NCBI GenBank assembly: GCA_003220495.1
Contig: QHSP01000016.1
Coordinates: 151,831-215,830, forward strand
DNA from: Candidatus Rokuibacteriota bacterium
GTDB lineage: Bacteria; Methylomirabilota; Methylomirabilia; Rokubacteriales; CSP1-6
DNA: 64,000 nucleotides
Direction of reading: 5' to 3'
The position numbers were made by a program, and so were the translations under genes. Positions 1-64,000 of this stretch are shown here, one piece after another. Below the pieces are notes generated by a model that was not told where the DNA came from, made no database searches, and saw only the letters and a program-made list of their open reading frames with translations. Positions within the stretch are counted from its first letter, which is position 1; each line of letters opens with the position of its first letter.

Positions 1-324
1 TCGCTCGCCGTCGAGATCCTGGGCGGCATCCTGTCGGGCACCGGAGCGGCGCGTCCGGACAAAGGCCCCGTGAGCAACGGCGTCCTGATGATGTGCATCG
101 ATCCCGGGCGCTTCCTGCCGCCCGAGGATTTCCACGCCCAGGTGGCCACGCTCTTCGGCTTCGTGCGATCGGCCCCACTGGCCGGCGGTTCGGAGGAGAT
201 CTTGATTCCGGGCGAGCCCGAGGAGCGCACCTCGCGCGAGCGGCGGGTGGGCGGCGTGCCCGTCGACGACGAGACGTGGCGCCAGATCAAGGAATGCGCC
301 GCCGAGGTCGGTGTCGATGCTTGA
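1..324 (+). CDS. Ldh2-family malate/L-lactate-type dehydrogenase, C-terminal part
   Basis: This is the last 107 codons of a gene that begins before the window; the frame is open from base 1 to the TGA at 322-324. The segment ends with the typical tail of the Ldh2 family (PF02615): a VEILGG helix, a GNGHLF-like stretch seen here as SNGVLMMCIDPGRF, and the late IPGEPEERTSRERR segment followed by an acidic C-terminal helix. Family members are NAD(P)-dependent dehydrogenases of 2-hydroxy acids such as malate, lactate or ureidoglycolate; substrate cannot be told from the tail. Its stop overlaps the start of the next small gene, so the two are probably translationally coupled. Confidence 0.85.
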   Translation, partial: SLAVEILGGILSGTGAARPDKGPVSNGVLMMCIDPGRFLPPEDFHAQVATLFGFVRSAPLAGGSEEILIPGEPEERTSRERRVGGVPVDDETWRQIKECAAEVGVDA

Positions 325-541
325 GGTCGTCACGATGAAGGAGATCGACGCGATCTTCGCGGTGACCGACTCCCTCGGCATCCACCGCGAGCAGCTGGTG
401 ATCCCGCTCGGTCCCGCCGCGCCCGGGCGCGTCCGCCGCCTGCCGAGCGGCAAGATCGAGATCACGGTCGAGGCCGCTCGCCCGATCGACGAATGGCTCG
501 CGGAGCTTCCGCGGCTGATCGCCGCCGCCCAGGGGAAGTGA
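317..541 (+). CDS. Small conserved-looking hypothetical protein (74 aa)
   Basis: I do not recognise this protein. ATG at 317 is chosen; GTG 311 and ATG 344 are alternatives in the same frame. It is soluble, with no signal peptide or membrane segment. It reads as a short alpha/beta protein, with an N-terminal helix around MKEIDAIFAVTDSLGI, a central strand region and an amphipathic C-terminal helix. It overlaps the 3' end of the Ldh2-type gene by 8 bases, and its stop lies one base before the proposed CTG start of the permease, so it sits inside a four-gene operon. The tight packing supports a real gene; the function is unknown. Confidence 0.6.
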   Translation: MLEVVTMKEIDAIFAVTDSLGIHREQLVIPLGPAAPGRVRRLPSGKIEITVEAARPIDEWLAELPRLIAAAQGK

Positions 542-542
542 G

Positions 543-1856
543 CTGACGGCAGGGCTCCGGCGCGGGCTCGGGATCTTCCCGCTCACCGCGATCGTCTTCT
601 TCAACGTGAGCGGCGGGCCCTACGGGATCGAGGACACCGTTCCCGCGCTCGGTCCGGGCATGACGCTCGCGCTGCTGGTGCTCACGCCGATTCTCTGGAG
701 CGCGCCGGTCGCCCTGGTGATGGCCGAGCTCGCGTCGGCGATGCCGGACGAAGGCGGCTACGTCACGTGGACGCGCCAGGCGTTCGGGCCGTACTGGGCG
801 TTCCAGGTCGGCTGGTGGAGCTGGATCGACAGCTTCGTCGACGTCGCCGTGTACCCGGCGCTGTTCGTCGAGTATCTCCGCTTCTGGGTTCCCGAGATGA
901 CGCCGCTCGACCGCTGGCTGCTGGTCGTCGCCTTCATCGTCACGCTGACCGGGCTGAATCTACTCGGCGTGCGCCCGACGGGGCACGCGGCCGCGGCGCT
1001 GGCGATCATCTCGCTCGTGCCGGTCGGCGCGCTGACGGTGGCCGCGCTGCTCGGACCGCGGGTCTCGCCGTGGACGCCGCTCGTTCCGGCGGGGCAGGGA
1101 TTGGAGACCCTGGGGCTCGGCCTCGCCGTGGTGATGTGGAACTACTCGGGCTGGGACACGCCGTCGACGATTCTCGGCGAGGCCCGCTCGCCGGAGCGCG
1201 CGTTCCGGTCGGCGATGTTCCTGGCGCTCCCGGTGCTGACGGCGGCGTACATCCTTCCGGTGGGCGCGGCCCTCGCGAGCGGTGCCCTCCCGTGGAGCCA
1301 GTGGACCACCGGTGTCCTGCCGTCGATTGCCCGGTCGGTGGGGGGCGAGTGGCTCGGCCACGCCGTGGCCGCCGGTGCCGTGCTCAGCACGGCCGGCCTC
1401 TTCGTGTCGCTGCTCCTCACGAACTCGCGGCTTCCGTACGTCATGGCGCGTGACCACGTGATGCCCCGATGGCTCGGCGCCGTCGACCCGCGATTCGGTA
1501 CGCCGTGGACGGCCGTCCTCGTCTCCGCCGCGCTCTACGCCGCGTTCGCCGTGTTCTCCTTCAAGGAGCTGATCGTCCTGAACATCTGGCTCTACTCGCT
1601 GAGCCTGCTCGTCGAGCTCGCCGCGTTCGTGCGGCTGCGCGTCATCGCGCCGGGGATGCCGCGGCCGTGGCGGGTTCCGGGCGGTCTCGCCGTCGGGGTT
1701 GGCGTGGTCGTGTTCCCCGTGCTCTTCTGTGTCGGCGCGATGGCGACGGCCGGCTGGACCAACACGATCGCCGGCATCGCGGCGGCACTCACCGGGCCGC
1801 TGGCCTACCGCGTGCTCGGCCGGCGCACGATGCTGGTCGAGGAGGGGCGGGCATGA
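543..1856 (+). CDS. APC-family amino acid permease (probable CTG start)
   Basis: Integral membrane secondary transporter of the amino acid-polyamine-organocation family with about 12 hydrophobic segments. The N-terminal motif FFNVSGGPYGIED is the unwound first-helix signature of this family, and EGGYVTW follows in the next loop. The first ATG/GTG start is GTG 606, but that would remove half of the first transmembrane helix. The frame is open back to 519 and encodes a good helix start from CTG 543, which has AGGGGAA at 531-537 five bases upstream. I therefore place the start at CTG 543, giving 437 aa. The substrate is probably an amino acid or polyamine. It is followed by corA with an ATGA overlap. 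Confidence 0.85.
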   Translation: MTAGLRRGLGIFPLTAIVFFNVSGGPYGIEDTVPALGPGMTLALLVLTPILWSAPVALVMAELASAMPDEGGYVTWTRQAFGPYWAFQVGWWSWIDSFVDVAVYPALFVEYLRFWVPEMTPLDRWLLVVAFIVTLTGLNLLGVRPTGHAAAALAIISLVPVGALTVAALLGPRVSPWTPLVPAGQGLETLGLGLAVVMWNYSGWDTPSTILGEARSPERAFRSAMFLALPVLTAAYILPVGAALASGALPWSQWTTGVLPSIARSVGGEWLGHAVAAGAVLSTAGLFVSLLLTNSRLPYVMARDHVMPRWLGAVDPRFGTPWTAVLVSAALYAAFAVFSFKELIVLNIWLYSLSLLVELAAFVRLRVIAPGMPRPWRVPGGLAVGVGVVVFPVLFCVGAMATAGWTNTIAGIAAALTGPLAYRVLGRRTMLVEEGRA

Positions 1857-2830
1857 AGGGGTTGGTCAACAGCGTCGCCTACGCCGACGGCCTGCGGATT
1901 GGGGAGGTCGCGATCCCGGACATCAGCGAGGTCCTCAAGCAGTCCGGGCGGTTCGTCTGGGTCGGACTCCACGAGCCCGATGACGAAATGCTCGCGGAGA
2001 TCCAGCAGGAGTTCTCGCTCCACGACCTCGCGGTCGAGGACGCCGCGCGCGCCCACCAGCGGCCGAAGCTCGAGCGATACGGCAACTCCGTCTTCGTCGT
2101 CCTGCGGACCGCTCACATCGATCGGTCGACCGGCGGGATCGACTACGGCGAGACCCACATCTTCCTCGGGTCGAACTACATCGTCTCGATCCGGCACGGA
2201 GGGTCGCTGCCGTACGTCGAGGTGCGCTCACGCTGCGAGGCGAGCCCGGATCTACTCGTCAAAGGCCCCGGCTTCGTTCTCTACGCGCTGATGGACTTCA
2301 TCGTCGACCAGTACTTTCCGCTGGTCGACACGTTCGAGGACAAGTTGGCCGCGCTCGAGGACAACATCTTCCGGCAGGCCCTCACGCGGGAGACGACCGA
2401 GCGCATCTACCAGCTCAAGCGGGACCTGCTCGAGGTGAAGCGGGCGGTCGCCCCGCTGGTCGACATCTGCAACCGGCTCGTCCGCGCCGACGTCACGTTG
2501 ATCCCCGACGACGCGCGCGTCTATTTCCGCGACGTCTACGACCACACGATCCGGATCAACGAAATGGTCGACACGCTGCGCGAGCTCCTGACGACCGCGC
2601 TCGAGGCGAACCTTTCGTTGATCTCGGTCTCGCAGAACGAGGCGATGAAGCGGCTGGCAGGTTGGGCGGCGATCATCGCGGTCCCGACCATGGTCGCCGG
2701 TATCTACGGGATGAACTTCAAGCTCATGCCCGAGCTCGATTGGGCGCTCGGATACCCGCTGGCGATGACCGTCATGGTCGGCGCCTGCGCATTTCTCTAC
2801 TACAAGTTCAAGCGCTCCGGCTGGCTCTGA
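1853..2830 (+). CDS. corA: CorA-family magnesium/cobalt channel
   Basis: Pentameric Mg2+/Co2+ uptake channel of the inner membrane, 325 aa. The long cytoplasmic N-terminal domain and coiled helix region (residues about 1-260) precede two C-terminal transmembrane helices; the GMN selectivity signature lies at residues 286-288 at the end of the first helix, followed by a periplasmic loop with MPELDW. The C-terminal tail is basic, ending KFKRSGWL, as in the family. Start ATG 1853 overlaps the permease stop (ATGA), indicating translational coupling. Its place in an operon with a 2-hydroxy acid dehydrogenase and permease is not explained. Confidence 0.93.
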   Translation: MKGLVNSVAYADGLRIGEVAIPDISEVLKQSGRFVWVGLHEPDDEMLAEIQQEFSLHDLAVEDAARAHQRPKLERYGNSVFVVLRTAHIDRSTGGIDYGETHIFLGSNYIVSIRHGGSLPYVEVRSRCEASPDLLVKGPGFVLYALMDFIVDQYFPLVDTFEDKLAALEDNIFRQALTRETTERIYQLKRDLLEVKRAVAPLVDICNRLVRADVTLIPDDARVYFRDVYDHTIRINEMVDTLRELLTTALEANLSLISVSQNEAMKRLAGWAAIIAVPTMVAGIYGMNFKLMPELDWALGYPLAMTVMVGACAFLYYKFKRSGWL

Positions 2831-2836
2831 CCCGGC

Positions 2837-3190
2837 TCACCGCCGGGCCCGCCCGAGGTTGTCCTCGATCACCGCGGCCAGACAATCGAGCGTCCCGAGC
2901 GAATAGACGTAGGTCTTCCAGTCGACGGCCACGTGGTCCTCGCGCTCGCCGGGGCGCCCCAGCGGAAACATCTCGACCGAGACATTGGGACCGGGTCCCG
3001 AGCAGCCGCCGGCGCAACCCTCGCGCACCCGGACGCGCTCGCCGAGTCCGCGCTCGGCCACCAGCTCCAGCAAGTGCCGCCGGATGGCTTCCGCATTCAG
3101 GCGCGCGGCCCGACCGCCCCGCGTGATCGGGAGCGTGACGACACCCGGCTCCCGCGGGCACACCGTGATGACGAGCCTGCGCGGCGTCAC
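2837..3190 (-). CDS. Small cysteine-containing ferredoxin-like protein (117 aa)
   Basis: The GTG start at 3190 overlaps the stop of the upstream kinase gene (GTGA). The protein has the outline of thioredoxin-fold [2Fe-2S] ferredoxin/DUF1636-like proteins: an N-terminal strand ending in CPREPG (Cys11), a helix, then EGCAGGCSGPGPNV with Cys59 and Cys63, and a last helix containing Cys103. Only one Cys is visible where the N-terminal cluster pair would be, so the iron-sulfur site is incomplete or uses Cys103. It may instead bind another metal or none. It converges with corA, leaving 6 bases between the stop codons. The gene is likely real; the assignment is tentative. Confidence 0.5.
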   Translation of the reverse strand: MTPRRLVITVCPREPGVVTLPITRGGRAARLNAEAIRRHLLELVAERGLGERVRVREGCAGGCSGPGPNVSVEMFPLGRPGEREDHVAVDWKTYVYSLGTLDCLAAVIEDNLGRARR

Positions 3191-4053
3191 GCCCGGGCCA
3201 GCGCCGCGGCCAGCCGCGCGGCGGCGACGACGGGTTGCTCGGCGGGGCGGTGCCATCGCGCCCGCAAGCCGACGCGCGCGACCGCGCGAATCACCCCCGC
3301 GCGATACCACCCGTCGGCCAGCACGCTCCCCGCCCAGCTCGCGTTCACCGTCCGGCCGAGCTGGAGCGCCCGCGCCACTTCGAGGGCGCCCGCCGCGAGC
3401 TGGCGCTGACCCTCCGTCACAATGCGCCGCGCGCGGCGATCGCCGCGACGGGCTCGTGCGAGCACGTCGCGAGCCATCGCGGCCATAGACTTCACCGGGT
3501 CGCGGCCGTGGGACGCGCGAAGCGCCGGTAGCAGGTGTCCATCGCGGACCCTCGCGCGGAGCCACTCACGGCCGAGCCAGAATCCGGAGCCCTCATCGCC
3601 GAGAATCGGCCCGAGACCGCCCGCGCGCGCCCAGCGGCCGCGCGCGTTGCGGCCGACCACGATCGATCCGGTGCCCGACAGCAAGAGGACACCGGGCCGC
3701 TTGCCGAGCGCGCCGAGCAGCGCGGCCTGCGCGTCGGAGATTACATGCACACGCGCGGCGAGCCCACGTAGCGCGCGCGCGAGGATCCGGCGCTCGGCGG
3801 GTGTCCAGAGGCCACGCGAGGCGACGACGAGCGCGGCGACGCGGCGCCGACTCCACTTGCGGCGACGCCACACCGCGCGCAAGCGCGACGCGAGCTGCTG
3901 CAGATCGCGGTGGGCGGGAACGATAGTGGTCGCAACGCGATGTTCGGCCCAGACGGCGATGCGGATCCACGTTCCGCCGACGTCCGCGCCCACGCACACC
4001 GCCCGTCGTTTGGAGGCGTGTCTTTCCGCGGAAGTGGTTGCCACTCTGTCCAT
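3187..4053 (-). CDS. BadF/BcrA-type ATPase-fold sugar kinase, likely MurNAc/GlcNAc kinase (MurK-like)
   Basis: ASKHA-fold kinase of 288 aa. The phosphate-1 loop is GADVGGTWIRIAV near residue 22, the phosphate-2 region is LLLSGTGSIVVG, and the adenosine region carries GGLGPILGDEGSGFWLG, which is characteristic of BadF/BadG/BcrA/BcrD-type GlcNAc kinases. In Clostridium, MurK of this family phosphorylates N-acetylmuramic acid and N-acetylglucosamine. The nearby nagZ, namZ and murQ homologues make the same job likely here: making MurNAc-6-phosphate for MurQ. ATG 4053 is preferred over TTG 4068. The downstream ferredoxin-like gene overlaps by four bases. The length is close to the family norm of about 300 aa. 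Confidence 0.75.
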   Translation of the reverse strand: MDRVATTSAERHASKRRAVCVGADVGGTWIRIAVWAEHRVATTIVPAHRDLQQLASRLRAVWRRRKWSRRRVAALVVASRGLWTPAERRILARALRGLAARVHVISDAQAALLGALGKRPGVLLLSGTGSIVVGRNARGRWARAGGLGPILGDEGSGFWLGREWLRARVRDGHLLPALRASHGRDPVKSMAAMARDVLARARRGDRRARRIVTEGQRQLAAGALEVARALQLGRTVNASWAGSVLADGWYRAGVIRAVARVGLRARWHRPAEQPVVAAARLAAALARA

Positions 4054-4116
4054 TATGAGGCCGATCAAATGATCCGGAGGCGTCTGAAATAACAGGCTTT
4101 CCGCTTATTCAGCCAC

Positions 4117-4132
4117 TGGCATGCCGGATGCT
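4117..4132 (+). promoter_or_regulatory. Candidate sigma-54 (-24/-12) promoter upstream of mlaC
   Basis: TGGCATGCCGGATGCT matches the RpoN pattern TGGCACG-N4-TTGCW at most positions, with GG at 4118-4119 and GC at 4130-4131 in the required 12-base phase. The expected transcript start near 4143 leaves room for the GGAGG ribosome site at 4146-4150. Single matches of this kind can occur by chance in GC-rich DNA. Confidence 0.35.
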
Positions 4133-4157
4133 CAAATAGCGGCCCGGAGGATCAGCC

Positions 4158-4790
4158 ATGGGTAAGGCACTCGCCGCCTGGATCATGATGGCCGGAGCCG
4201 TCGCGGCCCCCGCGATGGGCCCACGGGAAACCGTGGAGACGGCCGTGATCCGCGTGATCAATCTCACGCAGGACATCGAGCCTGCTGCGAAGCCGGAGTC
4301 GGCGGCACCCAGGCCGACGACGGACAAGCGGACCGAGATCCGAAAGATCGCGCGCGACCTCTTCGACTTCGAGGAAGTGACCCGGCGCACGCTGTCGCGC
4401 CACTGGGCCGCGCGCACCCAGGAAGAGCGGACCGAGTTCGTGGCGCTCTTCACCGAGCTGCTCGAGCGCTCCTACATCAACCGGGTCGAGGCCTACGCGG
4501 GCGAGAACATCACGTATATCGGCGAGGCCATCGATGCGAACTATGCCACCGTGCGGTCGAAGATCATCACGGACCGCCGCAGCGAGCTGACGCTCGATTA
4601 CCGGATGCATCTCCGGGACGGTCGCTGGCGCGTCTACGATCTGCAAGTCGACGGCGTGAGCTTCGTCTCGACGTATCGCAGTCAGTTCGACCGGATCATC
4701 CAGGCCGAATCGTACACGGCCCTCCTCGAGCGCATGCGCAAGAAGAGCTTCGAAGCCAACGTGGCCGAGCGCGGGGGCAAGAAGCTCTAG
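4158..4790 (+). CDS. mlaC: MlaC/Ttg2D-family phospholipid-shuttling periplasmic protein
   Basis: Periplasmic carrier (210 aa) that moves phospholipid between an outer-membrane lipoprotein and the MlaFEDB ABC complex, maintaining outer-membrane lipid asymmetry. A signal peptide (about 20 residues, ending AAPAMG) is followed by the Tol_Tol_Ttg2 domain: helix with IRKIARDLFDFEEVTRRTL, RHWAARTQEERTEFVALFTELL, then the beta-sheet region with SKIITDRRSELTLDYRM and WRVYDLQVDGVSFVSTYRSQF. GGAGG lies 7 bases before the ATG. No mlaFED genes adjoin it here, so it is a stand-alone copy, ending at a strong intrinsic terminator. Confidence 0.9.
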   Translation: MGKALAAWIMMAGAVAAPAMGPRETVETAVIRVINLTQDIEPAAKPESAAPRPTTDKRTEIRKIARDLFDFEEVTRRTLSRHWAARTQEERTEFVALFTELLERSYINRVEAYAGENITYIGEAIDANYATVRSKIITDRRSELTLDYRMHLRDGRWRVYDLQVDGVSFVSTYRSQFDRIIQAESYTALLERMRKKSFEANVAERGGKKL

Positions 4791-4819
4791 TCGATCGGGC
4801 GCCGTCCGGCGCCATCTGC

Positions 4820-4857
4820 AACGGGGGCGGGTTCTTCGGGACTCGCCCCCGTTTCTG
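4820..4857 (+). terminator. Rho-independent terminator of mlaC
   Basis: A perfect 10-base stem (AACGGGGGCG at 4820-4829 pairing with CGCCCCCGTT at 4844-4853) with a 14-base loop is followed by a T-rich run. It lies between the convergent ends of mlaC and the DUF429 gene and may also stop the minus-strand transcript. Confidence 0.8.
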
Positions 4858-5757
4858 TTAGAGCCGCTCGCTCGGGAGCCCCAGGATCCAGCCCTCCACG
4901 ACCCGCGCCGCCTCCGGTGGCTCCGGCACCGCGTCGTCGAGCAGGAGCCTCGCCAGCCCGATGCAGCCGATCGTCGCGTCGAACGGATCCTCACCGGAGC
5001 TGGACGCGCCGAACCCCCCGCGGAGAAGAGCCCGGACGGCGTCGAGATCGAGCCGCGCGTCGGCGCCCACCCGGCGTAGCAGCGCTCGACCGCACGCGGC
5101 GCGCGCGGTGGGCTCAGACTTTCGCGCGACGGTAAGTCCGAGCGTGCGCAGGAGGAATGCCGGGTACATCTCGGCGATGACCGGACGGCCGGCAGCGAGC
5201 AGCTCGGCCAGCGGCCCGTCGAACGGCCAGAGAGCGACGCGGTCGAGTCGCGGCGTGATGAGCTCGCGCCAGATACAGGCGGCGGACCGGCCGACCTGGC
5301 GCGGGCCGACCAGCCAGAAGATCGGCCCCGCGCCGGCCAGGCGGTCGCAGGCGCGCGGCGCGAACGCCGCGTCGCCGAGCACCTTCCGGAGGTCGTCGCG
5401 TGTGGTCCCTTTCACGCCCCGAGCCGGATAGAAGGGTCGCTCGGTCCCGATGTCGGCGGCGCAATCGGCCAGCTCGTAGAAGCGCGCGAACCGGCCGCTG
5501 CCGAAAACCCTGAGCGCCGCTCGAAACGAGCCGAGCTCGGCCATCGCGGCGTACTCGCGCGAGACGCCGATCGGACAGTCGAACGCGGCCAGAACGCCGG
5601 GAGCGAGCTCGAGCGCGGCGACGTCCCTCACGGGTCGCGGGGGCGAGACAAGGTAACGGCCGTCGCTGAGGACCGCCCGACACACCTGCCGCTTGGCCGG
5701 TGTCGCGCCCCAGTCGAACGCGAGGATTTCGGCGGGCAGTCGGCGGAGCCGACTCAC
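4858..5757 (-). CDS. DUF429-like protein (predicted RNase H-fold)
   Basis: A 299-aa soluble protein. GTG 5757 overlaps the nagZ stop (GTGA). The N-terminus has a strand ending in EILAFDWGA, and a second strand ends in AAFDCPIGVS. These paired Asp-containing strands resemble DUF429, a predicted RNase H-like fold. Later segments include RPFYPARGVKGTT, VGPRQVGRSAACIWRE, ALWPFDGPL and VIAEMYPAFLLR, consistent with that family's pattern in which a Glu-Xaa-Tyr-Pro strand completes the acidic site. It ends EDPFDATIGCIGLARLL. No biochemical role is established for DUF429. Coupling to nagZ may be incidental or point to wall-related metabolism. Confidence 0.6.
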   Translation of the reverse strand: MSRLRRLPAEILAFDWGATPAKRQVCRAVLSDGRYLVSPPRPVRDVAALELAPGVLAAFDCPIGVSREYAAMAELGSFRAALRVFGSGRFARFYELADCAADIGTERPFYPARGVKGTTRDDLRKVLGDAAFAPRACDRLAGAGPIFWLVGPRQVGRSAACIWRELITPRLDRVALWPFDGPLAELLAAGRPVIAEMYPAFLLRTLGLTVARKSEPTARAACGRALLRRVGADARLDLDAVRALLRGGFGASSSGEDPFDATIGCIGLARLLLDDAVPEPPEAARVVEGWILGLPSERL

Positions 5758-7271
5758 CCCTGGACGAGGCGTGCGATGACCGCGTCGAGCTGGCACTTCC
5801 TGAACCCGTACGCGGTGACGCCGAGGACACCGGGCGCGAGCATGTCCGCGTCGTACGGATCGCGCATGAGCACGACGGCGAGCGCCCGAGACCGCGACTG
5901 GAGCTCCGTGAGCAGCTTCGCGTTCGACGCGTAGAGGTGGGCGTCGAACAGGAACAGCACGAGCGCGTCGGACGCCTCGGCCAGCGCTCCGGCGGCGGCG
6001 ATTTCCTCGTCCTTGGGCTCGATCCCAACGAGCTGTGTCTCGGGCATGATGCCGGCCATTCCGAACGCCCCCGCGATGTACGATTTCTCGGCGGCGATCT
6101 CGGGCTCGATCGTGATCCTCGGTGCCAGATCCGAGAAGCGCGGGAACACGACGCCGACACGCCCGTTCAGCGCGCGCCGAAGCTCGCGCCGACCAGCCGA
6201 GACGACGGTGACCGCGCGCGTCGCGATCGCGCGCGCGAGCGGCGCGGCGTCGGGCTCGACCGCCGGCGGCCCGCCCTCGAAGCGGGCGGTCCGGCGCGTC
6301 CGCATTCGGTGAATACGCTCGACGGAGGCTTCCAGATCGCGCACCGGGAGCGCGCCCGACCGATAGGCCTCCACGAGCGCCTTGGCGGCGGCGCGCTGCG
6401 CCGGCTCGGTGTGGCAGACGAGCAGGAGGTCGTGGCCCGCCGCCGCCGTCTTTATCGTCGCCTCGCCGATCGGGCACGTTTCGCCGATCGCCCCCATCTC
6501 GAGGTCGTCCGAGATGATCACGCCCGAGAATCCGGCCTCCTGGCGCAGGTAGTCGTGCACGATGCGCCGGGAGAACGTTGCCGGAACGCGCGAGGGGTCG
6601 AGATTCGGATAGACCGGATGGCTCGTCATCAAGCTGTCGATCCCGTCCGCGATCGCGGCGTGGAACGGCGGCAGGTGCGTGCCTTCCATCTCGGCCCACG
6701 TCGAGTCGATCGTGGGCAGCTTCAGATGGGCGTCGAGGGGCGAGTGGCCCTTGCCGGGGAAGTGTTTCGCGCACGCCGACACACCGCCCTTCTGCATGCC
6801 CTTGATGCGCGCGAGACCGTAGCGAGTCACCAGGCCGGGATCCTTGCCGTACGAGCGGATCCCGATGTTCGGGCTGTAACGATCGGTGAGGACGTCGAGG
6901 CACGGGCCGAAATTCAGGTCTACTCCCAGTCGGCGCAGCTCGCGAGCCTCGAACAGACCCTGGCGATAGGGGAACGCTTCTTCGCCCGCCGTCCCGACCG
7001 CGAGGTTGTCGGGAAAGATCGTCGTCCCCTGTCCGAGCATGACGATGCGGCCGCCCTCGTGATCGGTCGCGACGAGCAGCCGACGGTCGAGCGCGGACTC
7101 GAGATCGTTCAGGAGCTTCGTATGTTGCTCCGGCGATTCGAAGTTTCGCCGGTACAGAATGAGCCCGGCCGCGCGCGTCTCACGGAAGAGTCGGATGTCG
7201 GTGTCCGTCAGCTTCGGGCCGGCGAGGCCGAATACCAGCCGCTCGCCGACGAGGCCTTCGAGGTCGCTCAC
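5754..7271 (-). CDS. nagZ: NagZ-type beta-N-acetylglucosaminidase (GH3)
   Basis: Family 3 glycoside hydrolase that removes GlcNAc from GlcNAc-MurNAc units of peptidoglycan fragments. KHFPGKG lies at residues 169-175 with the NagZ Asp-His dyad at D180 and H182, and SDDLEMG at 254-260 supplies the nucleophile Asp. At 505 aa it has the extra C-terminal alpha/beta domain found in Gram-positive-type NagZ, unlike the short E. coli enzyme. No clear signal peptide is present. I chose GTG 7271 because homology starts there and a perfect TATAAT sits just upstream; the frame stays open further up. It lies upstream of the DUF429 gene on the same strand and is part of the cell-wall recycling set with namZ and murQ. 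Confidence 0.88.
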   Translation of the reverse strand: MSDLEGLVGERLVFGLAGPKLTDTDIRLFRETRAAGLILYRRNFESPEQHTKLLNDLESALDRRLLVATDHEGGRIVMLGQGTTIFPDNLAVGTAGEEAFPYRQGLFEARELRRLGVDLNFGPCLDVLTDRYSPNIGIRSYGKDPGLVTRYGLARIKGMQKGGVSACAKHFPGKGHSPLDAHLKLPTIDSTWAEMEGTHLPPFHAAIADGIDSLMTSHPVYPNLDPSRVPATFSRRIVHDYLRQEAGFSGVIISDDLEMGAIGETCPIGEATIKTAAAGHDLLLVCHTEPAQRAAAKALVEAYRSGALPVRDLEASVERIHRMRTRRTARFEGGPPAVEPDAAPLARAIATRAVTVVSAGRRELRRALNGRVGVVFPRFSDLAPRITIEPEIAAEKSYIAGAFGMAGIMPETQLVGIEPKDEEIAAAGALAEASDALVLFLFDAHLYASNAKLLTELQSRSRALAVVLMRDPYDADMLAPGVLGVTAYGFRKCQLDAVIARLVQG

Positions 7272-7277
7272 AGAACG

Positions 7278-7283
7278 ATTATA
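7278..7283 (-). promoter_or_regulatory. Perfect -10 box for a leaderless nagZ transcript
   Basis: On the minus strand TATAAT is followed by only six bases before the GTG start at 7271, so initiation at the usual distance would place the first transcribed base on the start codon. No Shine-Dalgarno sequence is present. No good -35 box is seen. Confidence 0.5.
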
Positions 7284-7416
7284 GGCTGCCTCCCGCTCCC
7301 CGGCCGCGGCCTGCGACGCACTTTTCCTGTCACTCCGCTGACACCAATGGGCTGTGCTGCCGCCAGTCGCGCGCGAGAACCTCCGACAAATCCGCGGGTT
7401 TCGTCCAGGCCCGATG

Positions 7417-7432
7417 TGGCATGGCTGCTGCA
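7417..7432 (+). promoter_or_regulatory. Candidate sigma-54 promoter for the small exported-protein genes
   Basis: TGGCATGGCTGCTGCA fits the RpoN -24/-12 pattern well (TGGCAxG-N4-xTGCA), with GG at 7418-7419 and GC at 7430-7431. The expected start near 7443 lies just before the ATG at 7453. It shares its first seven bases with the site upstream of mlaC. Confidence 0.4.
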
Positions 7433-7452
7433 AATATCTCTACCGGTCGGGT

Positions 7453-7941
7453 ATGCGACACAAAGACCTGGTCCAGAGCCTGGCGGTCGTGAGTGTTCTC
7501 ACGGTCATCGCGGCCGCCGGCGTACAGGCTCAGACGAAGCCCAGAGCGCCCGCGGCGCCGACGCCTTCCGGCGCATACGGCAAGCTCTCGCTCGGGAATC
7601 AGAAGGTCGCTTCCGCGCTCTACCAGGCGCAAAGCTCCGGGATCCCGGCAAAGATCGCGACCGGATCGACCGCCGCACCCCATCCACTCACCTTGGAAGA
7701 GATTGCCTCGAAAAGGCGGAGCGGTCAGGCGTGGGGCCAGATCTTCCGGGAGATGAAGGCGCAGGGGCTCGTGCACGAAAAGAGCCTCGGCCAAGTTGTC
7801 GCCAAGTACCAGCAAACATCTGATGCGGGTCCCAGCGTGGTCGCCAGCGACAACGGCGTTGGCAAATCCAGCGCTCTCGAAGTCGGCTCGACCGGCCTCG
7901 CGAGTGGCGTGGCTCATGGTGTCGGCAAGGGAGGCAAGTGA
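7453..7941 (+). CDS. Exported protein of unknown function (162 aa)
   Basis: ATG 7453 is chosen because a clean signal peptide follows it (basic MRHKD, hydrophobic core, AAAGVQAQ cleavage region); the frame extends further upstream without such a signal. The mature part has a conserved-looking segment LTLEEIASKRRSGQAWGQI then FREMKAQGLVHEKSLGQVV. I recall this type of segment from uncharacterised exported proteins of environmental bacteria, but not a function. A Ser/Gly-rich tail ends GVGKGGK. The next gene begins on its stop codon (ATG 7941 shares an A with TGA 7939-7941). Confidence 0.65.
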   Translation: MRHKDLVQSLAVVSVLTVIAAAGVQAQTKPRAPAAPTPSGAYGKLSLGNQKVASALYQAQSSGIPAKIATGSTAAPHPLTLEEIASKRRSGQAWGQIFREMKAQGLVHEKSLGQVVAKYQQTSDAGPSVVASDNGVGKSSALEVGSTGLASGVAHGVGKGGK

Positions 7942-8465
7942 TGGACAAGTGGAATCCCTGGAAGGTGACGGCGCTCGCCATGGCCCTCGTCATGGCGACG
8001 GCGTTGATCACAGGACTCGTCGTCGCAAATTGGTCGGGCTCGAACCGGGAGGTGGCTCAACCGACTTCGTCGCCGGCGAACGCCCGCCTGGGCCAGCAGC
8101 CGAGACCAGCCAGCGCGAAGCCCGCCACGTCCCAGATGCAGACCGCGCCGGTGGCACCGGCGGTGCCGACGCAAGAGGTCGTCGACGCGTGTAACCGATA
8201 CGCTTCGGCGCAGGTCGGCGAGTCGGACAAGACGACGGAAGTCGTCAAGGACGCCGCGATCGGTGCCGTGGTCGGCGCCGCTGTCGGCGCCGCGGGCGGC
8301 GCGATCGCCGGCGGCGGAAAAGGCGCGGGCAAGGGCGCGGCGATCGGCGGGGTCGTGGGGGCGGGCGGCGGGACGCTCTACGGCCTCAACGAGAACAAGA
8401 AGAACGACGAGAAGTACCGGGCCGCCTACTCGAGCTGCATGCACTCGCGCGGTTACAACGGATAG
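7941..8465 (+). CDS. Membrane-anchored glycine-zipper protein
   Basis: A 174-aa protein with a GGGAGG ribosome site seven bases before the ATG. A cytoplasmic start MDKWNPWK is followed by one transmembrane anchor, a Pro/Ala-rich linker, a region with Cys (VVDACNRYASAQV), then a glycine-zipper segment (repeats such as GAVVGAAVGAAGGAIAGG and GAAIGGVVGAGGGTLYG). It ends in a Cys-containing YRAAYSSCMHSRGY. The latter resembles the end of YMGG/glycine-zipper 2TM-type envelope proteins. The two Cys could form a disulfide in the periplasm. The exact role is unknown, but an envelope location is well supported. Confidence 0.7.
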   Translation: MDKWNPWKVTALAMALVMATALITGLVVANWSGSNREVAQPTSSPANARLGQQPRPASAKPATSQMQTAPVAPAVPTQEVVDACNRYASAQVGESDKTTEVVKDAAIGAVVGAAVGAAGGAIAGGGKGAGKGAAIGGVVGAGGGTLYGLNENKKNDEKYRAAYSSCMHSRGYNG

Positions 8466-8469
8466 CGAG

Positions 8470-8499
8470 TCGACCCTCGTCCGAGGCCATGGGTACACT
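8470..8499 (+). promoter_or_regulatory. Possible sigma-70 promoter of the 83-aa exported protein
   Basis: TCGACC (8470-8475), an 18-base spacer and TACACT (8494-8499), each matching the consensus at four of six positions. The AAGGAGGG ribosome site at 8507-8514 begins at the predicted transcript start. Confidence 0.35.
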
Positions 8500-8521
8500 G
8501 GACTGGAAGGAGGGCGTTGTG

Positions 8522-8773
8522 ATGAAGCTTCTTGCGTTCATTCTCGCGGCCGCAGTGGTCACGGGCTCGGCTCTGCCGGCGCGCGCGGCGGACGATACGA
8601 AGGTCAAGGCCGCAACGGACCGGGTCGAAGCCGGCGCCCGAAAGATCGGCGACGGAAAGCTCGGTCCGGGCTTCGAGGAAACGTTCAAGGGCGTCGGCAA
8701 CACGATCGTCGAAGGCGCGAAGTACAGCGGCCACGCGATCACGGACTTCTTCTCGAGGGTCTTCGGAAGCTAG
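8522..8773 (+). CDS. Small exported protein of unknown function (83 aa)
   Basis: ATG 8522 follows AAGGAGGG with seven-base spacing. A clear signal peptide of about 22 residues (cleavage after ALPARA) leaves a charged mature chain of about 60 residues, rich in Lys, Gly and Asp, with an amphipathic middle (VEAGARKIGDGKLGPGFEE) and a C-terminal aromatic helix ITDFFSRVFGS. It has no cysteines. I do not recognise the family. It ends tail-to-tail with namZ, the two stop codons overlapping. With the two preceding genes it forms a run of three small envelope proteins between nagZ and namZ. Confidence 0.65.
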   Translation: MKLLAFILAAAVVTGSALPARAADDTKVKAATDRVEAGARKIGDGKLGPGFEETFKGVGNTIVEGAKYSGHAITDFFSRVFGS

Positions 8774-9939
8774 TAGAGCAGGTACCGGGCACGCAGCCGC
8801 TTCCAGTGGTCGAGCCCGCGCTGCCACGCGCGCTCGATCGCCGGAAGCGGTGTCCCCCTCTCGATCGCCAGCCGGATCGCGTCAGTTCCGCACAGGATGT
8901 CGATCGGCATGCGCCGCTTCTCGAACTCGTAGGGCGGCCGGCGCCAGGCGAATTCGCGGGGCGCCAGCCGGCGCGCCACGGCGATCTCGGCCAGCCCGGT
9001 GAGGAACGGCTTGAAGCGGCGCGCGTCCGTCACGTGGATCTGAACGCCGTCACAGAGCCGCCCAGCCCACTTCTGGAACGTCGGCTGAAAGCGTGCGGGA
9101 CGGAAGCGTACGCCGGGTAACCGCAGGCGCTCGAGCGCCGCGGTGTAGCGGTGAGCGTCCAGATAAGGTGCGCCGATCCACTCGAACGGCCGGGTCGTTC
9201 CACGGCCCTCCGACAAGTTGGTTCCTTCGATCAGGCAGCCGCCGGGATAGACGCGGGCGGTGTCGAGCGTGGGCATGTTCGGCGAGGGCGGCACCCAGGG
9301 GAGCCCGGTGTCCTCCCAGAGCATCGCGCGCCGCCAGCCGCGCATCGGAACGACGGTGAGTCGGCAGCCGATGCCGTGCCGCTCGTTGAGGTAACCCGCG
9401 AGCTCACCGATGGTCATGCCGTGACGGATGGCCAGGGGGTAGAGGCCGACGAAGGATGCAAACGTCGGATCCGCCACGTTGCCCTCGACGAGCGCGCCGC
9501 CGAGCGGATTGGGCCGATCAAGGACGACGACACGAGCGCCGTTCCGCGCGCACGCGCGCATGGCGAGCGCCATGGTCCAGACGAACGTGTAGTAGCGGGA
9601 GCCGACGTCCTGCAGGTCCACGACGACCGTATCGATTCCGCGGAGCATCGCGGCGGTCGGCTCGCGCCGCGCGCCGTAGAGGCTCCATACGGGCAGGCCC
9701 GACACCGGGTCGCGCGTGCCGTCGATCCAGATGTGGTCCTGGGGCGCGCCCCACAGTCCGTGCTCCGGCGCTAGGAGCCGTCGGACCTTGACCGCCCGCA
9801 GATCGCCCACGAGCGTGACCGCGTGCTCGTAACGTGAGTCGATCGACGCTTGATGCGTGAGCAGCGCGAGGCGCTGGCCCCGGAGGAGGGCCGGCCGGCG
9901 ACGGACGAGCACCTCGAGGCCGGATTCGACGAGGGGCAC
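8770..9939 (-). CDS. namZ: NamZ/YbbC-type exo-beta-N-acetylmuramidase (DUF1343)
   Basis: The DUF1343 family includes Bacillus subtilis NamZ (YbbC), which releases MurNAc from the non-reducing end of peptidoglycan chains. The 389-aa protein shows family landmarks: LLAPEHGLWG, GLPVWSLYG, VVDLQDVGSRYYTFVWTM, DRPNPLGG, PSPNMPTLDTARVYPGGCL, EGTNLSEGRGTTRPFEWIG and the C-terminal helix ending near LDHWKRLRARYLLY. No strong signal peptide is visible from GTG 9939, so a cytoplasmic location or non-classical export is possible. Close to murQ, divergent with only 29 bases between them; a TACTAT box at 9952-9947 would give a nearly leaderless message. Confidence 0.9.
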   Translation of the reverse strand: MPLVESGLEVLVRRRPALLRGQRLALLTHQASIDSRYEHAVTLVGDLRAVKVRRLLAPEHGLWGAPQDHIWIDGTRDPVSGLPVWSLYGARREPTAAMLRGIDTVVVDLQDVGSRYYTFVWTMALAMRACARNGARVVVLDRPNPLGGALVEGNVADPTFASFVGLYPLAIRHGMTIGELAGYLNERHGIGCRLTVVPMRGWRRAMLWEDTGLPWVPPSPNMPTLDTARVYPGGCLIEGTNLSEGRGTTRPFEWIGAPYLDAHRYTAALERLRLPGVRFRPARFQPTFQKWAGRLCDGVQIHVTDARRFKPFLTGLAEIAVARRLAPREFAWRRPPYEFEKRRMPIDILCGTDAIRLAIERGTPLPAIERAWQRGLDHWKRLRARYLLY

Positions 9940-9968
9940 GGTTTCGATAGTAGTAGCATGCGGGCGGA

Positions 9969-10883
9969 ATGGCCTCGCGAATCCGCTATGCGCGCCTCGC
10001 CACCGAGCGCGCGAACCCGAAAAGCCGCGCGCTCGACCTCCTGCGCCCCCGCGAGATCGCCGCGCTGATGAATCGCGAGGACCGCCGCGCGGTGCGCGCG
10101 GTGGGGCGCGTGCGGGCCGAGATCGCGACGGCCGTGAACCTGATCGTCGCGGCGCTCCGCGCCGGCGGCCGTCTCTTCTTCGTGGGCGCCGGCACCAGCG
10201 GGCGCCTGGGCGTGCTCGAGGCCGCCGAGTGCCCGCCGACGTTCGGGACGCCGCGTCGGCTCGTGCAGGCGATCATGGCCGGTGGGCGCGGCGCCGTCTT
10301 CCGCTCGCGCGAAGGCGCTGAGGACGACGAGACCGCGGCCCGTCGCGCGGTGCGCGCGCGCGTCCGGCGGGGCGACATCGTCGTCGGTATCTCGGCCAGC
10401 GGCGTCACGCCGTTCGTGCGCACGGCGCTCGCCACCGCGCGGAGGCGCGGCGCGAGAACCGTCCTGATCAGCTGCAACGCGACGGGGCCTGGAAAGGCGT
10501 TCGCCAACGTTCGAATCATTCCGACGACGGGGCCCGAGGTGCTCGCCGGATCGACCCGGCTGAAAGCCGGCACGGCCACCAAGCTCGTCCTGAACACCTT
10601 GACGACCGCCGCCATGACGGGGCTCGGCCGAATTCACGGAAATCGGATGGTCGATCTTCAGCCGCGGTCGGCGAAGCTGCGGGAGCGAGCGTTGCGATTG
10701 ATCGCGGAGCTGGCCGGAGTCTCGAGAGGACGGGCGCTTGAGGCGTTCGAGGAGTCGGGACGTCGAGTGCGGGTTGCGATCGTGATCGCTCGGAACGGGT
10801 GGGATGCTGCCGAGGCGTCCCGCGCTCTGCGAGCCGCGGGCGGGTCGCTACGAGTCGTGCTTCAGAAGTTCCGGCGGAAGTAG
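9969..10883 (+). CDS. murQ: N-acetylmuramic acid 6-phosphate etherase
   Basis: MurQ splits the lactyl ether of MurNAc-6-phosphate, giving GlcNAc-6-phosphate and D-lactate. The SIS domain has LFFVGAGTSGRLGVLEAAEC (phosphosugar site), then the PPTFG loop, REGAEDDE and GDIVVGISASGVTPFV, with EVLAGSTRLKAGTATKLVLN typical of MurQ near residue 200. The length, 304 aa, is normal. ATG 9969 follows GGGCGGA. Product GlcNAc-6-phosphate would need NagA and NagB, which are not in this window. It is divergent from namZ, and together with the kinase and nagZ it completes a MurNAc salvage route. Confidence 0.95.
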   Translation: MASRIRYARLATERANPKSRALDLLRPREIAALMNREDRRAVRAVGRVRAEIATAVNLIVAALRAGGRLFFVGAGTSGRLGVLEAAECPPTFGTPRRLVQAIMAGGRGAVFRSREGAEDDETAARRAVRARVRRGDIVVGISASGVTPFVRTALATARRRGARTVLISCNATGPGKAFANVRIIPTTGPEVLAGSTRLKAGTATKLVLNTLTTAAMTGLGRIHGNRMVDLQPRSAKLRERALRLIAELAGVSRGRALEAFEESGRRVRVAIVIARNGWDAAEASRALRAAGGSLRVVLQKFRRK

Positions 10884-11023
10884 CGGGCGCGTACCCGAAC
10901 CGGCTCGAACTTGAGGGCGAAGAGCACCCAGCCGAACGGGAGGACGATCGCCGCGACGGTGAGCCAGAACTTGCTGCTCCTCCAGAACTCGCTTTCCTTC
11001 AGCAGGGTCCACGTTGTCTTCAT
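10862..11023 (-). CDS. Small single-span membrane protein (53 aa)
   Basis: A short minus-strand reading frame from ATG 11023 to TGA 10862. It encodes a polar start (MKTTWTLLKESEFWRSS), one hydrophobic helix (KFWLTVAAIVLPFGWVLFAL) and a basic C-terminus ending RARYFRRNF, giving an inside-positive tail. The composition is strongly protein-like and unlike the Arg/Ala-rich out-of-frame readings of this GC-rich DNA. The last 22 bases overlap the 3' end of murQ on the other strand. No clear ribosome site is seen; a possible -10 (TATACT, minus strand 11092-11087) lies about 64 bases upstream. The function is unknown. Confidence 0.5.
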   Translation of the reverse strand: MKTTWTLLKESEFWRSSKFWLTVAAIVLPFGWVLFALKFEPVRVRARYFRRNF

Positions 11024-11142
11024 GGCATTCGTTTAAGCACGGACGGTGCCATGAAATCGCGAGCCGTAAGTATGTGAAACTACGAAAGTATACAGACCTC
11101 TCCCGGGCAAGTCCTTAAAAAGCCGGTAAGTTTTGGACCGCC

Positions 11143-11166
11143 AGCCCGGTGGTTTTCTTCCGGGCT
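11143..11166 (-). terminator. Hairpin downstream of the IlvD/Edd gene
   Basis: AGCCCGG (11143-11149) pairs with CCGGGCT (11160-11166) around a 10-base loop, seven bases past the minus-strand dehydratase stop. No T-run follows, so termination activity is uncertain. The rest of 11024-11142 is unusually AT-rich for this window and holds no further recognisable gene. Confidence 0.35.
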
Positions 11167-11173
11167 CGCGGCT

Positions 11174-12907
11174 CTAGCTGTGCGAGGGGCCCGCGGTGTC
11201 CTCGAATCTGACGGCTGTGCGGCCTTTCAGATAGTCGAAATCGCACCCCTCGTTGGCCTGAAGCACGTGGTCGAGGAAGAGCCTGCCGTAGCCGCGGGTG
11301 AAATGGGGCGGCCGGGCCTTCCAGGCGGCCCGGCGGCGCGCCAGCTCTTCGTCGCCGACCTTGAGGGTGAGCCGGCGGCGCGGCACATCGAGCTCGATCT
11401 CGTCGCCGTCGCGCACGAGCGCCAGCGGGCCGCCGATGGCCGACTCCGGGGCCACGTGGAGCACGACGGTGCCGTACGACGTCCCGCTCATCCGGGCGTC
11501 GGAGATGCGCACCATGTCCGTCACGCCTCGCTTCAGCAGTCGCGCCGGGATCGGCGCCGCGCCCCACTCGGGCATCCCGGGCGCGCCCCGCGGGCCGACC
11601 TGCTTGAGCACGAGCACCGAGTTCTCGTCGATCGCGACGCTCTCGTCGTCGATCCGCTTGTGGAGATCCGCGTGATCCTCGAAGACGACGGCGCGACCGC
11701 GATGCGTCAGCAGGTGCGGCGAGGCGGCCGATTGCTTCAGCACCGCGCCGTCGGGACAGAGATTTCCGAACAGGATCACGGTGCCGCCCTCTCCGGCCAG
11801 CGGCATCGTGAGCGGGCGGATGACGTCCTCGTTGTAGCACTTCGCGTCGCTGACGTTGTCGGCGATCGATCGGCCGTTCACCGTGAGCGCGCCGCCGTGC
11901 AGGAGCGGCAGGAGCTGCTTGAGCACCGCCGGCAGGCCGCCCGCGTAGAAGAAGTCCTCCATCAGGTACTTTCCGGACGGTCGCAGGTTGACCAGGAACG
12001 GCGTGGTCTTCGACAGCTCGTCGAAGCGCTGGAGCGGTAGCGGGACCCCGACGCGCCCGGCGATCGCGACCAGGTGGATGATCGCGTTGGTCGAGCCGCC
12101 GATCGCCATGTCGGCGCGGATCGCGTTGTCGAAGGCCTGTGCCGTGAGGATCTGCGAGGGCCTGGGCCCGCCCGCGAGCGCCATCTCGACGGCGCGCCGC
12201 CCGGCCATCTCGGCCATTGCGAGCCGCCGGGAGTCGGATGCCGGGATCGCGGCGTTGCCGGGCAGGGTCATGCCCAGCGCCTCGACGACCGACGCCATCG
12301 TGGACGCGGTGCCCATCACCATGCAATGGCCGCTCGAGCGCGACATGCACGACTCCGCCTCGCAGAGCTCTTCGTCGGTGAGCCGCCCCGCGCGCCGCTC
12401 GGCCCAGAGACGCCAGGCGTCGGTGCCCGAGCCGAGCTCCTCGGCGCGCCACTTGCCGCTCAGCATCGGTCCGCCGGTGACCATGACGGCCGGGATATCA
12501 GCGGACGCGGCGCCCATCAGCATCGCCGGCGTCGTCTTGTCGCAGCCGGACAGGAGCACGGCGGCGTCGAGCGGATAGGCGCGCAAACATTCCTCGACGT
12601 CCATCGCCATCAAGTTGCGGAAGAGCATCGTCGTGGGCTTCATCAGCACTTCGCCCAGCGAGATGGTCGGGAACTCGACCGGAAAGCCGCCCGCGCTCCA
12701 CACCCCGCGCTTGACGGCGTCGGCGACCTGGCGCAGGTGGGCGTTGCAGTTCGTGAGCTCGGACCACGAGTTGGCGATCCCCACGACCGGGCGGCCGTCG
12801 AAGACGGCGTCGCTGAATCCTTCGGCCTTGAGCCAGGAGCGATGGACGAAGCCATCGAGGTCGTTGCGCCCGAACCAGTTGCGGCTTCTGAGCTGGTGTG
12901 CTGTCAT
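11174..12907 (-). CDS. IlvD/Edd-family dehydratase, sugar-acid type
   Basis: A 577-aa [Fe-S] dehydratase of the IlvD/Edd family. The start LRSRNWFGRNDLDGFVHRSW is typical of the L-arabonate/D-xylonate dehydratase branch rather than dihydroxyacid dehydratase (IlvD). Cluster cysteines are visible in ELTNCNAHLRQ, LLSGCDKTTPAM and SGHCMVMGTASTM; Mg-binding and catalytic region NEDVIRPL and the ARMSGTSYGTVVLHVAPE segment follow. It should remove water from an aldonic acid to give a 2-keto-3-deoxy acid in the cytoplasm. The GGAGGG ribosome site lies just before ATG 12907, with a perfect TATAAT upstream. The divergent SDR gene may belong to the same regulon. Confidence 0.88.
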   Translation of the reverse strand: MTAHQLRSRNWFGRNDLDGFVHRSWLKAEGFSDAVFDGRPVVGIANSWSELTNCNAHLRQVADAVKRGVWSAGGFPVEFPTISLGEVLMKPTTMLFRNLMAMDVEECLRAYPLDAAVLLSGCDKTTPAMLMGAASADIPAVMVTGGPMLSGKWRAEELGSGTDAWRLWAERRAGRLTDEELCEAESCMSRSSGHCMVMGTASTMASVVEALGMTLPGNAAIPASDSRRLAMAEMAGRRAVEMALAGGPRPSQILTAQAFDNAIRADMAIGGSTNAIIHLVAIAGRVGVPLPLQRFDELSKTTPFLVNLRPSGKYLMEDFFYAGGLPAVLKQLLPLLHGGALTVNGRSIADNVSDAKCYNEDVIRPLTMPLAGEGGTVILFGNLCPDGAVLKQSAASPHLLTHRGRAVVFEDHADLHKRIDDESVAIDENSVLVLKQVGPRGAPGMPEWGAAPIPARLLKRGVTDMVRISDARMSGTSYGTVVLHVAPESAIGGPLALVRDGDEIELDVPRRRLTLKVGDEELARRRAAWKARPPHFTRGYGRLFLDHVLQANEGCDFDYLKGRTAVRFEDTAGPSHS

Positions 12908-12926
12908 GGGTCCCTCCGGGGCACCG

Positions 12927-12932
12927 ATTATA
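12927..12932 (-). promoter_or_regulatory. Perfect -10 box for the IlvD/Edd gene
   Basis: TATAAT on the minus strand, 19 bases upstream of the start at 12907 with GGAGGG between. It lies in the 41-base divergent gap with the SDR gene. The overlapping plus-strand TTATAG/TATAGA could serve the other direction. Confidence 0.5.
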
Positions 12933-12948
12933 GATCGAGGGGGTCTCC

Positions 12949-13746
12949 ATGCGGCTCGCCGGTAAGGTCGCGGTCGTGACGGGCGGAGGTAGCGGGATCG
13001 GCCGTGGCATCGTGCTGGCGCTGGCGCGCGAGGGCGCCGACATCGCGATCCCCGACATCCAGGTGCTGAACGCGGAGAAGGTCGCCGGCGAGGTCAAGGG
13101 ACTCGGCCGCAAGGTCATCGCCATGAAGACCGACGTGACCAGCGCTGCCGACGTGAAGACGATGGTCGATCGCACGCGCGAGTCGTTCGGCAAGATCGAC
13201 ATTCTCGTCAACAATGCGGGTGCCGCCGGCCCTCCCGGGATGCCGTTCACGAACAACACCGAGGAGGACTGGGACCGCACGTTCGCCGTCAACACGAAGT
13301 CGGTCTTCCTCACGTGCAAGGCGATCACGCCGCATTTCATCGAGCGCAAGGCCGGTCGCATCGTGAACATCGCCTCGATCGCCGGCCCCATCTCGGCGCC
13401 GACGATGCCGCCCTACAGCGTGGCCAAGATGGGGGTGATCACGCTCACGCGCATCATCGCCAAGGAGCTGGCCCCCCACGGCGTGACCGTGAACGCGATC
13501 TGCCCGGGCGTCCTCTGGACCGACTTCTGGCAAAAGCTCGCCGCCCACCTGGCGGAGACGAACCCGGCCTTCAAGGGCATGACGGCGCGTCAGGTCTTCG
13601 ACAAGCGCGTGGCCGACATCACGCCGATGAAGCGCGAGCAGACCCCCGAGGACATCGGCTGGGCCGCCGTCTTCATCGCGTCCGACGAGGCGCGCAACAT
13701 CACCGGCCAGGCCCTGAACGTCGACGGCGGCGTCGTGATGCAATGA
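12949..13746 (+). CDS. SDR-family oxidoreductase
   Basis: Classical short-chain dehydrogenase of 265 aa. The cofactor loop is VVTGGGSGIGRGI near residue 9, DVTSAADV, NNAG (LVNNAGAAG), and the catalytic Ser-Tyr-Lys triad is in NIASIAGP and PYSVAKMG. The C-terminal GQALNVDGGVVM is typical. Asp in DIQVLN after the second strand suggests NAD rather than NADP. It probably oxidises a 3-hydroxyacyl-CoA or similar alcohol: the acyl-CoA dehydrogenase and enoyl-CoA hydratase follow on the same strand, making a beta-oxidation-like set. The substrate is not known. Confidence 0.9.
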   Translation: MRLAGKVAVVTGGGSGIGRGIVLALAREGADIAIPDIQVLNAEKVAGEVKGLGRKVIAMKTDVTSAADVKTMVDRTRESFGKIDILVNNAGAAGPPGMPFTNNTEEDWDRTFAVNTKSVFLTCKAITPHFIERKAGRIVNIASIAGPISAPTMPPYSVAKMGVITLTRIIAKELAPHGVTVNAICPGVLWTDFWQKLAAHLAETNPAFKGMTARQVFDKRVADITPMKREQTPEDIGWAAVFIASDEARNITGQALNVDGGVVMQ

Positions 13747-13776
13747 GCCGGCGCCGCGCGTGTACGCAGGGGAGTC

Positions 13777-13801
13777 GAGAGGGGGGCGGAGCCCCCTTCT
13801 C
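13777..13801 (+). repeat. Strong hairpin just before the acyl-CoA dehydrogenase start
   Basis: An 11-base stem (13777-13787 with 13791-13801, one G-U pair) and a three-base loop GGA. The ATG at 13805 comes three bases after the stem, and no separate ribosome-binding site is present. GGGGGGCGGAGCCCCC-type hairpins often recur in GC-rich genomes. Here it could end the SDR transcript, or hide or position the acyl-CoA dehydrogenase start. Confidence 0.6.
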
Positions 13802-13804
13802 CCA

Positions 13805-14983
13805 ATGAACTTCGACTTCACCGACCGGGAAGAAGCGTTTCGCAAGGAAGTCCGGGGCTGGCTCGAGGCCAACCTGCCCGACGATCTGCGTGGCCGCGCG
13901 TTTGCGGCCTCGCGCGCCGGTCGCGACGAGGTCCGCAAGCTCCGCGCCTGGCAGAAGCAGATGTGCGAGGCGGGCTACGTCGGGCTCGACTGGCCGCGCG
14001 AGTTCGGCGGCCGCGGCGCGACGATCGTCGAGATGGTCATCCTCTACCAGGAGATGGCGCGCGCGGAGTCACCGCAGCTCGTCAACCGCGGCGGCGTGTC
14101 GATGCTCGGCCCCACGCTCATGAAGCACGGCACCCCGGCCCAGCAGCAGCGTCATCTGGCGAAGATCCTCGCGGCCGACGAGCTCTGGTGCCAGGGATTC
14201 TCGGAGCCGAACGCGGGCTCCGATCTCGCGAACCTCCAGACGCGCGGCGTGCGCGACGACGATCACTTCGTCGTCAACGGCCAGAAGGTCTGGACCAGCA
14301 TGGCCCACGTCGCCGACTGGTGCTTCCTGCTGGTGCGCACCGACCCCGCCGCCGCCAAGCACAAGGGCATCAGCTTTCTGCTCGTCGACATGAAGACGCC
14401 GGGCATCACGGTGCGGCCGCTGCGCCAGATCACCGGCGAGGCCGAGTTCAACGAGGTCTTCTTCGACAACGTGAGAGTTCCGGTCGAAAACCTGGTAGGA
14501 AAGCTCCATGAAGGTTGGAGCGTCGCGATCACCACGCTGGCGTACGAGCGCGATATCCTGACCTTCATCCGGCACATCTCGCTGCGGAACGCGCTGCACC
14601 GTCTCGTGCGCCTCGTGCAGGAGGAGCGGAAGGGCGGCGATCCGATCCTCCGGCAGAAGCTGGCCGCCCTCTGGATCGGCGAGCAGGCGCTCCAGCTCAA
14701 TGGCTATCGGAGCCTCACGAAGATCCTGCGCGGCGGCGCGCCGGGGCCCGAGGGGTCGACCTCGAAGCTCTTCTGGAGCCAGCTCGATCAGGAGCTTGCG
14801 CACGTCGCGACCGAGGTCATCGGCCCGTACTCGCAGATCGCCCACGGCTCGACGTGGGCGCCCGACGACGGCCAGTGGGAGTTCTACGAGCTGCTGGCGC
14901 GAGGAAGCGGGATCCGCGCCGGGACCTCCGAGATTCTCCGCAACATCCTCGCCGAGCGCGTCCTCGGGCTGCCCAAGGACTAG
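13805..14983 (+). CDS. Acyl-CoA dehydrogenase
   Basis: FAD-dependent acyl-CoA dehydrogenase of 392 aa. The N-terminal helical domain starts MNFDFTDREEAFRKEVR, the middle beta-barrel has WCQGFSEPNAGSDLANLQT (flavin/substrate loop) and VVNGQKVWTS, and the C-terminal helical domain ends SGIRAGTSEILRNILAERVLGLPKD. It oxidises an acyl-CoA to the 2-enoyl-CoA, passing electrons to ETF. The branch that starts with LPRE/FGGRGAT-type motifs and TSEIL is common among aromatic or branched acyl-CoA dehydrogenases, so the exact chain is unknown. ATG 13805 is chosen by homology, directly after a hairpin. The enoyl-CoA hydratase is 39 bases downstream. Confidence 0.93.
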   Translation: MNFDFTDREEAFRKEVRGWLEANLPDDLRGRAFAASRAGRDEVRKLRAWQKQMCEAGYVGLDWPREFGGRGATIVEMVILYQEMARAESPQLVNRGGVSMLGPTLMKHGTPAQQQRHLAKILAADELWCQGFSEPNAGSDLANLQTRGVRDDDHFVVNGQKVWTSMAHVADWCFLLVRTDPAAAKHKGISFLLVDMKTPGITVRPLRQITGEAEFNEVFFDNVRVPVENLVGKLHEGWSVAITTLAYERDILTFIRHISLRNALHRLVRLVQEERKGGDPILRQKLAALWIGEQALQLNGYRSLTKILRGGAPGPEGSTSKLFWSQLDQELAHVATEVIGPYSQIAHGSTWAPDDGQWEFYELLARGSGIRAGTSEILRNILAERVLGLPKD

Positions 14984-15022
14984 CGCCAGCGCTTACCCGT
15001 AGATTTACGAGGAGCATGACCC

Positions 15023-15805
15023 ATGAGTGACCTGCTCTACGAGGTGAAGGACAAGATCGCGACGATCACCTTGAATCGGCCGGACAAGCTGAACGCGTTC
15101 ACCCGCGACATGATCGACGCGTGGGCGAAAGCGCTGAGCTCGGCGCAGGCCGACGAGAGCGTCAACGTCATCGTCGTCACCGGCTCCGGACGCGCGTTCT
15201 GCTCGGGCGGCGACGTCGGGCGCATGCGCGAGGGCGAGCCGACCGCGCTCGACGGCAAGAACAGCCTCTGGGAGGGCGTGCACCGCGTGCCGAAGACGCT
15301 CGAGACGGTGGACAAGCCGGTCATCGCGATGGTCAACGGTCTGGCGGTCGGCGCCGGCATGGGCATGTGCGTCATGTGCGACATGCGCGTGGCCGCCGAG
15401 TCGGCCCGCTTCTCGACGGGCTACGTCCGGGTGGGTCTCGTGCCGGGCGATGGCGACACGTATTTCCTGCCGCGTCTCGTGGGCGCCGCCAAAGCGCTCG
15501 AGCTCCTGTGGACCGCCGACTTCATCGAGGCGCCGGAAGCTCACCGGCTCGGCATCGTCCAGCGCGTCGTGCCGGATGCCCAGCTGAAGGAAGCCACCTA
15601 CGTGATGGCGCGCCAGATCGCCGACGGGCCCCAGATCCCGATCCGGATGATCAAGCGGCTCGTCTACCAGAGCCTCCGGCTGGATCTGCGAACGCACCTC
15701 GACCTCGTCTCGTCGCACATGTCGATCGTGCGGCAGACGGCGGACCACGCCGAGGGCGTGAAGGCGTTCAAGGAGAAGCGGCCCCCGCGGTTCGAGGGCC
15801 GCTGA
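15023..15805 (+). CDS. Enoyl-CoA hydratase/isomerase family protein
   Basis: Crotonase-fold enzyme, 260 aa, preceded by AGGAG. The oxyanion-hole segments are AFCSGGDVGRM and the VNGLAVGAGMGMCVMCDMR helix; PGDGDTYFLPRLVG follows where the catalytic Glu pair would normally sit. That stretch (GLVPGDGDTYFLPR) shows Asp rather than the usual Glu, so it may be a hydratase, isomerase or hydrolase variant. It is third in the SDR and acyl-CoA dehydrogenase run, and converges with the dppC-type gene with six bases between stops. Confidence 0.9.
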   Translation: MSDLLYEVKDKIATITLNRPDKLNAFTRDMIDAWAKALSSAQADESVNVIVVTGSGRAFCSGGDVGRMREGEPTALDGKNSLWEGVHRVPKTLETVDKPVIAMVNGLAVGAGMGMCVMCDMRVAAESARFSTGYVRVGLVPGDGDTYFLPRLVGAAKALELLWTADFIEAPEAHRLGIVQRVVPDAQLKEATYVMARQIADGPQIPIRMIKRLVYQSLRLDLRTHLDLVSSHMSIVRQTADHAEGVKAFKEKRPPRFEGR

Positions 15806-15811
15806 CGGGCC

Positions 15812-16714
15812 TCAGCCCTTCCGGAGCTTCGGATCGAGCGCGTCCCGGAGGGAATCGCCGAAGAGGTTGAAGCCGAACACGCCGAGGCTGATCGCGATGC
15901 CCGGGAAGAGCGCGATCCACGGCGCCTTCTCGGCATACGACGGCGCGGATCCCGACAGCATCAGCCCCCACGACGGCGTCGGCTCCGCCGCCCCGAGCCC
16001 CAGGTAGGACAGCGCGGCCTCGGCCAGAATCGCGGCGCCGAGCTGCGCGGTCAGCATGATGATGTACGGCGCCGTGACGTTCGGAATGATGTGCTGCAGG
16101 ATCACGCGGCGCCGCGAGGCGCCCAGCGCCTGCACGGCCTCGACGTAGACGTTCTCCTTCACCGATAGGGCGGCCGCCCGCACCACGCGCGCGACGCGCG
16201 GGATGACGGGGATCGAGATCGCGATCACGACGTTCTGAACCGCCGGGCCCAGGATCGACGCGATGGCCAGGGCGAGGATCAGCTGCGGGAACGCCAGCAA
16301 GATATCCATCAGCCGCTCGAGCAGGAGATCGACCCGGCCGCCCCAGTACGCGCTCACGACGCCGAGCAGGGCCCCGATCGTGCAGCCGATGAACGACGCG
16401 AAGAAGCCGACGAACAACGCGATGCGCGCGCCGTACATGATCCGGCTCAGGACATCGCGGCCGAACTCGTCGGTCCCGAACCAGTGCTCGGCGCTCGGCC
16501 GCGCGAACTGGAGCCCGTAGTCGCCGACGTATGGATCGTACGGTGCCAGAATCTGCGCGAACACGGCCAGGAACAGCATGCCGAGAATGATCACGGCCCC
16601 GGCGGCGCCGAGCGGCTTGGTGCGGACGAACCTGGCCGCGACCTCGGCGAAGCTCCGCCTCGGCGCCAGCGTGGCCGACGCGCTCGCGTGAGCCAGCTCG
16701 ATGTTCGTCGCCAT
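15812..16714 (-). CDS. Peptide/nickel-type ABC transporter permease (DppC-like)
   Basis: Inner-membrane permease of 300 aa, six predicted helices, with the N-terminal OppC extension RFVRTKPLGAAGAVIILGM and loop HWFGTDEFGRDVLSRIMYGA that is diagnostic of DppC/OppC. The EAA loop (VEAVQALGASRRRVILQHI) contacts the ATPase. ATG 16714 lies five bases after the stop of the dppB-like gene, so the two are co-transcribed with the three binding proteins. No ATPase genes (dppD/dppF) follow; the next gene is convergent. Confidence 0.92.
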   Translation of the reverse strand: MATNIELAHASASATLAPRRSFAEVAARFVRTKPLGAAGAVIILGMLFLAVFAQILAPYDPYVGDYGLQFARPSAEHWFGTDEFGRDVLSRIMYGARIALFVGFFASFIGCTIGALLGVVSAYWGGRVDLLLERLMDILLAFPQLILALAIASILGPAVQNVVIAISIPVIPRVARVVRAAALSVKENVYVEAVQALGASRRRVILQHIIPNVTAPYIIMLTAQLGAAILAEAALSYLGLGAAEPTPSWGLMLSGSAPSYAEKAPWIALFPGIAISLGVFGFNLFGDSLRDALDPKLRKG

Positions 16715-16719
16715 GGACG

Positions 16720-17676
16720 TCAGCGGTAGCGGATGCGTGGATCGAACCACGCGTAGGTCAGGTCGACGAGCAAGTTGACGACGACGAAGCCGAACGCGAT
16801 GAGGAAGATCAGCGCCTGTACCACCGGGTAGTCCCGGTGGGCGACCGCGTCGACCACGAAGCGCCCGACGCCGTTCAAGGTGAACACGGTCTCGGTGACG
16901 ACCAGCCCGCCGATGAGGAAGGCGAACTCCGTTCCGACCAGGGTGATCACCGGGAGCATCGAGTTCTTCAGGGCGTGACGGACGACGACGGCGCGCTCGC
17001 GCAGCCCCTTCGCCCACGCCGTGCGGATGTAGTCCTCGCGCAGCACCTCGAGCAGGGTGGAGCGCGTCATCCGCGTGGTGACGGCCGCGTAGCGATATCC
17101 GACCGTGACCACGGGCCAGATCATCATCTGGAAGTTCGCCCACGGATCGATCCACGGCGGCGTGAACTCGAGCGGCGGGCCCCAGCCGAAGAAGATCACG
17201 AGCATGAGGATGCAGAGGATGCCGACCCAGAACGACGGGATCGCCAGGCCACCGATGCTGACCACGCGCACGAGGTAGTCCACCCAGGTGTCCTGGCGGA
17301 TCGCGGCGAGCATGCCCAGGGGAATCGCGATCAGGACGGAGACGATCGTCGCGGCGATGGCCAGCTCGAGGGAGAGCGGCAGCCGGATGAGCAGCTCCTC
17401 GATGACGGGCCGGCCCGTCCAGAGCGAGTTACCGAAGTCGAAGCGGAGGATTCCCCAGAGCCACGTGCCGAACTGCACCAGCAGCGGCTGATCGAGCCCG
17501 AGGCGCTGGCGCATGTCCGCGAGCTGCTTGGCATCGATCTGGCCGCCCGCTTCTCCGCCGAAGATCAAGAGCGCCACGTCGCCCGGAATGACCCGCATGA
17601 TCACGAACACCAGCGCCGCGGCGCCAATCAGAGTCGGAACGATCAGCAGAAGCCGTTTCGCGACATACGTGCCCAT
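16720..17676 (-). CDS. Peptide/nickel-type ABC transporter permease (DppB-like)
   Basis: A 318-aa permease. The DppB/OppB signature is visible: start YVAKRLLLIVPTLIGAAALVF, the loop DVALLIFGGEAGGQIDAKQL, RLGLDQPLLVQFGTWL, EAA loop TAWAKGLRERAVVVRHAL and C-terminal ADLTYAWFDPRIRYR-like end (VDLTYAWFDPRIRYR). It forms the heterodimeric channel with the DppC-like partner for oligopeptides or similar solutes delivered by the adjacent binding proteins. Confidence 0.93.
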   Translation of the reverse strand: MGTYVAKRLLLIVPTLIGAAALVFVIMRVIPGDVALLIFGGEAGGQIDAKQLADMRQRLGLDQPLLVQFGTWLWGILRFDFGNSLWTGRPVIEELLIRLPLSLELAIAATIVSVLIAIPLGMLAAIRQDTWVDYLVRVVSIGGLAIPSFWVGILCILMLVIFFGWGPPLEFTPPWIDPWANFQMMIWPVVTVGYRYAAVTTRMTRSTLLEVLREDYIRTAWAKGLRERAVVVRHALKNSMLPVITLVGTEFAFLIGGLVVTETVFTLNGVGRFVVDAVAHRDYPVVQALIFLIAFGFVVVNLLVDLTYAWFDPRIRYR

Positions 17677-17698
17677 CGCCAGCTCTCCGCGCTCTGGA

Positions 17699-19306
17699 TC
17701 AGTCTTCCGACAGCCAGACGTCCTGGAGCTTCTGGTTGGCGTAGTGGTTCGGCGGGGCCACGTAGTTCTTCACTTTGGTCCAGTGGACGACGTTCCGCGT
17801 CCACCAGAGGCCGGGCATGTAGTACGCGTGCTCCAGCACCGTCTTCTGGAGCTGAAGGATCGCTTTCCGTCGCTCCGCGGGGTCGAGCGCGCGCGATTGC
17901 CGTGAGAACAGGTCGTCGACGCCGGGGTCGCTGAAGCGGCCCCAGTTCTGGGGATCCCCGGTGGTGTAGCGCCGCAGGAAGGTATCGGGATCGTCACTGG
18001 CCTCCACGGTCGGCGCGACGATCAGCTCGAAGTTCCCGGTGTCGCGTCCGTCCGCGAACCAGGCCGCGGTCTCGAGCGGACGTTGCTCGGCCTCGATGCC
18101 GATCTTCCGCCATTCCTGAACCGCGAACACGGCGAAGTCCTGGTACGGCAGCTTCACGTTTCGGTTCTTGAGCACGACCTTGAAGCCGTTGGGATAGCCC
18201 GCCTCGGCCAGCAGCCGCTTGGCCTCGGCCCGGTTCTTCTCGATGTCCTTCCCGAACCCCGGAAGTTTCTGAAGATCGGCCTCCGGGAGCGAGAACTCCG
18301 TGCCCGGTCGCAGTAGCGCGCCGACGTCCTTCAGGCTCGCGAGCGGGAACAGCACCCTGCCCATCGTGTAGCGATCGAGTCCGAGCGTGAGCGCCTTGCG
18401 CACGCGCTCGTCGGTGAACGGCTTCGCCATGTTGTTGATGGCGATCCCCCACTGACCGGTCATGGGCGTGTGCTGGACGGCCACCTTGTCGCCGAGCTGC
18501 TTCGTGATCGCCTCGACCTCCGCGTTGGGCAGGTCGCGGAACTCGATGTACGCGCGCCCGGAGCGGATCGCGGCCGCCCGGACCGACGTCTCGGTGCTGA
18601 TGAAGAACTTGTAGCCATTGAGGTACGGCCGGTCCTTGACGAAGTAGTCGGGGTTGCGCTCGCCCTCGAAGCTCGCGCCCGGCGTGTAGCTCTTGAACTT
18701 GAAGGGACCGGAGCCCATCACGTGCTTCATGAAGTAGTTGGGATCCTTGTCCAGGTACTTCTTCGGATAGATCACGTTCCAAGGCGAAGCCAGGTTCAGG
18801 AGCAGCGAGGCCGACGGGAACTTGAGCTTGAAGACGACGGTGCCCGCGTCCGGGGCCTCGACGCTCGTGACGGCCGAGTAGCTGTTCTTCCGCACGCTGC
18901 GCGTCCCTGCGGGCGGAAAGAGGAGCTTGTCGTACGTGGCCTTGACGTCGGCCGCCGTCAGCGGCGACCCGTCGTGAAACTTGATCCCCTGGCGGATCTT
19001 GAACGTATACGTCAGGGCGTCGGGCGAGATCTTCCACTCGCTGGCGGCGTCTCCGATGACCTTGGGATAGTCGTAGGGGTCCGTCTGCAGCAGCGTGCTG
19101 TAGAGCGGAGCCACGAGCTGGAGCGTGGCGAAGGTGCTCTCCTGATGCGGATCGAGGCTCGGCGGATCGGCGCCGATGACCGCCAGGAGAATGCCGCCGC
19201 GACGAGGAGTATCGGCGGCGTGGACGGCCGTGACCGCCAGCCCGACCACGACCGCGAGCGCAACGAAGATGGACAGCGCAAAGGACCGCCGGGCGCCTGC
19301 CGCCAT
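17699..19306 (-). CDS. ABC transporter substrate-binding protein, DppA/OppA family (copy 1, permease-proximal)
   Basis: Family 5 periplasmic binding protein of 535 aa with a signal peptide (basic MAAGARRSF, hydrophobic core, VHAA cleavage). Cluster 5 landmarks: DPPSLDPHQ near residue 50, YDYPKVIGDAASEW, YTFKIRQGIKFHDGSPLTA and VFKLKFPSASLL. It ends with the QKLQDVWLSED tail shared by all three copies. A GGGAGG ribosome site precedes ATG 19306, and a promoter with TTGACA and TACCGT lies upstream. It lies 22 bases before the permease genes, so it is the one most tightly linked to them. The ligand, a peptide or other solute, is unknown. Confidence 0.9.
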   Translation of the reverse strand: MAAGARRSFALSIFVALAVVVGLAVTAVHAADTPRRGGILLAVIGADPPSLDPHQESTFATLQLVAPLYSTLLQTDPYDYPKVIGDAASEWKISPDALTYTFKIRQGIKFHDGSPLTAADVKATYDKLLFPPAGTRSVRKNSYSAVTSVEAPDAGTVVFKLKFPSASLLLNLASPWNVIYPKKYLDKDPNYFMKHVMGSGPFKFKSYTPGASFEGERNPDYFVKDRPYLNGYKFFISTETSVRAAAIRSGRAYIEFRDLPNAEVEAITKQLGDKVAVQHTPMTGQWGIAINNMAKPFTDERVRKALTLGLDRYTMGRVLFPLASLKDVGALLRPGTEFSLPEADLQKLPGFGKDIEKNRAEAKRLLAEAGYPNGFKVVLKNRNVKLPYQDFAVFAVQEWRKIGIEAEQRPLETAAWFADGRDTGNFELIVAPTVEASDDPDTFLRRYTTGDPQNWGRFSDPGVDDLFSRQSRALDPAERRKAILQLQKTVLEHAYYMPGLWWTRNVVHWTKVKNYVAPPNHYANQKLQDVWLSED

Positions 19307-19363
19307 CCGTGACCTCCCGAGCGCTGGGACGCTCGATTGTTTTCTGCTACCGATTAGTGGCGG

Positions 19364-19392
19364 ACGGTACCGCGCGAAACCGCACCTGTCAA
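19364..19392 (-). promoter_or_regulatory. Sigma-70 promoter upstream of binding-protein copy 1
   Basis: Minus strand: TTGACA (19392-19387), 17-base spacer, TACCGT (19369-19364). The same arrangement, with matching flanks (GGTTGACAGG and GTCCGCC), is upstream of copy 3 at 22810-22781, showing that the promoter was duplicated along with the gene. Confidence 0.65.
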
Positions 19393-19443
19393 CCAGTGTC
19401 GCTTGTAAGGCGAGATGTCAGGTGGCGCCGCGGACGGTGGCCC

Positions 19444-21048
19444 TCAGTCTTCCGACAGCCAGACGTCCTGGAGCTTTTGATTCGAGTAGTGATTGGGCGG
19501 GGCCACATAGTTCTTCACCTTGGCCCAGTGCACCACGCTCCGCGCCCACCAGAGACCCGGGATGTGGTACGCGTTCTCGAGGACGATCTTCTCCATCTCG
19601 TTCACGAGCCGCTTGCGCTCGGCAGGGTCCAGGGCCCGCGTCTGGCGCGCGAAGAGGTCGTCGATCCGGGGATCGGAGAAGCGCCCCCAGTTGTTGGTGT
19701 CCCCCGTGGTGTACCGCTCGAGAAACAGATCGGGGTCGTCCATGTAGTTGAAGACCCCGTTGATGATCACCTCGAAGCTTCCCGTGTCCCGCCCATCCGC
19801 GAACCAGGCCGCGGTTTCGAGCGGCCGGTGCTCGGCCTCGATCCCGATCTTGCGCCACTCCTGGACGACGAACACGCCGAAGTCGATGTACGGAACTCGC
19901 ACGTTGCGGTTCTTCAGGACGACTTTGAAGCCGTTGGGGTAGCCCGCCTCGGCGAGAAGGCGCTTCGCCTCGGCCCGGTTCTTTTCCGAATCCCTCCCGA
20001 ACCCCGGCAGTTTCAGAAGCTCGGACTCCGGCGTCGCGAACTCGGTACCCGGGCGCATCAGTCCGCCGACGTCCTTCAGGCTCGCGATCGGGTAGAGCAC
20101 CCTGCTCGCGGTATACCGGTCGAGGCCCAGGGTGAGGGCCTTGCGGACGCGAATGTCCGCGAACGGCTTCGTGGTCTGGTTCATCGCGATCCCGAACTGG
20201 CCGGTCGCGGCCGTGTCCTGCACGACGACCTTGTCCCCGAGCTGTTTTCGGATCGCTTCCACCTCGGCCAAAGGCATGGTGCGGAACTCGATCCAGGCGC
20301 GCCCGGAACGCAGCGCGGCCGCCCGCACGGACGTCTCGGTGCTAATGAAGAACTTGTAGCCGTCGAGGTATGGACGGTCCTTGACGAAATAGTCGGGGTT
20401 CCGCTCGCCCTCGAACGTCGAGCCGCGCGTATAGCTCTTGAATTTGAACGGCCCCGAGCCCACGACGTTCGACTTGAAGTAGTTGGGGTCGCGGTCCAGG
20501 TACTTCTTTGGAAAGATGACATTCCACGGTGAGGCCAGGTTGCCGAGCAGCGAGGCCGACGGGAACTTGAGCAAGAACACGACGGTGGTCGGGTCCGGCG
20601 CCTCGATGCTCGCGATCGCGCTGTAGGCATTCTTCCGAATGCTCCGGACTCCCGAGGGTGGGAAGACGATCTTGTCGTAGGTGGCCTTGACGTCGGCCGA
20701 CGTCAAGGTCGAGCCGTCGTGGAACCGGATTCCTTGCCGGAGCTTGAACGTGTAGGTGAGCCCGTCTGGCGCGATTTTCCACTCGGTCGCCGCGTCGCCG
20801 ATGATCTTCGGATAGCTGAGCGGGTCGATCTGGATCAGCGTGCTGTAGAGCGGCGCCACCAGCTCGATGGTGGCGAAGGTCTGCTCCTGATGCGGATCGA
20901 GGCTCGGCGCGTCGGCCGCGATGGCGGCGAGCAGGACGCCGCCGCGGCGCGGCGTCTCCGCCTGGACCGCGGCCGGCGCCACCACGACCAGGGAGCCGAT
21001 CAGTACACAGAGCCCAACGACGGCGATAATCGTCCGATGGCGTCGCAT
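19444..21048 (-). CDS. ABC transporter substrate-binding protein, DppA/OppA family (copy 2)
   Basis: A 534-aa paralogue of the neighbouring binding proteins. The signal peptide runs to about residue 30 (VQAE), then DAPSLDPHQEQTFATIELVA, LSYPKIIGDAATEW, YTFKLRQGIRFHDGSTLTS and the C-terminal QKLQDVWLSED. Ligand-pocket residues are not conserved throughout (for example the IINGVFNYMDDPDLFLERY region differs among the copies), so the specificities may differ. ATG 21048 lies one base beyond the stop of copy 3, and its GGAGG site is inside the end of copy 3. It therefore has no promoter space of its own and depends on copy 3 transcription. Confidence 0.9.
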   Translation of the reverse strand: MRRHRTIIAVVGLCVLIGSLVVVAPAAVQAETPRRGGVLLAAIAADAPSLDPHQEQTFATIELVAPLYSTLIQIDPLSYPKIIGDAATEWKIAPDGLTYTFKLRQGIRFHDGSTLTSADVKATYDKIVFPPSGVRSIRKNAYSAIASIEAPDPTTVVFLLKFPSASLLGNLASPWNVIFPKKYLDRDPNYFKSNVVGSGPFKFKSYTRGSTFEGERNPDYFVKDRPYLDGYKFFISTETSVRAAALRSGRAWIEFRTMPLAEVEAIRKQLGDKVVVQDTAATGQFGIAMNQTTKPFADIRVRKALTLGLDRYTASRVLYPIASLKDVGGLMRPGTEFATPESELLKLPGFGRDSEKNRAEAKRLLAEAGYPNGFKVVLKNRNVRVPYIDFGVFVVQEWRKIGIEAEHRPLETAAWFADGRDTGSFEVIINGVFNYMDDPDLFLERYTTGDTNNWGRFSDPRIDDLFARQTRALDPAERKRLVNEMEKIVLENAYHIPGLWWARSVVHWAKVKNYVAPPNHYSNQKLQDVWLSED

Positions 21049-21049
21049 C

Positions 21050-22663
21050 TCAATCCTCCGACAGCCACACGTCTTGGAGTTTCTGATTGGTGAAGTGACT
21101 GGGCGGAGCCACCCAGTTCTTCATCTTGGCCCAGTGCACCACGTTCCTCGACCACCAGAGACCCGGGATGTGGTACGCCTGCTCCAGCACGATCTTCTGG
21201 AGGTCGATCACGAGCTTCCGGCGCTCCACCGGGTCGAGCGTCCGTGCCTGACGGTCGTACAGATCGTCGATCCCGGGGTTGGAGAAGCGGCCCCAGTTCT
21301 GAGAGGACCCGGTGATGAACGGCGCGAGCAACGCGTCGGGATCGTCGACGAAGTGGCCGGTCGGAAACACCACCACCTCGAAGCTCCCCTGGTCCCGTCC
21401 GTCCGCGTACCAGGCCGCCGTCTCGAGCGGCCGGTGCTCGGCCTCGACTCCGATCTTGCGCCATTCCTGGATCACGTACACCGCCCAGTCCTGGTAGGGG
21501 AGCTTGATGTTGCGATTCTTCAGCACCACCTTGAAGCCGTTCGGGTAGCCCGCCTCGGCCAGGAGCCGCCTGGCCTCGGCGCGGTTCTTCTCGGCGTCGC
21601 GCCCGAAGCCCGCGAACTTCTCGAGCTCGGCCGGCGCCATCGCCCACTCCGTGCCCGGACGGGTGAACGCCCCGACGTCCCGCAGACCCGTGAGCGGATA
21701 CAGGACCCTGCCCGCCGTGTAGCGATCGATGCCGAGGTTGAGGGCTTTCCGCACGCGAATATCACTGAACGGCTTCGCGGTGTTGTTGATCGCGATGTCG
21801 AAGTGGATGACGAAGGGAGTCTGCTGGACCATGACCTTGTCGCCCAGCTGCTTCCGGATCGCCTCGACCTCGGCCATCGGCAAGTCCCGGAACTCGACGT
21901 AGGCGCGGCCCGAGCGGACCGCCGCGGCGCGCACGGAGGTCTCGGTGCTGATGAAGTACTTGTAGCCGTTGAGATGCGGCCGGTCCTTGACGAAATAGTC
22001 GGGGTTGCGCTCGCCTTCGAACGACGATCCGCGCGTATAGCTCTTGAACCGGAAGGGGCCGGAGCCCATGACGTTGCTCTTGAAATGGTTCGGGTCCTTG
22101 TCGAGGTATTTTTTCGGGAAGATCACGTTCCACGGCGAGGCGAGATTCGTGAGGAGCGAGGCCGACGGGAACTTGAGCTTGAACAGGACGGTGCTCGGAT
22201 CCGGCGCCTCGACGCTCTCCACCGCCGAATAGTGGTGTTTTCGGATGCTGCGTACGCCCTCCGGCGGAAAGAGGATCTTGTCATAGCTGGCCTTGACGTC
22301 GGCGGACGTCAGCGGCGAGCTGTCGTGGAAGCGGATGCCCGGGCGAATCTTGAACGTGTAGAGGAGCCCGTCGGGCGAGATCTTCCACTCGCTGGCCACG
22401 TCGCCGATGATGCTCGGATAGCTGTACGGATCGATCTGCAAGAGCGTGCTGTACAGCGGGGAGACCGGTTGGAGCGTGGCGAAGGTTTGCTCCTGGTGCG
22501 GGTCGAGGCTCGGCGCGTCAGCCCCGATGGCCGCCAGGAGGACGCCGCCGCGGCGCGGGGTCTCGGCCGACTGCGCGGCGGCGAGGACGGCCAGACACCC
22601 GACCACGGCCGTCAGCGCGACGGCAAAAACGAACGTTTGGTGACGCCGGACCCCTGTCGCCAT
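21050..22663 (-). CDS. ABC transporter substrate-binding protein, DppA/OppA family (copy 3, promoter-proximal)
   Basis: First gene of the transcription unit: 537 aa from ATG 22663, which follows GGGAGGTG. The frame is open further upstream, but the signal peptide starts here (MATGVRRHQ, hydrophobic stretch, AAQSAETP). Conserved segments match the other copies (DAPSLDPHQEQTFATLQPVS, YTFKIRPGIRFHDSSPLTS, QKLQDVWLSED). The segment PTGHFVDDPDALLAPFITG differs from the others and lies where cluster 5 proteins contact ligand, suggesting a different preferred solute. Strong similarity over the full length and shared termini show tandem duplication. Confidence 0.9.
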   Translation of the reverse strand: MATGVRRHQTFVFAVALTAVVGCLAVLAAAQSAETPRRGGVLLAAIGADAPSLDPHQEQTFATLQPVSPLYSTLLQIDPYSYPSIIGDVASEWKISPDGLLYTFKIRPGIRFHDSSPLTSADVKASYDKILFPPEGVRSIRKHHYSAVESVEAPDPSTVLFKLKFPSASLLTNLASPWNVIFPKKYLDKDPNHFKSNVMGSGPFRFKSYTRGSSFEGERNPDYFVKDRPHLNGYKYFISTETSVRAAAVRSGRAYVEFRDLPMAEVEAIRKQLGDKVMVQQTPFVIHFDIAINNTAKPFSDIRVRKALNLGIDRYTAGRVLYPLTGLRDVGAFTRPGTEWAMAPAELEKFAGFGRDAEKNRAEARRLLAEAGYPNGFKVVLKNRNIKLPYQDWAVYVIQEWRKIGVEAEHRPLETAAWYADGRDQGSFEVVVFPTGHFVDDPDALLAPFITGSSQNWGRFSNPGIDDLYDRQARTLDPVERRKLVIDLQKIVLEQAYHIPGLWWSRNVVHWAKMKNWVAPPSHFTNQKLQDVWLSED

Positions 22664-22780
22664 CTGGCACCTCCCGAGACTTTGGGCGTTCGCCGGGACT
22701 GAACCGAACAGGGACAGGACGGGACGTCGAGCTCGCTTGGGGCGGGCGTGCATGCCGCCGGACCCGGCCCGACGCGGCGG

Positions 22781-22810
22781 ACGCTACCAGGGCACGGGCG
22801 CGCCTGTCAA
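22781..22810 (-). promoter_or_regulatory. Sigma-70 promoter of the binding-protein/permease operon
   Basis: Minus strand: TTGACA (22810-22805), 18-base spacer, TAGCGT (22786-22781), giving a start near 22774 and a leader of about 110 bases before ATG 22663. The flanks match those of the 19364-19392 promoter. Confidence 0.65.
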
Positions 22811-22831
22811 CCGGCAGGCGGCGAGCGCGGA

Positions 22832-23239
22832 TCAGCGGGCCGCGATCACCATCTGGGTCTGGATGGTCTGCGCCAGCAGCCGGCCCGACGCGTCGGTCAC
22901 GCGCGTCTGCCACACCATCGTGGTCCGGCCGCGGTGAAGCGGTGTGGCTTCGGCGCGCACGACGCCGTCGCGCCCGGCGGCGAAGAAGTTGGTCTTGGAC
23001 TCGAGCGTCGTGGTGGATGCGCCTGGCGGCAGATTGAGAAACGTCGCGGTGGCTCCGACGGTGTCGGCGAGCGCCATGATCGTGCCGCCATGGAGCGCGC
23101 CGCCCACCGTTCGGAGATCGTCGCGGATCGTCAGCTCCGCCACCAGGCGGTCCTTCGAGGCTTCGGTGTAGCGCATCCCGATCAGCCCGGGCAGAAACGC
23201 CCGTTGCAGGTCCATGAGCGTCTCGAGGTCGATCGTCAC
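22832..23239 (-). CDS. Hotdog-fold thioesterase (PaaI family)
   Basis: A 135-aa single hotdog domain. LPGLIGMRYTEASKDRLVAEL, then VGGALHGGTIMALADTVGATA (the HGG-type motif preceding the catalytic Asp/Glu helix), ESKTNFF and GRTTMVWQTRVTD match PaaI/YbgC-like acyl-CoA thioesterases. Members hydrolyse aromatic or medium-chain acyl-CoAs. GTG 23239 follows AAGGAG with seven-base spacing. The carbonic anhydrase-like gene lies 101 bases upstream on the same strand; the gap holds no recognisable gene. Confidence 0.88.
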   Translation of the reverse strand: MTIDLETLMDLQRAFLPGLIGMRYTEASKDRLVAELTIRDDLRTVGGALHGGTIMALADTVGATATFLNLPPGASTTTLESKTNFFAAGRDGVVRAEATPLHRGRTTMVWQTRVTDASGRLLAQTIQTQMVIAAR

Positions 23240-23340
23240 GAAGCTCTCCTTGGATCGCGCTCAGGCCGGCGAGTAGTTCCGGTACTCCATCTGTGCGGCG
23301 ATCTTCACCCGCGCGTCGGCGCCCCAGCGCCGCCATGGCT

Positions 23341-23865
23341 TCAGCAGGGCTGGACCGAGGCCTTGTGGCGCTGCGCGAGCGCCTGGTAGCCTTCGGGATT
23401 GGCGCGCACCCAGCGCTCGGCCGGCGTGCCCGCGAGCGGACCGCGCACCTTCGCCGGCGCGCCCAGGGCCAGCGTCCCCTCGGGGATCTCGGTCTCGGGC
23501 GTCACGAGCGCGCCGGCGGCCACCATCGCCCGGGCGCCGATGCGCGCGCCGTCGAGCACCGTCGCGCCGTTGCCGATCAAGCATTCCTCGCCGAGCGACG
23601 CGGCGTGGATCGTGCAATTGTGGCCGACGGTCGAGCCGGCGCCGATCTCAGTGCCGCCGCGCGGCGTGACGTGGACGACCGCGCAGTCCTGCACGTTGGC
23701 GCCGCGGTGCACGACGATCGGATTGAAGTCGCCGCGGAGCACGGCGTTGTACCAGACGGAGGCGCGCTCTTCGATCGTCACGTCGCCGATGATCACGGCG
23801 GTCGGCGCGATGAACGCGGTCGGATGGATCTTCGGGCTCTTCCCCTCGAAGCTGAACAGTGGCAT
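23341..23865 (-). CDS. Gamma-carbonic anhydrase family protein (YrdA-like)
   Basis: A 174-aa left-handed beta-helix protein with hexapeptide repeats throughout (for example VIIGDVTIEERASVWYNAVLR, GANVQDCAVVH, GNGATVLDGARIGARAMVAAG). Zn-ligand type histidines are seen in VVHVTP, the GHNCTIH segment and between repeats, and the RGDFNPIVVHRGANVQD motif is diagnostic. Members bind Zn or Fe and may be carbonic anhydrases, or thioesterase partners; many bacterial YrdA proteins lack activity. ATG 23865 matches the usual family start MPLFSFEGKSP. It is divergent from the polyketide synthase gene. Confidence 0.92.
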   Translation of the reverse strand: MPLFSFEGKSPKIHPTAFIAPTAVIIGDVTIEERASVWYNAVLRGDFNPIVVHRGANVQDCAVVHVTPRGGTEIGAGSTVGHNCTIHAASLGEECLIGNGATVLDGARIGARAMVAAGALVTPETEIPEGTLALGAPAKVRGPLAGTPAERWVRANPEGYQALAQRHKASVQPC

Positions 23866-23934
23866 GCGCTGGACCCCCGCAGTATGCTCGGAGTGCCCAC
23901 ATCTTACTCCCACACGCCGCGACAGGAGGAGGGA

Positions 23935-24960
23935 ATGCCGCTCCCGAAGATCGCGGCTGTCGCCACCGCGACGCCGCCCCACCGCTTCACGCAGTCCGAG
24001 CTTCTGACGCTCGCGGGCTACCGAGACGAGGAGCGGAGCGGATTCTTTCGCCGCAGCGACATCGAGGGCCGCTATCTGTGGATCGATCCGGCGACCTTCC
24101 GGCCGAACGAATCGGTCGACGAGCTCGGCGACCGCTTTCGCGAGGGCGCGCTCGAGCTCGGCGAAGCGGCGGCGCGGCGCGCGCTCGCACGCGCCGGCTG
24201 GACCGCGGTCGACGTGGACTTCGTCGCGACGACGACCTGCACCGGACGGCTGACGCCCAGTCTCGACGCCCGCCTGATCGGCCGGCTCGGCTGCCGCGCC
24301 GACGTCCAGCGCGTTCACGTCGGCGACACCGGCTGCGCGTCGGCGATGGTGGCGCTCCAGCAGGCGTCGAACTACGTCACCGCCTTTCCCGGGCGCCGAG
24401 CACTGGTCGTCGCGGTCGAGATCTGCTCGGCCGCCTACTTCCTCGACGACCGGCTCGAGAGCGCAGTGGCGCACGCCATCTTCGCCGACGGCGCCGGCGC
24501 CCTCGCCGTGACGACGGATGGACCGGGGCCCGCGCTCGTCGCCCAGCGGACACTCTTTCGTCCCGAGCACCTCGACGCGATGGGATTCGAGTATCCGGGC
24601 GGCCGGCCGCGCGTCGTGCTCTCCAAGGACGTGCGTCGCATCGGCGCGATCATGATGGGTGAGATGGCGGCGATCCTGATGGCGGCGCAGGGGCTCAAGC
24701 GAGACGACATCCGGTACTGGGTCCTCCACTCGGCGGGACGACGAGTGATCGACCGCGCCAGGACGCTGCTCGAGCTCAGCGAGGAGCAGGTCGGCCACTC
24801 GCGCGCCGTGCTTCGGCGCTTCGGCAACATGTCATCGGCCACGATCCTCTTCGTACTGGACGAAACACTCCGTCAGGAGTCTCCGGTTCCCGGCGACTGG
24901 GGCGTCATGATCGGCCTCGGCCCTGGCTTCGCCGCTGAGGGAGCGCTGCTGCGGTGGTGA
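23935..24960 (+). CDS. Type III polyketide synthase (chalcone/alkylresorcinol synthase-like)
   Basis: Homodimeric ketosynthase that condenses malonyl-CoA with an acyl starter to give alkylresorcinols or alkylpyrones. The catalytic triad is visible: Cys134 (GDTGCASAM), His265 (WVLHSAGR) and Asn298 (FGNMSSATILFVLDE). The latter is the chalcone synthase-type GNMSSA motif. The length, 341 aa, is near the family norm of 350-390. ATG 23935 follows ACAGGAGGAGGG. The 13-base gap to a methyltransferase, which overlaps an FAD oxidoreductase, makes a three-gene operon like Streptomyces srsABC. Starter acyl chain and product cannot be read from the sequence. Confidence 0.92.
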   Translation: MPLPKIAAVATATPPHRFTQSELLTLAGYRDEERSGFFRRSDIEGRYLWIDPATFRPNESVDELGDRFREGALELGEAAARRALARAGWTAVDVDFVATTTCTGRLTPSLDARLIGRLGCRADVQRVHVGDTGCASAMVALQQASNYVTAFPGRRALVVAVEICSAAYFLDDRLESAVAHAIFADGAGALAVTTDGPGPALVAQRTLFRPEHLDAMGFEYPGGRPRVVLSKDVRRIGAIMMGEMAAILMAAQGLKRDDIRYWVLHSAGRRVIDRARTLLELSEEQVGHSRAVLRRFGNMSSATILFVLDETLRQESPVPGDWGVMIGLGPGFAAEGALLRW

Positions 24961-24973
24961 GCAGCACAGACTC

Positions 24974-25669
24974 ATGAAGCGGGCCGAGGGCGCGCACGAG
25001 GTTCTCGACGGCGCCGTCGCGGCGCCGGAGCTCGCGGCGTCGCTGGCGGACATCGACCGGCTCAACAGCTGGTTCGGCGGGTACGCGCTCTCGCTGCGCG
25101 CGATCCGTCGCCTGGCGGCCGACGTGCCGCGTGATCGGCCGCTTCGCGTCATCGACGTCGGCGGTGGTACGGCGGCGTTCGCGGTGCGGGTCGCCGAGTG
25201 GGCGCGCCGTAGCGGGCGTGCCGTTCGCGTGGTGGTCGTCGATCGCGATCCGACCACGCTTCGGCTCGCGCGCGAGACCGTGGCGACGTATCCCGAGATC
25301 GTGCTGGTCCGCGGCGACGCGGCCGCGCTGCCTTGCCGCGAGCGGGGCGCCGACATCGTCACCAGCGCCCTCACGCTGCACCACCTCGAGCCGGCGCAGG
25401 CCGCGGTGGGCCTGCGCGAGATGGCGGCGGCCGCCCGGATCGCCGTGGTCGTGAACGATCTCCTCCGTCGCCGTCTCTCACTCGGCCTCGTCTGGCTCGC
25501 GACGCGTCTGCTCGGGTGCCACCCGATCTCGCGCCACGACGGCCCGCTCTCGGTCCGACGCGCCTATTCGCGGGACGAGCTGCGGGCGCTCGCCGAGAAG
25601 GCCGGCGCGCGGCGATTGACGATCCGCGAGTACCCCGTGCTCGGGCGCCTGCTGGCGGTCCTGTCGTGA
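24974..25669 (+). CDS. SAM-dependent methyltransferase of the PKS operon
   Basis: A 231-aa class I methyltransferase. The SAM loop is RVIDVGGGTAAFAVRVAE near residue 58; the acidic end of strand 2 is VVVDRDPT; motif II is ADIVTSALTLHHLEPAQ. A hydrophobic C-terminal segment (LSLGLVWLATRLLGC) may sit on the membrane or bind a lipid acceptor. It probably methylates a hydroxyl or ring carbon of the polyketide lipid made by the upstream PKS. It overlaps the FAD gene by four bases (GTGA). Confidence 0.88.
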   Translation: MKRAEGAHEVLDGAVAAPELAASLADIDRLNSWFGGYALSLRAIRRLAADVPRDRPLRVIDVGGGTAAFAVRVAEWARRSGRAVRVVVVDRDPTTLRLARETVATYPEIVLVRGDAAALPCRERGADIVTSALTLHHLEPAQAAVGLREMAAAARIAVVVNDLLRRRLSLGLVWLATRLLGCHPISRHDGPLSVRRAYSRDELRALAEKAGARRLTIREYPVLGRLLAVLS

Positions 25670-26868
25670 CGACCGACGTCATCGTCGTCGGCGCCGGCCC
25701 CGCGGGCGCGGCCACGGCCATTCTCCTGGCCGAGCACGGGCTCTCCGTGCGCCTGCTCGATCGCGCGCGATTTCCGCGGCCGAAGATCTGCGGAGAGTAC
25801 CTGAGCCCCGAGGCGCCGCGGCTGCTCGACCGGCTCGGCGCGCTCAAGGCCGTCGACGCCGTCGCCAGCGCCTTGAAGGGCATGCGCATCACCGCGCCCA
25901 ACGGCCGGACGCTCGTCGGCACCTACCGGCCGATCGGCGCCTGGCGTCCCTATCGCGAGCACGCGATGGCGATCACGCGCGAAGCCCTCGACGCGATCCT
26001 GGTCGACCGCGTCCGCTCGCTGCCGGTCGACTTCCGCGAGCACACGCGCGTCACCGACGTCGTCGTCTCGGGCGGCCGCGTCGTCGGCGTCGACGCGATC
26101 GACGGCGACACCCGTCGCCAGACGCTCCGCGCTCCGCTGACGATCGCGGCCGACGGCCGCGCCTCGGTCGTTGCGCAGCGGCTCGGACTGCGCCGGCCGC
26201 ATCCGCTCCAGCGGATGGCAATGGTCACCTACGTCGAGGACGTGAGCGGGCTCGGTCGACTCGGCGAGATCTTCGTCGATCCGCCGGACTACGCGATCCT
26301 CAACCCGGTGGCGCCCGGCCGCGCGAACCTGAGCGTGATCGTGCCGCTGTCGCACGCGGCGCCGTGGAGCGGTCGGCTCGACACGTTCTTCGACGCGCGC
26401 GTGAAGCATTTGCCCCATCTCGCCCGGCGCATCGCCGGCGGCCGGCGGGTCGCGCCCGTCCGCGCCATGGGCCCGCTCGCGTACCGGGTCGACCCGCCGC
26501 GGACCGGCGGCGTGCTCATGGTGGGCGACGCCACCGGCTTCTTCGATCCGTTCTCGGGCGAGGGCATCTTCAACGGTCTCCGGAGCGCCGAGCTGGCCGT
26601 GGAGACCGCGGTCCAGGCGCTCGGGCGCGGCGACGTGTCGGCGCGCGCGCTCGCCGGCTACGATCGCGCCCGACGCCTGGCGTCTCGCGACAAGGAGCGG
26701 GTGACGTACGCGCTCCAGATCGTCATCAGCCACCGCCGCCTCGCGAACCTGGCGGCGCGGTTCCTCGCGCGCCGCCCGCGCCTGCTCGACCTCCTGCTCG
26801 GCGTCCTCGGCGACTTCGTGCCGCCCCGCGCGCTCCTGAGCGGTATCTTCGCGCGCTCACGATTCTGA
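25666..26868 (+). CDS. FAD-dependent oxidoreductase (geranylgeranyl reductase/PHBH-like)
   Basis: A 400-aa flavoprotein. It has an N-terminal Rossmann motif VIVVGAGPAGAATAILLAE, ARFPRPKICGEYLSP (typical of the geranylgeranyl reductase branch), a middle AADGRASVVAQRLGL and the FAD-ribityl motif GDATGFFDPFSGEGIFNGL. Such enzymes hydroxylate aromatic rings or reduce prenyl double bonds. In an operon after a type III PKS and a methyltransferase, ring hydroxylation to a quinol or quinone is the likeliest role. GTG 25666 is coupled to the methyltransferase stop. A helical C-terminal region (LANLAARFLARRPRLLDLL) may be membrane-associated. Confidence 0.9.
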   Translation: MTTDVIVVGAGPAGAATAILLAEHGLSVRLLDRARFPRPKICGEYLSPEAPRLLDRLGALKAVDAVASALKGMRITAPNGRTLVGTYRPIGAWRPYREHAMAITREALDAILVDRVRSLPVDFREHTRVTDVVVSGGRVVGVDAIDGDTRRQTLRAPLTIAADGRASVVAQRLGLRRPHPLQRMAMVTYVEDVSGLGRLGEIFVDPPDYAILNPVAPGRANLSVIVPLSHAAPWSGRLDTFFDARVKHLPHLARRIAGGRRVAPVRAMGPLAYRVDPPRTGGVLMVGDATGFFDPFSGEGIFNGLRSAELAVETAVQALGRGDVSARALAGYDRARRLASRDKERVTYALQIVISHRRLANLAARFLARRPRLLDLLLGVLGDFVPPRALLSGIFARSRF

Positions 26869-26875
26869 CCGTCGT

Positions 26876-26922
26876 GCGCGCCGCCGCCGTCGCGGAGCTG
26901 GGGCCCCGCCGGCCGAGGCGTG
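26876..26922 (+). repeat. Interspersed intergenic repeat, copy 1
   Basis: About 47 bases starting seven bases after the FAD gene stop. It differs from copy 2 (37763-37809) at only a few positions and resembles copy 3 on the minus strand (56867-56913). The shared core includes GCCGTCGCGG and CCGGCCGAGGCGTG. Confidence 0.7.
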
Positions 26923-26924
26923 CT

Positions 26925-26930
26925 TATAAA
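26925..26930 (+). promoter_or_regulatory. Probable promoter -10 of the RraA-like gene
   Basis: TATAAA, with TGC shortly upstream (extended -10 type). The predicted start near 26937 leaves a 22-base leader with AAGGGAGA before ATG 26959. It lies directly after repeat copy 1. Confidence 0.45.
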
Positions 26931-26958
26931 CCGGCGTGGTTATGAAGGGAGACCCTCG

Positions 26959-27621
26959 ATGAGCCCGAGCGACAACCTACCGCGCCGCTTCGCGCGCATC
27001 TACACGGCGGCGATCACGGACGTCATGGACGAGATAGGCCTCCGGCGTCAGACCCTGCCCGCGGCGATCCAGCCGCTGGCCTCCGGGATGCGCACGGCGG
27101 GCTACGCGTTCACCGTGCGCGGACGGCCGCACAGCGGCTCCCCGCGCGAGCGCGACCAGACCTTGCGGCGCTTTCTGGGCATGCTGGGCGCGGTGCCGGC
27201 CGAATCGGTCCTGGTGGTCGCGGCGCACGACAACGTCGCGGCGCACTTCGGCGAGCTCAGCGCGGCATGGTTCCGCACCCGCAAGGTGCGCGGCGCCGTG
27301 ATCGACGGCGCGACGCGCGACGCCACGGCGATCATGCGCATGGGGTTCCCGACGTTCGTGCGCTACCGGACGCCGCAAGATTCGGTGCCGCGCTGGCGCG
27401 TCGCCGACTGGGGCCAGCCGGTGACGATCGGCAGCGTCCGCGTGAGTCTCGGTGACATCGTGGTCGGCGATCTGGACGGGGTCGTGATCGTCCCGCGCCG
27501 CGCCGCCCACGAGGTGCTCCGGCGCTGCGAGAAGCTCGTGGGAACGGAGAATCGGGTCCGCTCCGCGGTGCGGCGCGGGATGACGCCGCTCGCCGCCTAT
27601 CAGAAGTTCGGCAGCTTCTGA
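26959..27621 (+). CDS. RraA-like/4-hydroxy-4-methyl-2-oxoglutarate aldolase family protein
   Basis: A 220-aa RraA-fold protein. The motifs are RIYTAAITDVMDEIGL at the start, VVAAHDNVAAHFGEL, then RGAVIDGATRDATAIMRMGFPTF with the catalytic Arg-Asp pair, and the final GDIVVGDLDGVVIVPRR. Members are Mg-dependent HMG/CHA aldolases or decarboxylases; E. coli RraA instead inhibits RNase E. This sequence keeps the G-x-R-D site, so an aldolase/decarboxylase role is favoured. ATG 26959 is chosen over an upstream ATG in the same frame because the family usually starts here. Confidence 0.85.
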   Translation: MSPSDNLPRRFARIYTAAITDVMDEIGLRRQTLPAAIQPLASGMRTAGYAFTVRGRPHSGSPRERDQTLRRFLGMLGAVPAESVLVVAAHDNVAAHFGELSAAWFRTRKVRGAVIDGATRDATAIMRMGFPTFVRYRTPQDSVPRWRVADWGQPVTIGSVRVSLGDIVVGDLDGVVIVPRRAAHEVLRRCEKLVGTENRVRSAVRRGMTPLAAYQKFGSF

Positions 27622-27629
27622 GGCCGGGC

Positions 27630-28232
27630 TCAGCCGGAGGCGGCGACCGCGCGCGACGCTTCGCGAACGACCTGCACCGCCGAGCGGCCGAACACCGAGG
27701 CGACGAGCAGGCCGATGAGGATATCCGGCCACGGCGAGCCCGTCACGGCCACCGCGCCGGCGGCGATCAGGACCGCCGCGTTGCCGATCACGTCGTTGCG
27801 CGAGCAGATCCAGGCGGACCGCATGTTGATGTCGTCGCCACGCCGCCGCCAGAGCAGCGCCAGGCAGCAGAGGTTGGCGGCGAAGGCGAGCGCGCCGACC
27901 ACGCTCATCACCTCGACGATCGGCGTGAGCCCCTGAGCGATCTTGACGGCCACCTGGACGAGCACGCCGATTCCGAACGCTGCCATGACGATGCCCTTGA
28001 GCAGCGCGGCGCGGGCCTGCCAGATCACGCCTCGGCCGATGACGTAGAGGCTGAAGCCGTACACGAGCGCGTCGCCCAGCATGTCGATCGAATCGGCGAA
28101 CAGCGCCGTCGAGTGAGCGAGGACACCGGCCACGGACTCCGTGAGGAACATCGCGGCGTTGATCCACAGGACGACATGGAGCACCCGGCGCTGCTCGCGC
28201 GGAATCTCGCGGACCTCGCAGCACTCGTCCAT
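27630..28232 (-). CDS. Cation diffusion facilitator, transmembrane domain only
   Basis: A 200-aa protein with a metal-binding-looking N-terminus (MDECCEVREIP) and about five to six hydrophobic helices of the cation efflux (CDF) family: SVAGVLAHSTALFADSIDMLGDALVYGFSLYV carries the HxxxD-like helix-2 site as ADSIDMLGD, and ICSRNDVIGNAAVLIAAG carries the helix-5 site. The C-terminal cytoplasmic dimerisation domain of full-length CDF proteins is absent; short forms like this are known. It probably exports Zn, Co or a similar divalent metal. It converges with the RraA gene. Confidence 0.85.
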   Translation of the reverse strand: MDECCEVREIPREQRRVLHVVLWINAAMFLTESVAGVLAHSTALFADSIDMLGDALVYGFSLYVIGRGVIWQARAALLKGIVMAAFGIGVLVQVAVKIAQGLTPIVEVMSVVGALAFAANLCCLALLWRRRGDDINMRSAWICSRNDVIGNAAVLIAAGAVAVTGSPWPDILIGLLVASVFGRSAVQVVREASRAVAASG

Positions 28233-28273
28233 GGAGAAGAACCTATGCCAGCGGCGCGACGACGTCCAGAGGG

Positions 28274-29707
28274 CTAGCGGCGACGGCGCCCCGAGCGGGC
28301 CGCCGCCGGGCGCGCCGGCTCTTCCGGCTCGTCGCGCGCCTCGGCGCCGCTGATCTCGGGCAGGGAGGCTTCCTTCAGCGGCTTGCCGATGTGGTCGCGG
28401 ATCCACTTGCCGTCCCACCACTCGAGCGGCGTGACCGAGGTGCCGTTGATCAGCACCTCGTAGTGGAGGTGATCGCCGATCGCGAGCCCGGTCGAGCCCG
28501 TCCGCGCGATCTCCTGACCCTTGTCGACGGCGTCCCCCACCTTGACCGTGGTGCTCGAGAGATGGGCGTAGAGCGTCTGCAGGCCGAGGCCGTGGTCGAT
28601 GACCACGGTGTTGCCGTAGATCGTGAGCGGCTCGGCGAAGACGACGACGCCTTTGTTGGAGGCGGGCACCGGCGACTGTCGCGTCGACGCGAGGTCGTAC
28701 CCGAAGTGGATCTGACGGTCGATCTCGCGGCCGCCGTGGACGTACGTGCGCGTCTCCGCGAAATTCGCGAACACCTTCGTGTTGCGCGCCTGGACGAACG
28801 GCCCGTGCCAGAGCGGCTTGTCGGCCGTGGTCGCGCCGATCTTCCGCTTGGTCGCCTCGGCCTGGCGGCGCAGGTCGCGGTTGATCACGAGGAATCCGTC
28901 GACGAGCGAGTCGGTGGTCGATCGCTGCGGCAGGAGCTCGGGGACCTTGGCCTGGAGGAAGGCGTCCTTGATCTCGATCGTGTCCTTCGGGAACTTGCGC
29001 GGGCGGATCTCCGCGGGGATCCCGCGCGAGGCGGTGTTGCCCGCTTCGTCGGTGGCGCGGATCTGGATCGGCGTCGCCGGGTCGTAGTCCCACGGCAGCG
29101 CGATCAGCGCGATGCGCGCGCCCTTGTCGGCCGGGCCGAACGCGAACGACGTGAATGTCGTCGCGCCGGCCAGGACGTCGGTCCGCGCCGCGCCCGTGAC
29201 CCGGAATGCGACGAGCCCGCTCCCGCCGGGCGAGAGGTAGCGCGTCGCGGCGAGCAGCTCGACCTTCGGCGGCGTGAGGTCGACGGTGACCGGATAGCCG
29301 GCGATCGCTCGGTCGTCGCGTCGGATCGGGCGCCAGAACGTATCGCGCGCCCACACCTCGATGCTCGCGCTGCCCTCGCGCAGGCCGAGCGCCGCGCTGT
29401 CGACCACGACCGGAATCTCGACGCGCCGGCCGAGGCCGCTGTCTTTCGTGGCGACGGGTGTCGACTTGCCGGCTTGCTCGATGCGGACCTCGACTCGCGC
29501 CACGTTGCCGCGCCGGGCCTCGACGACCACGGTGAACGTGGTCTTCTGCCCGATGAAGCGCGGCGCGGTCGTGAGGGATTGCACGCCGGGGACCGTCTGC
29601 CGCCAGACCAGATACGCCACGGAGCCGACGCCGGCCACGAGCAGAATCAGGACGAGGAGCACCCAGGCCTTCGCGCGAGACCGCTTGGGCACAACGGATG
29701 ATACCAT
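28274..29707 (-). CDS. M23-family cell-wall metallopeptidase with membrane anchor
   Basis: A 477-aa protein with a basic N-terminus and one transmembrane anchor (residues about 14-34), a long beta-rich extracytoplasmic region (residues 40-330) and a C-terminal LytM/M23 domain. Zn and catalytic residues: His in [11 protein letters not shown], and HxH in [17 protein letters not shown], with [17 protein letters not shown] between. It cleaves peptide cross-links of peptidoglycan, or activates amidases if inactive. The C-terminal tail is Arg/Ala-rich. ATG 29707 is divergent from ynfA with a 36-base gap. Confidence 0.92.
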
Positions 29708-29743
29708 GCCGACCCGTCACGAACCTCGGAGGTGAGCGCGCGT

Positions 29744-30082
29744 ATGAGCCCTCTCCTGGTGATCGCGTCGCTGGCGCTGTTCGTGCTGGCGGGACTGTGC
29801 GAGATCGGCGGCGGATATCTCGTGTGGCTCTGGCTTCGCGAGGAGCGGAGCGCGCTCCTGGGCGTCCTCGGCGCGGTGGTCCTCTTCGCCTACGGCGTGG
29901 TGCCGACGCTCCAGCCGGCGCCGTTCGGCCGCGTCTACGCGGCGTACGGTGGCGTGTTCGTCGTCCTCTCGCTCCTGTGGGGCGCCATCGTCGCCCGCGA
30001 GCTGCCCGATCGGTTCGACGTGGCGGGCGGCCTGCTGTGTCTCGCGGGCGTCTCCGTGCTGATGTACGCGCCGCGCGGCTGA
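29744..30082 (+). CDS. ynfA: YnfA/UPF0060 family small membrane protein
   Basis: A 112-aa protein with four transmembrane helices; the family starts [21 protein letters not shown] and ends [17 protein letters not shown], both clear here, with the central loop [22 protein letters not shown]. YnfA resembles small multidrug resistance (SMR) transporters, but the physiological role is unsettled. ATG 29744 (GGAGG 12 bases upstream) is preferred over GTG 29732, which would touch the ribosome site. Confidence 0.93.
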
Positions 30083-30099
30083 CGTCGCGACCACTGTTC

Positions 30100-30129
30100 T
30101 TGACACTCCAGGTAGCCGGTCGTTAGCAT
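30100..30129 (+). promoter_or_regulatory. Sigma-70 promoter of the nuoLMN operon
   Basis: Perfect TTGACA (30100-30105), 18-base spacer, TAGCAT (30124-30129). The nuoL GTG begins six bases after the -10 box, so transcription should start at or next to the start codon, giving a leaderless message. Confidence 0.65.
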
Positions 30130-30135
30130 GACCCG

Positions 30136-32010
<1,875 letters not shown>

Positions 32011-32088
32011 ACGGCCGATACGTCCAATGCCGGCTCGCGTCTCTCTCAGGCCACCCGCGGCGCGATCCGTTCTCCTAGTACTCGACAC

Positions 32089-33588
32089 ATGATCCCGCTC
32101 GTCTCGGTCGTCACGTTCCTGCCGGGCCTCGCCGGGCTGGCGCTGTTGCTGGTGCCGCAGCGCGCTGACCGCGTGCTGCGGCCGGCCGCGCTCGGCGTGG
32201 CGGTCGTCACGTTCCTGCTGTCGCTGCCGCTCTACTTCGGGTTCGACGCCGAGCTCATCGGCTACCAGTTCGAGGAGCACGGGCGGTGGATGCCGACGCT
32301 CGGGGTGAGCTACCACGTGGGGATCGACGGCATCAGCCTCCTGCTCGTGCTCCTGACGACCTTTCTGATGCCGCTGGCGCTCGCGTCGGCCTGGGGCTCG
32401 ATCGAGGACCGGATCAAAGAGTTCGTGGCGACCATGCTGATCCTCGAGACCGGGATGCTCGGCGTCTTCGTCAGCCTCGATCTCTTCCTGTTCTACGTGT
32501 TCTGGGAGGCGATGCTGATTCCGATGTACTTCGTCATCGGCGTTTGGGGCGGACCGAACCGGATCTACGCCGCCATCAAGTTCGTCCTCTACACGATGGT
32601 CGGCTCCGTCCTCATGCTGGTGGCGATCCTCGCCCTGTACCATCAGTACGGCGGCGCCACGGGCCGATACACGTTCGACTTGCCGGTGCTGGCGCAGTAC
32701 GTGATGGCGCCGGGCCGCGCGCAGGACCTCATGTTCCTCGCCTTTGCGCTGGCCTTCGCGATCAAGGTGCCGCTGTTCCCGTTCCACACCTGGCTGCCCG
32801 ACGCCCACGTCGAGGCGCCGACCGCCGGCAGCGTGATCCTGGCCGGTGTCCTGCTGAAGATGGGGACGTACGGGTTCCTGCGCTTCTGCCTGCCGCTCTT
32901 CCCGGACGCGAGCCTCGCGTTCGGGCCGCTGGTCTTCACGCTCGCGGTGATCGGCGTGATCTACGGCGCGTGGGTGTCCACGGTGCAGCCCGACATGAAG
33001 AAGCTCGTGGCCTACTCGAGCGTGAGCCACCTGGGCTTCGTGATGCTCGGCATCTTCACGCTCAACCAGCAAGGGCTCGTCGGCGGCCTCATCCAGATGG
33101 TGAACCACGGGCTCTCCACGGGCGCGCTCTTCCTGATGGTCGGGATGATCTACGAGCGCCGCCACTCCCGGCTCATCGCCGACTTCGGCGGCCTCTGGCA
33201 GGTCGTCCCGGCCTTCTCGGCGCTCTTCCTGGTCGTCACCCTGTCCTCGCTCGGGCTGCCGGGGTTGAACGGGTTCGTCGGCGAGTTCCTGATCCTGGTC
33301 GGCGCCTTTCAGCGCAATCCGTGGATGGCCGCGCTGGCGACGACCGGGATCATCTTCGCCGCGGTCTACATGCTCTGGATGTATCAGCGCGTCGTGTTCG
33401 GCGAGGTCACGCAGGACGCGAACCGTCGGCTCGCCGACCTCACCACGCGCGAGTGGGCGGTGCTCGTCCCGGTCGTGACGCTCATCGTGTGGATCGGCGT
33501 GTATCCGGCGGCGTTCACCGGCAAGACCGAGACCACCATCGAGGCGCTGATCGCCCAGGTCCAGGCGAAGACCAGCGCGAACCGCTGA
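32089..33588 (+). CDS. nuoM: NADH-quinone oxidoreductase subunit M
   Basis: Proton-translocating subunit of complex I, 499 aa with 14 helices. Visible landmarks: LFLFYVFWEAMLIPMYFVIGVWGG (essential Glu), AFAIKVPLFPFHTWLPDAHVEAPTAGSVILAGVLLKMGTYG (essential Lys and the TM8 His), and VQPDMKKLVAYSSVSHLGFVMLG. It is 78 bases after nuoL; that gap has no recognised feature. It is two bases from nuoN. Confidence 0.96.
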   Translation: MIPLVSVVTFLPGLAGLALLLVPQRADRVLRPAALGVAVVTFLLSLPLYFGFDAELIGYQFEEHGRWMPTLGVSYHVGIDGISLLLVLLTTFLMPLALASAWGSIEDRIKEFVATMLILETGMLGVFVSLDLFLFYVFWEAMLIPMYFVIGVWGGPNRIYAAIKFVLYTMVGSVLMLVAILALYHQYGGATGRYTFDLPVLAQYVMAPGRAQDLMFLAFALAFAIKVPLFPFHTWLPDAHVEAPTAGSVILAGVLLKMGTYGFLRFCLPLFPDASLAFGPLVFTLAVIGVIYGAWVSTVQPDMKKLVAYSSVSHLGFVMLGIFTLNQQGLVGGLIQMVNHGLSTGALFLMVGMIYERRHSRLIADFGGLWQVVPAFSALFLVVTLSSLGLPGLNGFVGEFLILVGAFQRNPWMAALATTGIIFAAVYMLWMYQRVVFGEVTQDANRRLADLTTREWAVLVPVVTLIVWIGVYPAAFTGKTETTIEALIAQVQAKTSANR

Positions 33589-33590
33589 CC

Positions 33591-35045
33591 ATGGACGCGA
33601 TCGTCTTCCCGCCCGTCCTCATCGGGCCCCTGTTGCCGACCCTGGTCGTGCTCGCCGCCGCCGCGCTCGTGCTGGTGCTCGACGTCGTCCCCTGGGCGAT
33701 CCCGCGCGAGGTCGCGGCGATGGTCGCGCTCGCTGGCATGATCGGGGCGCTCCTGGCCACGCTCGCGCGGTGGAGCGCGCCGGGGCGCGCGTTCCGCGAC
33801 ATGGTCGTGCTCGACAACTTCGCGCTCTTCTTCAACGTGGTCATCTGTTACGCGGGCGCGCTCATCGTGCTGCTCTCGATGGACTACCTGCGCCGCACCG
33901 GCAGCGAGTCGAGCGAGTACTGGGCCCTCGTGCTCTTCGCGACCGCCGGCATGATGCTCCTCGCGGCGGCCGGCGATCTGGTCGTCGTGTTCCTGGCCCT
34001 CGAGCTGATGTCGTTGTCGCTCTACGTCCTCGCCGGTCTGTTCAAGCGGGAGCTCGCCTCGGGCGAGGCGGCGATGAAGTATTTCCTCCTGGGCGCGTTC
34101 GCCTCGTCGTTCCTCCTCTACGGCATCGCCCTCATCTACGGCGCCACCGGAACGACGAACCTCGACCGGATCGCCGCGGCGATCGCCTCGCGGCCCCGCG
34201 ACCCGCTGTTCGGCATCGGCCTGGGGCTCTTGATGGTCGGGTTCGGCTTCAAGATCTCCTCGGTGCCGTTTCACATGTGGGTGCCCGACGTGTACCAGGG
34301 AGCGCCGACGAGCGTGACGGCGCTGATCGCGACCGGCTCCAAGGCCGGCGCCTTCGCGGCCTTGATCCGCGTGCTGACCGTGACCCTGCGCGGTGTCCCG
34401 CCAGACTGGGCGGCGCTGCTCTGGGTGATCGCGGCCGTCACGATGACCGTGGGCAACGTGGTGGCGCTCGCGCAGTCGAATCTCAAGCGGATGCTCGCCT
34501 ATTCGTCGATCGCGCACGTCGGCTACATGCTGGTCGGCCTGGTCGCCGGGGGGGTGGGCGGAGCCGGCTCGGTGCTCTTCTATCTGCTGACCTACACCTT
34601 CACGACCGCCGGCGCCTTCGGGGTGATCACCCTGTGCGAGCGCGCCCGCGGTGAGGCGGTCGAGGTGTCCGACTACGCCGGGCTCGCGCGGCGGCACCCG
34701 GTGCTGGCGGCGGCGCTCGGGCTCTTTCTGCTCTCGCTGGTCGGTATTCCTCCGCTGGCCGGCTTCGTCGGGAAGTTCTACGTGTTCGGCGCCGCCGTGC
34801 GCGCGGGCTATTTCTGGCTGGCGGTCATCGGCGTGCTGAACTCCGCGGCGGCCGCGTACTACTACCTGCGAGTCGTCGTCTTCATGTACATGCGCGAGCC
34901 GGAGGGAGCCGCCACCACCTACGCCTCGTCGTTTGCCGGCAGCCTCGCGCTGGCGATCGCGCTCCTCGCGATCGTGCTCCTCGGCGTGATGCCGGCCCCG
35001 TTCGTCGACCTCGCTCAAGCCGCCGTCGCCCCCCTCCTCCGCTAG
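33591..35045 (+). CDS. nuoN: NADH-quinone oxidoreductase subunit N
   Basis: A 484-aa antiporter-like subunit of complex I. ATG 33591 is directly after the nuoM stop (two-base gap). Conserved regions: VVFLALELMSLSLYVLAGL (essential Glu), GFKISSVPFHMWVPDVYQGAPTSVTALIATGSKAGAF (Lys) and AQSNLKRMLAYSSIAHVGYML. It completes the L-M-N distal membrane arm; the rest of the complex must be encoded elsewhere. Confidence 0.95.
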   Translation: MDAIVFPPVLIGPLLPTLVVLAAAALVLVLDVVPWAIPREVAAMVALAGMIGALLATLARWSAPGRAFRDMVVLDNFALFFNVVICYAGALIVLLSMDYLRRTGSESSEYWALVLFATAGMMLLAAAGDLVVVFLALELMSLSLYVLAGLFKRELASGEAAMKYFLLGAFASSFLLYGIALIYGATGTTNLDRIAAAIASRPRDPLFGIGLGLLMVGFGFKISSVPFHMWVPDVYQGAPTSVTALIATGSKAGAFAALIRVLTVTLRGVPPDWAALLWVIAAVTMTVGNVVALAQSNLKRMLAYSSIAHVGYMLVGLVAGGVGGAGSVLFYLLTYTFTTAGAFGVITLCERARGEAVEVSDYAGLARRHPVLAAALGLFLLSLVGIPPLAGFVGKFYVFGAAVRAGYFWLAVIGVLNSAAAAYYYLRVVVFMYMREPEGAATTYASSFAGSLALAIALLAIVLLGVMPAPFVDLAQAAVAPLLR

Positions 35046-35078
35046 CACCGATCGCTCATGAGCGGCTCGCGCGCTGAC

Positions 35079-35128
35079 GGGCGGGTGGCGGTGGGTGCGG
35101 GCCTGGCCGTCGCCACCGCCACCCGCCC
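35079..35128 (+). repeat. Perfect 16-bp inverted repeat between nuoN and the HAD gene
   Basis: GGGCGGGTGGCGGTGG (35079-35094) pairs exactly with 35113-35128, with an 18-base loop. It follows nuoN by 33 bases and precedes the HAD start by 21. No T-run follows, so it may be a factor-assisted terminator, an mRNA 3' end protector, or a small repeat. Confidence 0.7.
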
Positions 35129-35149
35129 GCCGGCCCGCGGCGGTCGCTC

Positions 35150-35932
35150 GTGAGCTTCGCGCTGCCGCATCGCGGCTGGCTCTTCGACCTCGACGGCACC
35201 GTGTATCGCGGCGAGGCCCTGATCCCCGGCGCCGACGAGGCGATCGCCGCGCTGCGCGCGGCCGGCCGCCGAGTCGCCTTTCTTTCCAACAAGCCGCTGC
35301 AGACCCGGGTGGACTACGCCCGGAAGCTCACCCGCCTGGGCATCCCGACGGGGGAAGACGACGTCATCAACTCCTCGCTCGTGCTGGCGCGTTACCTGGC
35401 GCGGCTGGACGCGCGGGCGCCGGTATTCGTCATCGGCGAGCCGCCGCTGATCGCCGAGCTCCGCGCGCACGGCTTCGAGGTGCGCGGAGATCATCGGGTT
35501 CGCTGGGTGGTGATCGCGTTCGACCGCACCTTCGACTACGCGAAGCTGAACACGGCGCTCCAGGCAGTGCGCCAGGGGGCCAGGCTGATCGCCACGAACC
35601 CCGACCGGACGTGCCCGACCGAGGACGGCGAGATTCCCGACTGCGCGGGGATGACGGCCGCCGTCGAGGCGGTGACCGGGCATACGGTCGAGATCATCGT
35701 CGGCAAGCCGTCGCCGATCATCCTCGAGGTCGCCCTCGAGCGCCTCGGGCTGGAGGCTCGCGAGTGCGCGATCGTCGGCGACCGCCTCGAGACCGACATC
35801 GTCATGGGCAAGCGACTCGGGCTGGCCACGGTGCTGGTGCTCACGGGCATCACGCCCGCCGGCGACGCGCGGATCGCCGACTCGGCTCCCGACCTCGTCG
35901 TCCCCTCCATCCGAGAGCTTCTGACCTCATAG
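35150..35932 (+). CDS. HAD-IIA (NagD-type) sugar-phosphate phosphatase
   Basis: A 260-aa haloacid dehalogenase-type phosphatase. The DxD motif is WLFDLDGTVYRGEALIPGADEAI near residue 12; motif II is AFLSNKPLQT; the C2a cap lies in the middle; motifs III/IV are IIVGKPSP and IVGDRLETDIVMGKRLGL. NagD/4-nitrophenylphosphatase relatives act on glycerol-3-phosphate, phosphoglycolate, UMP or sugar phosphates. Being next to glpD and the ugp/glpK operon, glycerol-3-phosphate is a reasonable guess. The start is GTG 35150. Confidence 0.88.
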   Translation: MSFALPHRGWLFDLDGTVYRGEALIPGADEAIAALRAAGRRVAFLSNKPLQTRVDYARKLTRLGIPTGEDDVINSSLVLARYLARLDARAPVFVIGEPPLIAELRAHGFEVRGDHRVRWVVIAFDRTFDYAKLNTALQAVRQGARLIATNPDRTCPTEDGEIPDCAGMTAAVEAVTGHTVEIIVGKPSPIILEVALERLGLEARECAIVGDRLETDIVMGKRLGLATVLVLTGITPAGDARIADSAPDLVVPSIRELLTS

Positions 35933-35941
35933 CCGCGTCCG

Positions 35942-35968
35942 GGCCTGGGGCCCCCGAGTCCCCGGGCC
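35942..35968 (+). terminator. Hairpin after the HAD gene
   Basis: GGCCTGGGG (35942-35950) pairs with CCCCGGGCC (35960-35968), one G-U pair, with a nine-base loop, 10 bases after the HAD stop. There is no T-run. The remainder of the gap to 36134 shows no gene. Confidence 0.45.
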
Positions 35969-36134
35969 GGCCTCGTGGCTCACGCGACGGCCCCAGAACG
36001 GCCCGCGGCGCGACCACCGAAGTTGACGGCCGTCGTCGCCGGGCAGTACGGTGATGGCTGGCGCCGCGCGGCGGGCGCCCGAGGGAGCGGGCGAATGATC
36101 GAAACCGTGACGCGGCGTCGGAGCGACTGACCCG

Positions 36135-37763
36135 GTGCAGGGACGTCCCTGGCCGCTGGAGGACGCCGAGTATGACGTCGTCATCGTCGGCGGCGGGATG
36201 GCCGGCGCCGGCGTCGCGCGCGAGCTCGCACTCCGCGGCGTGTCGGTGGCGCTGGTCGAGAAGGGCGACTTCGCGTCGGCGACGACCTCCCAGTCCTCGA
36301 AGCTCATCCACGGCGGCCTCCGTTACCTCGAGCTGTTCGACTTCGGGCTCGTGCGAGAGTCGCTCCGCGAGCGCGAGACCTTGCGGCGCCTGGCGCCGCA
36401 TCTGGTCCGGCCGTTGCCGTTCCTGGTGCCGATCTACCGCGATTCGTCGCGCAGCCTGATCAAGGTTCGTATCGGCTTGAAGCTCTATGACTGGCTCACG
36501 CCCGGGCGGAAGCGCGAGCGCTATCGCGTGCTGCCCGCGGTCGACGCGCTGTCCCTCGAGCCGACGCTGCGGGCGGGCAACCTTCGGGGCGCCGGCTACT
36601 ACTTCGACGATCTGCTGCTCTTCCCCGAGCGCCTCTGTCTCGAGAACATCCTGTCGGCGTGCCGGCTCGGGGCCCGGGCGTTCAACTACACGCAGGTCGC
36701 CGAGATCGTACGGGACAAGCGGGGCATGATCACGGGCGTGCGCGCGCGCGATCTCCTGACCGGTCGCGTCGCGACCCTGGGCGCGCGCATCGTGGTCAAC
36801 GCGACCGGCCCGTGGGTGGACGAGCTCCGCGCGACCGCCGGCGTCTCCGAGCGCGGCCCGCGGACTCTCAGACGGACGAAGGGCATCCACTGCCTCGTGC
36901 CGCGGCTCACCGACCGCGCCATCTATCACTCGACCCGCGACGACCGCATGATCTTCGTGATCCCGTGGCGCGAGTTCTCGCTGATCGGCGCGACCGACAC
37001 CGATTTCAACGGCGACCTCGAGCGTCTGCACGCGACCGGCGACGAGGTCGCCTATCTCCTGGGCGAGGTGCGCAAGGTCCTGCCCGACCCGCGCGTCGCG
37101 CTGGACCGGGTCGTCTACACGTACGCCGGGGTGCGTCCGCTCTCGTTCGAGAGGGGCACGCGCGAATCCGACGTCTCGCGCGCGCACAAGGTGGTCGCCG
37201 AGGAGCGCGGGCGCTTCCTGTCCATCACCGGGACCAAGCTCACGTGCTTCCGGAGCCTGGCGGAGACGCTGGGCGACCAGGTCATGCGCAGCCTCGGGCG
37301 TCGCGGCGAGAGCCGCAGCGAGCGCGTCGCCCTCGACGGAACCGACGACGACGCCTCGTCGCAGGCCGAGGCGCGCGCGTGGCTCGACGTCTCGGGCGAG
37401 GTGGCGGCCACCGGGCTCGGCCGCGACACGCTCGAGACTCTCGTGTCGACGTACGGCCGTGGCTGGACGCGGGTGCTGGCGCTCGCCGGCAAGGTCACCG
37501 GCGGCACCGAGCGGCTCTGCCCCTCGAACCCCGACATCGTCGCCGAGCTGCACCACGCGGTGCAGGACGAGCTGGCCGTCTCCCTTCAAGATGTGCTGCT
37601 GCGGCGGACGAGCATCGGCACCAGCCGATGCCAGGGACAGGACTGCGCGGAGTCGATCGGGCAACGCATGGCGCAGCTCTGCGGCTGGTCGCCGCGCCGG
37701 CTCGACGCCGAGCTCAAGGCCTATCACGCGCACGTCGCGCGCTCGCACAAGTTTCGGACGTAG
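36135..37763 (+). CDS. glpD: Aerobic glycerol-3-phosphate dehydrogenase
   Basis: FAD enzyme that oxidises glycerol-3-phosphate to dihydroxyacetone phosphate and passes electrons to quinone at the membrane. The 542-aa protein has the FAD motif VIVGGGMAGAGVARELALRG, then FASATTSQSSKLIHGGLRYLE (a GlpD signature), PFLVPIY, NATGPWVDELR and the C-terminal RPLSFERGTRESDVSR, ITGTKLTCFR. The C-terminal helical domain is of full-length GlpD type and ends RSHKFRT. The start is GTG 36135. It is probably transcribed apart from the downstream ugp operon because a repeat and promoter intervene. It would use glycerol-3-phosphate supplied by GlpK or UgpBAE. Confidence 0.94.
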   Translation: MQGRPWPLEDAEYDVVIVGGGMAGAGVARELALRGVSVALVEKGDFASATTSQSSKLIHGGLRYLELFDFGLVRESLRERETLRRLAPHLVRPLPFLVPIYRDSSRSLIKVRIGLKLYDWLTPGRKRERYRVLPAVDALSLEPTLRAGNLRGAGYYFDDLLLFPERLCLENILSACRLGARAFNYTQVAEIVRDKRGMITGVRARDLLTGRVATLGARIVVNATGPWVDELRATAGVSERGPRTLRRTKGIHCLVPRLTDRAIYHSTRDDRMIFVIPWREFSLIGATDTDFNGDLERLHATGDEVAYLLGEVRKVLPDPRVALDRVVYTYAGVRPLSFERGTRESDVSRAHKVVAEERGRFLSITGTKLTCFRSLAETLGDQVMRSLGRRGESRSERVALDGTDDDASSQAEARAWLDVSGEVAATGLGRDTLETLVSTYGRGWTRVLALAGKVTGGTERLCPSNPDIVAELHHAVQDELAVSLQDVLLRRTSIGTSRCQGQDCAESIGQRMAQLCGWSPRRLDAELKAYHAHVARSHKFRT

Positions 37764-37809
37764 CGCGCCGCAGGCCGTCGCGGGGCTGGGGCCCGCCGGC
37801 CGAGGCGTG
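37763..37809 (+). repeat. Interspersed intergenic repeat, copy 2
   Basis: Begins at the last base of the glpD stop codon. It is nearly identical to copy 1 (26876-26922), with a small block of changes and one single-base gap. Like copy 1 it sits between a plus-strand gene and the promoter of the next plus-strand gene. Confidence 0.7.
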
Positions 37810-37857
37810 TCGCTGAGCGAAGTCGTCGGGGCGTCACCGAGCCGTCGCGACCGCGTG

Positions 37858-37866
37858 TGCTATAGT
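37858..37866 (+). promoter_or_regulatory. Extended -10 promoter of the ugp-glpK operon
   Basis: TGC-TATAGT, a good extended -10 element (TGN plus five of six matches); no -35 is obvious, as expected for this class. Start near 37873, leader about 50 bases, then GGAGG (37916-37920) before ATG 37926. Confidence 0.55.
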
Positions 37867-37925
37867 GCGGCGGACCTGGCACGGACGAATCCCCGCACGT
37901 ACCGCGTGAATTTATGGAGGCTCTC

Positions 37926-39233
37926 ATGAAGCGCTCCACCCTGACCATGCTCGTCGCCGCGGCGCTCCTCGCCGTGCTTCCGGCGACGTCGATCGCCGCG
38001 ACCGAAATCCAGTTCTGGCACGCGATGACGTCGGTGCTGGGCGAGCGCGTCAACGAGATGGCGGCGAAGTTCAACGCCTCGCAGAGCGACTACGTCGTCA
38101 AGGCGGTCCCCAAGGGCACGTACCCGGAGACGCTCAACGCCGCGGTCGCCGCCTATCGGGCCAAGCAGCCGCCGCACATCGTCCAGGTCTACGAGGTCGG
38201 CACGCAGACCATGCTGTCGTCCGGCGCGGTGTATCCGGTGTATCAGCTCATGAAGGACCACGGGGTCGCGATCGACTGGAACGATCTCATCGGACCGGTG
38301 AAGAGCTACTACTCGACCGGCGGCAACCTCTACTCGATGGCGTTCAACTCGTCGACCCCGATCCTGTACTACAACAAGGATCTCTTCAAGAAGGCGGGGC
38401 TCGCCGACAAGGCGCCGACGACCTGGGACGAGGTCGAGACGATGGCGAAGAAGCTCCACGGCGCCGGCGTGAAGTGCGCGTTCAGCTCGGCGTGGCCGTC
38501 GTGGGTGCTGGTCGAGAACATGCACGCGTACCACGATCAGCCCTTCGCCGACCAGAGCAACGGATTCGACGGGCTGGCCACCACGCTCAAGATCAACGGC
38601 CCCTTCGGCATCAAGATGATGGAGCAGCTCGCACGCGGCGCCAAGGAAGGCTGGTTCACCTACGGCGGACGGCTGAACAAGGCCGAGGCGCTCATGACGG
38701 CGGGCGAGTGCGGTATCTTCATGAGCTCGTCGGCCTACATCGGCAACCTCACCCGCGCCGCGGAGGGCAAGTTCACGTGGGGGACCGGGTCGCTGCCGCG
38801 GCTCTCCGGCTTTCCGCAGGGGAACTCGATCATCGGCGGCGCCACGCTCTGGGTGATGAAGGGCGCCAAGGCCGAGGAGTACAAGGGCGTTGCGCAGTTC
38901 TTCAAGTACGTCGCCTCCACCGAGAACCAGGCGTGGTGGGCGGGCGTGACGGGCTATCTGCCGCTCACGAACGGAGCGGCCAAGGCTCTGGAGGCCTCCG
39001 GCCACTATGCGAAGAACCCGAACCAGAAGACGGCCGTGACGCAGATGAGCAACGGCAAGACCACGCCCAACAGCCAGGGGATCCGCCTCGGCAACTTCAC
39101 CTCGGTCCGCGACGCGATCGAGGAGCAGATGGAGCACATCTTCAGCGGCAACAAGACCGCCAAGCAAGGCCTCGACGAGGCGGTGGCGAAGTCCAACGAG
39201 ATCCTGAAGGAGTTCGCCGCGCTCTACAAGTAG
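37926..39233 (+). CDS. ugpB: Glycerol-3-phosphate-type ABC transporter binding protein
   Basis: Periplasmic binding protein of 435 aa with a signal peptide (MKRSTLTM, cleavage near SIAA). It matches E. coli UgpB segment by segment: EIQFWHAM, YPETLNAAVAAYRAKQPPHI, VQVYEVGTQTMLSSGAVYPV, FNSSTPILYYNKDLFKKAGL, GFDGLATTL, SSSAYIGNLTRAAEGKF, GNSIIGGATLWVMKG, TGYLPLT and TPNSQGIRLGN. UgpB binds glycerol-3-phosphate and glycerophosphodiesters such as glycerophosphocholine. It is the first gene of a nine-gene run including phosphodiesterases and glycerol kinase, which supports the assignment. Confidence 0.9.
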   Translation: MKRSTLTMLVAAALLAVLPATSIAATEIQFWHAMTSVLGERVNEMAAKFNASQSDYVVKAVPKGTYPETLNAAVAAYRAKQPPHIVQVYEVGTQTMLSSGAVYPVYQLMKDHGVAIDWNDLIGPVKSYYSTGGNLYSMAFNSSTPILYYNKDLFKKAGLADKAPTTWDEVETMAKKLHGAGVKCAFSSAWPSWVLVENMHAYHDQPFADQSNGFDGLATTLKINGPFGIKMMEQLARGAKEGWFTYGGRLNKAEALMTAGECGIFMSSSAYIGNLTRAAEGKFTWGTGSLPRLSGFPQGNSIIGGATLWVMKGAKAEEYKGVAQFFKYVASTENQAWWAGVTGYLPLTNGAAKALEASGHYAKNPNQKTAVTQMSNGKTTPNSQGIRLGNFTSVRDAIEEQMEHIFSGNKTAKQGLDEAVAKSNEILKEFAALYK

Positions 39234-39249
39234 ACGGCGGCGCCGGCGG

Positions 39250-40131
39250 ATGAAACGCACCGTCTTCCCCAATCGCTGGCTGCCGTACGCGCTCGTCGCG
39301 CCGCAGCTCGCCGTGACGATCGCGTTCTTCTTCTGGCCGGCGTTCGACTCGCTCCGCCTGTCGCTCTATCGGGCCTCGCCGTTCGGCGACCGGCTGATCT
39401 TCATCGGCCTCGGCAACTTCCAGCGGCTCCTGTCCGATCCGGCGTACTTCCGGAGCGTCGCCACGAGCTTCATCTTCTCGGCGCTGGTGACGGTCCTGGG
39501 CCTGGCGGTCGCGCTGTTGCTGGCCGCGCTCGCCAACGCGAAGATCCGTGGGCTCGCGGTCTACCGCACGCTGCTCCTGTGGCCGTACGGGATCGCGCCG
39601 GCCATCGCCGGCGTCATCTGGCTGTTCGTCTTCCATCCGTCGTTCGGCGTGCTGCCGTACCTCTTGTCGTTCGTCACGACGTACCAGTTCAACTGGTTCT
39701 TGAAGGGCTGGGTGGCGCTGGTGCTCATCGTCGTCGCGGCGATCTGGAAGCAGTTCGGCTACAACCTGGCTTTCTACCTGGCCGGCCTGCAGGCGATTCC
39801 CGGCTCGGTGCTCGAAGCCGCCAGCGTGGACGGAGCCGGACCCATCCGACGGTTCTTCGCGATCACGTTCCCGCTCCTGTCACCGGTCACCTTCTTCCTG
39901 TTCACGCTCAACATGACGTTCTCGTTCTTCGAGACGTTCGGCCTCGTGCACGCGGTGACGCAGGGCGGGCCGGGCGACTCCACGTCGATCCTGGTCTTCC
40001 GCGCCTGGAAGGACGGCTTCGAGGGCCTCCAGCTCGGATACTCGGCCGCCCAGTCGGTGATCCTGATGCTGCTGGTGGTCGCGCTGACCGCGGCGCAGTT
40101 CCGCTTCGCGGAGAAAAGGGTCACCTACTGA
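39250..40131 (+). CDS. ugpA: Glycerol-3-phosphate-type ABC permease UgpA
   Basis: A 293-aa MalF-type permease with six helices. The start FPNRWLPYALVAPQLAVTIAFFFWPAFDSL and the loop YRASPFGDRLIFIGLGNFQRLL resemble UgpA. The EAA loop is AASVDGAGPIRRFFAITFPLL, and the periplasmic part HAVTQGGPGDSTSILVFRAWKDGF is typical of UgpA/MalF. It couples the binding protein to an ATPase. The last A of its stop is the A of the ugpE ATG (overlap at 40131). Confidence 0.9.
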   Translation: MKRTVFPNRWLPYALVAPQLAVTIAFFFWPAFDSLRLSLYRASPFGDRLIFIGLGNFQRLLSDPAYFRSVATSFIFSALVTVLGLAVALLLAALANAKIRGLAVYRTLLLWPYGIAPAIAGVIWLFVFHPSFGVLPYLLSFVTTYQFNWFLKGWVALVLIVVAAIWKQFGYNLAFYLAGLQAIPGSVLEAASVDGAGPIRRFFAITFPLLSPVTFFLFTLNMTFSFFETFGLVHAVTQGGPGDSTSILVFRAWKDGFEGLQLGYSAAQSVILMLLVVALTAAQFRFAEKRVTY

Positions 40132-41018
40132 TGGCCGCGACCACGCGCGTCGCCGCCGCCGTCGCCACCGCCGAGATCGCCGGGCGTCTCGCGACCCCCC
40201 GGCGCGACATGAGCGGCGCGATCGCGCACGTCATCCTCATCGCCTCGGTGGTGGTGCTGGCGTTCCCGCTCTACTACGCGTTCGTCATCAGCACCCAGAC
40301 ACTCGACGAGGTGACGAGCCTGCCGCCGAAGCTCGTGCCGTCGACGAACATGCTGCAGAACTACGCGGACGCCTGGGCGCGGGCCAAGATGGGCCGGCTG
40401 CTCCTGAACAGCGCGATCGTCGCGCTCGCGGTCGCGGTCGGAAAGATCGCGATCTCGCTCCTGTCCGCGTTCGCGATCGTCTACTTCAACTTTCGTGGCA
40501 AGCAGGCGGTCTTCTGGATGATCTTCATCACCTTGATGCTGCCGGTGCCGGTTCGGATCGTGTCCACCTATCAGGTGGTCAGCGTGCTGGGCTGGGTCGA
40601 CACGTACTGGGGGCTCACCGTCCCGCTGCTGGCGTCGGCCACCGGGACCTTCCTGTTCCGCCAGTACTATCAGACCATCCCGGACGCGCTCGCCGAGGCG
40701 GCCCAGCTCGACGGCGCCGGCCCGCTGCGCTTCTTGTGGTCGTTCCTGCTGCCGCTGTCGAAGGCGAACATCGCCGCGCTGTTCGTTATTCTCTTCGTGT
40801 ACGGCTGGAACGACTACCTGTGGCCGCTGATCGTGACGAACAGCCCGGAGATGCGGACGGCCGTGATCGGGATCGACTCGCTGATTCCCCGCACCTCGCA
40901 GCTCCCGGAGTGGAACGTGGCGATGGCGGCGGCCATGATGGTGCTGCTGCCTCCGGTCGTCGTGATCGTCGTGATGCAGCGGTGGTTCGTGAAAGGCCTG
41001 ATCGAGACCGAGAAGTGA
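40131..41018 (+). CDS. ugpE: Glycerol-3-phosphate-type ABC permease UgpE
   Basis: A 295-aa MalG-type permease. After a variable N-terminus come six helices with LAFPLYYAFVISTQTLDEV, the EAA loop EAAQLDGAGPLRFLWSFLLPLSK, and VYGWNDYLWPLIVTNSPEMRTAVIGI as in UgpE. The C-terminus [11 protein letters not shown] is typical. It partners UgpA. No dedicated ugpC ATPase follows in this operon; the only ATPase in the run is at 45228. Confidence 0.9.
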   Translation: MAATTRVAAAVATAEIAGRLATPRRDMSGAIAHVILIASVVVLAFPLYYAFVISTQTLDEVTSLPPKLVPSTNMLQNYADAWARAKMGRLLLNSAIVALAVAVGKIAISLLSAFAIVYFNFRGKQAVFWMIFITLMLPVPVRIVSTYQVVSVLGWVDTYWGLTVPLLASATGTFLFRQYYQTIPDALAEAAQLDGAGPLRFLWSFLLPLSKANIAALFVILFVYGWNDYLWPLIVTNSPEMRTAVIGIDSLIPRTSQLPEWNVAMAAAMMVLLPPVVVIVVMQRWFVKGLIETEK

Positions 41019-41776
41019 CGCGGATCGCGGCGCATCGCGGCGGCGGGGCCCTCTGGCCCGAGAACAGCCTGCTCGCATTCGGGAGCGCGATCGCGCTCGG
41101 CTGCGATCTGCTCGAGCTCGACGTGCACCTGACCCGTGACGGGACCGTCGCGGTGATCCACGACGCCACGCTCGAGCGCACCACGGACGGCGCCGGGCCG
41201 GTCGCTTCCTCGACGGCCGCCGACCTGCGCCGCCTTCGGCTGCGGGGCCCGGGCGCGGCCCTGACCGCCGAGCACGTGCCGACTCTCGACGAGGTGCTCG
41301 CGGCGACCTCGGCGGCGACGGCGCCGGTGGGGTTGCTGGTCGAAGTGAAGGGCGCCGCGCCGGGCGTCCGTTACGAAGGGCTGGAGGAGCTGGTGCTCGC
41401 CGCGCTCGCGCGGGCGGGGCTCCAGGCGCGCGCGACCGTCATGGCGTTCAACCCCGACGTGATCGCGCGGGTCAAGGCGCTCGCGCCGCGCGCGCGCACG
41501 ACGTTCCTCGCCTCGCGCGGCGCGGTCGCTCGGGCGGGAGCGCGGCCCGAGCAGACCGTCGACTGGGCGCTCGCCGCCGGTGTCACCGACCTCGGCGTCG
41601 AGTACACGCTGGCGGACGAACGACTGGTCGCGGCGGCCCGCGCCGCCAACCTCGCCCTCGGCGTCTGGACCGTGAACGATCCGGAAGACATCCGAAGGAT
41701 GCTGGACCTCGGCGTCGACATCATCACGAGCGATCGCCCCGATCTGGCCAAGCGCCTGCAGCGGGGTCCCGCGTGA
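41015..41776 (+). CDS. ugpQ: Glycerophosphodiester phosphodiesterase, cytoplasmic (UgpQ-type)
   Basis: GDPD-domain enzyme of 253 aa without a signal peptide. The active-site start is [20 protein letters not shown] (His, Arg, Glu, Asn), then [28 protein letters not shown] with metal ligands and the catalytic His; the late strands VEVKG and [29 protein letters not shown] complete the TIM barrel. It releases glycerol-3-phosphate from diesters brought in by UgpBAE. GTG 41015 overlaps the ugpE stop (GTGA), and its end overlaps the next phosphodiesterase the same way. Confidence 0.93.
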
Positions 41777-42603
41777 GCCCGGGCGTTCGTGTCGTCGCCT
41801 TCGTCTCGCTGCTGCTGTCGCTCGCGGTCGCCGCGGCTCCGATGGCCGGCGGCCCGGCGACTCTCGTGGCCGCCCATCGCGGCGGCGCGGCCCTCTGGCC
41901 CGAGAACAGCCTGCTCGCCTTCCGTCAGGCTCTGGCGCTCGGCGTGGACGCGCTCGAGTTCGACCTCCACATGACCTCGGACGGCGAGCTCGTCGTACTC
42001 CACGATCCGACGCTCGACCGTACGACCACCGGCACGGGACCCGTCCGCGACCTGAAGCTCGCCGACCTCGCCGGGGTGCGTCTCAAGACGCGCGACGGGG
42101 CAGTCACCGACGAGCGCATCCCGACCTTCGCTCAGCTGCTCGAGCTCGCGGCGGCGGCGGTCGAGCTCCTGCCCGAGATCAAGGTCGACGCGAATCGGCA
42201 GCGCTACGACTCGATCGAGGAGAAGGTGCTCGCGCTCCTCCGCGCCCGTGGCCTTCTGGCGCGGACGACCGTTCAGGCCTTCCAGGTCGAGACGATTCGC
42301 CGCCTGCGCGCGCTGGAGCCGAAGGCCCGCACGATGCTCCTGGTGGCGCGAGGGGACGTCGAGCGCGATCGCGCGCGACCGGCCGAGGCGGTCCGCCGAG
42401 CGCGCGACCTCGGAGCGACGGACCTCGGGATGAACCATCGGCTGATCGACGCCGACGTCATGGCCGCGGCGCGCGCCGCGGGCATCCGGGTCTCCGCGTG
42501 GACCGTCAACGAGGAGGCGGACATCCTCCGGATGGTCGACCTCGGCGTGGACATGGTGATGAGCGATCGACCGGATCTCGTGAAGAAGCTCACCAGCCGA
42601 TGA
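41773..42603 (+). CDS. Glycerophosphodiester phosphodiesterase, secreted paralogue
   Basis: A 276-aa paralogue of the preceding enzyme, but with a hydrophobic N-terminal signal sequence (residues about 5-24, ending AAAPMAGG), so probably periplasmic like GlpQ, although it belongs to the short UgpQ-type domain. Active-site segments: [54 protein letters not shown] and [29 protein letters not shown]. The close similarity to the upstream gene suggests tandem duplication followed by acquisition or loss of a signal peptide. It overlaps glpK (ATGA). Confidence 0.88.
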
Positions 42604-44102
42604 CCGCCGGTCGCTACGTCCTCGCCCTCGATCAGGGCACGACCGGATCGACCGCGCTCGTCGTCGATCTCGACGGGCGCGTGCTCGCCCGCGGCTATGC
42701 CGAGCTTCCGCAGTACTATCCCCAGCCCGGGTGGGTCGAGCACGACCCCGAGGAGATCTGGTCGACCGTCGAGCGATCGGCCCGCGCGGCGCTCGCCGAG
42801 GCCCGCGTGGCCGGCGGCGAGATCGCCGCGGTCGGGATCACGAACCAGCGCGAGACGACCATCGTGTGGGATCGTGCGACGAGCGACCCGATCCATCGGG
42901 CGATCGTCTGGCAGTGCCGCCGAACGGCTCCGCTGTGCGACCGGCTGCGCGCCGAGGGCCTCGAGGGAACCGTGCGCCGCACGACGGGTCTGGTCCTCGA
43001 CGCCTACTTCTCGGGGACGAAGATCCGCTGGCTGCTCGACGAGGTCCCGGGCGCGCGCCGCCGCGCCGAGCGCGGGGAGCTCGCGTTCGGCACCGTCGAC
43101 TCGTGGCTCGCGTGGAAGCTCACGGGCGGACGCGCGCATGTCACCGACGCCACCAATGCCTCGCGCACGCTCTGCCTCGATGTCCGGACGGGCGACTGGA
43201 GCGACGAGATGCTGAAGATCCTCGCCATCCCGCGCGCGGTGCTGCCGGCCGTGGCGCCGTCCTCGGGGGTCTTCGGCGAGACCATCGACCTCGGCTGGCT
43301 CCCTCGCGGCGTGCCGATCGCCGGGATCGCCGGCGATCAGCAGGCGGCGCTGTTCGGCCAGGCGTGCCTGACGCCCGGCGCGGCGAAGAACACCTACGGC
43401 ACCGGATGCTTCATGCTGCTGAACACCGGGGCCGAGCCCGTCGCCTCGTCGCACGGGCTCGTGACGACGATCGCCTGGCGGATCGGCGGTATCACGACGT
43501 ACGCTCTCGAGGGCAGCGTGTTCATCGCGGGCGCCGCCATCCAGTGGCTGCGCGACGGGCTCGGGCTGATCCGGACCGCCGCCGAGAGCCAGGCGCTGGC
43601 CGAGTCGGTGCAGGACACCGGCGGGGTCCACTTCGTCCCGGCGTTCGTCGGCCTCGGCGCGCCGCACTGGGACATGTACGCGCGCGGCACGATCGTGGGC
43701 CTGACGCGCGGGACGACCGGCGCCCATCTGGCGCGCGCCGCGCTCGAGGCGATCGCGTTCCAGAGTCGCGACGTGCTGGAGGCGATGGCGGCGGACGCGG
43801 GGATCGCCGTCCGCGAGCTTCGCGTGGACGGGGGCGCGGCGGCGAACGACTTCCTGTGTCAGGTCCAGGCGGACGTGCTCCGGGTCGCCGTGCTGCGGCC
43901 GCGCGTGATCGAGACGACGGCGCTCGGCGCCGCCTACCTGGCGGGGCTGGGTGCGGGGGTGTGGCGCTCGCTGGACGAGGTCGAGCGGCGCTGGACGCTC
44001 GAGCGGCGGTTCGAGCCGCGATGGGACGAGGCGACCCGGGCGGCGCGATACGATGGCTGGCGGCGGGCGGTGGAGAGAGCCAAGGCGTGGGTGGTCCCCT
44101 GA
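42600..44102 (+). CDS. glpK: Glycerol kinase
   Basis: FGGY-family kinase of 500 aa; phosphorylates glycerol to glycerol-3-phosphate. The phosphate-1 loop is [59 protein letters not shown] and the FGGY signature [11 protein letters not shown] region with [11 protein letters not shown] follow. Catalytic Asp in [27 protein letters not shown] and [14 protein letters not shown] are standard. ATG 42600 overlaps the phosphodiesterase stop. With UgpQ it feeds GlpD. Confidence 0.95.
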
Positions 44103-44115
44103 GAGGAGACGTGCG

Positions 44116-45231
44116 ATGAGACGATTCGCGATCCTGACGCTCGCGGCGCTGCTGGTCGCGGGCGGGTTCGGTGCGGCGCAGGCGCAGACGCCGCCGATCG
44201 AGGGCGAGCTGGCGCTGATCACGCCGGTCTCGAAGTTCATCCACGACGCGGCGCTCAAGGCGTTCGCCGACTACGCCAAGGAAAAGTGGAACGTCACCGT
44301 GAAGGTCAGCGCGATCCCGGCGGGCACGCCGGTCGCGTACGGGCGCGTCGTCGAGTGGAAGGGCCGGCCCGAGGTCGATATCTTCTGGGGCGGCGAGTCC
44401 GCGCTCTTCGAGAAGCTCGCCGAGCAGAAGCTCCTGCAGAAGGTCGAGATCTCCCGCGAGGCGTGGGACTCGATCCCGGCCTCGATCGGCACGCCGAAGC
44501 CCATCCCGCTCAAGGACAAGGACGGCCACTGGGTCGGCACCGCGCTCGAGCCCTACGGGCTCGTCTATCATCCGAAGAAGATCCAGCGCCTCGGCATTCC
44601 GGAGCCGAAGGAATGGGACGACCTCCTGAACCCGAAGCTCAAGGGCGAGGTCGCCCAGTGCGCGCCCACGCGGTCGTCGTCGTCGAACGCGACGTACGAG
44701 GTGATGCTGTCGATGCACGGCGAGGACAAGGGCTGGGACTGGCTCCGCAAGCTCGCCGGCAACACGGGACTCTTCACCGCGCGCAGCCGCGACGTACCGA
44801 CCGTCGTGGCCAAGGGCGAGTTCACCGCGGGCTTCGCGGTGCCGTCGTACATGGCGTTCGAGGAGAAGCTCGCCGGCTTCGATCTCAAGTTCGTGGCGCC
44901 GAGGAACGCCTTCGTCACGCCCGAGCCCATGGCGATCCTCGCCGGCGCTCGCAACCCGAAGGCGGCCCGGGCGTTCGTCGAGTTCCTCCTGAGCGAGCGC
45001 GGCCAGCGTGTCTTCATGGAACGCGGGCTGTTCCCGATCACGCCGAAGTACAAAGTGCAGGGCCCGCCGGGCTCGCCGGCCGAGCTGGCGGTGGAGTTCA
45101 CCGGCGGCGTGCGCTCCTACTTCGAGCGCGACGTCTCGAACGTCTACGACGAGGCGGTCGCACAGAAGCGGTCGGACGCGCTCAAGCAGAAGTTCCGGAC
45201 GGACATCGAAGCGACCTGGAAGAAACCCTGA
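44116..45231 (+). CDS. ABC transporter substrate-binding protein, family 1 (second importer)
   Basis: A 371-aa exported binding protein with a signal peptide (MRRFAILTLAALLVAGG, cleavage near AQAQ). RPEVDIFWGGESALFEKLAEQKLL, KDGHWVGTALEPYGLVYHPKKI, EWDDLLNP and NPKAARAFVEFLLSERGQ are typical of binding proteins for ferric iron, thiamine, spermidine or 2-aminoethylphosphonate-type solutes (PF13343/PF13531 group). The ligand is not determined. Its position directly behind glpK in a coupled operon suggests a glycerol- or phosphate-related solute rather than iron. There are 13 bases between it and glpK, with GAGAGGAGA as ribosome site. Confidence 0.82.
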   Translation: MRRFAILTLAALLVAGGFGAAQAQTPPIEGELALITPVSKFIHDAALKAFADYAKEKWNVTVKVSAIPAGTPVAYGRVVEWKGRPEVDIFWGGESALFEKLAEQKLLQKVEISREAWDSIPASIGTPKPIPLKDKDGHWVGTALEPYGLVYHPKKIQRLGIPEPKEWDDLLNPKLKGEVAQCAPTRSSSSNATYEVMLSMHGEDKGWDWLRKLAGNTGLFTARSRDVPTVVAKGEFTAGFAVPSYMAFEEKLAGFDLKFVAPRNAFVTPEPMAILAGARNPKAARAFVEFLLSERGQRVFMERGLFPITPKYKVQGPPGSPAELAVEFTGGVRSYFERDVSNVYDEAVAQKRSDALKQKFRTDIEATWKKP

Positions 45232-46289
45232 AGATCCGGCTCGACCGGATCCAGAAAAAGTTCGGGAGCGTGACCGCCGTCGACGGCGCGAGCCTCGAGA
45301 TCGGCGACGGCGAGCTGTTCACCTTGCTCGGGCCATCGGGGTGCGGCAAGACGACCCTGCTCCGGCTGATGGCCGGCTTCTACACGCCGGATGGCGGCGA
45401 GATCTGGTTCGGCGAGCGCCGGGTCGACGCGCTCCGGCCGTACGAGCGCAACATCGGCATGGTGTTCCAGAACTACGCGCTGTGGCCCCACATGACGGTG
45501 CGCGCGAACGTCGCCTACGGGCTCAAGCTGCGAAGGCTCGACGCCGCCACGATCGCGGAGCGCGTCGCGGCGGGCCTGGGCAAGGTGAACCTGGCGGGGC
45601 TCGAGCTCCGCTATCCCGGGCAGCTCTCGGGAGGTCAGCAGCAGCGCGTCGCGCTGGCGCGCGCGCTCGTGCTGAATCCGGACATCCTCTTGCTCGACGA
45701 GCCGCTGTCGAACCTGGACGCGAAGATCCGCGTGCAGGTGCGCGCGGAGATCCGCAAGCTGCAGAAGGATCTGGGGATCACGACGGTCTACGTGACACAC
45801 GACCAGGAGGAGGCGCTCTCGCTCTCGGACCGGGTGGCCGTGATGCGTGACGGCCGGGTCCTCCAGGTCGCGCCCCCCAAGGAGCTCTACGAGCGGCCCG
45901 CCGGCCGATTCGTCGCCGACTTCGTCGGCACCAACAACTTTCTCCCGGGCACGTGCCGCGAGGTCGCGGCCGACCGGATCTGCGCCGAGACCGCCCTCGG
46001 CCTCGTGCGCGGCACGCCGACGCCGCGGATCCGCCCCGGCGAGCCCTGCGTGCTCGCGATACGCCCCGAGAACATCGCGCTGGGCACCGCGCCCGAGAAC
46101 ACGTTCGCGGGCCGGGTCGTCCTGGCCTCATACCTCGGCAGCACGCTTCGCTATGACGTCGAGATGCGCGACGGCGTCATGCTCAAGGTCGACGTCGGCG
46201 ACCCGTGGCACCACGAAGTGCTGCCGATGAACGCGGCGGTGCACGTCACGTTCCCGGCATCGGCGGCGCTGACCTTGCTCGACGAATGA
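45228..46289 (+). CDS. ABC transporter ATP-binding protein with TOBE domain (probable CTG start)
   Basis: A 353-aa importer ATPase. Walker A LLGPSGCGKTTLLRLMAG, Q-loop MVFQNYALWPHMTV, signature LSGGQQQRVALARAL, Walker B DILLLDEPLSNLDAK and the switch His in YVTHDQEEALSLSDR; a C-terminal TOBE/OB region follows from about residue 240. No ATG, GTG or TTG lies before the first beta-strand (KIRLDRIQKKFG); the next GTG (45270) would delete it. CTG 45228 overlaps the upstream stop as CTGA and has GGAAG upstream, so I take it as start. It may serve both this importer and UgpAE, which lack another ATPase. Confidence 0.9.
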   Translation: MKIRLDRIQKKFGSVTAVDGASLEIGDGELFTLLGPSGCGKTTLLRLMAGFYTPDGGEIWFGERRVDALRPYERNIGMVFQNYALWPHMTVRANVAYGLKLRRLDAATIAERVAAGLGKVNLAGLELRYPGQLSGGQQQRVALARALVLNPDILLLDEPLSNLDAKIRVQVRAEIRKLQKDLGITTVYVTHDQEEALSLSDRVAVMRDGRVLQVAPPKELYERPAGRFVADFVGTNNFLPGTCREVAADRICAETALGLVRGTPTPRIRPGEPCVLAIRPENIALGTAPENTFAGRVVLASYLGSTLRYDVEMRDGVMLKVDVGDPWHHEVLPMNAAVHVTFPASAALTLLDE

Positions 46290-48001
46290 GCAACCGCGCC
46301 GCCGCGTCCGCCGCCCGGAGCTACGCCGCCTCGAACGCGAGTCGCCTGCTCCCCGCGCTCGGCGTCGGCGTCGTCTGGCTCTTCCTGCTCGTGTTTCTCG
46401 TCTATCCGCTGCTGCGCATCCTCTACGACGCGTTCAGCGACGAGGCCGGGCGGGTGACCCTCGCGAACTTCGCCGAGTTCGCGCGTGACCCGTACTACCT
46501 GCGCTCGCTCGGGAATTCGCTGGTGCTCGGCCTCGGCACCGTGGCGGCGACCTCGGTGGTGGGGTTCGCGGTGGCGTTCCTGCTCGTGCGCTATGACTTC
46601 GTCGGCCGCAATCTCTTCGGCTACCTGACCTTGATCCCGATCATCTCGCCGCCGCTGGTCGGCGTGCTCGGGTTCACCTTCATCATGGGGCGCGCCGGGA
46701 CCGTGAACGTCCTGCTCGAGGACTGGTTCGGGCTCGCACGACCGGTCAACTTCGTCTACGGGCTGCACGGCGTGCTGCTCGTGGAGACCCTCCACCTCTT
46801 TCCGATGATCACCCTGAACGTCGTCGACGCGCTCGCCAAGATCGATCCCGCGCTCGAGGAGGCGGCCGAGAGCGTCGGCGCTCGCGGCTTCACCAAGCTC
46901 GTCCGGATCACCTTGCCGCTCACGACACCGGGGTACGTGGCGGGCGCGCTCCTCGTCTTCATCTGGACCTTCTCCGACTTCGCCACGCCGCTGGTGCTCG
47001 GCGTCCACGACCTGCTCGCGTCGCAGGCCTACCTCAACATCGTCCAGTTCGTCGACCGGCGCCTGTTCCGGATGGGCCTCGTGATCTCGGCGCTCATGGT
47101 GGCCCTCGCCGTCCTGTTCCTGGTCGCGGCCCGCCGCTACGTCGCGATCAAGGACTACTCGTCGCTCTCGTACTCGAAGGTCGCGCGCCGTCGGCTGTCG
47201 CCGCTCGGCCAGGCCGGCGCCGTCGCGTTCCTATCGTGTCTGATGCTCCTGTCGTTCATCCCCTATCTCGGCGTGGTGCTGGCGTCGGTGGGGAAGGGCT
47301 GGTCGCTGACTCCGTTTCCGGTGCGCTACACGTTCGCCTACTTCGAGCGGGTCATCGTCGAGACGCCGAAGTACATCGTGAACAGCTTTCTCTACTCGGG
47401 TCTGGCCGTGGTGCTGTGCATCGCGATCGGCGTGCCGATCGCGTGGATGCTGGCGCGCACGCGCCTGCCAGGGCGGGACACGCTCGACGGGCTCAACACC
47501 TTGATCCTGGCGATCCCGGGGACCGCGATCGGCATCGCGTACATCCGGGCGTTCCACTTCGACCTGCCCCTCGTGGGCCGCGCGCTCACGAGCCTCTGGA
47601 TCATCCTGCCGCTGGTCCTCGCGATCCGGCGCCTGCCGTACACCGTTCGGGGCTCGTACTCCTCGCTCCTGCTCGTCCATCGATCGATGGAGGAGGCGGC
47701 GGCGAGCGTGGGCGCCCGGGGGTTCCGGTCGTTCGCCGACGTGACCTTGCCGCTCATCTGGCGCGGCGTCCTGGTCGGCGCGCTCTTCTCGTTCATGACC
47801 TCGCTGCAGGAGGCTTCGGCGGTGCTGTTCCTGTCGCTCGGGGGCTGGGAGACGATCACGGTCGGGATCTTCTCGTTTTACATCGCCGGCAGCGCCAACG
47901 AGGCTGCCGCGCTCGGCGTCATCCTGATCATCGTCGCGGCAATCAGCGTGGCCGTGATCAACCGCGTCGCGGGCGCGCGCATGGGCGGCATGTTCGGCTG
48001 A
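46286..48001 (+). CDS. ABC transporter permease, two fused permease domains (FbpB-type)
   Basis: A 571-aa inner-membrane protein with about 12 helices made of two concatenated permease domains. Each has its own EAA loop: EEAAESVGARGFTKLVRITLPL in the first half and EEAAASVGARGFRSFADVTLPL in the second. This arrangement is seen in ferric-iron, thiamine and phosphonate importers. It overlaps the ATPase gene (ATGA) and ends the nine-gene run. It is followed after 104 bases by the atp cluster. Confidence 0.92.
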   Translation: MSNRAAASAARSYAASNASRLLPALGVGVVWLFLLVFLVYPLLRILYDAFSDEAGRVTLANFAEFARDPYYLRSLGNSLVLGLGTVAATSVVGFAVAFLLVRYDFVGRNLFGYLTLIPIISPPLVGVLGFTFIMGRAGTVNVLLEDWFGLARPVNFVYGLHGVLLVETLHLFPMITLNVVDALAKIDPALEEAAESVGARGFTKLVRITLPLTTPGYVAGALLVFIWTFSDFATPLVLGVHDLLASQAYLNIVQFVDRRLFRMGLVISALMVALAVLFLVAARRYVAIKDYSSLSYSKVARRRLSPLGQAGAVAFLSCLMLLSFIPYLGVVLASVGKGWSLTPFPVRYTFAYFERVIVETPKYIVNSFLYSGLAVVLCIAIGVPIAWMLARTRLPGRDTLDGLNTLILAIPGTAIGIAYIRAFHFDLPLVGRALTSLWIILPLVLAIRRLPYTVRGSYSSLLLVHRSMEEAAASVGARGFRSFADVTLPLIWRGVLVGALFSFMTSLQEASAVLFLSLGGWETITVGIFSFYIAGSANEAAALGVILIIVAAISVAVINRVAGARMGGMFG

Positions 48002-48066
48002 GGTTGTGCCGAACCGACTTCGGGGCTTCGGTCTTCACTGCAGCGAAATCAGCCACTTCCGATCGC

Positions 48067-48095
48067 TTGTTCGCTCGGAGTCATTGTGCTAGTGT
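48067..48095 (+). promoter_or_regulatory. Possible sigma-70 promoter of the atpZIBE cluster
   Basis: TTGTTC (48067-48072), 17-base spacer, TAGTGT (48090-48095), with a start expected near 48102, only a few bases before ATG 48106. Both boxes are weak matches. A short hairpin-forming stretch (CCGAA...TTCGG, 48008-48022) upstream may end the preceding operon. Confidence 0.35.
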
Positions 48096-48105
48096 CCTTC
48101 TTCAC

Positions 48106-48342
48106 ATGGCGCCGTCCGGGGATCAGGGAGCCTGGAAAGCGCTCGGGGAACTCTCCTCGATCGGGCTCGTGCTGGTGGTGGCCACGGTCATCGGGCTCGT
48201 CGGGGGCTACTACGCGGACCGCTTGCTGGGAACGACGCCCTGGCTCTTGCTGGTCGGGCTGGGCCTCGGGATCGCGGCGGGATTCGTCAACCTCTTTCGA
48301 TCGGTGAGCCGCGCCGACCGGGAACTCGATGACACCAAGTGA
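48106..48342 (+). CDS. atpZ: AtpZ/AtpI-like F0F1 accessory protein
   Basis: A 78-aa protein with two transmembrane helices and the short loop GYYADRLLGTTPWLLLVGLGLGIAAGFVNLFR, the hallmark of the AtpZ/'putative F0F1-ATPase subunit' family (PF09527). It has been implicated in Mg2+/Ca2+ supply or assembly support for ATP synthase. ATG 48106 lies at the predicted transcript start. The next gene begins inside its last codons (14-base overlap). Confidence 0.85.
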   Translation: MAPSGDQGAWKALGELSSIGLVLVVATVIGLVGGYYADRLLGTTPWLLLVGLGLGIAAGFVNLFRSVSRADRELDDTK

Positions 48343-48694
48343 GCTGACGACGCGGGTCACGCTCGACACGTGCGCCGCCGTGGCGGCGCTCGCCGCCGCG
48401 GCCTGGTGGCTCGCGGGCGCGCCGATCGCCGTCGGAGTGCTGGCAGGCGGCGCGCTCGCCATCGTGAACTTCCGGTGGCTGGTGATCCGCACGTCGGTCG
48501 CGATGGCGACCGGCATCACGTCGGCCGCCGCGTGGATTCTGGGCGCCGGGCTACGGTTCGCCGCGTGCACCGCCGTCTGCGGACTTCTTCTCGCCACCGG
48601 CTGGGCGCATCCGGTCGCGCTGGTGGCGGGATTCACCGTGTTGCCCTGCGACCTGATCGCGCGCGGCCTCGCGTCGGCGCGCACGGAGCGCTGA
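48329..48694 (+). CDS. atpI: ATP synthase subunit I-like protein
   Basis: A 121-aa protein with about four hydrophobic helices, matching the outline of the ATP synthase I chain (PF03899): variable N-terminus, GGALAIVNFRWLVIRTSVAM, and a C-terminal pair of helices ending FTVLPCDLIARGL. AtpI helps assemble the c-ring. It starts within atpZ and is followed three bases later by atpB, as in many ATP synthase operons. Confidence 0.75.
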   Translation: MTPSELTTRVTLDTCAAVAALAAAAWWLAGAPIAVGVLAGGALAIVNFRWLVIRTSVAMATGITSAAAWILGAGLRFAACTAVCGLLLATGWAHPVALVAGFTVLPCDLIARGLASARTER

Positions 48695-48697
48695 TCG

Positions 48698-49465
48698 GTG
48701 GAAGCGATCGAGCACCCCCCGATCTTCCGTCTGCCGGGGATCCCCGACCACGTGACCTACACGTGGCTCGTGATGGTCATCCTGGCGGCGCTGACGTTCG
48801 CGGCGTCGCGAAATCTCCAATTGGTGCCCCGCGGCCTGCAGAACTTCCTGGAAGTCGTGCTCGAGCAGTTCCAGCAGATGATCGACGACGTGATGGGCCC
48901 CGAGGGCCGGCGCTATCTCCCGCTGATCGCGACCCTCGGGCTCTTCATCCTCACCGGCAACCTCATGAGTCTGGTGCCGGGCCTGGCCGGTCCGACCAGC
49001 AACCTCAACACGAATGGCGCCTGCGCGCTGATCGTGTTCCTGGCTTACCACTGGATCGGCGCGCGCAAGCAGGGGGTGCTGGCGTACCTCAAGCATTTTG
49101 CCGGACCGGTTCCGCTCCCGCTGAAGCCCCTGATGTTCGTGATCGAGGTGATCAGCCACCTGGCGCGTCCGCTGTCGCTGACGCTCAGGCTCTTCGGCAA
49201 CATGGTTGGCGGCCACATCCTGCTCGCGGTGATCTTCCTCCTGATGGGCCTGGACGGGCTGATCGGGTGGGCGCTGTCGGGCAGCGTGGCGGGCGCGGTC
49301 GTCGGGGGGATCGGCGGCATCGTCACGATCGTCTTCACGGTGGGGTTTCTCTATCCGCTGAAGATTCTGGTGGCGTTTCTGCAGGCGTTCATCTTCGTGA
49401 TGCTGACGATGCTCTATATCTCCGGAGCGATCGAAGAGGCCGAGCACCATTCCGAGCACCACTAG
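48698..49465 (+). CDS. atpB: F0F1 ATP synthase subunit a
   Basis: A 255-aa subunit a, forming the two ion half-channels beside the c-ring. HPPIFRLPGIPDHVTYTW at the start, LTGNLMSLVPGLAGPTSNLNT, and the essential Arg in LARPLSLTLRLFGNMVGGHIL are clear, followed by the last two helices with PLKILVAFLQAFIFVMLTMLYI. The start is GTG 48698, the length is typical, and AtpE follows after 27 bases that include GAGGAGGGAG. Confidence 0.95.
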   Translation: MEAIEHPPIFRLPGIPDHVTYTWLVMVILAALTFAASRNLQLVPRGLQNFLEVVLEQFQQMIDDVMGPEGRRYLPLIATLGLFILTGNLMSLVPGLAGPTSNLNTNGACALIVFLAYHWIGARKQGVLAYLKHFAGPVPLPLKPLMFVIEVISHLARPLSLTLRLFGNMVGGHILLAVIFLLMGLDGLIGWALSGSVAGAVVGGIGGIVTIVFTVGFLYPLKILVAFLQAFIFVMLTMLYISGAIEEAEHHSEHH

Positions 49466-49492
49466 CAGATCACACGCATAGAGGAGGGAGTC

Positions 49493-49819
49493 GTGCGACG
49501 TTCACTGATTCTGGTTGGTGTGGCGGTTCTGGCGGTTCCGTCCGCGGCGCTGGCGGCTGACGGCGGCACGGGCGGCTGGATCGCTCCGTTCGCGGTCATC
49601 GCGGCCGGCATCGGCATGGCGATCGCGGCCGGGTTGTGCGGGCTCGGTCAGGGCAGGGCGGTCGCGTCGGCCGTCGACGCGATGGCCAGGCAACCGGGGG
49701 CCGCGGCGAGGATTCAGACCGCGATGATCATCGGTCTGGCGCTCATCGAGTCCCTCGCGATCTACACGCTCGTCATCGCGTTGATCCTCTTGTTCGTGAA
49801 GGGCATCAATTTCGCGTGA
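49493..49819 (+). CDS. atpE: F0F1 ATP synthase subunit c
   Basis: Rotor-ring proteolipid of 108 aa, longer than the usual 75-85 because of an N-terminal signal-like helix ([21 protein letters not shown]). Helix 1 carries GLGQGR (Gln53), the polar loop is ARQPG, and helix 2 carries the ion-binding Glu86 in [19 protein letters not shown], with Ser87 and Tyr91. The Gln, Glu-Ser and Tyr positions match part of the Na+-binding signature of Ilyobacter-type c-subunits. The start is GTG 49493. No atpF/H/A/G/D/C follow; the next gene is rex. Confidence 0.95.
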
Positions 49820-49880
49820 CGACCAGCGCATAGTGGAGGACCGGCGCGCCGCACGCCTCGCGCGCGCGGCGCGCCGTACG

Positions 49881-50531
49881 ATGACGCCACGTCCGAACGC
49901 CCGCCTGACGAAGATCCCCGAGATGACGATCCGTCGTCTCTCGGTCTACACCCGATGCCTGCTGCAGCTCGAGGAGGACGGCGTCAAGACCGTGTCCTCG
50001 CAGGAGCTGGCGGACCGGTTCAATCTCAACTCGGCGCAGGTCCGAAAGGACCTCGCCTACTTCGGCGAGTTCGGCGTTCGCGGCATCGGCTACTACGTCT
50101 CGGGGCTCAAGGCCGAGCTCCAGCGGATCCTCGGCCTCGATCGCGAGTGGCCGGTGGCACTCATCGGCTTCGGCAATCTCGGCTCGGCCCTGTTCCACTA
50201 CCGGGGCTTCGCCCGCCAGGGGTTCCGCATCGCGGCCATCTTCGACGTGGATCCGACGAAGGTCGCGGCCGAGGTCGAGTCGACCCCGATCTTCTCGAGC
50301 CGCGATCTCGGCCGCGAGGTGAAGGCTCGGGGCATCCAGATCGCGATCGTCGCGGTGCCCATAGAGGCCGCGCAGTCGGTCGCGGATCAGCTGGTCGCGG
50401 CCGGCATCAAAGCCATCCTGAACTTCGCGCCCGCCCGCATCAAGGTTCCCCGCGACGTCCGGCTCAAGAACGTCGACCTCTCGATCGAGCTCGAAACTCT
50501 CTCGTTCTATCTCGCCAAGACTTCTCGCTAG
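49881..50531 (+). CDS. rex: Redox-sensing transcriptional repressor Rex
   Basis: A 216-aa winged-helix repressor with a C-terminal NAD(H)-binding Rossmann domain. DNA-binding segment: KIPEMTIRRLSVYTRCLLQL, VSSQELADRFNLNSAQVRKDLAYFGEFG; sensor segment: VALIGFGNLGSALFHYRGF and FDVDPTKV; C-terminal domain-swapped helix ends LSIELETLSFYLAKTSR. Rex leaves DNA when NADH/NAD rises and typically controls respiratory and fermentative genes, including ATP synthase. ATG 49881 fits the family; GTG 49833 is an alternative. Position right behind atpE is suggestive of control over that cluster. Confidence 0.95.
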   Translation: MTPRPNARLTKIPEMTIRRLSVYTRCLLQLEEDGVKTVSSQELADRFNLNSAQVRKDLAYFGEFGVRGIGYYVSGLKAELQRILGLDREWPVALIGFGNLGSALFHYRGFARQGFRIAAIFDVDPTKVAAEVESTPIFSSRDLGREVKARGIQIAIVAVPIEAAQSVADQLVAAGIKAILNFAPARIKVPRDVRLKNVDLSIELETLSFYLAKTSR

Positions 50532-50552
50532 CGGATCCCAGGGTCGCGGGCC

Positions 50553-50710
50553 GGCGGGTGGGGGCGGCGGGGTCGGGCAGGGTCCGCGACCACGCGGCAC
50601 GCGTGCGCTGCCCCACTCGTCTGGGCTCCACCTGGGCGCGGTACGTCCGTCGCCGCTTGGAGGGAACGAGTCGCGGTGGCCCCTACCCGACCCCGCCGCC
50701 CGCACCCGCC
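50553..50710. repeat. Large inverted repeat upstream of mfd (REPIN-like layout)
   Basis: Two 30-base arms, 50553-50582 and 50681-50710, are inverted copies with 28 of 30 positions matching by my count, separated by 98 bases. The arms are G-rich on one strand (runs such as GGGGGCGGCGGGG). It fills most of the rex-mfd gap. Paired inverted GC-rich arms with a roughly 100-base middle are the layout of REPIN-type repeats. Confidence 0.7.
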
Positions 50711-50727
50711 AGCCCGCCGCAAAGGCC

Positions 50728-53700
50728 GTGGTAACGTATGGTGCTCGGTTCGGAATGTTGAGAGAGTGGCCGGCATTCGAAGCGCTGGCGAAGTCCTTCG
50801 CTGAGGGAGAAGTCTGCCTGCGCGTCGCCGGCCTCACCGGCTCGGCCCGCGCGCTGGCCGTCGCCGAGCTGGTCCAGGCTCATCCTCGCCCCGCGCTCGT
50901 CGTAGTCGGCGGCCTCGCCGACGCTCACCGCTGGACGCAGGACCTGAAGCTCTTCGGCGCGACCGTGCTCGAGTTCCCTCCGCCGGAGCCGCGGCTCTGG
51001 CGTGGCGGCCATCACCGCGAAGCGGACGCCGAGCGGGCGGTGATCGCGCGCCGGCTCACGGTGGGCGACCTGGTCACCGTGGTCGCGACGCCGGCCGCGC
51101 TCGGCGCGCCCCTGTGGAGTCGCGAGGAATTCGCGGCGCGCACGCTCCGGCTCGCCTCTGGCGACAGCCTGGACCGCGAGCTTCTGCTCGAAGCGCTGGA
51201 GCGATGCGGCTACGAGAAGGTCGAGACGGTCGTGGCCGTGGGGCAGTGGAGCTTGCGCGGCGGGATCGTCGACATCTTCTCGCCGAGCCAGGCCGGTCCG
51301 GCGCGGCTCGAGTTCTTCGGCGACGATATCGAGTCGATCCGCCTGTTCGATCCCACGTCCCAGCGCTCGGTCGGGAAGCTCGACGAGCTGCTCGTCCTGC
51401 CGCTGTCGCCGGAGGACGCCGCCCCGGAGCCCGCCGCGAGGCTCCTCGACTACCTTCCCGCCGCGGCGCCGGTCCTGGTCGACTTGCCGAAGCTTCTGGA
51501 CGAGCCGACCGACGAAACGGTGGCCGACCCGCCGCTCCGCGAGCGCCTCGCGGGCCGCCAGATCGTCGAGCTGAGCCTGGTCGCCGGCACCTCCAGCGCC
51601 GCGGCCGGCGCCGCGGCCGGGACTGAGATCGTCCTGGAGACGCAGGAAGTCCCGCGCTTCACCGGCCGCTTCAACCAGCTCACCGCGGAGATCGCCCGCT
51701 GGCGCGCGGAAGGATTTCGCGTCCGGTTGACCGCCGCGGACGAGCGCCAGGCGGAGCACCTGCGCCAGATCCTCCGCGAGCACCAGGTCGAAGCCGAGAT
51801 CGCGACGTCGCTCGAGGGATCCGAGACGCTCGCGATCGTCGTCGGCGAGTGCTCGACGGGGTTCTCGATCCCCGCCCTCGGCGTCATCGTCCTCACTGAG
51901 GGCGAGGTCTTCGGCTCGCGGCGTCGATCCCTGCGCCGGCCCAAGTACCAGCGTGGCGCCGCGCTCACGGCGTTCACCGACCTGGCGGCCGGCGACATCA
52001 TCGTCCACGAGGACCACGGGCTCGGGCGCTATCTGGGGCTCTCGACGATGAAGGTCGGTGACCGCGAGAGCGACTTCCTGCTGCTCGAGTATGCCGAGGG
52101 CAACCGGCTCTATCTGCCGGTCGAGCGGCTCGAGCTCATCTCTAAATATCTGGGCGGCGACGCCGGTGCCGCCCGGCTCGACCGACTCGGCGGCGCCTCC
52201 TGGCAGCGCGTGAAGGAGTCGGTGCGCGCCGCCCTGCGCGAGATGGCCGAGGGGCTGCTCCGTCTCTACGCGCAGCGCGCCGTCACCGAGGGCCACGCGT
52301 TCGCGGCGGACACGCCGTGGCAGCGCGAGTTCGAGGCGGCGTTCCGGTTCGAGGAGACGGCGGATCAGCTCAAGGCGATCGAGGACGCCAAGCGCGACAT
52401 GGAGTCCGGGCGCCCGATGGATCGTCTCGTCGCCGGCGACGTCGGCTACGGCAAGACCGAAGTCGCGCTCCGCGCCGCCTTCAAGGCGGTCGGCGACGGC
52501 TTGCAGGTCGCCGTGCTCGTGCCGACGACGGTGCTGGCCCAGCAACACTGGTCCACGTTCGCCGATCGGTTCGCGCCGTTCCCGGCCAAGGTGGAGCTCT
52601 TGTCCCGCTTCCGCTCGCCCAAGGAGCAGAAGGCGATCGTCGAGGGGCTCCGCCAGGGCACCGTCGACGTCGTGATCGGCACGCACCGGCTCCTGTCGAA
52701 GGACGTCGCGTTCAAGAATCTGGGGCTCATGGTCATCGACGAGGAGCATCGGTTCGGCGTCGCCCACAAGGAGCGCATGAAGCAGCTGCGCGCCTCCGTC
52801 GACGTGCTCGCCCTCACGGCGACCCCGATTCCGCGGACGCTCTACATGTCGCTCTCGGGCGTGCGGGACATGTCGGTGATCGAAACGGCGCCCCTCGACC
52901 GGCTGCCGGTCGAGACCGTCATCCGCCGCTTCAGCCGCGGCGTCATCAAGGAGGCTCTCGAGCGCGAGCTCGCGCGCGGCGGCCAGGTCTTCTTCGTCCA
53001 CAACCGCGTCCAGTCGCTGCCGTCGATGGTGAAGCTGGTCCGGGAGCTGGTCCCGGAGGCGCGCGTCATCATGGGCCACGGGCAGATGAAGGAGCGCGAG
53101 CTCGAAGCGACCATGGTGAAGTTCGTCACGGGTCAGGCCGACATCCTCGTCTCCACCGCCATCGTCGAGTCCGGGCTGGACATCCCGGCGTCCAACACGA
53201 TCATCATCAACCGCGCCGACCGCTTCGGACTCGCGCAGCTCTACCAGCTCCGGGGACGCGTCGGGCGAGAGCGGCAGCAGGCCTACGCGTATCTGCTCGT
53301 GCCGGCGGACGGTCGGGTCGACGAGCAGGCGCAGCGCCGGCTCCGCGCCCTGCAGGAATTGACCGAGCTCGGCTCGGGGTTCAAGCTCGCGATGCGGGAT
53401 CTCGAGATCCGGGGCGCCGGGAACCTCCTCGGGGCCCAGCAGCACGGCCACATCGCCGCGGTCGGGTACGATCTTTATTCGAAGCTCCTGGCCGAAGCCG
53501 TGCGAGAATTGGCCGGCGGTCCGACCGCCACGACGGTCGATCCAGTCATCAGCGTGGCCGTCGAAGGGTACTTGCCCGACGAATATGTACCCGAGGTCAA
53601 TCAGCGACTCGTTTTCTACAAACGCCTCGCTGGCGCGACCAGCGAGGCAGAGGTCGCCGATCTGCGCGCGGAGCTGGCCGACCGATTCGGCCCCTTGCCC

Positions 53701-53976
53701 GCTGCGGCCGATCAGCTCCTGGACATCGTCCGCATCCGCGTGGCTGCCCGCGCCGTGGGTATCGAGAAGATCGAGGCCGGCGACGGCAAGGCGCTGGTCA
53801 CGTTCTCCCCGGTCACGACCCTGGACCCGGAGCACCTCGTCCGCGTCATCCAGCGAAGCCGGGGGCGCTTCAGGATGAAGCGCGAGTTCACGCTCGAGGC
53901 GACGATCCTCAGGGGCGACTGGCCCCGGGTTCGCGACTCGCTCCTCGGGATGCTCGCCGATCTGGGCCGTTCGTGA
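50728..53976 (+). CDS. mfd: Transcription-repair coupling factor
   Basis: Mfd displaces stalled RNA polymerase from DNA lesions and recruits UvrA. The 1082-aa protein has a UvrB-like N-terminal module (residues about 1-320), the RNA-polymerase interaction domain GDIIVHEDHGLGRYLGLSTM near residue 415-480, and the RecG-like translocase with Walker A GDVGYGKTEVALRAAF, DEEH (MVIDEEHRFGV), LTATPIPRTLYMSLSGVRDMS and SGLDIPASNTIIINRADRFGLAQLYQLRGRVGR. A C-terminal domain D7 follows. GTG 50728 is used; ATG 50755 is possible. The next gene overlaps by four bases. Confidence 0.96.
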   Translation: MVTYGARFGMLREWPAFEALAKSFAEGEVCLRVAGLTGSARALAVAELVQAHPRPALVVVGGLADAHRWTQDLKLFGATVLEFPPPEPRLWRGGHHREADAERAVIARRLTVGDLVTVVATPAALGAPLWSREEFAARTLRLASGDSLDRELLLEALERCGYEKVETVVAVGQWSLRGGIVDIFSPSQAGPARLEFFGDDIESIRLFDPTSQRSVGKLDELLVLPLSPEDAAPEPAARLLDYLPAAAPVLVDLPKLLDEPTDETVADPPLRERLAGRQIVELSLVAGTSSAAAGAAAGTEIVLETQEVPRFTGRFNQLTAEIARWRAEGFRVRLTAADERQAEHLRQILREHQVEAEIATSLEGSETLAIVVGECSTGFSIPALGVIVLTEGEVFGSRRRSLRRPKYQRGAALTAFTDLAAGDIIVHEDHGLGRYLGLSTMKVGDRESDFLLLEYAEGNRLYLPVERLELISKYLGGDAGAARLDRLGGASWQRVKESVRAALREMAEGLLRLYAQRAVTEGHAFAADTPWQREFEAAFRFEETADQLKAIEDAKRDMESGRPMDRLVAGDVGYGKTEVALRAAFKAVGDGLQVAVLVPTTVLAQQHWSTFADRFAPFPAKVELLSRFRSPKEQKAIVEGLRQGTVDVVIGTHRLLSKDVAFKNLGLMVIDEEHRFGVAHKERMKQLRASVDVLALTATPIPRTLYMSLSGVRDMSVIETAPLDRLPVETVIRRFSRGVIKEALERELARGGQVFFVHNRVQSLPSMVKLVRELVPEARVIMGHGQMKERELEATMVKFVTGQADILVSTAIVESGLDIPASNTIIINRADRFGLAQLYQLRGRVGRERQQAYAYLLVPADGRVDEQAQRRLRALQELTELGSGFKLAMRDLEIRGAGNLLGAQQHGHIAAVGYDLYSKLLAEAVRELAGGPTATTVDPVISVAVEGYLPDEYVPEVNQRLVFYKRLAGATSEAEVADLRAELADRFGPLPAAADQLLDIVRIRVAARAVGIEKIEAGDGKALVTFSPVTTLDPEHLVRVIQRSRGRFRMKREFTLEATILRGDWPRVRDSLLGMLADLGRS

Positions 53977-55058
53977 TCCGACGGCTCCTGCGGTCGGCGC
54001 TCCTGACCCTCGCCTTCGCCGGCTGCTCGGTGCCTCAATGGATGCCGCTCATCGGCGAGAACCCCGTGACGGACGAGCCGCCCAAGGCGGCCCCGCCGAC
54101 GTCGGCCGTGCCGGTGAGGCTGAGCTTCAGCGGGCCAAAGACGGCCGCGCCCGACGAGCGAGTGACGGATCGCGTGCTGGCCATCGTCAACAACGACGCG
54201 ATCACGCTCTCCGAGATTCAGGAGGCGATCGCGGTCTACCGGTACGAGAACCGCGATCGAGCGACGGAGAACTCCGACCAGCTCGTGCAGCAGTTCCTCA
54301 CCCGGCTGATCGACAGCCGGCTCCAGGTCCAGGAGGCCGAGCGGGAAAAGATCGTCGTCGAAGAAGCGGAGATCGACGAGGAGCTGGCCGACCGCATCAA
54401 GAAGATGAACATGCAGAACAAGGAGGAGTTCGAGGCGGCGCTGAAGGCGCAAGGTATCCCGATGGCGGCGGTCCGGAAGCGGATCGCCGACGAGCTCAGG
54501 CGTGGCCGGATCGTGAGCCGCAAGGTGCGGCTGCGCGTCTCGGTGACGGAAGAGGAAGTTTCTCAATACCTCGAGGCCAATCGACCGAAGCTCGAGACGG
54601 GTCTGGCCTACCACGCGCGGCACGTCCTGGTCCTGCCCGAGATGGGCGCGGAGGACGCGGCGTGGGAGAACGCGCGCATCCGGGCCGAGCTCCTCCGCAG
54701 CCAGCTGCTGGAGGGCGTCGACTTCGCGGAGCTGGCGAAACAGCACTCGCGGGACGCCAGCGCGCGGGACGGGGGCGATCTCGGGCCGCTCAAGCGCGGC
54801 GAGCTCGCGCAGGACATCGAGACGCAGATCCTGAGTCTCGCGCCCGGGCAGATCTCGTCGCCGTATCGCTCCGCGCTCGGCTATCATATCTTTCGGCTCG
54901 AGTCGAAGGACACCCTCGAGGGCGAAGGACTGGCCCGGGTGCGGGCTCAGATCCGAGAGATTCTCTTCCGTGAGAAGTTCGACACCCGGCTCGACGCGTG
55001 GCTCAAGGAGATCAAACAGCGCGCCGTCATCGACGTGCGTCTGGACGGACAGCTCTGA
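53973..55058 (+). CDS. PpiC/SurA-type peptidyl-prolyl isomerase lipoprotein
   Basis: A 361-aa exported protein. The N-terminus is a lipoprotein signal with lipobox LAFAGC, placing it in the envelope. SurA-N-like chaperone domain (about residues 45-190: RVLAIVNNDAITLSEIQEAI, LIDSRLQVQEAEREKI) is followed by one parvulin PPIase domain (about 205-300: YHARHVLVLPEM, FAELAKQHSRDASARDGGDLG, SPYRSALGYHIFRLESK). It probably helps fold outer-membrane proteins. GTG 53973 overlaps the mfd stop (GTGA). Confidence 0.92.
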   Translation: MIRRLLRSALLTLAFAGCSVPQWMPLIGENPVTDEPPKAAPPTSAVPVRLSFSGPKTAAPDERVTDRVLAIVNNDAITLSEIQEAIAVYRYENRDRATENSDQLVQQFLTRLIDSRLQVQEAEREKIVVEEAEIDEELADRIKKMNMQNKEEFEAALKAQGIPMAAVRKRIADELRRGRIVSRKVRLRVSVTEEEVSQYLEANRPKLETGLAYHARHVLVLPEMGAEDAAWENARIRAELLRSQLLEGVDFAELAKQHSRDASARDGGDLGPLKRGELAQDIETQILSLAPGQISSPYRSALGYHIFRLESKDTLEGEGLARVRAQIREILFREKFDTRLDAWLKEIKQRAVIDVRLDGQL

Positions 55059-55064
55059 AAAGTA

Positions 55065-55093
55065 TTGACAATCTCGCTGCAAGATGGCAGGAT
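55065..55093 (+). promoter_or_regulatory. Sigma-70 promoter of rho
   Basis: Perfect TTGACA (55065-55070), 17-base spacer, CAGGAT (55088-55093). It starts seven bases after the PPIase stop and yields a leader of about 160 bases before the rho ATG. The leader contains a TTTTTT run (55095-55100) and a hairpin GCGGCG/CGCCGC (55162-55167 with 55174-55179), a plausible place for Rho autoregulation. Confidence 0.65.
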
Positions 55094-55260
55094 GTTTTTT
55101 GGCGTTAGCTTTCCAACCCCGCAGAAAACCTAGGGAAACAGGCTAACCTACTCACTTGCTTGCGGCGCCAAGTCGCCGCGCCCGGAGCCCTTTGATGAGC
55201 GCCCGCCGAGAAAGAAGTCAAGGCCAAGGAACCCCGACGCAGAACTCCGAAGTGAACGGG

Positions 55261-56514
55261 ATGAATCTTTCCGAGCTGAAGGAAAAGAGCATCTCGGACC
55301 TCAACGTCATCGCGCGCGACCTGAACGTCCAGAACATGGGCGGCCTGCGCAAGCAGGAGCTGATCTTCAAGATCTTGCAGTCGCAGGCGGAGAAGGACGG
55401 TCTGATCTTCGCCGCAGGCGTCCTCGAGGTCCTGCCGGACGGATTCGGCTTCCTCAGGGCTCCGGACTACAACTACCTCCCTGGGCCGGACGACATCTAC
55501 GTGTCGCCGTCTCAGATCAGACGGTTCGACCTCCGCACGGGCGATACCATTTCCGGCCAGGTGCGGCCGCCCAAGGATACGGAGCGGTACTTCGCGCTCT
55601 TGAAGGTCGAGGCGATCAACTTCGAGACGCCGGAGCAGGCGCGCGAGAAGATCTTCTTCGACAATCTCACACCGCTCTATCCGATGGAGCGGCTGCGCCT
55701 CGAGCACGACTCCGAGAACCTGACGACGCGGGTCATGGATCTGCTCTGCCCGATCGGCAAGGGCCAGCGCGGCATGATCGTGGCCGCCCCTCGCACCGGT
55801 AAGACGATGATGCTCCAGTCGATCGCCCACGCGATCGCCACCAATCACCCCGAGGTCTACCTCATCGTGCTCCTGATCGATGAGCGTCCCGAGGAAGTCA
55901 CCGACATGCAGCGGTCGGTCAAGGGTGAGGTGATCTCGTCGACGTTCGACGAGCCGCCGCAGCGCCACATCCAGGTCGCCGACATGGTGATCGAGAAGGC
56001 CAAGCGGCTGGTCGAGCACAAGCGGGACGTCGTGATCCTGCTCGACTCGCTCACGCGCTTCGCGCGCGCCCACAACGCCGTCATCCCGTCGTCGGGCAAG
56101 GTCCTCTCGGGCGGTCTCGACGCCAACGCCCTGCAGCGCCCGCGGCGCTTCTTCGCGACGGCGCGGAACATCGAAGAGGGCGGCTCGCTCACGATCATGG
56201 CGACCGCCATCGTCGATACGGGCAGCCGGATGGACGATGTGATCTTCGAAGAATTCAAGGGGACCGGCAACATGGAGGTCCATCTCGACCGCCGGCTGAT
56301 GGACAAGCGGATCTTTCCGACCATCAACATCGAGCAGTCGGGCACACGGAAGGAAGAGTTGCTCCTCGAGAAGGACGAGCTCCAGAAGGTCTGGCTCCTT
56401 CGCAAGGCGCTCTCCCAGCTCAACCCCGTCGAGGGGATGGAGCTGCTGCTGGACAAGCTCAAGCTCACCAAGACCAACAAGGAGTTCCTGGCCTCGATGC
56501 ATTCGATGGGCTAG
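55261..56514 (+). CDS. rho: Transcription termination factor Rho
   Basis: Hexameric RNA-dependent ATPase/helicase of 417 aa. N-terminal Rho domain [19 protein letters not shown] and [14 protein letters not shown]-binding OB-fold [38 protein letters not shown]-loop [11 protein letters not shown], Walker [18 protein letters not shown]-loop [14 protein letters not shown] and R-loop GTGNMEVHL. The P-loop has Arg where E. coli Rho has Lys181. ATG 55261 fits the family start; in-frame ATG 55195 and earlier codons lie in the leader. Confidence 0.96.
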
Positions 56515-56515
56515 G

Positions 56516-56537
56516 CGAGGGGCAACGCCTCGGTTTT
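56516..56537 (+). terminator. Weak intrinsic terminator after rho
   Basis: CGAGG (56516-56520) pairs with CCTCG (56528-56532); four T residues follow (56534-56537). The stem is short, so read-through into rpmE is possible. Confidence 0.4.
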
Positions 56538-56564
56538 GCGTGTTTCGGCCGGGGCTGGTATCCT
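56536..56564 (+). promoter_or_regulatory. Promoter of rpmE
   Basis: TTGCGT (56536-56541), 17-base spacer, TATCCT (56559-56564) with the extended -10 dinucleotide TG at 56556-56557. The TGAGGGGG ribosome site precedes the rpmE start. Confidence 0.5.
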
Positions 56565-56589
56565 GGGTGACCTTGAGGGGGTGGCGACA

Positions 56590-56808
56590 GTGAAGGTGGG
56601 CATTCATCCGGACTATGTGGATACGACCATCACGTGTGCGTGCGGAGAGGTGGTTCGGACCCGCTCCACTCGACCCGACATCCGCGTCGAAGTGTGCTCG
56701 AAGTGCCATCCGTTCTATACCGGCAAGCACAAGCTCATGGACACCGCGGGTCGCGTCGAGCGGTTCCAGAAGAAGTACCGGCGCCAGCCGGCGGCTTCGG
56801 CTTCCTAG
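56590..56808 (+). CDS. rpmE: 50S ribosomal protein L31
   Basis: A 72-aa L31 of the zinc-binding (C+) type: VKVGIHPDY start, [11 protein letters not shown] with two Cys and [15 protein letters not shown] with two more. GTG 56590 is chosen (spacing to GAGGGGG about nine); GTG 56581 is in frame but too close to the ribosome site. It is flanked by its own promoter and a strong terminator, so expression can be separate from rho and prfA. Confidence 0.93.
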
Positions 56809-56822
56809 CCTCGCGCTCTGGG

Positions 56823-56857
56823 GCCGGCGGGACCGAGCTCCCGCCGGCTTTCCTTTG
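56823..56857 (+). terminator. Rho-independent terminator of rpmE
   Basis: A perfect 10-base stem GCCGGCGGGA (56823-56832) with TCCCGCCGGC (56839-56848), six-base loop, followed by TTTCCTTTG. Confidence 0.85.
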
Positions 56858-56866
56858 ATCGATAGG

Positions 56867-56913
56867 CGCGCCTCGGCCGAGCGGGGCCGCCGTCCCGCGA
56901 CGGCCTGCAGCGC
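56867..56913 (-). repeat. Interspersed intergenic repeat, copy 3 (diverged, minus strand)
   Basis: Read on the minus strand it aligns with copies 1 and 2, sharing GCAGGCCGTCGCGGG with copy 2 and a CGGCCGAGGCG end, with several changes in the middle. It lies between the rpmE terminator and prfA. Confidence 0.55.
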
Positions 56914-56966
56914 ATACCACCACGCCCATCGACCGGCGTCCGCGAAGGGACGCGCATTGAGTCGCG

Positions 56967-58040
56967 ATGCTGTTTGACAAGCTCCGCCACATCGAAGAGC
57001 GGTCCAACGAGATCGCGCGGGCGCTGTCCGATCCCGCCATTTTCAGTCAGCCGAACGAGTACGCCCGGCTCCGGAAGGAGCACGCCGAGACCGTCGAGAT
57101 CGTCGAGCGCTTCACCGCCTATCGCGGCGTCCTGCGGCGCATCGGGGAAGCGCGCCACATCCTCGCCGAGGACGGCGACCGCGAGCTCGCCGAGCTCGCC
57201 CAGGCGGAGATCGACGAGCTCACTGCCAAGCAGACGGCGCTCGAGGAGGAGCTGAAGAGGCTCCTGCTGCCGCGCGATCCCAACGACGACAAGAACGTCT
57301 TCGTCGAGATCCGCGCCGGCGCCGGAGGCGACGAGGCGGCGCTCTTCGCCGCCGACCTCACCCGGATGTACACGAGGTACGCCGAGCGCCAGCGCTGGCG
57401 AGTCGAGATCATGGACGCCAGCCCCACGGGGGTCGGCGGGTTCAAGGACGTGATCCTGTTCGTCCACGGGCGCGGCGCCTGGAGCCGGCTGAAGTTCGAG
57501 CGCGGCGTGCATCGGGTGCAGCGCGTGCCCGTCACCGAGTCGAGCGGCCGGATCCACACCTCGACGGTGACCGTCGCGGTCCTGCCGGAGGCCGAGGACG
57601 TCGACGTCAGAGTCGAGGAAAAAGATCTCAGAGTCGACGTGTACCGCTCGTCCGGACCGGGCGGCCAGGGCGTCAACACGACCGACTCGGCGGTGCGGAT
57701 CACGCACCTGCCGACCGGCCTGGTCGTGACGTGCCAGGACGAGCGGTCGCAGATCAAGAACCGGGCGAAGGCGATGCGCGTGCTCAAGGCGCGGCTGCTC
57801 GAGCGGGCGCAGGAAGAGCAGCAGGCGGCGATCGCGGCGGACCGCAAGAGCCAGGTCGGCACCGGCGAGCGGAGCGAGCGGATCCGCACCTACAACTTCC
57901 CGCAAGCCCGGGTCACCGATCACCGAATCGGGCTCACGCTCCACCGGCTGCCGACCGTGCTGGAAGGCGATCTCGACGAGCTGATCGAGGCTCTCATCGC
58001 GGCTGAAGAGGCCGAGCGTCTCCAGCGGGTGGAGAACTGA
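56967..58040 (+). CDS. prfA: Peptide chain release factor 1
   Basis: RF1 of 357 aa; recognises UAA and UAG. The tripeptide anticodon PVT is in [14 protein letters not shown], and the catalytic GGQ at residues 232-234 ([19 protein letters not shown]). N-terminal helical domain and [18 protein letters not shown] are standard. Gln of GGQ is the substrate of the next gene product, PrmC, whose ATG overlaps this stop by one base. Confidence 0.96.
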
Positions 58041-58900
58041 TGGCCGCCGCGACGCTCGCCGACCAGCTCGACGCCGGGACGACGGCGCTGGAGGCCGCCG
58101 GCCTCCCGTCCGCGCGTGTGGACGCCGAGTGGCTGCTCGCCGGCCTGCTCGGGGTCGGCCGGGTCGCGGTCCGGCTGGGTCTCGGGCACGCGGCCCCCGC
58201 GCCGCTCGCCGAGCGCTACGCCGACGCCGTGAGCCGAAGGGCGCGGCGCGAGCCGCTCCAGCGAATCCTCGGCTGGGAGGAGTTTCGCGGCGTGCGCGTC
58301 CGCCTCACCGATGCGGTGCTCGTTCCCCGCCCCGAGACCGAGACGCTCGTGGAGTGGGCGCTGTCTCTCCTGCCCCCGCCAGGCGACCGACGACTCGTGG
58401 CGCTCGACGTCGGCACCGGATCCGGATGCATCGCATGCGCGCTGGCCGCCGAGAGACCCGATCTCGACGTGGTCGCCGTCGACGTATCGCCCGCCGCGGT
58501 GGCGGTCGCGCGAGAGAATGCGCGAGCGCTCGACCTCGCCCCGCGAGTCAGGGTGATCGCGGCGGATCTGTTCGACGGGATCCGCGATCTCCGCGCAGAT
58601 CTCATCGTCAGCAATCCTCCGTATCTGCCGAGTGGGCTCGTGCCGGAGCTTCCGCCGGAGGTTCGCATCCACGAGCCGAGGCTCGCCCTCGACGGGGGAG
58701 TCGACGGGCTCTCGGTCATCCGGAGAATCGCGATTGCCGCGCGGCGCTTCATGCGTCCGTTAGCCGCGCTCGTCGTCGAGACCGCCGGCGGCGCGCAGGC
58801 ATCGGCCACCGCGACGCTGCTGCGCGAGGCGGGCTGGGACCAGGTGGCCGTGCGCGCCGACCTGGTCGGCATCGACCGGTTCGTCGCCGGGAGAGCCTGA
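58040..58900 (+). CDS. prmC: Release factor glutamine methyltransferase
   Basis: N5-glutamine methyltransferase of 286 aa acting on the GGQ motif of RF1/RF2. An N-terminal helical domain (residues about 1-85, ending in [15 protein letters not shown]) precedes the SAM domain: [29 protein letters not shown], and the catalytic NPPY in [11 protein letters not shown]. It overlaps both prfA and murA by one base. Confidence 0.95.
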
Positions 58901-60153
58901 TGCCCGCCCGTCTCGAAATCGAGGGCGGGGTGTCGCTCCGGGGCTCGGTGCGCGCGAGCGCCGCGAAGAACGCGGCGCTGCCCGCCCTGGCGGCGGCGCT
59001 CCTGTCGGCGAAGCCGGTGCGCCTGACCAACGTCCCCGACCTCGTCGATGTGCGCACGATGATCCGGCTGGTGGAGACCCTCGGCGCGGCGGTCCGGCGC
59101 GAGGGCGAAGAGGTCGTGACGCGGGTCGAGCGCGTCGCCAGCGACGTCGCCCCGTACGAGCTGGTCTCGACCATGCGAGCCTCGGTGCTGGTCCTCGGCC
59201 CCCTCGTCGCCCGCCACGGCTCGGCGCGCGTCGCCTTGCCCGGCGGCTGCGCCATCGGCGTTCGGCCCATCGACCAGCACTTGAAGGGCCTCGCCCGTCT
59301 CGGCGCCGAGATCGCGATCGAGAGCGGGTACGTGGTCGCGCGGGCCAGCCGGTTGAAGGGCGCGCGGATCGCCACCGATCTCGTCACCGTCACGGGGACC
59401 GAGAACCTCATGATGGCGGCCGCCCTCGCCGAGGGAACGACCGTGATCGAGAACGCGGCGCGTGAGCCCGAGGTCGTCGACGTGGCGAACCTGCTCGTCG
59501 AGATGGGCGCTCGCATCGACGGCGCCGGCACGGCGCGGATCACGATCGAGGGCGTTCCGGAGCTTGACGGCGCCACGCACCGGATCATCCCGGACCGCAT
59601 CGAGGCGGGGACCTTGATCGTGGCGGGCGCGATCACGCGGGGCGAGGTGACCGTCACGGACCTCGTGCCCGACCACCTCACAGCACTCCTGGCCAAGCTC
59701 GACGAGTGCGGCGTGCTGCTCGAGGTCGGTCACGATTCGGTCCGCGTGAGGGGTCCCGAGCGGCCCCGTTCCGCCGACGTCACCACGAGCCCGTTTCCCG
59801 GGTTCCCGACGGACATGCAGGCGCAGGTGATGACCCTGCTCGGGCTCGCCGACGGTCAAGCGCGGGTGACCGAGACGATCTTCGAGAACCGGTTCATGCA
59901 CGTCGCCGAGCTCGCCCGCATGGGCGCGCGCATCGACACCGACGGCGCGATCGCGATCATTCGCGGCGTCCCGCGCTATCAGGGCGCGCCGGTGATGGCC
60001 TCCGATCTCCGCGCCTCGGCCGCGCTGGTGCTGGCGGGTCTGGTCGCGCAGGGCCGCACCACGGTCTCGCGCGTCTACCACCTGGATCGGGGATACGAGC
60101 GTCTGGAGGAGAAGCTGGTGGCCTTGGGCGCGCGCATCGAGCGGCGCCCATGA
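58900..60153 (+). CDS. murA: UDP-N-acetylglucosamine 1-carboxyvinyltransferase
   Basis: First committed enzyme of peptidoglycan synthesis, 417 aa, transferring enolpyruvate from PEP to UDP-GlcNAc. [13 protein letters not shown] at the start, the reactive-loop Cys in [19 protein letters not shown] (target of fosfomycin; Cys kept, so sensitive type), [49 protein letters not shown] and [19 protein letters not shown] 58900 overlaps the prmC stop; hisG overlaps its end. Confidence 0.96.
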
Positions 60154-60809
60154 AGGAGCGGCTCACGCTCGCGCTGCCGAAGGGACGCCTGCTCGACGAC
60201 GCCATCGAGCTCCTGCGCGAGCTCGGGGTGGAGGGCATCGATCAGGACTCGCGGCGGTTGATCTTCACCGACCCCCGCAGCGGGCTGCGCCTGCTCTTCC
60301 TGAAGCCGGTCGACATTCCGGCGTACGTGCTGTACGGCGCAGCCGACGTGGGCATCGTCGGCAAGGACATCCTGCTGGAGCAGGAGCCCGACGTCTACGA
60401 GCCGCTCGACCTCGGGTTCGGGTTTTGCCGGCTCGTGGTGGCCGAGCCGCGCGAGCTCCGGGAGCGCGACGATCCGGCGAAGTGGTCGTGGGTGCGGGTC
60501 GCGACGAAGTATCCGAGGCTCGCCGAGCAGTACTTCACCGATCGCGGGGTCCAGGTGGAGCTCGTGCGTCTCGACGGCTCGGTCGAGCTGGCGCCGCTCG
60601 TGGGGCTGGCCGAGCGCATCGTCGACCTGGTCCAGTCGGGCGAGACCCTGAGGGCGAACGGGCTGGTCGAAGTCGCCGAGATCACGAGGTCGACCGCGCG
60701 CCTCATCGTGAACCGCGCGTCGATGAAGACCGAGCACGCGGCGGTCAACGAGCTCGTCGACGAGATGAAGAAGGCGCTCCACGCCGCGCCGCGGGCCGCG
60801 CGACCATGA
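60150..60809 (+). CDS. hisG: ATP phosphoribosyltransferase, short form
   Basis: First enzyme of histidine synthesis, 219 aa: [47 protein letters not shown], and the PRPP loop [27 protein letters not shown]. It lacks the C-terminal regulatory domain of long HisG, so it should need the HisZ subunit for feedback control; hisZ is not in the window. It overlaps murA and hisD by four bases each (ATGA). Confidence 0.95.
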
Positions 60810-62119
60810 TCCGCACTCTCGACGCCTGCGCCGGCATCGATGCGGTCGTCGCGGCCCTCGCGCGCTCGCCCGCGACGGTCGCGCCCGAGATCCATCGGAC
60901 GGTCGACGCGATCCTCGCCGCGGTGCGGGCGCGGGGCGATGTGGCGCTCTGCGATCACACGGCCCGACTCGACGGCTGGAACCCCGCCCGACCGGCGGAC
61001 CTCGCGCTGACCCCGGCCGACTTCGAGAACGGCGCGCGCGCCGTGGCCGCCGACGTCCGGGCCGCGCTCGAATACGCCGCCGAGCGCATCGAGCGCTATC
61101 ACGCGGCGGCGATGCCGAAGTCGTGGCGCATCACCGACGAGCACGGCTCGGTCCTGGGCCAGGAGGTTCGCGCCCTCGACCGCGTCGGCGTCTACGTTCC
61201 GGGCGGCCGGGCCGTGTATCCGTCGACGGTGCTGATGACGGTCGTGCCCGCGCGCGTCGCCGGGGTCAAGGAGATCGTGCTTGTCACGCCCGCCGGGGCC
61301 GGCGGCCGGATCGACCCCGTCGTGCTGGCCGCCGCGCGGATCGCCGGCGTCACCGAGGGCTACCGGATCGGCGGCGCCCAGGCGGTCGCGGCGCTCGCGT
61401 ACGGCACGGCGCTGATCCGCCGCGTCGACAAGATCGTGGGCCCGGGCAACATCTACGTCGCGCTCGCCAAGGCGCGCGTCTTCGGCGAGGTGGGGATCGA
61501 CATGGTCGCCGGGCCCAGCGAGGTCGTCGTCATCGCCGACGCGGCGGCGGACCCCGAGTGGATCGCCGGCGACATGCTCGCCCAGGCCGAGCACGACCCG
61601 ATGGCCCGCGCGCTGCTGATCACCGACACGAGCGAGCTGATCCCTCGCGTCGAGGCGGCCCTGGATCGTCAGCTCGAAGCGTTGCCGCGGCGGGCGATCG
61701 CCGAGCAGGCGCTCCAGGCCAACGGCGCGCTGATCCGGGTGGGTAACCTCGACGACGCCGTGACGCTCGCCAACTTGCTCGCGCCCGAGCACCTGGAGCT
61801 GCTGGTGACCGCTCCGACGGCGCTGCTGCCGCGGGTGCGACACGCCGGGGCGATCTTCCTCGGTGGGCACACGCCCGAGGTGGTGGGGGACTACGTCGCC
61901 GGACCCAACCACGTGCTGCCGACGGCCGGCACGGCGCGGTTTGCCTCACCGCTCTCGCCCGAGGATTTCGTGAAGCGCTCGAGCGTGATCGAGTACTCGC
62001 GCGGCGGCCTGCGCGCCGCCGCGCCGCATTTGAAGACTCTGACGCGCATCGAGGGCCTGGACGGACACGGAAACGCGGCGGCCCTGCGACTCGAGACCGA
62101 CGGAGGAAAGACCACATGA
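60806..62119 (+). CDS. hisD: Histidinol dehydrogenase
   Basis: Zn-dependent NAD enzyme of 437 aa catalysing the last two steps of histidine synthesis. Conserved parts: [81 protein letters not shown] (Zn-ligand Gln/His), LAPEHLEL and [25 protein letters not shown]. It is coupled to hisG and hisB by ATGA overlaps. Confidence 0.96.
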
Positions 62120-62721
62120 GCCCCGACACCACGGCCCGGCAAGCGCGCGTCGAGCGCAAGACGAAGGAAACGGAGATCGCGCTCCACCTGAATCTCGACG
62201 GCACCGGCGCCTCCAAGGTGCAGACGCCGATCCCGTTCTTCAGTCACATGCTGGAGGCGTGGTCGAAGCACGGGTTGATGGATCTGGCGGTCGAGGCGCA
62301 CGGCGATGTCGAGGTCGACCAGCACCACACCGTCGAGGACGTCGGGATCGTCCTGGGCCAGGCGCTTCGCCAGGCGCTCGGCGACAAGCGAGGGATCGTG
62401 CGCTACGGGACGGCCTACATCCCGATGGACGAGGCGCTGGTCTCGTCGTCCGTCGACCTGTCAGGCCGGCCGTTCCTCGTCTTCAGCGTGCCGGTCGCCC
62501 GCTCGCGGGTGTCGAACTTCGACCTCGACCTGCTGCAGGAGTTCTTCCGCGCCTTCGCGTTCAACGCCGAGATCACGCTTCACGTAACCATGCACTACGG
62601 TCACAATCTGCACCACATCACCGAGGCCGTGTTCAAGGCCGTCGGGCGGGCGGTGGCCGAAGCGACGCGCCTGAACCCGCGGATCACCGGGATCTTGCCC
62701 TCGACGAAGGGCAGCTTGTGA
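62116..62721 (+). CDS. hisB: Imidazoleglycerol-phosphate dehydratase
   Basis: A 201-aa monofunctional HisB, Mn-dependent. The two metal-site repeats are visible: [21 protein letters not shown] with [17 protein letters not shown], and [39 protein letters not shown] lies between. There is no phosphatase domain. hisC, often found between hisD and hisB, is missing here. Confidence 0.96.
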
Positions 62722-63449
62722 TCGCCATTATCGACTACGGGCGCGGGAACCTCGGCTCGGTCGAGAAGGCGTTCCGGCGGGTCGGAATTCCGGCGGCGAT
62801 CACCCAGGATCCGCGGAGCGTCGACGAGGCGGAAGCCGTCGTGCTGCCCGGTGACGGCGCGTTCCACGATGCCATGTCGAATCTCGATCGCCTCGGGTTG
62901 ATCCCGTCGCTCCGACGGGCGCTCGACGGCAGCCGGCCGTTTCTCGGGATCTGTCTCGGCTATCAGCTGCTCTTCTCGACGAGCGAGGAGTTCGGCGAGG
63001 GACGCGGGCTCGACGTCGTCCCGGGCGCCGTGCGCCGGCTGCCCGCCGGCCGAAAGATTCCGCACATGGGATGGAACCGCCTGGAGCACGCCGGGGAGCT
63101 CCGGCTCTTCGACGGCATCCCGTCGGGCGCGCATTTCTATTTCGTTCACTCGTATTATCCGGTTGTAGCGGGGGCTGTTGTAGCGGGGGCCGTGAGCACG
63201 GCTTTGACCGAGGGTGGCCTGAGACAGGAGCGTGTGGCTCCGCCCGCCCGATCTGACGCTCCGGACGCGAGATCCATGGCTCCTGGCGCGCAGGCTTTGC
63301 GCGTCGCGTGGTGCGAGTACGGCGTGAGATTCGCGGCGGCGATCGAGGTCGGGCGGATCCACGCCACCCAGTTCCATCCCGAGAAGAGCCAGCGGTGGGG
63401 GCTCCGCGTGCTCGAGAACTTCGCGGCCGTCGTGAAGAGCGGCCGGTGA
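62718..63449 (+). CDS. hisH: Imidazole glycerol phosphate synthase subunit HisH with an internal insert
   Basis: Glutamine amidotransferase that supplies ammonia to HisF. Class I triad: Cys in FLGICLGYQLLF, and His/Glu in ATQFHPEKSQ; IIDYGRGNLGSV, VVLPGDGAFHDAM and IPHMGWNRL are typical. At 243 aa it is about 35-45 residues longer than usual because extra sequence lies between HSYYP and CEYGVRF (see the separate insert entry). All catalytic residues remain and the frame is intact, so the enzyme could still work. GTG 62718 overlaps hisB; hisA overlaps its end. Confidence 0.93.
   Translation: MIAIIDYGRGNLGSVEKAFRRVGIPAAITQDPRSVDEAEAVVLPGDGAFHDAMSNLDRLGLIPSLRRALDGSRPFLGICLGYQLLFSTSEEFGEGRGLDVVPGAVRRLPAGRKIPHMGWNRLEHAGELRLFDGIPSGAHFYFVHSYYPVVAGAVVAGAVSTALTEGGLRQERVAPPARSDAPDARSMAPGAQALRVAWCEYGVRFAAAIEVGRIHATQFHPEKSQRWGLRVLENFAAVVKSGR
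63162..63305 (+). repeat. In-frame inserted element inside hisH
   Basis: About 140 bases encoding a low-complexity stretch. It opens with a 15-base unit repeated twice in tandem (63162-63176 and 63177-63191, each coding VVAGA), followed by a six-base-stem hairpin GCCGTG/CACGGC (63189-63202). By my count 17 of 50 codons from 63162 end in A or T, against 8 of 50 just before. Borders are approximate. It looks like a small mobile or expanded palindromic-type element tolerated in a surface loop. Confidence 0.6.
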
Positions 63450-64000
63450 TCGTCATCCCCGCGATCGATCTGCGCGGCGGCCGGTGTGTTCGCCTGCATC
63501 AGGGCCGGAGCGATCGCGAGACCATCTTCTCCGACGACCCGGTCGCGGTCGCGCACCAGTGGAAGGAGCTCGGCGCCGAGCGGCTCCACGTCGTGGACCT
63601 CGACGGAGCATTCGCCGGCGGGCCGCGTCAGAGCAGTCTCGTCGCGAAGATCGTCGCGGTGATGGCGCCGGTGCCGGTCGAGATCGGCGGAGGGCTCCGC
63701 AGCTTGAAGGAGGTCGAGACCGCGCTCGAAACCGGCGCCGGCTGGGCGGTGGTCGGAACCCGGGCGGCACTCGATCGCGCGTTCCTCCGGGACCTGTGCC
63801 GGCGCCACCCCGCGCGCATCATCATCGCCGTCGATGCGAAGGGCGAGCGCGTGGCGGTCAAGGGCTGGACCGAGGTGGTGGACGACACGGTCGTGGAGGT
63901 CGGCGCACGAGCGCGCGACGCGGGCGCGGCGGCGCTCCTCTACACGGACGTGAGTCGCGACGGCACGGAGAGCGGACCCAACGTCGAGTACACGGCTACC
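63446..64000 (+). CDS. hisA: Phosphoribosylformimino-5-aminoimidazole carboxamide ribotide isomerase (partial)
   Basis: The gene runs off the window end; 185 codons are seen. TIM-barrel start VIVIPAIDLRGGRCVRLHQG carries the catalytic Asp, followed by LHVVDLDGAFAG, VEIGGGLRSLKEVE, GWAVVGTRAALD and ALLYTDVSRDGTESGPNVE, which contains the second catalytic Asp. The D-A pattern fits HisA rather than HisF. GTG 63446 overlaps the hisH stop (GTGA). Confidence 0.95.
   Translation, partial: MIVIPAIDLRGGRCVRLHQGRSDRETIFSDDPVAVAHQWKELGAERLHVVDLDGAFAGGPRQSSLVAKIVAVMAPVPVEIGGGLRSLKEVETALETGAGWAVVGTRAALDRAFLRDLCRRHPARIIIAVDAKGERVAVKGWTEVVDDTVVEVGARARDAGAAALLYTDVSRDGTESGPNVEYTAT

Follow-up and report, generated by a model that had tools for sequence, protein, structure and literature searches.

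A three-gene unit from a Rokubacteria genome, encoding a type III polyketide synthase (PKS), a methyltransferase (MT), and a flavoprotein, is a real, conserved, further version of the phenolic-lipid trio, and its phylum-wide retention is the surprising part. The source lineage belongs to Methylomirabilota (NC10), a little-studied phylum that includes methane-eating nitrite reducers; no report of the trio in Methylomirabilota/Rokubacteria was found in the open-access literature. Based on sequence comparisons, we tentatively regard the trio as the Methylomirabilota version of the hierridin/polyketide-quinone pathway, with a chance somewhat short of even that its product is an alkylresorcinol methylated and hydroxylated on the ring, which could plausibly act as an auxiliary quinone of the membrane.

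Organization of the three genes

Positions 23935-26868 of the window (the whole stretch of DNA analysed, 64,000 nucleotides) form a compact unit of three ORFs in the same direction. The first (23935..24960, + strand) encodes a 341 aa type III PKS and is directly preceded by a Shine-Dalgarno-like sequence read from the DNA, AGGAGGAGG (23924..23932, + strand). After a gap of 13 bp, it is followed by the gene for a 231 aa class I SAM-dependent MT of the PRK06202 (NF004851) family (24974..25669, + strand) and then by that for a 400 aa FAD-dependent oxidoreductase/hydroxylase of the geranylgeranyl (GG)-reductase superfamily (25666..26868, + strand). The flavoprotein gene starts with GTG and overlaps the MT stop codon by 4 nt (GTGA), so translation coupling of the two is plausible, as the preliminary description had suggested for the trio. 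Pfam cut-offs were passed by the PKS for Chal_sti_synt_N/C and ACP_syn_III_C, by the MT for Methyltransf_25/11, and by the flavoprotein for FAD_binding_3. The hydrophobic tail earlier ascribed to the MT does not reach membrane length; the C-terminus, read from the sequence, is only a short EYPVLGRLLAVLS.

Conservation and linkage in the phylum

PKSs of the same clade as that of the window (matches of at least 300 bits) were present in 76/95 phylum genomes and in 49 of the 53 genomes of good quality (completeness of 90% or more, contamination of no more than 5%); G010, G014, G020, and G088 were the misses. Only matches of at least 300 bits were counted because most of those at E 1e-11 to 1e-17 were FabH-like, and a conservation figure of 89/95 genomes was rejected on the same ground. 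Clade PKSs occurred in 7 of the 10 families of the phylum; the phylum search gave none in f3, f8, and f9, each represented by one genome.

Within the phylum, 79 loci around PKS matches were fetched, four of them around other paralogues. Linkage was counted where the contig left 400 bp or more for the MT and 2 kb or more for the flavoprotein, short-contig loci having been set aside beforehand (3/76 and 8/76, respectively). With the window included, the MT adjoined the PKS on the same strand in 72/73 loci and the flavoprotein was in place in 63/68. The exceptions were G065, in which the PKS is split, and four genomes of f10, the Methylomirabilis family (G021, G023, G027, and G029), in which no flavoprotein lies beside the MT; these four count against our preferred reading, and G021 carries a 71% flavoprotein copy elsewhere in its genome. 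Four within-genus comparisons per gene gave dN/dS values of 0.10-0.17 (PKS), 0.13-0.24 (MT), and 0.10-0.19 (flavoprotein). Chance linkage is ruled out by the two linkage counts and by these dN/dS values (0.10-0.24 overall). Separation of the genes in relatives, which the preliminary description had named as evidence against itself, was looked for, and conserved linkage was found instead. The trio comes near to being a core trait of the phylum, and because nearly all sampled genomes retain the three genes as neighbours, an everyday membrane role is suggested rather than an occasional natural product.

The frequency of the PKS (49/53) is like that of the futalosine-route menaquinone genes: MqnC was found at E 1e-30 in 52/53 good-quality genomes (above its own cut-off in 72/95 genomes), and a PF02621 gene, at the E limit of its search, in 51/53. 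Their presence argues against the trio standing in for an absent menaquinone, a reading that was rejected. As these futalosine genes are present and neither MenD nor UbiG exceeded its cut-off in any of the 14 genomes queried, any quinone made by the trio would be a second one.

Two of the misses, G010 and G014 (both f6), have another PKS with an MT beside it (loci L080 and L081). The contig truly belongs to f6, its RlmN being 79-81% identical to those of other f6 genomes. The G010 PKS is essentially residue-for-residue that of locus L197, which falls in the hid-type group of the tree, and the MT scanned in G014 belongs to the PRK06202 family (128 bits). A natural replacement of the clade PKS by a hid-type PKS is possible; although limited to two genomes, it fits a shared alkylresorcinol function.

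The polyketide synthase

The catalytic triad Cys134-His265-Asn298 is intact, as previously described with exact numbering, and was invariant in 39/39 aligned PKSs. The best PDB relative was Pks11 (1e-47), on which the predicted structure (pLDDT 93.3) superposed with Z 47.8 over 337 residues (rmsd 1.6); the window PKS thus has both the Cys-His-Asn triad and the chalcone-synthase fold of a type III PKS. In a 60-row tree, the phylum PKSs formed one group (100/100), sister to DpgA (90/95) and apart from the hid-type (100/98) and Pks11-group (100/99) enzymes. Within the clade, the branching of the families follows that of the host genomes, consistent with vertical descent.

The active-site signature residues R105, F218, and A267 (in HSAG) were found in 25/25 phylum PKS rows; in hid-type rows the corresponding residues are F/A/M/L, W, and G, and the motif reads HPGG. 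F218 is aromatic where the hid and Pks11 groups have W, which was counted for the preferred reading. We infer from the residue spacing given in a review that F218 corresponds to W281 of ArsB; the spacing of nine between ArsC G284 and M293, in the excerpted text of that review, fits the W and M of the hid-type rows. The Pks18 tunnel positions are mixed in the clade, Cys164 being permissive and L23 and Y168 being bulkier than A52 and A209, and this was counted against a long-chain (lipid) product.

A scan reaching beyond the phylum gave 79 loci, of which 57 belonged to NC10/Rokubacteria (59-100% identity) and 22 were at 29-38%. The latter were mostly from Planctomycetota, and 17/22 had the order MT-FAD-PKS, which was counted for the preferred reading. 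The drop from about 60% to 38% identity holds among loci with one of two exact peptide patterns; when 294 Planctomycetota genomes were searched without the patterns, the best PKS match was 40%.

The methyltransferase

The top NCBIfam family of the window MT was PRK06202 (136 bits); in Pfam it matched class I SAM families and not ICMT. The same family scored 222 and 232 bits for two MTs of planctomycete trios, 157-185 for three other phylum MTs, 163-164 for two from Kiritimatiellae, and 111 for that of locus L213. As controls, a UbiE and two further MTs encoded at these loci gave no PRK06202 match at 1e-10. Identity between window-type and planctomycete-trio MTs reached 40% (E 7e-43). By these sequence comparisons, the window MT is shown to be homologous to an alkylresorcinol-pathway MT, and this kinship was counted for the preferred reading. 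In the MT tree, the phylum enzymes stayed together (SH-aLRT 93), with long outgroup rows.

The flavoprotein

The top NCBIfam model of the flavoprotein was TIGR02032, at 146.8 bits and below the cut-off of 158.8. It was also the top model for the flavoproteins of planctomycete trios and of the Streptomyces PKS-ICMT-FAD operon, and the shared superfamily was counted for the preferred reading. The folds closest to the predicted structure (pLDDT 94.1) were those of FasV and of flavin halogenases, at Z 44.5 to 42, with p-hydroxybenzoate hydroxylase at Z about 37 and the GG-reductase-like 3oz2 at Z 38.2. Judged from this model, whose fit to aromatic monooxygenase/halogenase folds (Z 44.5-35) was counted for the preferred reading, ring hydroxylation is the likeliest activity. 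Flavin-dependent halogenases carry a WxWxIP motif. The window flavoprotein has no WxWxIP and instead has YAILNP around the invariant Tyr209, the place of the motif being judged by eye.

In the flavoprotein tree, which had long branches and one outgroup row from a wrong ORF (L230), the trio flavoproteins were not exclusively grouped, and this counts against the preferred reading. An unrelated flavoprotein fragment at locus L215 scored 163 bits against the trio HMM; FAD homology alone was therefore not taken as evidence.

YceI and the genomic surroundings

A YceI-like gene (PF04264) lies between the MT and flavoprotein genes in several families other than Rokubacteria. YceI proteins bind isoprenoids and lipids and have a lipocalin-like fold. 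The insert was present in f5 (two whole and one partial among four), f6 (5/5), f7 (2/3), and f10 (2/14, plus one remnant), and a YceI gene was found about 1.9 kb upstream of the type III PKS in 3/10 fetched planctomycete loci; both positions were counted for the preferred reading. Its absence from Rokubacteria loci, the window included, was counted against it.

In the Rokubacteria genome context, with 79 loci searched, the genes near the PKS included those for gamma-carbonic anhydrase (at least 46), M23 peptidase (at least 30), RraA (at least 29), NuoL (at least 20), and NuoM (at least 14), all lower bounds since the loci are short. BLAST clustering of neighbours, contaminated by shadow ORFs, was left out of the counts. 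In the window, NuoLMN-type genes start 3.3 kb past the trio; because opposite-strand genes lie in between, a link of the trio to the Nuo genes is suggestive only. One f6 genome has genes for UbiE and UbiA immediately downstream of its flavoprotein gene.

Proposed pathway and alternative explanations

In the preferred reading, the PKS would load a fatty acyl starter on Cys134, extend it with malonyl units, and form a resorcinol by an aldol-type ring closure. Next, the MT of the PRK06202 family would methylate a ring carbon or a phenol oxygen, and the flavoprotein would hydroxylate the ring to give a methylated alkyl-hydroquinone able to cycle to the quinone. The lipid would remain membrane-bound and serve constitutively in an auxiliary redox or antioxidant role beside futalosine-route menaquinone and, in families carrying YceI, the lipocalin-like protein may bind or shuttle it. 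Homology to the planctomycete and srs/pkq systems is the reason why a methylated, hydroxylated alkylresorcinol or quinone is expected, and the lipid quinone of the preliminary description stays plausible; conservation in 49/53 good-quality genomes was counted for the preferred reading.

The same chemistry could give a methylated alkylresorcinol or alkylpyrone serving as a structural phenolic membrane lipid, which the flavoprotein hydroxylates or tailors otherwise; we consider this possible but on the unlikely side. In Azotobacter cysts, according to the excerpted text of PMC4824345, alkylresorcinols take the place of membrane phospholipids, the fold of the window PKS is closest to that of the alkylpyrone synthase Pks11, and the futalosine menaquinone enzymes in the same genomes mean that a second quinone is not required. 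Against this, the FAD hydroxylase of srs/pkq operons, as outlined in part of PMC9927152, turns an alkylresorcinol into a quinone.

It is decidedly unlikely that the PKS is DpgA-like, that is, that it condenses four malonyl-CoA into 3,5-dihydroxyphenylacetate or another small aromatic, which is then methylated and hydroxylated to a cofactor precursor or secreted metabolite. The sister position to DpgA (90/95) does count against a lipid, as DpgA uses malonyl-CoA alone and its product is not a lipid (the known product is so described in the excerpt of PMC6274091); a DpgA-group paralogue, G048b, is 37-40% identical to phylum members, and A167, Y168, and the H-S before the second motif glycine are shared. 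The DpgA model gave the window PKS 235.9 bits vs 166 and 147 for two hid-group PKSs; however, this is far below the cut-off of 425, and a real DpgA scored 621.9. The clade has TGR and HSAG, whereas the DpgA clade has TGF/L and HSGG. Moreover, a DpgA locus (L206) contains dpgB and dpgC, neither of which was among the scanned neighbours of the window trio, and the MT of the alkylresorcinol-trio family and the association with YceI also argue against a DpgA-like pathway.

It is very improbable that the flavoprotein truly acts as a prenyl/geranylgeranyl-type reductase and that the trio, with an unlinked UbiA prenyltransferase, makes a reduced isoprenoid-polyketide hybrid: the top model of the flavoprotein is named for the geranylgeranyl reductase family, the genome has three UbiA-family genes, and UbiE and UbiA adjoin the flavoprotein gene in one f6 genome, but the model score is under cut-off, the structural neighbours are mostly aromatic monooxygenases/halogenases, the trio has no UbiA gene, and the UbiE/UbiA neighbourhood occurs in that one genome only.

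Carried further, the membrane-quinone reading would make the product a second phylum-wide respiratory quinone, a methylated alkyl-benzoquinone from a distinct PKS clade with a YceI carrier in several families, and a core, not conditional, electron carrier beside menaquinone in nitrite-dependent intra-aerobic methanotrophs and soil Rokubacteria; we think this unlikely. Most often, type III PKS trios are accessory clusters with a patchy distribution, whereas the present one is about as frequent as the menaquinone genes, and its PKS tree looks vertical, in a phylum that is important for methane, nitrogen, and soils. Should the product be redox active, polyketide quinones would be a constitutive phylum trait, beyond the hypoxia back-up of Actinomycetota, and a candidate lipid biomarker for Methylomirabilis enrichments.

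Comparison with known systems

The order PKS-MT-FAD is common to the window and the srsABC/pkqABC operons of Actinomycetota, as the preliminary description had noted. It had also taken the MT and flavoprotein as seemingly from subfamilies other than those of srs. This was correct for the MT, a class I SAM enzyme of the PRK06202 family in the window and an ICMT in srs/pkq (PF04140 in the Streptomyces operon L207), but not for the flavoprotein, for which TIGR02032 is the top model in both. The PKS of L207 falls in the Pks11 group and that of the window in the phylum clade. In the excerpted text of PMC9927152, the MT and hydroxylase of srs/pkq operons turn an alkylresorcinol into a benzoquinone, and the PkQs are alternate electron carriers.

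A cluster of Saltatorellus ferox encodes a lipoprotein, a lipid/isoprenoid-binding protein, two MTs, and a PKS. Its lipid-binding gene parallels the YceI insert, but unlike the window trio it has no flavoprotein. The S. ferox PKS clusters with methylmalonyl-using enzymes (excerpt of PMC10896814), and the PKSs of look-alike loci fell in the Pks11 group of the 60-row tree.

Judged by sequence, the nearest gene-by-gene parallel, which the preliminary description did not name, is the hierridin/planctomycete alkylresorcinol trio. The three-gene make-up is common to the window, cyanobacterial hidABC, and the MT-oxidoreductase-PKS trio of Planctomycetota; at the sequence level, this likeness is drawn from the planctomycete trios. 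In the planctomycete trios, as in the window, a PRK06202 MT and a GG-reductase-superfamily flavoprotein lie beside the PKS. The planctomycete order is mostly MT-FAD-PKS, whereas the window has PKS-MT-FAD; the cyanobacterial cluster is also PKS-first (hidC>hidA>hidB; excerpts of PMC8086630 and PMC10896814). According to the available portion of PMC10896814, expressed planctomycete PKSs give pentadecyl and heptadecyl resorcinols, and adding mtr and fdo gives a singly C-methylated product; that portion reports no hydroxylated product from flavoprotein expression, which counts against the preferred reading. The planctomycete PKSs are only 31-38% identical to the window type and belong to the hid-type clade, outside which the window PKS falls, and the Methylomirabilota trio is further set apart by its phylum-wide retention and, in several families, the YceI insert.

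Gene neighbourhood of the trio

Three tandem OppA-like solute-binding protein genes and permease genes lie on the minus strand at window positions 15812-22753; one solute-binding gene (SBP_bac_5) and one permease gene (BPD_transp_1) in this interval were confirmed by Pfam. Three Proton_antipo_M proteins of the NuoL/M/N type are encoded at 30136-35045, 3.3 kb downstream of the trio. When the fetched loci were searched, a NuoL-like gene was detected in 20 of the 79 and a NuoM-like gene in 14 of the 79. One f6 genome, G011, has genes for UbiE and UbiA at a short distance downstream of the trio flavoprotein (L053 8458-10066).

A third gene order, PKS-flavoprotein-methyltransferase, was found in a member of the Planctomycetota (G299; L213 4041-6801), and the PKS of this locus was the nearest to the window PKS (40%) in a search of 294 planctomycete genomes.

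Menaquinone genes

A single PF02621 copy was found in the window's genome (G000), where the gene, MqnD-like by sequence, adjoins MqnC (G000:C120:148624-150537, corresponding to L115 8625-10538). The second, MqnA-like copy was absent from the window's genus and many other f1 genomes. Two f5 genomes (G006 and G007; reported completeness 100%, contamination 7-10%) were without PF02621, showed no MqnC, MenD, or UbiG above the cut-off, and yielded no PKS of the phylum clade.

Additional type III PKS genes

The contig JAAXQF010000232.1 (L197) is assigned to a Desulfuromonadales MAG. Its PKS matches the one in G010 (NC10, f6), and its RlmN shares 98% identity with the one in G014; as judged from these sequences, the contig was probably misbinned. 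Extra type III PKS paralogues were found in G048 (L078), where a DpgA-group enzyme is encoded adjoining genes resembling FabF and ACP, and in G079 (L079), whose Pks11-like enzyme shares 50% identity with M. tuberculosis Pks11.
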